This document shows positions 1 through 34,973 of a DNA stretch of 34,973 nucleotides, one piece after another; positions within the stretch are counted from its first letter, which is position 1, and every line of letters begins with the position of its first letter. Below the pieces are notes generated by a model. The model was not told where the DNA came from, ran no database searches, and was given only the letters and a program-made list of their open reading frames with translations. The position numbers and the translations under genes are program-made. The DNA comes from Ramlibacter sp. (GTDB lineage Bacteria > Pseudomonadota > Gammaproteobacteria > Burkholderiales > Burkholderiaceae_C). Location of the stretch: the NCBI GenBank assembly GCA_022844525.1, contig JALHLO010000013.1, positions 1-34,973 on the forward strand, in the 5' to 3' direction.

Positions 1-487
1 GCACGCCGTCGCCGCGCGCGGGCCGCGCCGGCTTCGGCGCGGCCTCGCCACTGGCGGCGCGCTCCAGCAGCGCCGGGTCCGCGAGCTCCCAGTAGCTGGT
101 GCGAACGCCGGGCGCGCCGCGCACGCGGATCTCGCCGTCGACGACTTCCAGGTCCTCGGGCGCGACCTCGAGGCGCTGCGCCGCGGCGCGCAGGTAGCTG
201 GCGCGCGCTTCGGCACAGACCTGGCGCAGCGCGCTGCCGGAATCCTGCACGGACAGGCTGCCGGACGTGAAGCCTTCGTTGGGCGAGCCCTCGGTGCTGG
301 CGCGGACCATGGCGATGCGACCGGGCGCCACGTCGAGTTCGTCGGCCACGACCTGCGCCAGCGCGGTGGTGATGCCCTGCCCCAGTTCGACCTTGCCGCT
401 GCGCACTTCCACGCGGCCGTCCGGCCGGATGGACAGCCACTGCCCGAGCCGCGGATTGGCCTTCAGGCTGGCGGGCAGCCCGCTCAC
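1..487 (-). CDS. Molybdopterin-binding subunit of a xanthine dehydrogenase/isoquinoline 1-oxidoreductase-type molybdenum hydroxylase, N-terminal part (runs off window start)
   Basis: Minus-strand reading from GTG at 487 gives VSGLPASLKANPRLGQWLSIRPDGRVEVRSGKVELGQGITTALAQVVADELDV..., open to base 1. The start overlaps the stop of the upstream 2Fe-2S gene (GTGA). Confidence 0.8.
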   Translation of the reverse strand, partial: MSGLPASLKANPRLGQWLSIRPDGRVEVRSGKVELGQGITTALAQVVADELDVAPGRIAMVRASTEGSPNEGFTSGSLSVQDSGSALRQVCAEARASYLRAAAQRLEVAPEDLEVVDGEIRVRGAPGVRTSYWELADPALLERAASGEAAPKPARPARGDGV

Positions 488-957
488 GTCCGCGCTCCGG
501 CGGCGGCGCGCAGCACCGCGCGCACGATGCGGTTGTGCGCGCCGCAACGGCACAGGTGGCCGTCCAGCGCCGCGCGCACCTGCGCCTCGGTGGGATCGGG
601 CGTGCGCGCCAGCAAGGCGGTGGCGGTGACCAGGATGCCGGACAGGCAATAGCCGCACTGGCCGGCCTGCTCCTCGAGGAAGGCCTGCTGCAGGGCGGCC
701 GGCTGTCCCTGCCGCGCCAGGCCCTCCACCGTGACGACTTCCTTGCCGTCCACCGCCCACACGGGCGTGTCGCACGCAGCGACGGACACGCCGTCGACCA
801 GCACGTGGCAGGCGCCGCACTCGCCCGCGCCGCAGCCGAAGCGCGCGCCCTTCAGGCCGCAGGCGTTGCGCAGCACGTCCAGCAAGGGCGTGTTCCCGTC
901 CGCCTGCACCGCGCGTTCGCTGCCGTTGATGCGCAAGCGGTGGTTCGCCGTCGCCAT
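484..957 (-). CDS. [2Fe-2S]-binding subunit of molybdenum hydroxylase (157 aa)
   Basis: MATANHRLRINGSERAVQADGNTPLLDVLRN...CGAGECGACHVLVDG...QCGYCLSGILVTA...HLCRCGAHNRIVRAV, with both 2Fe-2S cysteine motifs. ATG at 957; the track ORF is over-extended. Confidence 0.92.
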   Translation of the reverse strand: MATANHRLRINGSERAVQADGNTPLLDVLRNACGLKGARFGCGAGECGACHVLVDGVSVAACDTPVWAVDGKEVVTVEGLARQGQPAALQQAFLEEQAGQCGYCLSGILVTATALLARTPDPTEAQVRAALDGHLCRCGAHNRIVRAVLRAAAGART

Positions 958-1040
958 GGATGCGTCTCCTGTCCCCTGCGGGGCGCGCGGGCAGTCTAAG
1001 CCACGCCAGCGCCGGGGTGGGCCCGGGGCTATACTGGCGG

Positions 1041-1136
1041 CTCGCTCCGGGGTGCGGGCGGCAGGGGCCGCTCGCTGAGATGGAACTTTCCAAACCCGAG
1101 AACTTGAACCGGTTCGTACCGGCGTAAGGAGAGCTG
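1041..1136 (+). ncRNA. TPP riboswitch (THI element)
   Basis: Thi-box motifs GGGGTGC...CTGAGATGGAA...ACCCGAGAACTTGAACCGGTTCGTACCGGCGTAAGGAG directly upstream of thiO-thiS-thiG. Confidence 0.93.
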
Positions 1137-1137
1137 C

Positions 1138-1185
1138 ATGCCCCCTCCCACCCCCCTCCCGTTCCGCCCGTGCCGCCCGCGATGA
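1138..1185 (+). CDS. Putative 15-aa leader peptide [15 protein letters not shown], coupled to thiO
   Basis: AAGGAG Shine-Dalgarno at the riboswitch 3' end, ATG at 1138, stop TGA at 1183-1185 overlapping the thiO ATG at 1182 (ATGA). No other evidence of coding. Confidence 0.45.
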   Translation: MPPPTPLPFRPCRPR

Positions 1186-2252
1186 AGATCGCCGTCGCCG
1201 GCGCCGGCCTGCTCGGACGCCTGCTCGCCTTCCAGCTTTCGCGCAGCGGGCACGAGGTGCATGTGTTCGATCCCGCACCGCACGCGGACGCGCGCGGCGC
1301 GGCCGGCTGGACGGCCGCCGGCATGCTGAGCCCGGTGGCCGAGCTCGAGTGCGCGGATGATTTCGTGTTCCGGCTGGGGCTGCGTTCGGTGGAGCTGTGG
1401 CCGCAGTTGCTTGGGCAACTGCAGGTGCCGGTGGAGTGCCGGTTCGATGGCAGCCTGCTGCTGGCGCATCGGGGGGATGAAGGGGCGGCGCGGCGGGTGC
1501 TGGATGTGCTGGAAACGAAGCTGGCGTCCGCAGGCGGGAGTGAAGCGAAGAACCCCGGCGATGCGCTCGCCGGGGTTCGCTTCGCTGACCACCAGCCTAC
1601 GAAGCTCACCGCGGAACGGCTAGGCGAACTCGAACCCTCCGTGCGCGGCCCCGCGCACGCCTGGCTGCTGCCCAACGAAGGCCGCATTCACACGGTACAA
1701 GCCATGCAGGCCCTGGTGGCTTCCGCGCCGCAGGTGCAGTGGCACTGGGACCGCACCGTCGACGCCCTGGGGCCGGGCGAGCTGCGCAGCGGCGGCACGC
1801 GGCGCTTCGACTGGGTCTTCGACGTCCGCGGCACCGGCGCACGGCCCGAACTGCCGGTGCGCGGCGTGCGCGGCGAGATCTTCTGGCTGCGGGCGCCCGG
1901 CCTGCAGCTCACGCGGCCGCTGCGCCTGCTGCATCCGCGCCACCGGGTCTACCTGGTGCCGCGCGCGCCCGACCTGGTGGTGGTGGGCGCCAGCGAGATC
2001 GAGAGCGAGGACCGCTCGCCGGTGTCGCTGCGCAGCACGGTGGAGCTGCTCGCGGCCGCGCACAGCGTGGTGCCGGAGCTGGCCGAAGCGCGCATCGTGC
2101 ACAGCGAAACCAACCTGCGCCCGGCGCTGCCCGACAACCTGCCGCGGCTGGACACGCAGCGCGGCATCACACGCATCAACGGCCTGTTCCGCCACGGGTG
2201 GCTGATCGCCCCCGCGCTGGTGGAGCGCGCCCTGCAGGAAATGAAGCCATGA
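1182..2252 (+). CDS. thiO: FAD-dependent glycine oxidase ThiO
   Basis: [31 protein letters not shown]... N-terminal dinucleotide-binding motif and [10 protein letters not shown]; upstream of thiS/thiG behind a TPP riboswitch. Confidence 0.88.
1544..1600. repeat. Palindromic (REP-like) element inside the thiO coding sequence
   Basis: AGCGAAGAACCCCGGCG (1544-1560), 7-nt loop, CGCCGGGGTTCGCTTCGCT (1568-1586), followed by CTAC (GTAG on the other strand) at 1597-1600. Confidence 0.7.
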
Positions 2253-2455
2253 CACTGCGCATCACCCTCAACGGCGAGCCGCGCGAGCTGGACGGACACG
2301 AGACGCTGGCCGACCTGGTCGCCGCGCTCGGCCAGCCGCCGGCATCGCTGGCGACCGCCGTCAACGGCGAGTTCGTTCCGCGCTCCGCGCGCGCCGCCGT
2401 GCCGCTGCGCGACGGCGACGCCGTCTTCACATTCCAGCCCATCACAGGAGGTTGA
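2249..2455 (+). CDS. thiS: Sulfur carrier protein ThiS
   Basis: [29 protein letters not shown]...[10 protein letters not shown]...[16 protein letters not shown], with the C-terminal GG; ATGA overlap with thiO. Confidence 0.93.
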
Positions 2456-2460
2456 ACACC

Positions 2461-3237
2461 ATGGGACTTCGCATCGGCGAGATCGAACTCGCAAGCCGCT
2501 TCTTCCAGGGGACCGCGGGGTACCCGTCGCCGCAGGTGCTGCAGGACGCGATCGCCGCGTCGGGCACCGAGGTGGTCACCGTGAGCCTCAAGCGCCAGCT
2601 GGCCGCCGCCGGCACGCCCAACGACTTCTACGGGATCATCCGCAAGGCCGGCGCGCGCATGCTGCCCAACACCGCCGGCTGCAAGACGGCCAAGGAAGCG
2701 ATCACGCTGTCGCACATGGCGCGCGAGCTGTTCGACACCAACTGGATCAAGCTGGAGGTGATCGGCGACGACTACACGCTGCAGCCCGATCCCTTCGAGT
2801 TGCTGGAGGCCACGCGCGTGCTGGTCAGGGACGGCTTCGAGGTGTTCCCCTACTGCACCGACGACCTGGTGAGCTGCCGGCGCCTGCTCGACGCGGGCTG
2901 CCGCATCCTCATGCCCTGGGGCGCGCCGATCGGCTCCGGCCAGGGCCTGCTCAACCCCACGGCGCTGCGCACGCTGCGCGCCCGGCTGCCGGACGCGGTG
3001 CTGGTGGTCGATGCCGGCATCGGCTCGCCGCAGCACGCGGTGCACGCGATGGAACTGGGCTTCGACGCGGTGCTGGTGAACACGGCGGTGTCGCAGGCGC
3101 ACGACCCGGTGAAGATGGCGCGCGCCTTCAAGCTGGCGGTGGAAGCCGGGCGCCTGGGCTACGAAGCGGGGATCATGGCCAAGCAGGAGATGGCGGTGCC
3201 CAGCACCCCCGTCACCGGCCAGCCCTTCGTCCTCTGA
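2461..3237 (+). CDS. thiG: Thiazole synthase ThiG
   Basis: [46 protein letters not shown]...[22 protein letters not shown]...[13 protein letters not shown]...VVDAGIGSP; a TTG at 2452 is an alternative start. Confidence 0.93.
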
Positions 3238-3255
3238 TCGGCGGGCGCTCGCGCC

Positions 3256-3522
3256 CTAGCGTGGGCCTTCGCGGCCGGCGACCGGGCGCCCGGGCACGTC
3301 GAGCGCCGCGACCATCCGCCGCACTTCGGCGGTGGACTTGGCCAGCAGCTGCCGGGCGCGTTCGCGCTTGCGTTCGGCGTCCTCGCGCAGCGGCTGCAGC
3401 GGCTCGCCCGAGGCGCCGCGCGCGTGTTCCAGCGTGGCCTGGTACAGGCGGCTCTCGGCGAGGCGGGCCGCCTGTTCGGCCTGCTGCCATCGTTCGAAGG
3501 AGGAAGGTTCGTCTGGATGCAT
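3256..3522 (-). CDS. Hypothetical protein (88 aa, charged, coiled-coil-like)
   Basis: MHPDEPSSFERWQQAEQAARLAESRLYQATLEHARG...; GGAGT ribosome-binding site upstream of the ATG at 3522. Confidence 0.6.
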   Translation of the reverse strand: MHPDEPSSFERWQQAEQAARLAESRLYQATLEHARGASGEPLQPLREDAERKRERARQLLAKSTAEVRRMVAALDVPGRPVAGREGPR

Positions 3523-3715
3523 GCGCACTCCTTTGCGGGGTGCACTGACGACAGGAGCGGCCCAGCGTTGCGGCTGCTGGCTAAGGGCACGAAGGATAGC
3601 CAGGCGAGGACGAATGAGTGCACTATACGCGGCGACCGCGGGAGCCGCAAACGGAATCTGCACAGCCTTGTGCATCATATGTGCGCATGACGCACATGCC
3701 CTTCGTGTTGGAAAT

Positions 3716-4489
3716 GTGAAGATCGCCACTTTCAACGTCAACGGCGTCAAGGGCCGGCTGCCCCGCCTGCTGGAGTGGCTGGAAGAAGCGCGCCCCGATG
3801 TCGCCTGCCTGCAGGAGATCAAGACCGGCGATGCGACCTTCCCGGCGAAAGCCTTCGAGGACGCGGGCTACGGCGCCGTGTGGCACGGGCAGCGCTCGCA
3901 CCACGGCGTGGCGATCCTGGCGCGCGGCACCACGCCGGTGGAAGTGCGGCGCGGGCTGCCGGGCGACGACGCCGACCTGTCGTCGCGCTGGCTGGAGGCG
4001 GACGTGCACGGGCTGCGGGTCGTGTCCGTGTACCTGCCCAACGGCAATCCGGTGCCCAGCCCCAATTTCGACTACAAGCAGCGCTGGATGGAGCGGCTGC
4101 TCGCGCACGCCCGCACGCTGATGGACTCGGGCCGCGACGTGGTGCTGGCCGGCGACTTCAACGTGGTGCCCACCAACTTCGACATCTACAACGCCGGCAG
4201 CTGGCGCTTCGACGCCGTGCTGCAACCCGAGACGCGCGAGAAGTACGCGCGCCTGCTGGCCCAAGGCTGGGTGGACGCCACGCGCCACCTGCACCCGCGG
4301 GACCGCATCTACACCTTCTGGGTCAACGAGCAGGCGTTCCGGCGCAACGCCGGCTTTCGCATGGACTTCCTGCTGCTGACGCCTTCGCTGGTGCCGCGGC
4401 TGCGGGCGGCGCAGGTCGACGCGGAACAGCGCGGGCGCGACAAGCCCAGCGACCATGCGCCGGCATGGATCAGCCTGCAGGCGCCTTGA
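3716..4489 (+). CDS. xthA: Exodeoxyribonuclease III
   Basis: VKIATFNVNGVKGRLPRLLEWLEEARPDVACLQEIK...GDFNVVP...RMDFLLLTP...SDHAPAW, the endonuclease/exonuclease/phosphatase fold motifs; GTG start. Confidence 0.92.
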   Translation: MKIATFNVNGVKGRLPRLLEWLEEARPDVACLQEIKTGDATFPAKAFEDAGYGAVWHGQRSHHGVAILARGTTPVEVRRGLPGDDADLSSRWLEADVHGLRVVSVYLPNGNPVPSPNFDYKQRWMERLLAHARTLMDSGRDVVLAGDFNVVPTNFDIYNAGSWRFDAVLQPETREKYARLLAQGWVDATRHLHPRDRIYTFWVNEQAFRRNAGFRMDFLLLTPSLVPRLRAAQVDAEQRGRDKPSDHAPAWISLQAP

Positions 4490-4871
4490 GCTGCGCGTCG
4501 GTGGCGTCGCGGCCGGTCGCGTAGACGCCGGCCACCCGGCCCTGCGCGTCCTTCAGCAGCGCGAAGCTGAAGTCCACGTAGAGCTTGCGGCCGTCCTTGT
4601 GGATCGCGCGGGTGCGCATCACGCGGCCGCCCACCCGCAGCTCGCCGGTCTGCACCGCGCGCGCGAAGCCGGCGTCGTGCGCGGCCTTGAAGCGCTCCGG
4701 CATCAGCAGGTCCAGGCCGGCCCCCAGCACTTCGCCGCGCGCATGCCCGAACAGGCGCTCGGCGGCGTCGTTCCAGTAACGGATGAGGCCCTGCGGGTCG
4801 GTGACGATGAGGGCCTCCGGGAGGCCGGCGAGCAGCGCGCGCTGCGGGGCGGGGTCGTCGAGCAAGCTCAT
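4470..4871 (-). CDS. PAS-domain protein (133 aa)
   Basis: MSLLDDPAPQRALLAGLPEALIVTDPQGLIRYWNDAAERLFGHARGEVLGAGLDLLMPERFKAAH...FSFALLKDAQGRVAGVYATGRDATD; overlaps the xthA 3' end by 20 bp. Confidence 0.85.
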   Translation of the reverse strand: MSLLDDPAPQRALLAGLPEALIVTDPQGLIRYWNDAAERLFGHARGEVLGAGLDLLMPERFKAAHDAGFARAVQTGELRVGGRVMRTRAIHKDGRKLYVDFSFALLKDAQGRVAGVYATGRDATDAQLKAPAG

Positions 4872-4998
4872 CGTGCCAGTCTCGCACAGCGCATTGCCGC
4901 CCGGGCGGAAGCCCGGCACCGCCACCGTCCGACAAGGGGCATCGGGGGTCGCTTGCTAGGATGCCCGGAGAGCGGACAACAACAGAAAGAGGAACTCC

Positions 4999-5298
4999 AT
5001 GGAAGAGGACATCGAGGCCCTCAAGCGGGAGGTGCAGCACCTCATCGCGATGCACACGGCTTCCTACGTGACCATCACCTCCCTGGTGGCCACGCACCCG
5101 CATCCCGAGCACCTGCAGCTGCACCTGGTCAGCGCGCTGGAAGGCGTGCTGGGCTCGGAGCGGCTGGCGAACTGGACGGACGAGCAGAAGCAGATCGTGC
5201 GGCGGGTGGTGGAGACCTTCCAGAACGTGAAGCCGGCGGCGCCGATCGATCCCTTGAAGGCGGCGTTGGGGGATCGGGATCCCCGGCAGTTGCCCTAG
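4999..5298 (+). CDS. Hypothetical protein (99 aa)
   Basis: MEEDIEALKREVQHLIAMHTASYVTITSLVATHPHPEHLQ...; good AGAGGA Shine-Dalgarno; stop TAG lies in a REP-like element. Confidence 0.7.
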   Translation: MEEDIEALKREVQHLIAMHTASYVTITSLVATHPHPEHLQLHLVSALEGVLGSERLANWTDEQKQIVRRVVETFQNVKPAAPIDPLKAALGDRDPRQLP

Positions 5299-5374
5299 GT
5301 CGCGGTGAGCCCGCAGGCGAACCGCCACACCGCTACAGCGGCGCCGCGGTCCGCGCGGCGGACCACGACCTACA
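5295..5374. repeat. REP-like inverted pair, TAG feet outward
   Basis: CTAGGTCGCGGTGAGCCCGCAGGCGAACCGCCAC ... GGCGCCGCGGTCCGCGCGGCGGACCACGACCTACAG, with a central CCGCTACAGCGG hairpin. Confidence 0.75.
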
Positions 5375-6557
5375 GGAACAAGCCCTGCAGGTCCGACAGG
5401 AAATCGAAGCCCCGCTCCGTCGGCCGCACCCGCGCGAAGTCGCGCTCGATCAATCCCCTGGCCTGCGCTTCCTGCAGCTGCTTTTCGATCGCCGACAAGG
5501 GCAGGCCGGTGCGCTGGGTGAAGTCCTGCAGCGCGAAGCCTTCCCGCAGGCGCAGCGCGTTGAGCATGAACTCGAAGGGCAGGTCGGCGCGCGCGACGTC
5601 CTCGTCCTGCGCCAGCGCGTTGCCCGCCAGCGCGTTGTCCATGTAGAGCTTCGGTTCGCGGTTGCGCACCTGCCGCACCACGCGGTTCGGGAAGCTGATC
5701 TTGCTGTGCGCGCCGGCGCCTATGCCCAGGTAGTCGCCGAACTGCCAGTAGTTCCAGTTGTGCCAGCAGCGGTGGCCCGGCTTCGCGTACGCCGAGACCT
5801 CGTAGCGCTCCAGGCCGGTGGCGGCGGTCATCTCCGTGATGCGGTCCAGCATCGCGTAGGCCAGGTCATCCGCCGGAACGACCGGCGGGAACTTGGCGAA
5901 ATAGGTGTTGGGCTCGATCGTGAGGTGGTAGATCGATAGGTGCGGCGGCATCAGCGCCAGCGCCTGCGTGACGTCCTGTTCCAGCTGCTCCAGGCTCTGG
6001 CCCGGCAGCGCGTACATCAGGTCGATGTTGAAGGTCTCGAAGCTGGCGGCGGCTTCCTCCACCGCGGCGATCGCCTGGCCTGCGTCGTGCACCCGCCCGA
6101 GCGCGCGCAGGAAGCCGTCGTTGAAGCTTTGCACGCCGACGGACAGGCGGGTGACGCCGGCGGCGCGGAAGGCCTTGAAGCGGTCCTTCTCGAAGGTGCC
6201 GGGGTTCGCCTCCAGCGTGATCTCGGCATCGGCGGCCAGCTTCACGCGCGCCCGCACGTCGGACAGCAGGCGGTCGATGCCTTCCGGCGAGAACAGGCTG
6301 GGCGTGCCGCCGCCGATGAAGATGCTGTGCACCTCGCGGCCCCACACCAGCGGCAGCGCGGCTTCCAGGTCGGCGCGCAGCGCATCGAGGTAGCGCTGCT
6401 CGGGCATCCCCGACGGGTTCATCTCGTGCGAGTTGAAGTCGCAGTAAGGGCACTTCTTCAGGCACCACGGCAGGTGCACGTACAGCGACAGCGGCGGCAG
6501 CGCCGCCAGCTGCAGCGTGCCGGGCCGCAGGTAGTGCTGGATGTCCTTCACAGCCAT
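5370..6557 (-). CDS. hemW: Radical SAM HemW (coproporphyrinogen III oxidase-like, 395 aa)
   Basis: [45 protein letters not shown]... (CxxxCxxC) and ...FIGGGTPSLFSPEGIDRLL...EANPGTFE. Confidence 0.93.
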   Translation of the reverse strand: MAVKDIQHYLRPGTLQLAALPPLSLYVHLPWCLKKCPYCDFNSHEMNPSGMPEQRYLDALRADLEAALPLVWGREVHSIFIGGGTPSLFSPEGIDRLLSDVRARVKLAADAEITLEANPGTFEKDRFKAFRAAGVTRLSVGVQSFNDGFLRALGRVHDAGQAIAAVEEAAASFETFNIDLMYALPGQSLEQLEQDVTQALALMPPHLSIYHLTIEPNTYFAKFPPVVPADDLAYAMLDRITEMTAATGLERYEVSAYAKPGHRCWHNWNYWQFGDYLGIGAGAHSKISFPNRVVRQVRNREPKLYMDNALAGNALAQDEDVARADLPFEFMLNALRLREGFALQDFTQRTGLPLSAIEKQLQEAQARGLIERDFARVRPTERGFDFLSDLQGLFL

Positions 6558-7153
6558 CTCTCCCGGATCAGCTCCACCATCTGGCGCGCCGCCTTGCCGC
6601 GGTGGCTGTGGGCGTTCTTCACGTCCGGCGGCAGTTCGGCGAAGGTCTTGCCGAACTCGGGGATGAACATCACCGGGTCGAAGCCGAAGCCATGGCTGCC
6701 CGACGGCCTGCGGGCGATCTCGCCGACGGCGCGGCCGACCGCGATCAGCGGCTCGGGATCGTCCGGCGAGCGCACGGCCACCAGCGTGCTGACCAGCGCG
6801 GCGCGGCGGTTGCTGACCTCGCGCATCTGCTCCAGCAGCGCCATCACGTTGTTGTCGTCGCCCTTGGCGTAGCCGAACTGGGTGGCGTAGTAGGCCGTGT
6901 CGACGCCCGGCAGCCCGCCGAAGGCGTCCACGCACAGGCCGGCGTCGTCGGCGATCGCCGGCAGCCCCGTGTGCTGCGCGGCGTTGCGTGCCTTGGCCAG
7001 CGCGTTCTCGACGAAGGTGCGGTGCGGCTCCTCGGCTTCCGGCACGCGCAGCGTGCCCTGGCGCACCAGCTCGATGCCCAGCGGCGCGAACATCGCCTGC
7101 AGCTCGGCGAGCTTGCCCTGGTTGTTGGAGGCGAGCACGATGCGGTCGATCAC
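6548..7153 (-). CDS. rdgB: dITP/XTP pyrophosphatase (RdgB/HAM1 family)
   Basis: [30 protein letters not shown]...[36 protein letters not shown]...[23 protein letters not shown]. Confidence 0.95.
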
Positions 7154-7878
7154 GATGCCAGCGCCTGTTCCTGCAGCACGACCAGCTCGGCGATGCCCTT
7201 CTCGGCCAGCCGCAGCAGTTCGTCCATCTCCTTACGCGTGAAGGCCGCGCCCTCGGCCGTGCCCTGCACTTCCACGTAGTGGCCGGCGCCGGTCATCACC
7301 ACGTTCATGTCGGTGTCGCAGGCGACGTCCTCGACGTATTCCAGGTCCAGCAGTTCGGTGCCCTCGACGATGCCCACGGACACGGCGGCCACGTGGCCGA
7401 TCACGGGCGACGCCGCCAGCTTGCCGTCGCGCACCAGCTTGCGCACCGCATCCTGCGCGGCGACGAAGGCGCCGGTGATGGCGGCGGTGCGCGTGCCGCC
7501 GTCGGCCTGCAGCACGTCGCAGTCCAGCGTGATGGTGCGCTCGCCCAGCTTCTTCAGGTCGAACACGGCGCGCAGCGAGCGGCCGATCAGGCGCTGGATC
7601 TCCTGCGTGCGGCCGCTCTGCTTGCCGCGCGCGGCCTCGCGGTCGCCGCGCGTGTGCGTGGCGCGCGGCAGCATGCCGTATTCGGCGGTGACCCAGCCTT
7701 CGCCGCTGCCGCGCTTGTGCGGCGGCACCTTCTCCTCGACCGAGGCGGTGCACAGCACGCGGGTGTCGCCGAACTCGATCAGCACCGAGCCCTCGGCGTG
7801 GATGGTGAAGTTGCGCGTGATGCGCACGGGACGCAGCTGGTCGGCGGCGCGGCCGCGGGGACGGGAATAGGTCGACAT
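7150..7878 (-). CDS. rph: Ribonuclease PH
   Basis: [77 protein letters not shown].... Confidence 0.96.
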
Positions 7879-7921
7879 CCGCGGATCATAGGCAAGCCGC
7901 GAAGGGCCCGCCCGCGAAAGG

Positions 7922-8824
7922 TCAGGCCTTCTTGGCGGCGGACCTGCGGATCGCCTCGTTGATCTCCGCGATCGAGCGTTCGATCGCCGCGTCGTCGAGG
8001 TCGTCCACCAGCGTGTCGAGCACGCCGGCCTGGATGGTCGAGGCGAACACGCCGTCGGAGATGCTGTCGGTGGAAATGCCGCGGGTGGACTCGAAGCTGT
8101 CCGGCGTTTCCCACTCCATGGCGATCACCGTGACGTTGTCCGAGTGCTCGCCGCCGTTGCGCAGCGCGCCTTCCACCAGGTCGGGAACGGCTTCGGCGAC
8201 CGGCTTGGTGGCCAGTTCGCGCACGATGTCCTCGTCGCCCAGGCTGCCCCACAGGCCGTCGGAGCACAGCAGGATCTTGTCGCCCTGCTGCAGCTGGACC
8301 GGGCCGGTGACGTCGAACACCGGCTTGGTGGGCGACCCCAGGCAGGTGAACAGGATGTTGCGGTTGATGCGGTCCATGCGGATCACGCCCGCGTTCTGCT
8401 GTTCCAGGTACGAATGGTCGCGCGTGCGCGTGAGCATCTCGCCGCCGCGCACGACGTACAGCCGCGAGTCGCCGCAGTGCACCCAGGTCGCGTGCGTGCC
8501 CTGGACGATGGCCGCCACCAGCGTGGTGCGCGGCGTGTCGAGCATGCCCTTTTCGCTGGCGTAGCGGATGATCTGGTGGTGCGCCGCCATCAGCGCGATC
8601 GACAGGAACTCGGTCACGTCCTTCACGACCGGCCGGGCTTCCTTCTGGTAGAGCGCGGAGATGGTCTGCAGCGCCAGCTGGGCGGCCACTTCGCCTTCCG
8701 GATGGCCGCCCATGCCGTCGGCGAGCAGGAACAGGCCGGACTCGCGGGTGTAGCAGTAGCCCATCCGGTCTTCGTTCTTCTCGCGACCGCCCTTGCGGCT
8801 GATCTGGAAGACGGAGAATTTCAC
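7922..8824 (-). CDS. PP2C-family Ser/Thr protein phosphatase
   Basis: [36 protein letters not shown]...[17 protein letters not shown]...LCSDGLWG...[13 protein letters not shown]. Confidence 0.94.
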
Positions 8825-9825
8825 TTGGCCTTGGCTCCGAAGCCCGTCTTCTTCATGCTCTTCTTGGTGTCGCTCACCATGTTGTCGAACTGGAGGCGCA
8901 TCTTCTCACCGACGGAGAGCTTGGTGTAGCGCCGCTCCCCCTCGCGGCTGAGTTCCTTCTGCAGCGCGAACACCGACTGCGGGCGGGACAGCGGATCGAG
9001 CGACATGCACCATTCGACCACCTCGATCAGGTTGTCGGAGTAGACGCCGCGCAGGCGGGACAGGGCGAGCGACAGGCGGTCCTTCTCCAGTCGCTGCGGC
9101 GCATCGTTCGGGGGATAACCCTGCATGCACGCGTAGATGCAGGCGCCGATGGCGTAGATGTCCGTCCAGGGGCCCATGGAGGAGTCCCGGCGGTACATCT
9201 CCGGCGCCGCGAAACCCGGCGTGTACATGGGGCGGATGAAATTCCCTTCCTTGGACAGCACTTCGCGCGCCGCGCCGAAATCGATCATCACGGCGCGGTT
9301 GTCGTCCGTTATGAAGATGTTGGCAGGCTTGATGTCCAGGTGCAACATCTTGTGCTGGTGCACGATGCGCAGCCCGCGCAGGATCTCGTCGAACAGCGAC
9401 CGGATGGTCGATTCGCGGAACACCTTCTGCTTCTTCAGCTCGCGCGCGGTGATGATGAAGTCCTGCAGGGTCGCGCCCTCCAGGTAGTTCATCACCATGT
9501 AGACGGTCTCGTTCTCGCGGAAGAAGTTCAGCACGCTCACCACCGAGCTGTGCGAGATCTGCGCGAGCGAACGGCCCTCCTCGAAGAAGCTTTTCAGGCC
9601 CAGTCGGTAGAGGGACAGCTTCTCGGGCGCCACCTGCGGCAGCAACTCCCCCGGGGGGCGCGTGGCGAGCGAGGACGGCAGGTATTCCTTGATCGCGACC
9701 TGCTGGCCTTCGTTGTCGACGGCCAGGTAGACGACGCCAAAGCCACCGGAGGACAGCTTGCGCACCACACGGTAGCCTCCGATCACGGTATCCGGCGGTA
9801 AGGGTGCCGGTTTGAGCTTTGACAT
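8821..9825 (-). CDS. Ser/Thr protein kinase (Hanks type)
   Basis: MSKLKPAPLPPDTVIGGYRVVRKLSSGGFGVVYLAVDNEGQQVAIKEYLP...HLDIKPANIFITDDNRAVMIDFGAARE...PGFAAPEMY. Start set at ATG 9825; the track ORF is over-extended. Confidence 0.94.
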   Translation of the reverse strand: MSKLKPAPLPPDTVIGGYRVVRKLSSGGFGVVYLAVDNEGQQVAIKEYLPSSLATRPPGELLPQVAPEKLSLYRLGLKSFFEEGRSLAQISHSSVVSVLNFFRENETVYMVMNYLEGATLQDFIITARELKKQKVFRESTIRSLFDEILRGLRIVHQHKMLHLDIKPANIFITDDNRAVMIDFGAAREVLSKEGNFIRPMYTPGFAAPEMYRRDSSMGPWTDIYAIGACIYACMQGYPPNDAPQRLEKDRLSLALSRLRGVYSDNLIEVVEWCMSLDPLSRPQSVFALQKELSREGERRYTKLSVGEKMRLQFDNMVSDTKKSMKKTGFGAKAK

Positions 9826-9906
9826 AATTTGAAGATTGTGGGGGCGCTGGCGCGCCCCTGCGATTACCGCATTCCCCTCAACGACTTCTTCAAAAGACCC
9901 CTCTGC

Positions 9907-10827
9907 ATGCCAGTTTACAGTATGACCGGTTACGCCTCGGCACAAACGAGCCCGGGGACCGCGCCGGCCGGTCACGATGGCAGCAAGCCCGCAACAGCGA
10001 TGCGGCTTGGACTGGAGATCCGGTCGGTCAACAGCCGCTTCCTGGACCTGTCCTTCCGCCTCGGCGAGGAACTGCGCGCCCATGAACCGGCCCTGCGCGA
10101 GCTGATCGCCGGGCGCATCAAGCGCGGCAAGGTCGAAGTGCGCGCCGGGGTGGAGGGGGCCGCCGCGGAGATCGCGCGCGAGCCGTCCATGGGCACCCTG
10201 CAGCGGCTGGCCGCCCTGCAGGACACCGTCAAGACCTGGATGCCCACCGCCGCGGCCCTGTCGGTCGCCGAGATCCTGCGCCTGTCCGCGTCCGAGGGCG
10301 ACACCTCGGTGGACTGGGGCGAGAGCCTGCAGCAGCTGGCCGCCAGGACCCTGGAGGACCTGGTCGCCGCCCGCGAGCGCGAAGGCGCGCGGCTGGCCAC
10401 CATGTTGATCGGCCACCTGGAGCAGTTGCGCACCCTGGCGGCCCAGGCCAGGCCGCTGGTGCCGCAGCTGGTGGAGCAGCAGCGCCAGAAGTTCCTGGAG
10501 CGCTGGAAGGACGCGATGGCGCTGGGCGAAGGCACCGCCACGCCGGAAGCCGCGCAGGACCGCGCGCTGAGCGAAGCCACGGCGTTCGCGATCCGGATCG
10601 ACGTGGCCGAGGAACTGACCCGGCTGGCCGCCCACGTGGACGAGATCGAGCGCCTGATCAGGAAGGGCGGCGAGATCGGCAAGCGGCTCGATTTCCTGAT
10701 CCAGGAGCTGCACCGGGAGGCCAACACCCTGGGCTCGAAGTCCGCGGCGCTGGAGCTGACCAAGATCTCGGTGGACATGAAGGTCCTCATCGAGCAGATG
10801 CGCGAACAGGTCCAGAACATCGAGTAG
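9907..10827 (+). CDS. yicC: YicC family endoribonuclease/stress-induced protein
   Basis: [13 protein letters not shown]...[43 protein letters not shown]...[24 protein letters not shown]; precedes gmk. Start could be 9907 or 9919. Confidence 0.92.
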
Positions 10828-10850
10828 CGCACGGCCTCTTACAATCGCCC

Positions 10851-11468
10851 ATGGACTACCCCGGCAACCTCTTCGTCGTCGCAGCCCCTTCCGGCGCCGG
10901 CAAGTCCAGCCTGGTCAAGGCCTTGCTGGAGCTCGATTCGCACGTCCAGCCCTCCGTTTCGCACACCACCCGGCCGCCGCGCGGCCAGGAAAAGCACGGG
11001 CGCGAATACTTCTTCGTCTCCGAAGGCGAGTTCGACCAGATGGTGCTGGGCGACGCCTTCGTGGAATGGGCGCACGTGCACGGCCGGCGCTACGGCACCT
11101 CCAAGAAGATGATCGAGGACCGCATCGCCCACGGCTCCGACGTGATCCTGGAGATCGACTGGCAGGGCGCGCTGCAGATCAAGCGCATCTTCACCAACGC
11201 GATCCTGGTCTTCATCCTGCCCCCCAGCTGGGAGGAACTGCGCTCGCGGCTGGAACGCCGGGGCGAGGACTCCCCCGAAGTGATCGAAACCCGACTCGCC
11301 AACGCGGCCGCCGAACTGGCGCAGGCGAAAGAATTCGATTTCGTTATAATCAACGAGTTATTTGAGCGCGCGCTTTTCGACCTGAAAGCGATCGTGCACT
11401 CCCAGCGCCTGAAGTACGTGTCCCAGCGCCGGCTGCGCGCGGACACCTTCAAGGCCCTCGGCATCTGA
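10851..11468 (+). CDS. gmk: Guanylate kinase
   Basis: [27 protein letters not shown]...[22 protein letters not shown]...[18 protein letters not shown]. Confidence 0.97.
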
Positions 11469-11493
11469 GACCCATTCCCGGAGAGATTCATCC

Positions 11494-11697
11494 ATGGCCC
11501 GTATCACCGTCGAAGACTGCCTTGCCAAGATCCCCAACCGCTTCCAGCTGGTGCTCGCCGCGACCTACCGCGCCCGCATGCTGAGCCAGGGCCACGCGCC
11601 CAAGATCGAGAGCAAGAACAAGCCGGGCGTGACCGCCCTGCGCGAGATCGCCGAAGGCAAGATCGGCCTGGAGATGCTGAAGAAGGTGCCGGGTTAA
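11494..11697 (+). CDS. rpoZ: RNA polymerase omega subunit
   Basis: [58 protein letters not shown]. Confidence 0.97.
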
Positions 11698-11711
11698 GCG
11701 AAGCGTTCGCC

Positions 11712-11738
11712 CGGCATCCCCGCGCAGGCGGGGATCCA
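11712..11738. repeat. Short palindromic repeat of the 'DPRLRGD' type
   Basis: GGCATCCCCGCGCAGGCGGGGATCC; the antisense ORF through it reads FLDPRLRGDAG, a familiar signature of dispersed short palindromes in proteobacterial genomes. Confidence 0.6.
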
Positions 11739-11739
11739 A

Positions 11740-11767
11740 GAAAAGCACCGCCCCGCGGTGCTTTTTC
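11740..11767 (+). terminator. Rho-independent terminator between rpoZ and spoT
   Basis: GAAAAGCACCGCCCCGCGGTGCTTTTTC: 8-bp GC-rich stem followed by a T5 tract. Confidence 0.85.
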
Positions 11768-11811
11768 ATTTCCGTTTCCCTCTGCCGTAGCCCGCGCGCT
11801 ACATTAGGGCC

Positions 11812-14076
11812 ATGAGCGCGGTGCTCCCACCGGTTTCGGGCAGCGGCAAGCGGCCCAGCAGCCCCATCCTCCCCTCCCCCGCCGCGGCCAATGCCGCAGC
11901 GGCGAGCTTTGCCGCGCTGACCGCCCGCCTGGACTACCTGGACCCGGGCGAAGTGGACCTGGTCCGCAAGGCCTACCGGTTCGCCGACGAGTCGCACCTG
12001 GGGCAGATGCGCGCCAGCGGCGAGCCCTACATCACCCACCCGATCGCCGTCGCCGCGCAATGCGCCGAGTGGAAGCTGGACGCCCAGGCCCTGATGGCCG
12101 CCCTGCTGCACGACGCCATCGAGGACTGCGGCGTCACCAAGCCGCAGCTGATCGAGCGCTTCGGCGCCCCCGTCGCCGAACTGGTCGACGGCCTCACCAA
12201 GCTGGACAAGCTGCAGTTCAACACGCGGGAAGAGAACCAGGCCGAGAGCTTCCGCAAGATGCTGCTGGCGATGGCGCGCGACGTGCGCGTGATCCTGGTG
12301 AAGCTGGCCGACCGCACGCACAACATGCGCACGCTGGAAGACGTGCCGCGCGAGAAGTGGCACCGCATCGCCAGCGAGACCCTGGACATCTACGCGCCGA
12401 TCGCGCACCGCCTGGGCCTGAACACCACCTACCGCGAGCTGCAGGAGCTGTCCTTCCGCTACCTCAAGCCCTGGCGCTACGCGGTGCTGTCCAAGGCGGT
12501 GTCGCGCGCGCGCAGCCGCCGCCGCGACCTGATCCAGAAGGTGCACCGCGACGTGGAGAACGCCTTCGACGCCGCCGCCATGAAGGTGCGCATCGCCGGG
12601 CGCGAGAAGACGCTGTTCTCCATCTACAAGAAGATGGACGAGAAGCACCTGAGCTTCGCCCAGGTGACCGACATCTACGGCTTCCGCATCATCGTGCCGA
12701 CGGTGACCGACTGCTATACGGCCATGGGCCTGCTGCACCAGCTGTACAAGCCGGTGCCGGGCAAGTTCAAGGACCACATCGCCATCCCCAAGATCAACGG
12801 CTACCAGTCGCTGCACACCACGCTGGTCGGGCCCTCGGGCGTGAACGTGGAATTCCAGCTGCGCACCGAAGCCATGCACCTGGTGGCCGAATCCGGCGTG
12901 GCGGCGCACTGGCTGTACAAGGCCAGCACCCCGCAGGAAGAGAACACCGAGCGGCTGGGCACCAAGTGGCTGCAGTCGCTGCTGGACATCCAGAACGAGA
13001 CGCGCGACGCCGCGGAGTTCTGGGACCACGTCAAGATCGACCTGTTCCCCGACGCGGTGTACGTGTTCACGCCCAAGAGCCAGATCCTGGCGCTGCCGCG
13101 CGGCGCCACGGTAGTGGACTTCGCCTACGCCATCCACTCCGACGTCGGCGACCACACGGTGGCGGCGCGCATCAACGGCGCGCAGGTGCCGCTGCGCACC
13201 GAGCTGAAGAACGGCGACGTGGTGGAAGTGGTGACCGCGCCCGTGTCCACGCCCAACCCGGCCTGGCTCGGCTTCGTGCGCACGGGCCGCGCGCGCTCCA
13301 AGATCCGCCATCACCTGAAGACGCTGGCGCAGGCGGAGTCGCAGCAGCTCGGGGAAAAGCTCCTGACCCAGGCGCTGCGCGCCGAGGGCATGGAGAAGCT
13401 GCCGCCGGACAACGACACCTATCACGCGCTGTGGGAAAAGCTGCTGCGCTTCACCGGCAACAAGAGCCGGCCCGAGCTGCTCACCGACCTGGGGCTGGGC
13501 AAGCGCATCGCCGGCATCGTGGCCAAGCGGCTGATGACGCTGCTGGCGGAGATGGGCGAGAAGCCCGATGCCGTGTTGCTCAGCCGCGAGCGCTTCACCG
13601 CGCACGAGAACGTCTCGCAAGGCGGCCTCACGCTGGACGGCAGCGAGAACGCCTCCGTGCAGTTCGCCAGCTGCTGCCGCCCGGTGCCGGGCGACCCCAT
13701 CCTGGGCTATCTCGGCCGCGGCGAGGGCCTGGTGGTGCACACCGCCGATTGCACGGTCGCCAAGCGCCTGCAGCACAAGGACGCCGAGCGCTTCATCGGC
13801 GTGGAATGGGCGGAGGAGCCGGTGCGCTCCTTCGAGACCGGCATCCTGGTGACCGTGGCCAACGGCAAGGGCGCGCTGGCGCGCGTGGCCGCCGCGCTGG
13901 CCACCGCCGAGGCGGACATCACGCACGTGGACATGGACGACGAGCGCGCGCAGGACGCCACGGACCTGCGCTTCGTGGTGGCGGTGCGGGACCGCACGCA
14001 CCTGGAGTCGGTGCTGCGCAACCTGAAACGCACGCCGAGCGTGATGAACGCGGTGCGGATCCGGCCGGGGGGCTGA
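11812..14076 (+). CDS. spoT: Bifunctional (p)ppGpp synthetase/hydrolase (SpoT/Rel)
   Basis: HD hydrolase region (ALLHDAIEDCG), synthetase REKTLFSIYKKM...VTDIYGFRIIV, TGS (YVFTPKSQILALPRGATVVDFAYAIH) and C-terminal ACT; follows gmk-rpoZ. Confidence 0.96.
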   Translation: MSAVLPPVSGSGKRPSSPILPSPAAANAAAASFAALTARLDYLDPGEVDLVRKAYRFADESHLGQMRASGEPYITHPIAVAAQCAEWKLDAQALMAALLHDAIEDCGVTKPQLIERFGAPVAELVDGLTKLDKLQFNTREENQAESFRKMLLAMARDVRVILVKLADRTHNMRTLEDVPREKWHRIASETLDIYAPIAHRLGLNTTYRELQELSFRYLKPWRYAVLSKAVSRARSRRRDLIQKVHRDVENAFDAAAMKVRIAGREKTLFSIYKKMDEKHLSFAQVTDIYGFRIIVPTVTDCYTAMGLLHQLYKPVPGKFKDHIAIPKINGYQSLHTTLVGPSGVNVEFQLRTEAMHLVAESGVAAHWLYKASTPQEENTERLGTKWLQSLLDIQNETRDAAEFWDHVKIDLFPDAVYVFTPKSQILALPRGATVVDFAYAIHSDVGDHTVAARINGAQVPLRTELKNGDVVEVVTAPVSTPNPAWLGFVRTGRARSKIRHHLKTLAQAESQQLGEKLLTQALRAEGMEKLPPDNDTYHALWEKLLRFTGNKSRPELLTDLGLGKRIAGIVAKRLMTLLAEMGEKPDAVLLSRERFTAHENVSQGGLTLDGSENASVQFASCCRPVPGDPILGYLGRGEGLVVHTADCTVAKRLQHKDAERFIGVEWAEEPVRSFETGILVTVANGKGALARVAAALATAEADITHVDMDDERAQDATDLRFVVAVRDRTHLESVLRNLKRTPSVMNAVRIRPGG

Positions 14077-14079
14077 GGC

Positions 14080-14159
14080 GTCGCGGTTCGCCTGCGGGCT
14101 CACCGCGACCTACGACGCCCGATGTAGGTCGTGGTGAGCCCGCAGGCGAACCGCGACAC
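14080..14159. repeat. REP-like inverted pair, GTAG feet facing inward
   Basis: GTCGCGGTTCGCCTGCGGGCTCACCGCGACCTAC gacgcccga TGTAGGTCGTGGTGAGCCCGCAGGCGAACCGCGACAC; near-perfect long inverted repeat between convergent spoT and greB. Confidence 0.88.
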
Positions 14160-14726
14160 TCAGGGTGCCACCGGCGCCGGATACTCCACCTTCAGGATCT
14201 CCACTTCCTTCACCCCCAGCGGCGTCACCAGCTTCACCACGTCCCCTTCGCGCGCCTTCAGCAGCGCCCGCGCGATCGGCGAGACCCAGCTCACCTGCCC
14301 CTGGGCGCTGTCCGCCTCGTCGATGCCCAGGATGGTCACCGTGCGCTCCACGCCCGTGTCCACCTCGGCGTAGGTCACGGTGGCGCCGAAGAACACCTGG
14401 TCGTGCCCGTGGTGCAGCGAGGGGTCGGTCACCTCCGCGATCTCCAGGCGCTTGGTCAGGAAGCGGATGCGGCGGTCGATCTCGCGCAGCCGCTTCTTGC
14501 CGTACAGGTAGTCGCCGTTCTCCGACCGGTCGCCGTTGCTGGCGGCCCAGTGCACCACCTCCACCACCTTGGGCCGCTCGTCGTCGATCAACTGCAGCAG
14601 TTCGGCGCGCAGGCGCGCGTAGCCCTGCGGGGTGATGTAGTTCTTGCCACCGGGCGGCAGGGGCGGCAATGCGCCGCCGTCCTCGTCTTCCTCGGTGTCG
14701 GTCTCGCGCGTGAACGCCTTGCTCAT
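14160..14726 (-). CDS. greB: Transcription elongation factor GreB
   Basis: NYITPQGYARLRAELLQLIDDERPKVVEVVHWAASNGDRSENGDYLYGKKRLREIDRRIRFLTKRLEIAEV.... Confidence 0.94.
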   Translation of the reverse strand: MSKAFTRETDTEEDEDGGALPPLPPGGKNYITPQGYARLRAELLQLIDDERPKVVEVVHWAASNGDRSENGDYLYGKKRLREIDRRIRFLTKRLEIAEVTDPSLHHGHDQVFFGATVTYAEVDTGVERTVTILGIDEADSAQGQVSWVSPIARALLKAREGDVVKLVTPLGVKEVEILKVEYPAPVAP

Positions 14727-14851
14727 GCGGCCAAGCATACCCAGTGCGGCGGCCGCGCGACAGCGCCGGCGTCCTACAGCGGGAAGGGCCGCCGGCCGGT
14801 GCGGCAGAGCCGCCCTGGCGCCGCACCATGCGGCCATCGAGGAGCCGCGTG

Positions 14852-15154
14852 ATGACCATCGAACTTGCCGCCCCGCCCGCCATCAACCCCACCGCCGAGG
14901 AGGCCTACTGGCGCGAGGCCTTCCGCAGCGAGCCCTACTACCGCAGCGACCTCACCTACGAGGACTACGGGCCGGCCTACCGCGTGGGCTACACCGGCCC
15001 GGTGCGCCGCAACGGCGAGTTCGAACAGCTCGAAGGCGAACTGAAGAGCGACTTCGAAAGCGTGCGCGGCAAGTCCCGCCTGCGCTGGGAGGAAGCCCGC
15101 GAGGCCACGCGGGCGGCGTGGAAGCGCGTGACGCACAGCGAACCTGGGCACTGA
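14852..15154 (+). CDS. Hypothetical protein (100 aa)
   Basis: MTIELAAPPAINPTAEEAYWREAFRSEPYYRSDLTYEDYGPAYRVGYTGPVRRNGEFEQLEGELKSDFE...; GGAG ribosome-binding site; internal AYWREAFRSEPYY...DYGPAYRVGY pattern seen in stress-associated small proteins. Confidence 0.7.
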   Translation: MTIELAAPPAINPTAEEAYWREAFRSEPYYRSDLTYEDYGPAYRVGYTGPVRRNGEFEQLEGELKSDFESVRGKSRLRWEEAREATRAAWKRVTHSEPGH

Positions 15155-15265
15155 GTCACAGCTTTGCGCGGGATTTTCCCCTGCGATCGCAGGAGGCAGG
15201 CGTAAACGGGGTCCCTAGAATGGTCAGCACGCAGCTTCGACCGCGGCTCGCGCCCGGGCCATCGC

Positions 15266-15724
15266 TTGAACTCCACTCACGGCACCGCCCTGGATTTCCC
15301 GCCCGCCACGGTGCTGCCGGGCCGGCCGCTGGTGGCCGTCCTGCCCTTCACGCCCTGTGGTGACGACCCCCGGCTGGCCCTGCTCGGCACCGAGATCGCC
15401 GACCGGCTGCGCGAGCGGCTGGCCAGTGACCCGGCCACGCGGGCCATCCTGATCAGCTCCGACTTCCTGGCCAAGGCCCCGCCGCACGCGCTGGAACTGA
15501 TCTGCCGCGAGCTGCGCGTGGGCCACCTCATTTCCGGCAAGTGCCATGCCACGGGCCCGGAACCATCGCTGTACGTCGAACTGACGGACACACGCGAGTG
15601 GCACATCCGCTGGGCCGACTTCCAGCGTTTCGGCGCGCGCCGCATGCTCGCCGAGGACGGCGAGGCGATGGACCGGCTGGTGGCGCAGCTGCGCACCACG
15701 CTGGCCGAACACCGCCTCCGTTGA
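15266..15724 (+). CDS. Hypothetical protein with TolB/adenylate-cyclase-associated N-terminal-like fold
   Basis: ...RPLVAVLPFTPCGDDPRLALLGTEIADRLRERLASDPATRAILISSDFLAKA...; start codon uncertain (TTG 15266 or GTG near 15310). Confidence 0.6.
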   Translation: MNSTHGTALDFPPATVLPGRPLVAVLPFTPCGDDPRLALLGTEIADRLRERLASDPATRAILISSDFLAKAPPHALELICRELRVGHLISGKCHATGPEPSLYVELTDTREWHIRWADFQRFGARRMLAEDGEAMDRLVAQLRTTLAEHRLR

Positions 15725-15741
15725 CCGGGGGAACCCGGTCA
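15722..15741 (+). terminator. Perfect hairpin at the stop codon (possible 3'-end stabiliser or attenuator)
   Basis: TGACCGGG-GGAA-CCCGGTCA: 8-bp stem with a GNRA-type loop, no T tract. Confidence 0.4.
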
Positions 15742-15809
15742 GCCGAATGGTGGATGTCGCTCGCGCGCGCATCTCCCTAGCATGGCCTTTCCAGAGAGGG
15801 AAGAACAAC

Positions 15810-16073
15810 ATGGCCAGCTACTTTGTCGCGTGCGAGGCGCAGCCGGACGGAGCCCACGCCGTCCATGACCGCAGCCGCTGCCCGCCCGCCTGCTTTCCCT
15901 ACGATGCCGAGAAGGAGTATCTAGGCGAGTTCGACGAGGCGGGGCAGGCCCTCGCGGTGGCGCGGCTGCGCTATGCGCACGCCCGCGGCTGCGCCTGCTG
16001 CGACGGCCTGATCCCGGTGACCCGCGTGGTCGCCGGCGAACCGCTCCCCGACCTCTTTCCCCTGCGCACCTGA
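15810..16073 (+). CDS. Hypothetical cysteine-containing protein (87 aa)
   Basis: MASYFVACEAQPDGAHAVHDRSRCPPACFPYDAEKEYLGEFDEAGQALAVARLRYAHARGCACCDGLIPVTRV...; GAAGAAC spacer upstream; sensible ORF between flanking genes. Confidence 0.6.
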   Translation: MASYFVACEAQPDGAHAVHDRSRCPPACFPYDAEKEYLGEFDEAGQALAVARLRYAHARGCACCDGLIPVTRVVAGEPLPDLFPLRT

Positions 16074-16166
16074 AGGCGAAGCGGCCGTCCATCGGCCGCG
16101 TCCGTGGACAAGCGTCAACGCTGTCCGACGTCAGCAGTTCGCGGCCCGCTTCCATACTGGCGCCGC

Positions 16167-17129
16167 ATGCAGTTCAACCCCCTCGACCTGTTCCTGATCG
16201 CGATCGTGCTGGCGGGCGCCTGGGCGGGCTGGGCGCGGGGTTTCCTGTTCGCCGGGCTGGACCTGCTGACGCTCGTCGCGAGCCTCGCGGCCGCCTTCCT
16301 CGGGTACCACCACGTCACCCGCTGGGTGGCCTCGCTGGCACCCGCGCTGGGCGTATGGATCGCCCCGCTGTCCTTCGTGGCGGTCTTCCTGCTGGTGCAC
16401 TTCGTGCTGGCCACGCTGGTCCTGAAGTTCACGCTGAAGCTGCCCAGGCAGGTGCACGGCAACTTGCTGAACCGGGTGCTGGGGATCGTGCCCGGCACGG
16501 TGAACGGCGCCATGTACGCCGTGGTGGCCGCCGTGCTGCTGCTCACGCTGCCCCTGGGCGCGCGCATCACCACCTGGGCGCACGACAGCGCCCTGGCCGG
16601 GCGCTTCTCCGCGCCGGCGGAATGGGTGGAGGTGCGGCTCGGCCCGGTGTTCGAGCCGGCGGTGCAGAAGCTGGCCGACATGTTGACGGTCCAGCCCGAA
16701 TCGCACGACCGCATCGCGCTGCGCTTTCGCGTGCAGAAGGCCGAGCCGCGGCCGGACCTGGAGTCGCAGATGCTGGAACTGGTGAACGCGGAACGGCGCG
16801 CCGCCGGCCTCAAGCCGGTCAAGCCCGACCCGGTGCTGTCGCAGGTGGCGCGCGCGCACAGCCGCGACATGTTCTCGCGCGGCTATTTCTCGCACTTCAC
16901 GCCCGAGGGCAAGGACCTGGGCGACCGCCTGCAGCAGGCGCGCATCGGCTACCTCAGCGCCGGCGAGAACCTGGCGCTGGCGCCGACGCTGTTCACCGCG
17001 CACAACGGGCTGATGCACTCGCCGGGCCACCGCGCCAACATCCTGCGGCCGCAGTTCGGCCGGCTGGGCATCGGCATCCTCGACGGCGGCAACCACGGCC
17101 TGATGGTCACGCAGGCCTTCCGCAACTGA
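16167..17129 (+). CDS. CvpA-like membrane domain fused to a CAP/SCP extracellular domain
   Basis: N-terminus MQFNPLDLFLIAIVLAGAWAGWARGFLFAGLDLLTLVASL (CvpA-like); C-terminus LVNAERRAAGLKPV...VARAHSRDMFSRGYFSHFTPEGK...AGENLA...HSPGHRANIL (CAP). Confidence 0.85.
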   Translation: MQFNPLDLFLIAIVLAGAWAGWARGFLFAGLDLLTLVASLAAAFLGYHHVTRWVASLAPALGVWIAPLSFVAVFLLVHFVLATLVLKFTLKLPRQVHGNLLNRVLGIVPGTVNGAMYAVVAAVLLLTLPLGARITTWAHDSALAGRFSAPAEWVEVRLGPVFEPAVQKLADMLTVQPESHDRIALRFRVQKAEPRPDLESQMLELVNAERRAAGLKPVKPDPVLSQVARAHSRDMFSRGYFSHFTPEGKDLGDRLQQARIGYLSAGENLALAPTLFTAHNGLMHSPGHRANILRPQFGRLGIGILDGGNHGLMVTQAFRN

Positions 17130-17130
17130 G

Positions 17131-18279
17131 ATGAAGGACCTCGAAGCGCTCACCCCGACACCGGCCGACCCGCGCGAGGCGGCCGTATCCGCCGGGCTGG
17201 TCTACGTGAGCGACGAGGACAAGGGCATCCGCCGCGAGCGCGAAGGCGAGCTGTTCGTGTACTTCAAGCCCAACGGCCTGCCGGTCACCGACGAGGCGAC
17301 GCTGGAGCGCATCCGCAAGCTGGCGATCCCGCCGGCCTACGTCGACGTCTGGATCTGCCCGAAGGCCAACGGCCACCTGCAGGCCACCGGGCGCGACGCG
17401 CGCGGCCGCAAGCAGTACCGCTACCACCCGCAGTTCCGCGAGCTGCGCGAGAGCACCAAGTACGAGCACATGATGGAGTTCGCGCGCGCCCTGCCGGCCG
17501 TGCGCGCGCAGCTGGCCGCGCACATGGCGCTGCGCGGGCTGCCGCGCGAGAAGGTGCTGGCGACCGTGGTGCACCTGCTGGAGACCACGCTGATCCGCGT
17601 CGGCAACGACGACTACGCCCGGGAGAACAAGAGCTACGGCCTCACCACCCTGCGCAACCCGCACGTGAAGGTGGCAGGCTCCGAGCTGCGCTTCCAGTTC
17701 AAGGGCAAGAGCGGCAAGACCTGGCGGCTGCAGGTCAGGGACCGCCGCATCGCGAAGATCGTGCGTGCCTGCCAGGACCTGCCGGGCCAGCGCCTGTTCC
17801 AGTACAAGGACGAGGACGGCGAGATCCGCGACGTGACCTCGGCGGACGTGAACGCCTACCTCAAGGAGATCACCGGCGCGGAGATCACCGCCAAGGACTT
17901 CCGCACCTGGGCCGGCACCGTGATGGCGGCGCTGGCGCTGCGGGAGTTCGAGGCCTTCGACAGCCAGGCCGCGCAGAAGAAGAACCTGAAGGCGGCGATC
18001 GAGCGCGTCGCCGCGCGCCTGGGCAACACGCCCACCATCTGCCGCAAGTGCTACATCCACCCGGAGGTGCTCAACGCGTACACCGAGGGACAGCTGCTGC
18101 TGCAGGTGAAGGAGGAGGTGGAGGAGGAACTGCGCGAGGACCTCGCGCGGCTGCGGCCGGAGGAAGCGGCGGTGCTGGCGATGCTGGAGGCGCGCTTGAA
18201 GCGGACGCTGGAGGGGGCGTTGAAGGAGAGCCTGAAGGCGGCGAGGAAGGGGAAGGGGAAGGGGAAGGCGATGGCGTGA
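17131..18279 (+). CDS. DNA topoisomerase IB (poxvirus/eukaryote-like)
   Basis: GLVYVSDEDKGIRREREGELFVYF...IPPAYVDVWICPKANGHLQATGRDARGRKQYRYHPQFRELRESTKYEHM...RVGNDDYARENKSYGLTTLRNPHV...KDFRTWAGTV...CRKCYIHPEVLNAY. Confidence 0.93.
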   Translation: MKDLEALTPTPADPREAAVSAGLVYVSDEDKGIRREREGELFVYFKPNGLPVTDEATLERIRKLAIPPAYVDVWICPKANGHLQATGRDARGRKQYRYHPQFRELRESTKYEHMMEFARALPAVRAQLAAHMALRGLPREKVLATVVHLLETTLIRVGNDDYARENKSYGLTTLRNPHVKVAGSELRFQFKGKSGKTWRLQVRDRRIAKIVRACQDLPGQRLFQYKDEDGEIRDVTSADVNAYLKEITGAEITAKDFRTWAGTVMAALALREFEAFDSQAAQKKNLKAAIERVAARLGNTPTICRKCYIHPEVLNAYTEGQLLLQVKEEVEEELREDLARLRPEEAAVLAMLEARLKRTLEGALKESLKAARKGKGKGKAMA

Positions 18280-18284
18280 GCAAG

Positions 18285-18379
18285 GGTGTCGCGGTTCGGG
18301 CTGCGCCGCTCACCACGACCTACACGCCCCGTATCCCCGTAGGTCGTGGTGAGCGCGCGCAGCGCCGAACCGCGACACC
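18285..18379. repeat. REP-like inverted pair, GTAG feet facing inward
   Basis: GGTGTCGCGGTTCGGGCTGCGCCGCTCACCACGACCTACA cgccccgtatcccc GTAGGTCGTGGTGAGCGCGCGCAGCGCCGAACCGCGACACC. Confidence 0.85.
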
Positions 18380-18437
18380 ATCACTTCGCCCAACCGCGAC
18401 ACCGACCCCTTCGCCGAATCGCGACACCGATCACTTC
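18364..18437. repeat. Three tandem ~25-bp units (REP tail plus gene stop region)
   Basis: GCCGAACCGCGACACCATCACTTC / GCCCAACCGCGACACCGACCCCTTC / GCCGAATCGCGACACCGATCACTTC. Confidence 0.85.
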
Positions 18438-20554
18438 GCCGGCACCGCCGCCGACGACCACGACGCTTCGCTGGACGCACTCCCCGCGCCCGCCTGCTGC
18501 TGCCGCACCGCATGCCGGCACTTCACCAGGATGCGCAGCACCTCCGCGACGCTCCACGCCTGCGCGACGCAGCCGCGCGGCGTGAAGGGTTCCTGCGCGT
18601 CGAAGATCTCGCTGATGGAGCCGATGCAGGCCTCGCCCAGGTGGTTGGCGAAACCTTCGATCAGCCGCGCGATGCCCTCGTTGTCGTCCGGGTGCACCTT
18701 GAGCCAGGCATCCGCGAAGGGCCCCGCCAGCCAGCCCCACACCGTGCCCTGGTGGTAGGCGGCGTCGCGCGCGCGCAGGTCGCCGTCGTAATAGGGCTTG
18801 TAGTCGGGATGGCCCGGTGCCAGCGAACGCAGCCCCACCGGCGTCACCAGCAGGCGCTGCGCGACGTCGAGCACGCTGCGCCAGCGCTCCCGGCCCAGCA
18901 CCGGGTTGGGCAGCGCGATCGAGAAGATCATGTTGGGCCGGATGGCCGGATCGTCGCCGCCCTCGCCGTCCACCACGTCGTACAGGCAGCCGGTCTGCGG
19001 ATTCCAGAAGCGCTGGTTGAAGCTCTCGGACAGGCGCCGCGCGTGCCGCGCCATCTCCTGCGCCCGCTGCTCCTGGCCTTCCTCGCGCAGCCAGCGCTCC
19101 ATCAGCCGCAGCGCGTTGTAGAACAGCGCGTTCAGCTCCACCGCCTTGCCGCGCCGCGGCGTCACCACCCAGCCGTCCACCTTGGCGTCCATCCAGGTGA
19201 GCTGGTAGCCCTCGGCGCCCTGCCGCAGCAGGCCGTCGCGCGGATCGACGCCGATGTTGAAGCGCGTGCCGCGCAGGTGGTGCTCGACGATGTCGGCGAA
19301 GGTGGGGATCGCGTGCCTGAGCGTCAGGCGGTCGCCGGTGACCGTGACGTAGCGGTCCATCGCGTGGAAGAACCACAGCGTGGCGTCGGCCGTGTGGTAC
19401 AGGCCTTCGTTGTGCCCTTCCGGGAACATGTTGGGGATCAGGCCGTCCTTCACGTAGTGCAGGAAGGTGCGCAGGATGTAGCCGGCTTCCGCATGGCGGC
19501 CGGTGGCGAGCGTCAGCCCCTCCAGGCTGATCATGGTGTCGCGGCCCCAGTCGGTGAACCAGTGGTAGCCGGCGATCACCGTGCGCGCCTGGTCGCCCTC
19601 GGCCAGCGCGCGGGCCGCGTCGGCCTGGCGGCTGAAGGGCGCGATGATGAACTGGTCGGCCGCCAGCACCAGTTCGGCGGCGCGGCCGCTGCGCGCGGAC
19701 GGATCGGCCTGCTCGATCAGCCGCTCGCGCCGCGCGTGCTCCGCCTGCTGCGCCTGCTGCGGCGTCATCGCCTGGATGGTGTCCCAGCTCTCGGTGGAGG
19801 CGACCAGGGTGCAGTCCTCGCCCGGCGAAAGCTCCGCGCGGAAGCGGCCCGGCGTCCACACGCGGCCGCGCGAGGCATAGCCGCGCGAGGCTTCGAGCCG
19901 GTAGAAGAACTCCTCGAAGCCGCCGCCTTCCAGCACCAGCTGCGCGTCGCGCCCGAGCATGGTCATGCGCAGCGGCGGCAGCTGCGGGTTGCTTTCCGAA
20001 TGCACCTCGAAGCGGCGCGCCAGCACGTGCAGGCGGCAGGGCTCGTCGTAGCCTTCCTCCACCGGCAGCTCGTGGCCGCGAAAATGCAGGCGCGGCCGCA
20101 GGATCAGGCGCACCGCGGAGTGGCCGGAGACGATGCGGTAGTTCAGGTGCACGGTGTTCTGGCCGTAGGGCAGCAGGATGCGCTTCTCGATCACCGTGTC
20201 GCCCACGTGGTAGGTCCACACCGGCAGCCCCATCTCGAGCCGGAACTCGGTCAGCACCTCCGGCAGCTCCAGCGGATGGCCGGGCCGCTCCTCGCCGGCC
20301 AGGCGGATCACGCGCCGGTCCGGCAGCCGCACCCACTCGCCCAGGTGGCTGAGCATGACGGTGCGGCCGATCGGCGTGGGCAGCGCCGCGATCAGCAGGC
20401 CGTGGTAGCGGCGGGTGGCGACGCCGGCGATCGAGCCCGAGGCGTAGCCGCCCAGGCCGTTGGTCACCAGCCATTCGCGCGTCAGCAGGCTCTCGGGGCT
20501 TTCGTTGCGGCCGGCCCAGGGCATCTTGTTCAGGATGGCTTCAGCCATCGGCAT
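18431..20554 (-). CDS. Amylo-alpha-1,6-glucosidase/glycogen debranching enzyme family protein
   Basis: LLTREWLVTNGLGGYASGSIAGVATRRYHGLLIAALP...GYHWFTDWGRDTMISLEGLTLATGR...EGHNEGLYHTADATLWFFHAM.... Confidence 0.92.
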   Translation of the reverse strand: MPMAEAILNKMPWAGRNESPESLLTREWLVTNGLGGYASGSIAGVATRRYHGLLIAALPTPIGRTVMLSHLGEWVRLPDRRVIRLAGEERPGHPLELPEVLTEFRLEMGLPVWTYHVGDTVIEKRILLPYGQNTVHLNYRIVSGHSAVRLILRPRLHFRGHELPVEEGYDEPCRLHVLARRFEVHSESNPQLPPLRMTMLGRDAQLVLEGGGFEEFFYRLEASRGYASRGRVWTPGRFRAELSPGEDCTLVASTESWDTIQAMTPQQAQQAEHARRERLIEQADPSARSGRAAELVLAADQFIIAPFSRQADAARALAEGDQARTVIAGYHWFTDWGRDTMISLEGLTLATGRHAEAGYILRTFLHYVKDGLIPNMFPEGHNEGLYHTADATLWFFHAMDRYVTVTGDRLTLRHAIPTFADIVEHHLRGTRFNIGVDPRDGLLRQGAEGYQLTWMDAKVDGWVVTPRRGKAVELNALFYNALRLMERWLREEGQEQRAQEMARHARRLSESFNQRFWNPQTGCLYDVVDGEGGDDPAIRPNMIFSIALPNPVLGRERWRSVLDVAQRLLVTPVGLRSLAPGHPDYKPYYDGDLRARDAAYHQGTVWGWLAGPFADAWLKVHPDDNEGIARLIEGFANHLGEACIGSISEIFDAQEPFTPRGCVAQAWSVAEVLRILVKCRHAVRQQQAGAGSASSEASWSSAAVPAK

Positions 20555-22421
20555 CCTCCAGGGGGTGGGGTTCCAGCACGGCCAGCGCGTGCGCGGGCAG
20601 CCGCCAGCTGTGCTCGCCGTCGATCTCGCTCATTCCGTTGCCGCCGTAGCGCGGGTCCTCGCTGTGCCACAGCAGCTGCCAGCGCATGCCCGCCGGCGGC
20701 GCCAGCAGCGGCTCCGGCATCGGCAGCAACGGCAGTGTCGCGCCCAGGTTGACCAGCAGCAGGCGGTCGCCGCCATCCGCGCCGAAAAAGCGCAGCAGGA
20801 AGGCCTCGGCGCCCAGCACCGCGCCGTGCATCCGGCGGCTGTCCTGCGCGGCGAACACCGGGTCCTCGCGCCGCAGCCGCAGCAGGTCGCGGTGCAGCCG
20901 CACGACGTGGGCGTTGCGTTCGCGTTCGGCGTGGTCCAGCTTGCATAGAAGGAAGGTCTGCCCGTCGTCGGGTTTCGCCAGCAGCTTGCCACCATCCTTG
21001 CTCGCGATGTTGGGAAACTGGGCCATGAATTCGTGGCGGCCCTTGCGGATGAGGACGTTGAGCTCGGGCTCGTGGTGCGCGAAGTAGAGGAAGGGCGCGC
21101 TGGCCGCGAACTCCTGCCCCTGGAACAGCAGCGGGGTGCAGGGCGCCAGCAGCATCAGCGCCGTCAGCGCCCGCAGCCGCCCCGGCGTGGTGAGCTCGTG
21201 CAGCCGCTGGCCGCGCGCGCTGTTGGCCACCTGGTCGTGGTTCTGCAGGAACTGGACGAAGTGATGCGCCGGCAGGTCCAGCGCCGGATGGCCGCGCCGC
21301 TTCTTCTGCCAGGCGTAGAACTGGCCCTGGTACAGGAAGCCCCACTTGAGCGCGGAGATCAGCTCCTGCGGCGTGCCGCGCGTCTCGGTGTAGTAGGCCT
21401 CGCAGGCGCCCGTGGCCGCGACGGTGGCGCTGTGGTGGAAGTCGTCGTTCCACAGCGCGTCGAGGCCGTGGCCGCCCTGCTCCACCGGCCGCACGAGCTC
21501 CGCGTGCTGCGGCTCGTTCTCCGCCGTGATGTAGAGGCCGCGGCCCGGCGCGGCGGCGCGCGTGCGCTGCGCGATCTCGGCCACGATGTGCGTCGGGCCG
21601 GCGTCGAACAGGCACTGCGTCGCATCGATGCGCAAGCCGTCGAAGTGGAATTCGTCCACCCAGTAGGCGCCGTTGCAGGCGAAGAACTCGCGCACCGGAG
21701 CGCTGTGCTCGCCGTCGAAGTTGATCGCGTCGCCCCACTCGTTCCCGTAGCGGCTGCTGGCGTAGTGCGGCGAGAAGCGCGACAGGTAGTTGCCGCTGGG
21801 CCCGAAGTGGTTGTAGACCACGTCGAGGATCACGCCCAGGCCCAGGCCATGCGCGGCGTCGACGAAATGGCGCAGTTCGTCCGGCGTGCCGTACAGGCGC
21901 GTCGGCGCGAACAGGTTGACGCCGTCGTAGCCCCAGCCGAAGGGGCCGTTGAACTCGTTCAGCGGCATCAGCTCCAGCACCGTGATGCCCAGGTCCTGCA
22001 GGAAGGCGAGGTGCCGCTCCGCCGCCGCATACGTGCCTTCCTGCGTGAAGGTGCCGATGTGCATCTCGTACAGCACCTGGCCGCGCGGGGCGAGGCCGCG
22101 CCAGCCGCTGTCTTTCCAGTCGTAGGCGGCCAGCGCCACGACTTCTGACGGACCGTGCGGCCCCTCGGGCTGCCAGCGCGACGCGGGATCGGGGAAGGCC
22201 TCCTGGCCGTCGAGACGGAAGCGGTAGCGCGTGCCCGGCCTGGCCTGCGCGGCCCACCCCGAGAAGTAGCCGTCGCCTTCGTGCTGCAGGGGCGCGGGCG
22301 CGCCCGCGCCTTCGAACACCACGTCCACCGCGCGCGCGGCCGGAGCCCAGACGCGGAAATGCGTTCCCGCGCCCTCGCGGTATTCCGCTCCGATCGGAAG
22401 CCGCCTCGTCGTGCTTGCCAT
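20541..22421 (-). CDS. treZ: Malto-oligosyltrehalose trehalohydrolase
   Basis: GTHFRVWAPAARAVDVVFEG...YEMHIGTFTQEGTYAAAERHLAFLQDLGITVLELMPLNEFNGPFGWGYDGVNLFAPTRLYG...DGLRIDATQCLFD...QNHDQVANSARG. ATG 22421. Confidence 0.93.
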   Translation of the reverse strand: MASTTRRLPIGAEYREGAGTHFRVWAPAARAVDVVFEGAGAPAPLQHEGDGYFSGWAAQARPGTRYRFRLDGQEAFPDPASRWQPEGPHGPSEVVALAAYDWKDSGWRGLAPRGQVLYEMHIGTFTQEGTYAAAERHLAFLQDLGITVLELMPLNEFNGPFGWGYDGVNLFAPTRLYGTPDELRHFVDAAHGLGLGVILDVVYNHFGPSGNYLSRFSPHYASSRYGNEWGDAINFDGEHSAPVREFFACNGAYWVDEFHFDGLRIDATQCLFDAGPTHIVAEIAQRTRAAAPGRGLYITAENEPQHAELVRPVEQGGHGLDALWNDDFHHSATVAATGACEAYYTETRGTPQELISALKWGFLYQGQFYAWQKKRRGHPALDLPAHHFVQFLQNHDQVANSARGQRLHELTTPGRLRALTALMLLAPCTPLLFQGQEFAASAPFLYFAHHEPELNVLIRKGRHEFMAQFPNIASKDGGKLLAKPDDGQTFLLCKLDHAERERNAHVVRLHRDLLRLRREDPVFAAQDSRRMHGAVLGAEAFLLRFFGADGGDRLLLVNLGATLPLLPMPEPLLAPPAGMRWQLLWHSEDPRYGGNGMSEIDGEHSWRLPAHALAVLEPHPLEDADG

Positions 22422-22607
22422 GCGCCACTGCCCTTCGCGCGGATTGTGCAATGCAACAGCGCGACCATGGCGCAACGGCCGTGTCCGCGCGCGTGCCCTC
22501 AACGTGCAGGACAGGTCGCGCAGCACCATGCGCGGGAAAGCACGCTGTCGTGGTGCGAGCCCGCTGCCGCAAGATGGGGCATGCAGGAACACGATGGGAG
22601 ACGGTCA

Positions 22608-23585
22608 GTGAAGCTTCGCCTTGGGACCTGCGGCCGCCGCGCCGCGCTTGCCGCCGCATTGGCATTGGCCGCGCCGCTGGCCGCCGCGCAGGCCTTCCCG
22701 AACAAGCCGGTGCGCGTGATGGTGGGCTATGCGGCCGGCGGCGGCGTGGACGCGATGGCGCGCATGCTGGCGCAGCGCCTGTCCACCGTGCTGGGCCAGC
22801 AGGTGGTCGTGGAGAACCGCGCCGGTGCCTCGGGGATGATCGCGGCCGAAGCGGTCGCGCGGGCCGCACCGGACGGCTACACCCTGCTGATGGGCGAAAG
22901 CGGCATGCTGATCACCTCGCACCTGCAGCCGCGCGCCAACCTGGACCCGCTGAAGTCGTTCACGCCGGTGGCCGGCACCTTCATCGCGCCGCTGATGATC
23001 GTCGCCAACCCCGGCGTCGCGGCGAGCGACCCGAAGCAGCTGGTCGCGCTGCTCAAGGCCAGCCCGGGCAAGTATTCCTATGCGACCTCGGGCGTGGGCA
23101 CCGTGCACCACCTGGGCTTCGAGATGCTCAAGGCGCGCACCGGCGCCTTCATCGTGCACATCCCTTACCGCGGCGCCGCGCAGATCCTGCCGGACGTGAT
23201 CAGCGGCCAGGTGCCCCTCGGCGTGGTGAGCGCGGCCGCCGGCCTGGCGCAGGCGCGCGCGGGCAAGGTGCGGCCCATCGCGCTGATGAACACCGGCAAG
23301 CTGCCCGGCGCGGAGAACGTGCCGGCCATGGCCGATGCCCTGCCCGGCTTCAACGTGGCGCCGCGCCTGATGCTGCTGGCGCCGGCGGGAACGCCGGCCG
23401 CGGTGGTGGAGCGGCTCGACGAAGCGGTGCGCGGCGTGCTGGAGAGCGCGGAGCTGGCGCAGGCCGCGGCGCAGCAGGGCGCGATCCCGGCCTACCTGCC
23501 GCCCGCGCAGCTGGCGGGCACGCTCGCGCAGGAGTCGGCCGACTGGGCCGGCCTCATGAAGACGCAGAAGATCGCGGCGCAGTGA
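22608..23585 (+). CDS. Bug-family (TctC) tripartite tricarboxylate transporter substrate-binding protein
   Basis: Signal-like VKLRLGTCGRRAALAAALALAAPLAAAQA, then FPNKPVRVMVGYAAGGGVDAMARMLAQRLSTVLGQQVVVENRAGASGMIAAEAVARAAPDGYTLLMG. Confidence 0.95.
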   Translation: MKLRLGTCGRRAALAAALALAAPLAAAQAFPNKPVRVMVGYAAGGGVDAMARMLAQRLSTVLGQQVVVENRAGASGMIAAEAVARAAPDGYTLLMGESGMLITSHLQPRANLDPLKSFTPVAGTFIAPLMIVANPGVAASDPKQLVALLKASPGKYSYATSGVGTVHHLGFEMLKARTGAFIVHIPYRGAAQILPDVISGQVPLGVVSAAAGLAQARAGKVRPIALMNTGKLPGAENVPAMADALPGFNVAPRLMLLAPAGTPAAVVERLDEAVRGVLESAELAQAAAQQGAIPAYLPPAQLAGTLAQESADWAGLMKTQKIAAQ

Positions 23586-23799
23586 GGGGCGCGGCCTCGG
23601 CGGCCCGCGAAGCCGCCATGCGGCGCTCGTTGCCCACGTCGCGCAGCGAGCTGAACAGGAAGGTGCCCTGGTGCCGGTCGACGCCGGCGTACCACTGGCA
23701 ATAAGCCGTGCCGCCGCTGACCGCCCGCACCACCATGGGCGGCCCGCCGGCCTTCAACCGGACGATGTCGCCTGCTTCGAACTGCTCGCTCTGGATCAC
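23554..23799 (-). CDS. YodC-like (DUF2158) small protein
   Basis: VIQSEQFEAGDIVRLKAGGPPMVVRAVSGGTAYCQWYAGVDRHQGTFLFSSLRDV...; GTG start; 3' end overlaps the Bug gene by 32 bp. Confidence 0.75.
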   Translation of the reverse strand: MIQSEQFEAGDIVRLKAGGPPMVVRAVSGGTAYCQWYAGVDRHQGTFLFSSLRDVGNERRMAASRAAEAAPLTAPRSSASS

Positions 23800-23893
23800 G
23801 TGCGAATTATGGTGGCCCGGTGCCGGCCTCGCACAGGCGCGAATGCGCCGCGCTTCGTAGGACCGATCCCACAGCCGGCCGGAATGGCCAAGG

Positions 23894-23928
23894 AAAAGGG
23901 GCCATGTCTTGCGACATGGCCCCTTCTT
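23894..23928 (-). terminator. Terminator hairpin downstream of tRNA-Arg
   Basis: AAGGGGCCATGTC-TTGC-GACATGGCCCCTT: 13-bp perfect stem; minus-strand transcript continues as CCCCTTTTCCTT. Confidence 0.85.
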
Positions 23929-23932
23929 GTAG

Positions 23933-24009
23933 TGGCGCGGGTGGCAGGATTCGAACCCACGACCCCTTGGTTCGTAGCCAAGTACTCTATCCAACTGAGC
24001 TACACCCGC
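23933..24009 (-). tRNA. tRNA-Arg(ACG), CCA encoded
   Basis: GCGGGTGTAGCTCAGTTGGATAGAGTACTTGGCTACGAACCAAGGGGTCGTGGGTTCGAATCCTGCCACCCGCGCCA; loop CTACGAA gives anticodon ACG; all four stems form. Confidence 0.97.
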
Positions 24010-24019
24010 GAAGCCTCAA

Positions 24020-24028
24020 ATTATAGCA
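24020..24028 (-). promoter_or_regulatory. Extended -10 promoter element for tRNA-Arg
   Basis: Minus strand TGCTATAAT, 10 nt upstream of the tRNA 5' end (consensus TGnTATAAT). Confidence 0.7.
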
Positions 24029-24082
24029 GCACTTTCCGGGGCCCCTTTTCGCCCTCCCGGCCCAGGTGCGGGCGCGCCGCCT

Positions 24083-25252
24083 TCAGAAGCTGCGCGGCAG
24101 CCCCAGCAGGTGCTCGGCGACGTACGAGTAGATCAGGTTGGTGGAGATCGGCGCCACCTGGTACAGGCGCGTCTCGCGGAACTTGCGCTCCACGTCGTAT
24201 TCGTGCGCGAAGCCGAAGCCGCCGTGCGTCTGCAGGCAGGTATTGGCAGCTTCCCATGAAGCCTTGGCGGCCAGGTACTTGGCCATGTTGGCTTCGCCGC
24301 CGCAGGGCTTGCCGGCGTCGAACAGCGCGCACGCCTTGAAGCGCATCAGGTTGGCCGCCTCGGTCTCGATGTAGGCATCGGCGATCGGGAACTGCACCCC
24401 CTGGTTCTGGCCGATGGGCCGGTTGAACACGACGCGCTCGCTGGCGTAGCGGCGCGCGCGCTCGACGAACCAGTAGGCGTCGCCGATGCACTCCGCCGCG
24501 ATCAGCGTGCGCTCGGCGTTCAGGCCGTCCAGGATGTACCTGAACCCCTGGCCCTCGGTGCCGATCAGGTTCTCCGCCGGGATCTCGAGGTTGTCGAAGA
24601 ACACCTCGTTGGTCTCGTGGTTCACCATGTTCTGGATCGGGCGGACCGTCATCCCGCGGCCGATGGCCTGGTGCAGGTCGACGAGGAAGATGCTCATGCC
24701 CTCGCTCTTCTTCTTCACCTCCGCCAGCGGCGTGGTGCGGGCCAGCAGGATCATGAGATCCGAATGCTGGATGCGCGAGATCCAGACCTTCTGGCCGTTG
24801 ACGACGTAGCGGTCGCCCTTCTTCACCGCGGTGGTCTTGAGCTGCGTGGTGTCGGTGCCGGTGGTGGGCTCGGTCACGGCCATGGTCTGCAGGCGCAGTT
24901 TGCCGCTGGCGATGCCGGGCAGGTACTGCTGCTTCTGCTGCGGCGAGCCATGCCGCAGCAGCGTGCCCATGTTGTACATCTGGCCGTGGCAGGAGCCGGC
25001 GTTGCCGCCGGAGAAGTTGATCTCCTCCATGATGACCGAGGCCTCGGCCAGGCCCAGGCCCGAGCCGCCGAATTCGGACGGGATCAGGGCGGCGAGCCAG
25101 CCCGCCTCGGTGAGCGCGTCGACGAAGGCTTCCGGGTAGCCGCGGTCGGTGTCCACCTTCTGCCAGTAGGCGGAGTCGAAGCGGCCGCACAGGTCGCGCA
25201 TCGCCTCGCGAATCTCCTGGTACGCATCGGGGGTGGGGATCTGCGTCTTCAT
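24083..25252 (-). CDS. Acyl-CoA dehydrogenase
   Basis: LIPSEFGGSGLGLAEASVIMEEINFSGGNAGSCHGQMYNMGTLLRHGS...AVTEPTTGTDTTQLKTTAVKKGDRYVVNGQKVWIS...ERTLIAAECIGDA...TCLQTHGGFGFAHEYDVERKFRETRLYQVAPISTNLI. Confidence 0.95.
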   Translation of the reverse strand: MKTQIPTPDAYQEIREAMRDLCGRFDSAYWQKVDTDRGYPEAFVDALTEAGWLAALIPSEFGGSGLGLAEASVIMEEINFSGGNAGSCHGQMYNMGTLLRHGSPQQKQQYLPGIASGKLRLQTMAVTEPTTGTDTTQLKTTAVKKGDRYVVNGQKVWISRIQHSDLMILLARTTPLAEVKKKSEGMSIFLVDLHQAIGRGMTVRPIQNMVNHETNEVFFDNLEIPAENLIGTEGQGFRYILDGLNAERTLIAAECIGDAYWFVERARRYASERVVFNRPIGQNQGVQFPIADAYIETEAANLMRFKACALFDAGKPCGGEANMAKYLAAKASWEAANTCLQTHGGFGFAHEYDVERKFRETRLYQVAPISTNLIYSYVAEHLLGLPRSF

Positions 25253-26124
25253 GCGAACTGTGCCTCGGCCTGCATCGTGAGCCAGCCTTCGTGGTCCTGC
25301 GCCCAGAGCTGCGCGCCGCGGCCGTCGGCCGAAGGGATGCCGTTGACGCGGAAGGGGTGCAGGTCGAAGGTGGGACGCACCGCCTTGAAGCTGAAGCTGC
25401 GCAGGCGGGCCTGCGGTTTCTGCCGGCGCGCGAGGTCGGCCAGCAGCGTGGCGATCAGCGGGCCGTGCACGATCAGGCCCGGGTAGCCCTCGACCTCGGT
25501 CACGTACTTGCGGTCGTAGTGGATGCGATGGCCGTTGAAGGTGAGCGCCGAATAGCGGAACAGCAGCACGTCGTCGGGCACGATCTCGCGCGACCACACG
25601 GCGCCGCCGGGCGCGGCCTGCGGCGGCGGCACCGGGTCGCCGGGTTGCGCGGCGGCGCGGTAGACGATGTCGTGCTCCTCGGTGAGCGCCAGGCCCTGCG
25701 CATTGTGCACCTCGTGCTTCACCAGCACGAACACGAGGTCGCCGGTGCGGCCGGACTTGTGCGAGACCGAGGCGATGCGCGAGGTGCGTTCAACCTTTTC
25801 ACCTACCTTGAGCGGCGCGTGCCACTGCAGCCGGCCGCCCGCCCACATGCGGCGCGGCAGCGGCACCGGCGGCAGGAAGCCGCCGCGCTTCGGGTGGCCG
25901 TCCGGGCCGATCTCGCTTTGCCGCGCGCTGGGCAGGAAGTACAGCCAGTGCCACAGGGGCGGCAGCTCGGTGCCCGCGGCCGGCAGCGGATCGTCGCGAT
26001 CCAGCGTGGCGGCGAGGTTGCGCACGGGCGCGGCCGTGATTTCGTCGTGCAGCGTCTCGCTGCGACCTTCCCAGGCGCGCAGCTGCGCGAGCAGTTCGGG
26101 GCTGAGGGTGGTGGCTTGTTCCAT
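25249..26124 (-). CDS. MaoC/FAS1-like dehydratase domain protein (mesaconyl-C4-CoA hydratase/HTD2-like)
   Basis: PPLWHWLYFLPSARQSEIGPDGHPKRGGFLPPVPLPRRMWAGGRLQWHAPLKVGEKVERTSRIASVSHKSGRTGDLVFVLVKHEV...FRYSALTFNGHRIHYDRKYVTEVEGYPGLIVHGPLIATLL. Confidence 0.88.
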   Translation of the reverse strand: MEQATTLSPELLAQLRAWEGRSETLHDEITAAPVRNLAATLDRDDPLPAAGTELPPLWHWLYFLPSARQSEIGPDGHPKRGGFLPPVPLPRRMWAGGRLQWHAPLKVGEKVERTSRIASVSHKSGRTGDLVFVLVKHEVHNAQGLALTEEHDIVYRAAAQPGDPVPPPQAAPGGAVWSREIVPDDVLLFRYSALTFNGHRIHYDRKYVTEVEGYPGLIVHGPLIATLLADLARRQKPQARLRSFSFKAVRPTFDLHPFRVNGIPSADGRGAQLWAQDHEGWLTMQAEAQFA

Positions 26125-26180
26125 GGGGCCAATTAGACCAGCCCCGCGCGACCGGCCCGCCGCATCCCTATGATGCGCGG

Positions 26181-27425
26181 ATGGCTGCTCCTCGCTGGTA
26201 CTTCGGATGGAACATCGTCGCGGCGGCCGCCGTGCTCACCCTGCTGTCCACCGGCATGCGGCTGAGCTTCGGCCCCTTCTTCCTGCCGATCGCGCGTGAC
26301 CTCGGTTTCAGCCGCAGCCTGCTGGCCACCATCGTCGCGGTCGGCATGATCATCTACGGCCTGGCCATGCCGGTGGCGGGCATGCTGATCGCGCGCTACG
26401 GGACGCGGCCGGTGCTGCTGGCCGGCACCGCGCTGGTGGTCGCGTCGGTCCTGTGGAGCGTGACGGCCACCGGCGCCGTTCCCTTCCTGCTCGCGTTCGG
26501 CGTGCTGCTGTCGGTGGGGCTGGCCTTCGTCAGCCCGGTGTCGCTCACGCCGGTGATCAGCCACTGGTTCACGCGCGAGCGCGGCAAGGCGCTGTTCTAC
26601 CTGTCGACCGGTTCGATGGCCGGCATGGCGCTGATGACGCCGGTGCTCACCGCGTCCATCGAAGCCTTCGGCTGGCGGCCCACGCTGGTGGGCTTCGCGG
26701 TGGTGTTCACGCTCTTCACGCTGCCGGCGGCGCTGCTGGTGATCCGCGAAGGCGCGCCCGAGCACACCGACGTGGGCGCGGAGGAATTCGCGCTTCAGCG
26801 CGCGCGCAGCGGCACGCCGCCGGCCAGCCTGAAGGCGGCGGAAGCGATGCGCACGGCGCCGTTCTGGAAGGTGGTGTTCGGCCTGTTCGCCTGCGGCTTC
26901 AGCATGAACCTGCTGGGCACGCACGGCATGCCGATGCTGATGGACCACGGCTTCGACGCGTACAGCAGCTCCATGGGCATCGGCCTGATCGGCGTGGTCG
27001 CCATCGGCGGCACGCTGGTGCTGGGGCGGGTGGCCGACCGGCTGCAGCGGCGCAACATCCTGGCCACCATCTATTTCATCCGCGGCCTGGGCTTCTTCGC
27101 GCTGGTGGCCGTGGGCACGCACTGGGAGCTGTACATCGCCGCGGCCATCGGCGGGCTGGTGTGGGCCGGCAGCATCGCGATGTCGTCGGCGATCCTGGCG
27201 GACGTCTACGGCGTGCGGCTGGTCGGCGTGCTGTACGGCATGGCCTTCGTCGGCCACCAGGTCGGCGGCATGCTCAGCTCCTGGCTGGGCGGCTGGGGCT
27301 ACGAGACCTTCCACACGCACTGGGTGGCCTTCGGCCTGGCCGGCGCGCTGCTGATCACGGGCGGCGTGGTGGCGCTGCAGCTGCCGCGCAAGGGCTTCAC
27401 GCTGATGGCGCGGGCGGCGGCATGA
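26181..27425 (+). CDS. MFS transporter (oxalate/formate antiporter-like)
   Basis: MAAPRWYFGWNIVAAAAVLTLLSTGMRLSFGPFFLPIARDLGFSRSLLATIVAVGMIIYGLAMPVAGMLIARYGTRPVLLAGT...; about 12 hydrophobic segments. Confidence 0.93.
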   Translation: MAAPRWYFGWNIVAAAAVLTLLSTGMRLSFGPFFLPIARDLGFSRSLLATIVAVGMIIYGLAMPVAGMLIARYGTRPVLLAGTALVVASVLWSVTATGAVPFLLAFGVLLSVGLAFVSPVSLTPVISHWFTRERGKALFYLSTGSMAGMALMTPVLTASIEAFGWRPTLVGFAVVFTLFTLPAALLVIREGAPEHTDVGAEEFALQRARSGTPPASLKAAEAMRTAPFWKVVFGLFACGFSMNLLGTHGMPMLMDHGFDAYSSSMGIGLIGVVAIGGTLVLGRVADRLQRRNILATIYFIRGLGFFALVAVGTHWELYIAAAIGGLVWAGSIAMSSAILADVYGVRLVGVLYGMAFVGHQVGGMLSSWLGGWGYETFHTHWVAFGLAGALLITGGVVALQLPRKGFTLMARAAA

Positions 27426-28195
27426 AGCGCGTGCTGGCCGCGTGGCTGCTGGGCGCCGTGGCCGCCGCGCAGGCGCAGGTCGTCGAAGAAGTGCCCTTCA
27501 TCACCTCGCCGGACAACGTCACGCTGGAGATGCTGCGGCTGGCGAACGTCGGCCCCGGCGACCACGTGATCGACCTGGGCTCCGGCGACGGCCGCATCGT
27601 GATCCTGGCGGCCAGGCGCTTCGGCGCCACGGGGCTGGGCGTGGAGATCGATCCGCGGCTGGTGCGCGAAAGCCAGCGGAATGCGAGCGAGGCGGGCGTG
27701 GCCAGCCGCGTGCAGTTCCGCGAGCAGGACCTGTTCCAGACCGACCTGTCGCCAGCCAGCGTGATCACGATGTACCTGCTGCCGGAGGTGAACCTGCAGC
27801 TGCGCCCATCGGTGCTGGCGCTGAAGCCCGGCACGCGCATCGTGTCGCACGACTGGGACATGGGCGACTGGAAGCCGGACGTGACCACCGTGGTGCCGGT
27901 GCCGGACAAGCAGGTGGGGCTGGACAAGTTCAGCCGGGTGCACCTGTGGGTGGTGCCGGCCAGGGTGGACGGCTTGTGGTGCGGCGCGGCCGGGCCGCTG
28001 CAGCTGGTGCAGCGCTACCAGGAGGTCGAGGTGGGCGGGCCGGCGGGCGCCGGCGCGAAGGGGCGCGTGCACGGCCAGGTGCTGCGTTTCGAGGCCGAGG
28101 TCGCGGGGGCGCGGCAGCTCGACGTGGCGGGCGACACGCTGCGGGGCGCGGGCGCGTCCCAGGTCTTCACGCGGGCGCGCGGGGCCGCCTGCTGA
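27422..28195 (+). CDS. Class I SAM-dependent methyltransferase with an N-terminal signal-peptide-like sequence
   Basis: MKRVLAAWLLGAVAAAQAQVVEEVPFITSPDNVTLEMLRLANVGPGDHVIDLGSGDGRIVILAARRFGATGLGVEIDPRLV...; motif I DLGSGDGR; ATGA overlap with the MFS gene. Confidence 0.85.
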   Translation: MKRVLAAWLLGAVAAAQAQVVEEVPFITSPDNVTLEMLRLANVGPGDHVIDLGSGDGRIVILAARRFGATGLGVEIDPRLVRESQRNASEAGVASRVQFREQDLFQTDLSPASVITMYLLPEVNLQLRPSVLALKPGTRIVSHDWDMGDWKPDVTTVVPVPDKQVGLDKFSRVHLWVVPARVDGLWCGAAGPLQLVQRYQEVEVGGPAGAGAKGRVHGQVLRFEAEVAGARQLDVAGDTLRGAGASQVFTRARGAAC

Positions 28196-28364
28196 CGCCG
28201 GGAATTAAGCGAACGCCCTAAGGGCGTCTATCGCAAGCCCTCGTTGCGAAATGGTCCAGCTGCGACAACACTTGCACCCATGGACCACGAGCATCAGCTC
28301 GGGCAAGAGTCGGAGGGGACCCCATGCTCACGCAACACGCACGGCCGCACCACCAGGGGAGCGC

Positions 28365-28760
28365 ATGATCGCCCTCCGCTTCCACCTGCACGCACCGGAC
28401 TCCGGCTTTGCCGACACGCAGCCGCTGTCGGACGCCGCGCATGCGCGCAGGAACACCCTGAAGTTCTTCCACTGCGATTGCAGCGCGGCGCCCCTGGTGC
28501 GGATCGTCCGTCCTGCCTGGATGCGCCTGCTGCCGCTGTTCCGCCTGTACCGGTGCCTGGACTGCGGCGCGCGCGTCCTGCGCGTGCGGCGGCCAACGCA
28601 AACGGTTTACGGGGCGAGGTACCTGCCGGCCCGGCCCCTGCGCGTCGCCGCGACACCGGACCGTTGCAGTGCTTCGGTGCTCCACGGTGTCTACAAGCGG
28701 ACGCTGTCAGCCGCGGCGTCGGAAGAACACCCGCAGGAAGGGCGCCGACGCCTTCGCTGA
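28365..28760 (+). CDS. Hypothetical small protein with CxC...CxxC cysteines (131 aa)
   Basis: MIALRFHLHAPDSGFADTQPLSDAAHARRNTLKFFHCDCSAAPLVRIVRPAWMRLLPLFRLYRCLDCGARVLRVRR...; GGGGAGC ribosome-binding site near the ATG. Confidence 0.45.
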   Translation: MIALRFHLHAPDSGFADTQPLSDAAHARRNTLKFFHCDCSAAPLVRIVRPAWMRLLPLFRLYRCLDCGARVLRVRRPTQTVYGARYLPARPLRVAATPDRCSASVLHGVYKRTLSAAASEEHPQEGRRRLR

Positions 28761-28951
28761 CAGGCCGGCGACGTGGCAGACGAGGACGTCCACGCGCTCC
28801 TGCCGCCCATCGCGATTTGCCGGACCCCGAGCCGCGCGGTCAAGACTCCGGGGTCCCGAACGGGCCGCATGCAACGTTGGGTTTAAGGCAACGACCTCTA
28901 GGCGACAGCTCATCAGTTCGCGAGACTGAGACCAAAGCGACGGAGAAAAGT

Positions 28952-29428
28952 ATGGATGAGTTGGGTGATCGTGCGCCGAAGAACTCCGCGCTGGCCGACT
29001 TGGGGCCGCTGCCAGACGTCGTCATCAGCGACACCGAGACGACCTGGAACATGTTCGTGGAGCTTCAAACGCGGCAGTCATCGGGTTTCGTGAAGACGCA
29101 GCCTTCGTCCCTTGGGCCGCTCCTGGAGGACCACCCGCTCAGCGGAAGGGGCCAGACGGTCGATGACGTCATGCTCGAGGCCCGCCGCCATAACCGCGTT
29201 TGCCCGCGGGAGCTGCCTTGGCAGCAACTTCACGCGATCCTGAAAGATGTGAGTCCTGACGCGCCGGCATCCTTGGTCGGTGCCGAATATCGACGCACCT
29301 CGCCACTGGCGAAGCGCCTCCGTGTTCGCGAGCAGGTGGAGTGGGCCGCCCACCGCGGGCTGCTTGGGGAGGTGTTTGCATTCTTGTCTGCGCTGCCGGA
29401 GACGGACTGGATCCACATGGGAGAGTAG
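28952..29428 (+). CDS. Hypothetical protein (158 aa), orphan
   Basis: MDELGDRAPKNSALADLGPLPDVVISDTETTWNMFVELQTRQSSGFVKTQPSSLGPLLEDHPLSGRGQTVDDVMLEARRHN...; GGAG 7-8 nt upstream; less GC-rich codons than the flanks. Confidence 0.6.
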   Translation: MDELGDRAPKNSALADLGPLPDVVISDTETTWNMFVELQTRQSSGFVKTQPSSLGPLLEDHPLSGRGQTVDDVMLEARRHNRVCPRELPWQQLHAILKDVSPDAPASLVGAEYRRTSPLAKRLRVREQVEWAAHRGLLGEVFAFLSALPETDWIHMGE

Positions 29429-29569
29429 GCGCGGCAGCACCGGGTGCGGGCAGCCAAGCGAGTTCGCAGTGTCCGATCACGAAGCGTTGGCGCACCTGGC
29501 CACCAGGACGCTCTTCATCCAGGCTGCGTTTGCTGCGCGGCCGATTCAGCCGCTGTGCGCGCCTAGGGG

Positions 29570-29643
29570 TAGGCCGTGCTGGACTTGAACCAGCGACCAA
29601 GGGATTATGAGTCCCCTGCTCTGACCAACTGAGCTAACGGCCC
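29570..29643 (-). tRNA. tRNA with CAT anticodon (probably tRNA-Ile2(k2CAU); elongator tRNA-Met not excluded)
   Basis: GGGCCGTTAGCTCAGTTGGTCAGAGCAGGGGACTCATAATCCCTTGGTCGCTGGTTCAAGTCCAGCACGGCCTA; loop CTCATAA. The T-arm block TTGGTCGCTGGTTCAAGTCCAGC matches my recollection of E. coli ileX. CCA not encoded. Confidence 0.9.
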
Positions 29644-29692
29644 GCCTGCCGGGGATTGTAGGTCGCGACCCGTCACGCGGGGATGCCGCGGT

Positions 29693-30703
29693 CTACGGCT
29701 TGTGGCTCAACGCATTGCTCACCAGCCGCGACGTGATGTCCACGATCTGGATCATGCGGTCGTAGGCCATCCGCGTCGGCCCGATCACGCCCAGCGTGCC
29801 CACCACCTGGCCGTCGACCTCGTACGGCGCGCTCACCACCGACAGTTCCTCGAAGGGCACGATCTGGCTTTCGCCGCCGATGTAGATCCGCACGCCCTCC
29901 GCCTGGCTGGACACGTCCAGCAGCCGCATCAGCTGCGTCTTCTGCTCGAACAGCTCGAAGGCATGCCGCAGGTGCGTCATGTCGCTGGCGAAGTCGCTCA
30001 CCGACAGCAGGTTGCGCTCGCCGGAGATCACCACTTCTTCCTGGTCCTGCTGCATGGCCTCGGAGCTCGCCTCCACCGCCGTCTGCATCAGCGTCACGAT
30101 CTCGCCGCGCAGCTGCTCCACCTCGCCCTTCAGGCGCTCGCGCACTTCCTCGATCGCCAGGCCGGCGTAGTTGGCGTTGAGGTAGTTGGCCGCCTCGGCC
30201 AGCTGCGACTGCGTGTAGTCGGCCGCCGTGTGCACCACGCGGTTCTGCACGTCGCCTTCGGGCGAGACGATGATCACCAGGAAGCGGCGCTCCGACAGGC
30301 GCAGGAATTCGATGTGGCGAAACACCGAGCTGCGCCGCGGCGCCACCACCACGCCGACGAACTGCGACATGTTCGACAGCATGTGCGCCGCATTGGCGAT
30401 CACCTTCTGCGGCTGGTCGGGCGGCAGCGACACCGGCGCGGCCAGGTCGGTCCTGCGCGCCGTCAGCATGGTGTCGACGAACAGGCGGTAGCCGCGGGCG
30501 GTGGGGATGCGGCCAGCCGAGGTGTGCGGGCTGGCCACCAGGCCCAGCTCCTCCAGGTCCGACATGACGTTGCGGATGGTCGCGGGCGACAGTTCGAGGC
30601 CCGACGCACGCGAAAGCGTGCGCGAGCCTACCGGCTGCCCTTCGGCGATGTAGCGCTCGATCAGGGCTTTGAGCAACACCTTGGCGCGGTCGTCGAGCTT
30701 CAT
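29693..30703 (-). CDS. hrcA: Heat-inducible transcription repressor HrcA
   Basis: [80 protein letters not shown].... Confidence 0.96.
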
Positions 30704-30805
30704 GGCACTTCCTGCGGCGATTCTAGTGATCTTGCCCTCTTGCGCCTGCCGAACGGAAGAGAAATGACCCTAGGCCGCGCCCTGGCGGCGCATTACAGTC
30801 ACGCC

Positions 30806-31435
30806 ATGACCTCGGACGCGAGCATCCGTTTCTTCGAGTCGCAGTTCCAGCGCCAGGTGCAGGCCAGCGACCTGAAGCTGAACCCCTTCGAGCAGCGGGC
30901 CCTGCCCTACCTGCGCGGGCGCGTGCTGGACTACGGCTGCGGGCTGGGCAACCTGGCCCTGGCGGCGGCCCGCCAGGGCTGCTCGGTGGTGGCGCTGGAC
31001 GCCAGCCCCACGGCCATCGCCCACCTGCGCGAGGCGGCGGGCGCGGCCAGCCTGCCGGTCGAGGCGGGCGAGGCCGACCTGCGCGCCTTCGCCATCCAGG
31101 GCGAGTTCGACTCGGTGGTGTCCATCGGCCTGCTGATGTTCTTCGACTGCCCCACCGCCTTCGCGCGGCTGCAGGAGCTGCAGGCGCACCTGCGCCCCGG
31201 CGGCGTGGCCGTCGTCAACGTGCTGGAGGAAGGCACCACCTACCTCGACATGTTCGACCCCTCGGGACACTGCCTGTTCGCCCCCGGCGAGATGGAAAGG
31301 CGCTTCGGCGGCTGGGAGATCCTGTCGGCCGCGCACGAGGACTTTCCCGCACCCGGCGGGCAAGTCAAGCGCTTTGCCACACTCATCGCGAAGAAGCCGA
31401 CGGAGACCGCGCATTCCGATGGTGCTGTGATGTAA
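30806..31435 (+). CDS. Class I SAM-dependent methyltransferase
   Basis: [78 protein letters not shown]...; motif [13 protein letters not shown]. Confidence 0.9.
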
Positions 31436-31442
31436 TTTGCCG

Positions 31443-32339
31443 ATGAAATCGATCTTCCGGCAGGTCGCCCTGATCGGCAAGTACCACGCCTCGGTGGCGC
31501 CTGCCCTGGCCGCCTCGATGCGCGCGGCGCTGGAGGACATCGCGCAGTTCCTCGCCTCCCAGGGCTGCGAGGTGGTGGTGGAACGCGACACCGCGGCCGT
31601 CGCCGGCATGACCGGCCACGCCACGGCGGACGTCCCCACCATCGGCACCCGGTGCGACCTGGGCCTGGTGGTGGGCGGCGACGGCACCATGCTGGGCATC
31701 GGCCGCCAGCTGGCGCGCCACGGCGTGCCGCTGATCGGCATCAACCAGGGGCGCCTGGGCTTCATCACCGACATCCCGCTGGACGCCTACCGCACCGTGC
31801 TGCCGCCCATGCTGGCCGGCGAGTACGAGGAGGACCACCGCACCCTGATGCACGCGCGCGTGGTGCGCGACGGCGACACCGTGTTCGACGCACTGGCGAT
31901 GAACGACGTGGTGGTCAACCGCGGCGCCACTTCCGGCATGGTGGAACTGAAAATCGAGATCGACGGCCACTTCGTGGCCAAGCAGCGGGCCGACGGCCTG
32001 ATCGTGGCCACGCCCACCGGGTCCACGGCCTATTCGCTGTCGGCGGGGGGGCCGCTGCTGCACCCGTCCACCCCGGGCTGGGTGCTGGTGCCGATCGCGC
32101 CCCACACGCTGTCGAACCGGCCGATCGTGCTGCCCGACGCGGTGGAGATCGCCATCGAGCTGGTCTCGGGGCGCGACGCCAGCGCGAACTTCGACATGCA
32201 GTCGCTCGCGTCGCTGCTGCACGGTGACCGGATCACCGTGCGCCGCTCGCAGCACAAGGTACGATTCCTGCATCCCCGCGGCTGGACCTACTTCGACACG
32301 CTGCGCAAGAAACTGCACTGGAACGAGGGGAACGTGTGA
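31443..32339 (+). CDS. nadK: NAD kinase
   Basis: ...[37 protein letters not shown]...[51 protein letters not shown]. Confidence 0.96.
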
Positions 32340-34000
32340 GCCTGAAACGACTGGCCCTGCGCGATTTCGTGATCGTCCGCGAGCTCGAGCTGGAGCTGGC
32401 GGAGGGATTTTCCGTGCTGACCGGCGAGACGGGCGCCGGCAAGTCCATCCTGGTCGATGCGCTGCAGCTGGTGCTGGGCGCGCGCGCCGAGGCCTCGGTG
32501 GTGCGCGAAGGCGCGGCCCGCACCGAGATCAGCGCCGAATTCGATCTGCCGCCCGCGCTGGTGCCCTGGCTGCAGGAAGCCGGCTTCGACGGCGGCGACA
32601 CGCTGCTGCTGCGCCGCACCGTCGACAGCCAGGGCAAGAGCCGGGCCTGGATCAACGGCAGCGCCGCCACCGCCACCCAGCTGCGCGAGATGGGCGACCA
32701 CCTCGTCGACATCCACGGCCAGCACGCGTGGCAAAGCCTCACGCGGCCCGCCTCCGTGCGCACCCTGCTCGATGGCTATGCGGGCATCACCACCGACCGG
32801 CTGCAGCAGCTGTGGACCGGCTGGCGCGGCGCGCAGAAGATGCTGGCCGACGCCCGCACGGCGCAGGACACGCTGCAGCGCGAACGCGAGCGCCTGGCCT
32901 GGCAGATCGGCGAAGTCGACAAGCTGGGCCCCGGCGCCCACGAGTGGGACGAACTGAACGCCAACCACACGCGGCTGTCGCACGCGCAGGCGCTGATGGA
33001 CGCCGCCAACGGCGCGCAGGAACTGCTCGATGGCGAGGAAGCCAGCGCCCGCCGCGGCCTCGCGCAGGCGCTCGACGTCCTGCGCGACCAGGAACACCTG
33101 GAGCCGCAGTTCCGCGACATCGCAGAGGTGCTCGCCTCCAGCCTGGCGCAGGTGGAGGACGCCGCGCACTCCCTGCAGGGCTACCTGCGCAAGACCGACC
33201 TGGATCCGCAGCGCCTGGCGGAGCTGGACGAGCGCATGGCCTCCTGGCTGTCGCTCGCGCGCCGCTACAAGCGCCCGCCCGCGGAGCTGCCGGCGCTGCT
33301 GGCCGGCTGGAAGGACGAACTGAAGAAGCTCGATGCCGCGGCCGACCTCGCTGGCCTGGAGGCGGCGGAGAAGAAGGAACAAGAGGCCTTCCTGGCGGAA
33401 GCGCGCGTGCTGGCCAAGGCGCGCGCCAAGGCAGCGCCGCAGCTGTCCAAGGCGGTGACGCAGGCCATGCAGGGCCTGGGCATGCAGGGCGGCCGCTTCG
33501 AGGTGGCACTGGAGAAGGTCGACACGCCTTCCGCCCATGGGCTGGAAGAAGTCAGCTTCCTGGTCGCGGGGCACGCGGGCAGCACGCCGCGGCCGGTGGG
33601 CAAGGTCGCTTCCGGCGGCGAGCTGTCGCGCATCGCGCTGGCGATCGCGGTCACCACCAGCCGGCTGGGCGAAGCGCAGACGCTGATCTTCGACGAGGTC
33701 GATTCCGGCGTCGGCGGCGCGGTGGCCGAGACCGTGGGCCGGCTGATGAAGCAGCTCGGCCGCGACCGCCAGGTGCTGGCCGTCACGCACCTGCCGCAGG
33801 TGGCGGCCTGCGCGGACCATCACCTGGTCGTGGCCAAGCAGTCGCAGGCCGGCGGCGTCAGCAGCACGGTCGCGCCGGCGGAAGGCGAAAAACGCGTGGC
33901 CGAGATCGCGCGCATGCTCGGTGGCGAGCGCCTGTCCGGCACCACGCTCGCGCATGCGAAGGAAATGCTGGGCGACGCCGCGGCGGCGCCGGGAAGCTGA
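32336..34000 (+). CDS. recN: DNA repair protein RecN
   Basis: [46 protein letters not shown]...[11 protein letters not shown]...[16 protein letters not shown]...[23 protein letters not shown] start overlapping the nadK stop. Confidence 0.96.
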
Positions 34001-34010
34001 AGGCCGCGCG

Positions 34011-34877
34011 ATGTCGCTGGAACTCGTCCTCATCACCGGCATGGCCGGCTCCGGCAAGTCGGTGGCGCTGCGCGCGCTGGAGGACGCCGGCTACTTCTGC
34101 GTCGACAACCTGCCGCCCGAGCTGCTGCTGGACTTCGTCGCGCTGGAAGACCGCAACCAGCGCCGCCGCGTCGCGATCGCGATGGACGTGCGCACGGCCA
34201 ACTCGCTGCCGCAGGTGCCCGCGCACCTGCAGGAGCTGATGCGGCAGGGCCATGCGGTGCGGCCGCTGTTCCTGGACGCGGCCACCGACACGCTGGTGCG
34301 GCGCTTCTCCGAAACGCGCCGGCGCCACCCGCTGTCCGCGAGCGACCTCGACGGCGACCAGCACCGCGCCGTGGTGGAAGCCATCGAGCTCGAACGCACA
34401 CTGCTGGCCGACCTGCGCGAGCACGCGCACGTGATCGACACCAGCGTGCTGCGCGCCGCGCAGCTGCAGGAGTACGTGAAGTCCCTGCTGTCGGCGCCGC
34501 TGGCGCAGATGACGCTGGTGTTCCAGTCCTTCTCGTACAAGCGCGGGATCCCGGTGGACGCCGACTACGTGTTCGACGTGCGCATGCTGCCCAACCCGCA
34601 CTACGAGCCGGAACTGCGCGATCTCACCGGGCGGGACGAAGCCGTGGTCGCGTACCTGCAGAACAACCAGGAAGCCGAGGACATGTACGGCGACATCTGC
34701 GCCTTCCTCGACCACTGGCTGGAGCCGCTGGCGCGCAACCACCGCAGCTACGTGACGGTGGCGATCGGCTGCACCGGCGGGCAGCACCGCTCGGTCTACC
34801 TGGTGGAGCGGCTGGCGGAGGAGTTCGGGCAGCGCTGGGTGACGCTGAAGCGGCACCGGGAGATCGAGAGCTGGTGA
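34011..34877 (+). CDS. rapZ: RNase adapter protein RapZ (YvcJ-family P-loop protein)
   Basis: [39 protein letters not shown]...[37 protein letters not shown]...[20 protein letters not shown]. Confidence 0.96.
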
Positions 34878-34896
34878 GCGAGGGGTGTTGGCCGCC

Positions 34897-34973
34897 TGTC
34901 GCGGTGCGGCTTCGCGCGCACCACGACCTACACGGCCACCTGTAGGTCGTGGTGCGCGCGAAGCCGCACCGCG
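34897..34973. repeat. REP-like inverted pair, GTAG feet facing inward (truncated by window end)
   Basis: TGTCGCGGTGCGGCTTCGCGCGCACCACGACCTACA cggccacc TGTAGGTCGTGGTGCGCGCGAAGCCGCACCGCG. Confidence 0.88.

Follow-up and report, generated by a model that had tools for sequence, protein, structure and literature searches.

What fills the gap between spoT and greB in Ramlibacter sp., and how might it have come there? In the stretch of DNA analysed (34,973 nt of a Ramlibacter sp. contig, hereafter the window), the gap is filled by two hairpin monomers in opposite orientation. They are 97% complementary, each reads GTAG-GTCGYGGT-GAGCCCGCAGGCGA-ACCGCGAC, and their GTAG feet face each other across a short spacer (Table 1). 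A sequence-only reading had listed inverted pairs at 5.3, 14.1, 18.3 and 34.9 kb. All four are present; at 5.3 kb, however, the feet lie outside, opposite to the other pairs of the window, and one arm is decayed, and at 34.9 kb the contig ends within the pair. A known structured RNA was rejected as the identity of these repeats: no Rfam family matched at its gathering score, and a weak match to MIR1033 at 18.3 kb resulted from the long inverted repeat alone. We conclude that the repeats are very probably GTAG-tagged REPs of a REPtron, copied by a cognate HUH transposase (TnpA_REP/RAYT, subclass 2.2).

Table 1. Positions of REPs, genes and REP classes. Bare numbers are window positions; G000 is the genome of the window, and other G labels are other Ramlibacter genomes.
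Feature	Location	Strand	Remarks
Decayed REP monomer	5295..5328	(+)	CTAG foot, with its TAG ending the left gene (4999-5298)
REP monomer, perfect-stem subtype	5343..5373	(-)	Head CCGCCGCGCGG; hemW (5370-6551) stops at the TAG of the foot
spoT/relA-family gene	11812..14076	(+)	TIGR00691, 716.6 bits; stop codon 14074-14076, 3 nt before the 14.1-kb pair
REP monomer, left arm of 14.1-kb (best) pair	14080..14113	(-)	Head GAGCCCGCAGGCGA; stem position 5 is C, not T
Spacer between the two GTAG feet	14114..14123	.	10 nt; unrelated to other spacers
REP monomer, right arm of 14.1-kb (best) pair	14124..14157	(+)	Head GAGCCCGCAGGCGA; stem position 5 is T
greB	14160..14726	(-)	TIGR01461, 210 bits; stop codon 14160-14162, 2 nt after the 14.1-kb pair; start uncertain
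REP monomer	18288..18323	(-)	Head GAGCGGCGCAGCCCGA
REP monomer	18339..18376	(+)	Head GAGCGCGCGCAGCGCCGA, unlike its partner 18288..18323; site empty in G013, the nearest sister
REP monomer	34898..34931	(-)	Head GCGCGCGAAGCCGC; GC/GC pairs in place of the GA/GA mismatch
REP monomer	34942..34973	(+)	Head GCGCGCGAAGCCGC, as in 34898..34931; cut by the contig end
Foot TAG as stop codon	G000 C116:1357, C30:7933, C64:1712, C65:4690, C1:10395; window 5295, 5373		
RAYT of G000	C258:157-603		178 aa
Broken RAYT of G004	C23, L231:3376-3708		
Y1 transposase of G000, subclass 2.1 motifs	C11, L032:5019-5723		235 aa
Class I REPs (GTCG-Y-GGT)	RAYT flanks of G000, G032		
Class II and IIb REPs (GCTGG-stem)	RAYT flanks of G013, G009, G024		
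Class III REPs (GCTGGGTT)	RAYT flanks of G019		
Class IV REPs (GCCGGGGT)	RAYT flanks of G016		

The anatomy of the repeat was established on 139 monomers from 345 kb of G000. The foot was GTAG in 128 of these, in keeping with the GT[AG]G foot of REPs; a pyrimidine preceded it in 125 of 138 copies, and AC tended to stand after the hairpin. Above the foot lies a lower stem of 8 bp with one T·G pair, followed by a GA/GA internal loop, a bulged C and an upper stem of 2–4 bp. The T·G pair has been kept at position 5 of the lower stem (T in 131 monomers, C in 6 and G in 2), although C would pair better. In 120/139 monomers the head consists of GA, G, a bulged C, a perfect stem of 2–4 bp, a 3-nt loop, the stem complement, C and GA, and these monomers have the build of long REPs with a bulge (a basal stem of at least 7 bp plus a bulge or internal loop). 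The loop is nearly always GNA (GCA in 85, GAA in 29, GGA in 2), usually in the form C(GNA)G, which is unusually stable in DNA; tandem G·A pairs in a pyrimidine-GA-purine context are also stable in DNA. The four main types of upper stem (CC/GG, GC/GC, GGC/GCC and GCGC/GCGC) differ on both sides, indicating that the hairpin itself is conserved. Some copies carry GC/GC in place of GA/GA, both sides having changed. Folded as DNA, the GTAG strand gave −9.8 kcal/mol and its complement −6.8 kcal/mol.

The exact core, GTAG-GTCGYGGT-head-ACCGCGAC, occurs 173 times in G000, and the reversed-pattern control gave 0 matches, which puts the count far above chance. The monomer first described from sequence, with a GTAG foot, an 8-bp stem containing one T·G pair and variable heads, was borne out in the window. 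The total number of hairpins in G000 is about 200, at gene ends. The 20-nt core was perfect in 114 of the 139 monomers and had one mismatch in a further 19. This low divergence among cores contrasts with a divergence of about 12% over the spoT/greB region between G000, the one assembly of its species analysed, and its nearest sister. G000 contigs C17, C31, C78 and C258, as well as the window (34942-34973), begin or end inside REPs, indicating that the assembly was fragmented by them.

Beyond G000, the exact class-I pattern with real heads was found in 4/60 Ramlibacter genomes (173, 26, 20 and 1 copies), and a stricter class-I pattern matched G000 only in a 400-genome sample of the family that holds few Ramlibacter. 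All matches to the REP pattern in the named GTDB collection belonged to Ramlibacter, and no REPs of this type were found in the other genera sampled. G004 has 140 related REPs that are not of class I, and G009 has 107; G032 has 137 related REPs, class I counted in, and G008 has 382 of class III. No class-II or class-III copies were found in the parts of G000 examined.

The feet lie inside in 37/39 two-copy groups. The sequence-only reading had held that both arms of a pair usually share one head, and that this requires either concerted exchange of heads or movement of whole pairs. Neither claim survived. Both arms carry the same head in 2/4 pairs of the window and in 6/37 clean pairs genome-wide, as compared with 4.5 expected by shuffling (P = 0.27). 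The spacers, 6–68 nt long, share 39 7-mers, as compared with 31.6 ± 6.2 for shuffled spacers. With heads combined at chance level and spacers unrelated, the pairs do not look like descendants of a single doublet, and the inverted doublet does not appear to be the spreading unit, as it would be in a REPIN. Groups longer than pairs are local tandem copies of one arm with its head. Tandem arrays of three to five copies of arm plus spacer, each closed by one arm that points the other way, were seen on C150, C45, C113 and C70; the four left arms of G000 at C45 correspond to one in the sister, with the same heads.

G000 encodes one RAYT of the E. coli type, scoring 179.7 bits to NF047646 (NCBIfam). 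The closest solved structure is E. coli TnpA_REP (4er8; E = 4e-42). The RAYT domain has a class-I REP on either side, at a distance of 56 nt upstream and 86 nt downstream; these two inner copies carry the same head, and upstream there is one more copy, which is decayed. The gene thus sits between REPs of its own class, as had been anticipated for RAYT-type REPs. Its motifs (PDHLH, RFWEH, YIHFNP) place it in subclass 2.2 (Bertels group 2), whose hallmarks are DHLH, WE and YIHYNP in about 165 aa (PMC6006769). The bulged hairpin and YIHFNP exclude subclass 2.5/SMAG, which has a short perfect palindrome and YI[VI]ANP. In the alignment to 4er8, E. coli residues W94, Q95, E100 and H101 are kept, and two REP-contacting residues differ (K82 to Q and R104 to T; residue roles from PMC8266576, PMC6006769). 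NF047646 detected a RAYT in each REP-rich genome tested, at 175–187 bits except in G004, where the gene is broken. Pfam PF01797 (Y1_Tnp) has a cut-off of 23 bits, and the G000 RAYT reaches 15.7, so surveys at that cut-off miss such RAYTs; the absence of a RAYT from the genus, as PF01797 would have it, was rejected on the NF047646 result.

Judged by its neighbours, the RAYT lies at a common locus in nine species (G000, G013, G008, G004, G016, G024, G019, G009 and G032), in inverted orientation in G032. The inversion on G032 contig C58 is possibly a flip by recombination between flanking inverted REPs. Most RAYTs of the eight sister species adjoin the REP classes of their own species (Table 1). 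The exceptions are the broken gene of G004 and a second gene in G008, beside which no REP of these classes was found. The RAYT of G004 is broken and yet 140 REPs are present there, so copies can outlast a functional enzyme for a while. That the REP class changes while the RAYT locus stays fixed is what Nunvar et al. (PMC3686654) named the 'orthoswitch', here seen in another bacterial group.

Twenty further G000 sites were mapped into G013. Twelve were empty in this sister species, one held the same class and six another class, and one was unresolved. Presence and absence between sister species, a RAYT between same-class REPs and hundreds of copies all agree with the assignment to RAYT-type REPs in the sequence-only reading. 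At spoT/greB, G013 has a class-II pair, and G015 and G016 have no REP. The same gap holds other repeats elsewhere, GTCATTCCCGCGAAGGCGGGAATCC-like in G004 and GTCATTGCGAGCTTGACCCGCAATCC-like in G038. At 5.3 kb, G013 again has a class-II pair, and the feet are stop codons in both species, the right one displaced by one codon.

Where two species hold different classes at one site, independent insertions into a few tolerated gaps, rather than switches in place, are the probable cause. Heads differ at most shared sites, and orientation differs between species at C10 and C27, indicating that new insertion at tolerated places also happens; a preference of the transposase for TAG-like targets may explain feet that act as stop codons. 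Site C116 argues against this explanation: the sister matches G000 there in both heads and the order in which they stand, in the rare feet-out layout and in the foot serving as stop codon, whereas the spacer and every lower-stem arm are different. This one clear case suggests, from the compared sequences, that class was switched in place. It is conceivable, but unlikely, that such switching follows a change of RAYT class, in which REPs far from the RAYT gene would acquire new lower-stem arms and keep their foot, heads, orientation and position. Repeated cutting, with repair templated by the new class, would be a possible route. If this were so, the whole REP population would follow the enzyme rather than being replaced by new insertions.

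The REPs are numerous and extragenic, and they stand at gene 3′ ends in inverted pairs. Of 62 sites placed relative to genes called by simple codon usage, 46 lay between convergent genes and 16 between tandem ones, and divergent genes had none; these counts describe 345 kb around about 70 sites that were picked for holding REPs and are not a test against background. Most placed sites start no more than 20 nt from a stop codon, and in seven cases the neighbouring predicted gene terminates with the TAG of the foot. REPs elsewhere are likewise located near gene 3′ ends (PMC3733652).

This location, together with an RNA fold of −79.8 kcal/mol (z = −12.9) for the 14.1-kb pair, would suit pairs kept mainly as RNA, that is, as bidirectional 3′-end hairpins that end or protect convergent transcripts, with spread by transposase secondary. 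We regard this as a possibility, though a rather doubtful one. No intrinsic terminator (GC hairpin plus T tract) was found at 13900-14400, the nearest sister is empty at 12/20 sites, and a symmetric terminator would have no need for the strand-specific T·G pair that is conserved. Purifying selection against other insertions would also leave REPs at 3′ ends.

That the REPs are orphans, spread by the Y1 transposase on C11 or another enzyme, is scarcely credible: PF01797 finds only the C11 gene in G000, and genes of that kind occur in 58/60 Ramlibacter genomes, but a RAYT was detected by NF047646 in each REP-rich genome tested (one broken) and is REP-flanked in most. The motifs of the C11 protein (NHFH, WE, YMDLNP) match subclass 2.1, whose members are not REP-associated (PMC6006769). 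The subclass 2.1 gene is normally single copy and is also present in REP-free species; no REPs of these classes were found within about 5 kb of it (less at contig ends) in 16 genomes, using a pattern that missed some known copies. The C11 transposase was therefore rejected as mobiliser. The NCBI 'REP-associated' model scores it near the cut-off.

Under the REPtron reading, the REPs would be non-autonomous single-strand hairpins copied in the genome by the RAYT. By analogy with relatives in which mobilisation is established, the RAYT would recognise the GTAG strand in its hairpin fold. Three features would give strand specificity, namely the foot, the irregular pyrimidine of the 5′ arm and the bulge in the head; cleavage, strand transfer and the roles of single bases are inferred from solved relatives. 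Insertions would survive where they fall directly behind a stop codon, in most cases with convergent genes on either side, and would there be harmless or mildly useful. Against the REPtron reading stand the pairs, which are unlike one mobile unit, the persistence of REPs in G004 and the two altered contact residues.

The kind of system is known; Ramlibacter, the genus of this soil bacterium, is new for REPtrons in the literature searched, which contained no paper linking the two. It offers a natural series in which one RAYT locus is followed through nine species: at least four REP classes occur there, the gene is broken in one case and lacks REPs of these classes in another, and sister species are near enough for empty sites to be read. 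Two questions can be tested on this series: which features of the hairpin the transposase recognises, and by what route the REPs of a genome come to belong to another class.

The E. coli REPs (GTAG-3) and their TnpA_REP (RAYT group 2, subclass 2.2) likewise combine a GTAG foot, a lower stem and internal mismatches (PMC3733652, PMC8266576, PMC6006769), with a variable upper stem-loop that includes GC/GC and GGC/GCC types, feet-inside pairs, and the transposase motifs [DE]HLH, WE and YIH[FY]NP; stem and head sequences are different in Ramlibacter. Enterobacterial GTAG-3 pairs always join loops of unequal length (PMC3733652), whereas Ramlibacter heads are combined at random within pairs. Pseudomonas REPINs (PMC3116915) also occur mostly as close inverted pairs with a cognate RAYT, but the arms and spacers of the Ramlibacter pairs bear no sign of descent from one paired unit. 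Stenotrophomonas REPs (SMAG, SM1-SM13; PMC3686654) share the GTAG foot, the inverted pairs and the orthoswitch at RAYT loci; they have perfect palindromes of 8–9 bp beside the foot, loops that are very short, and RAYTs of group 3, whereas those of Ramlibacter are bulged hairpins with group 2 RAYTs.
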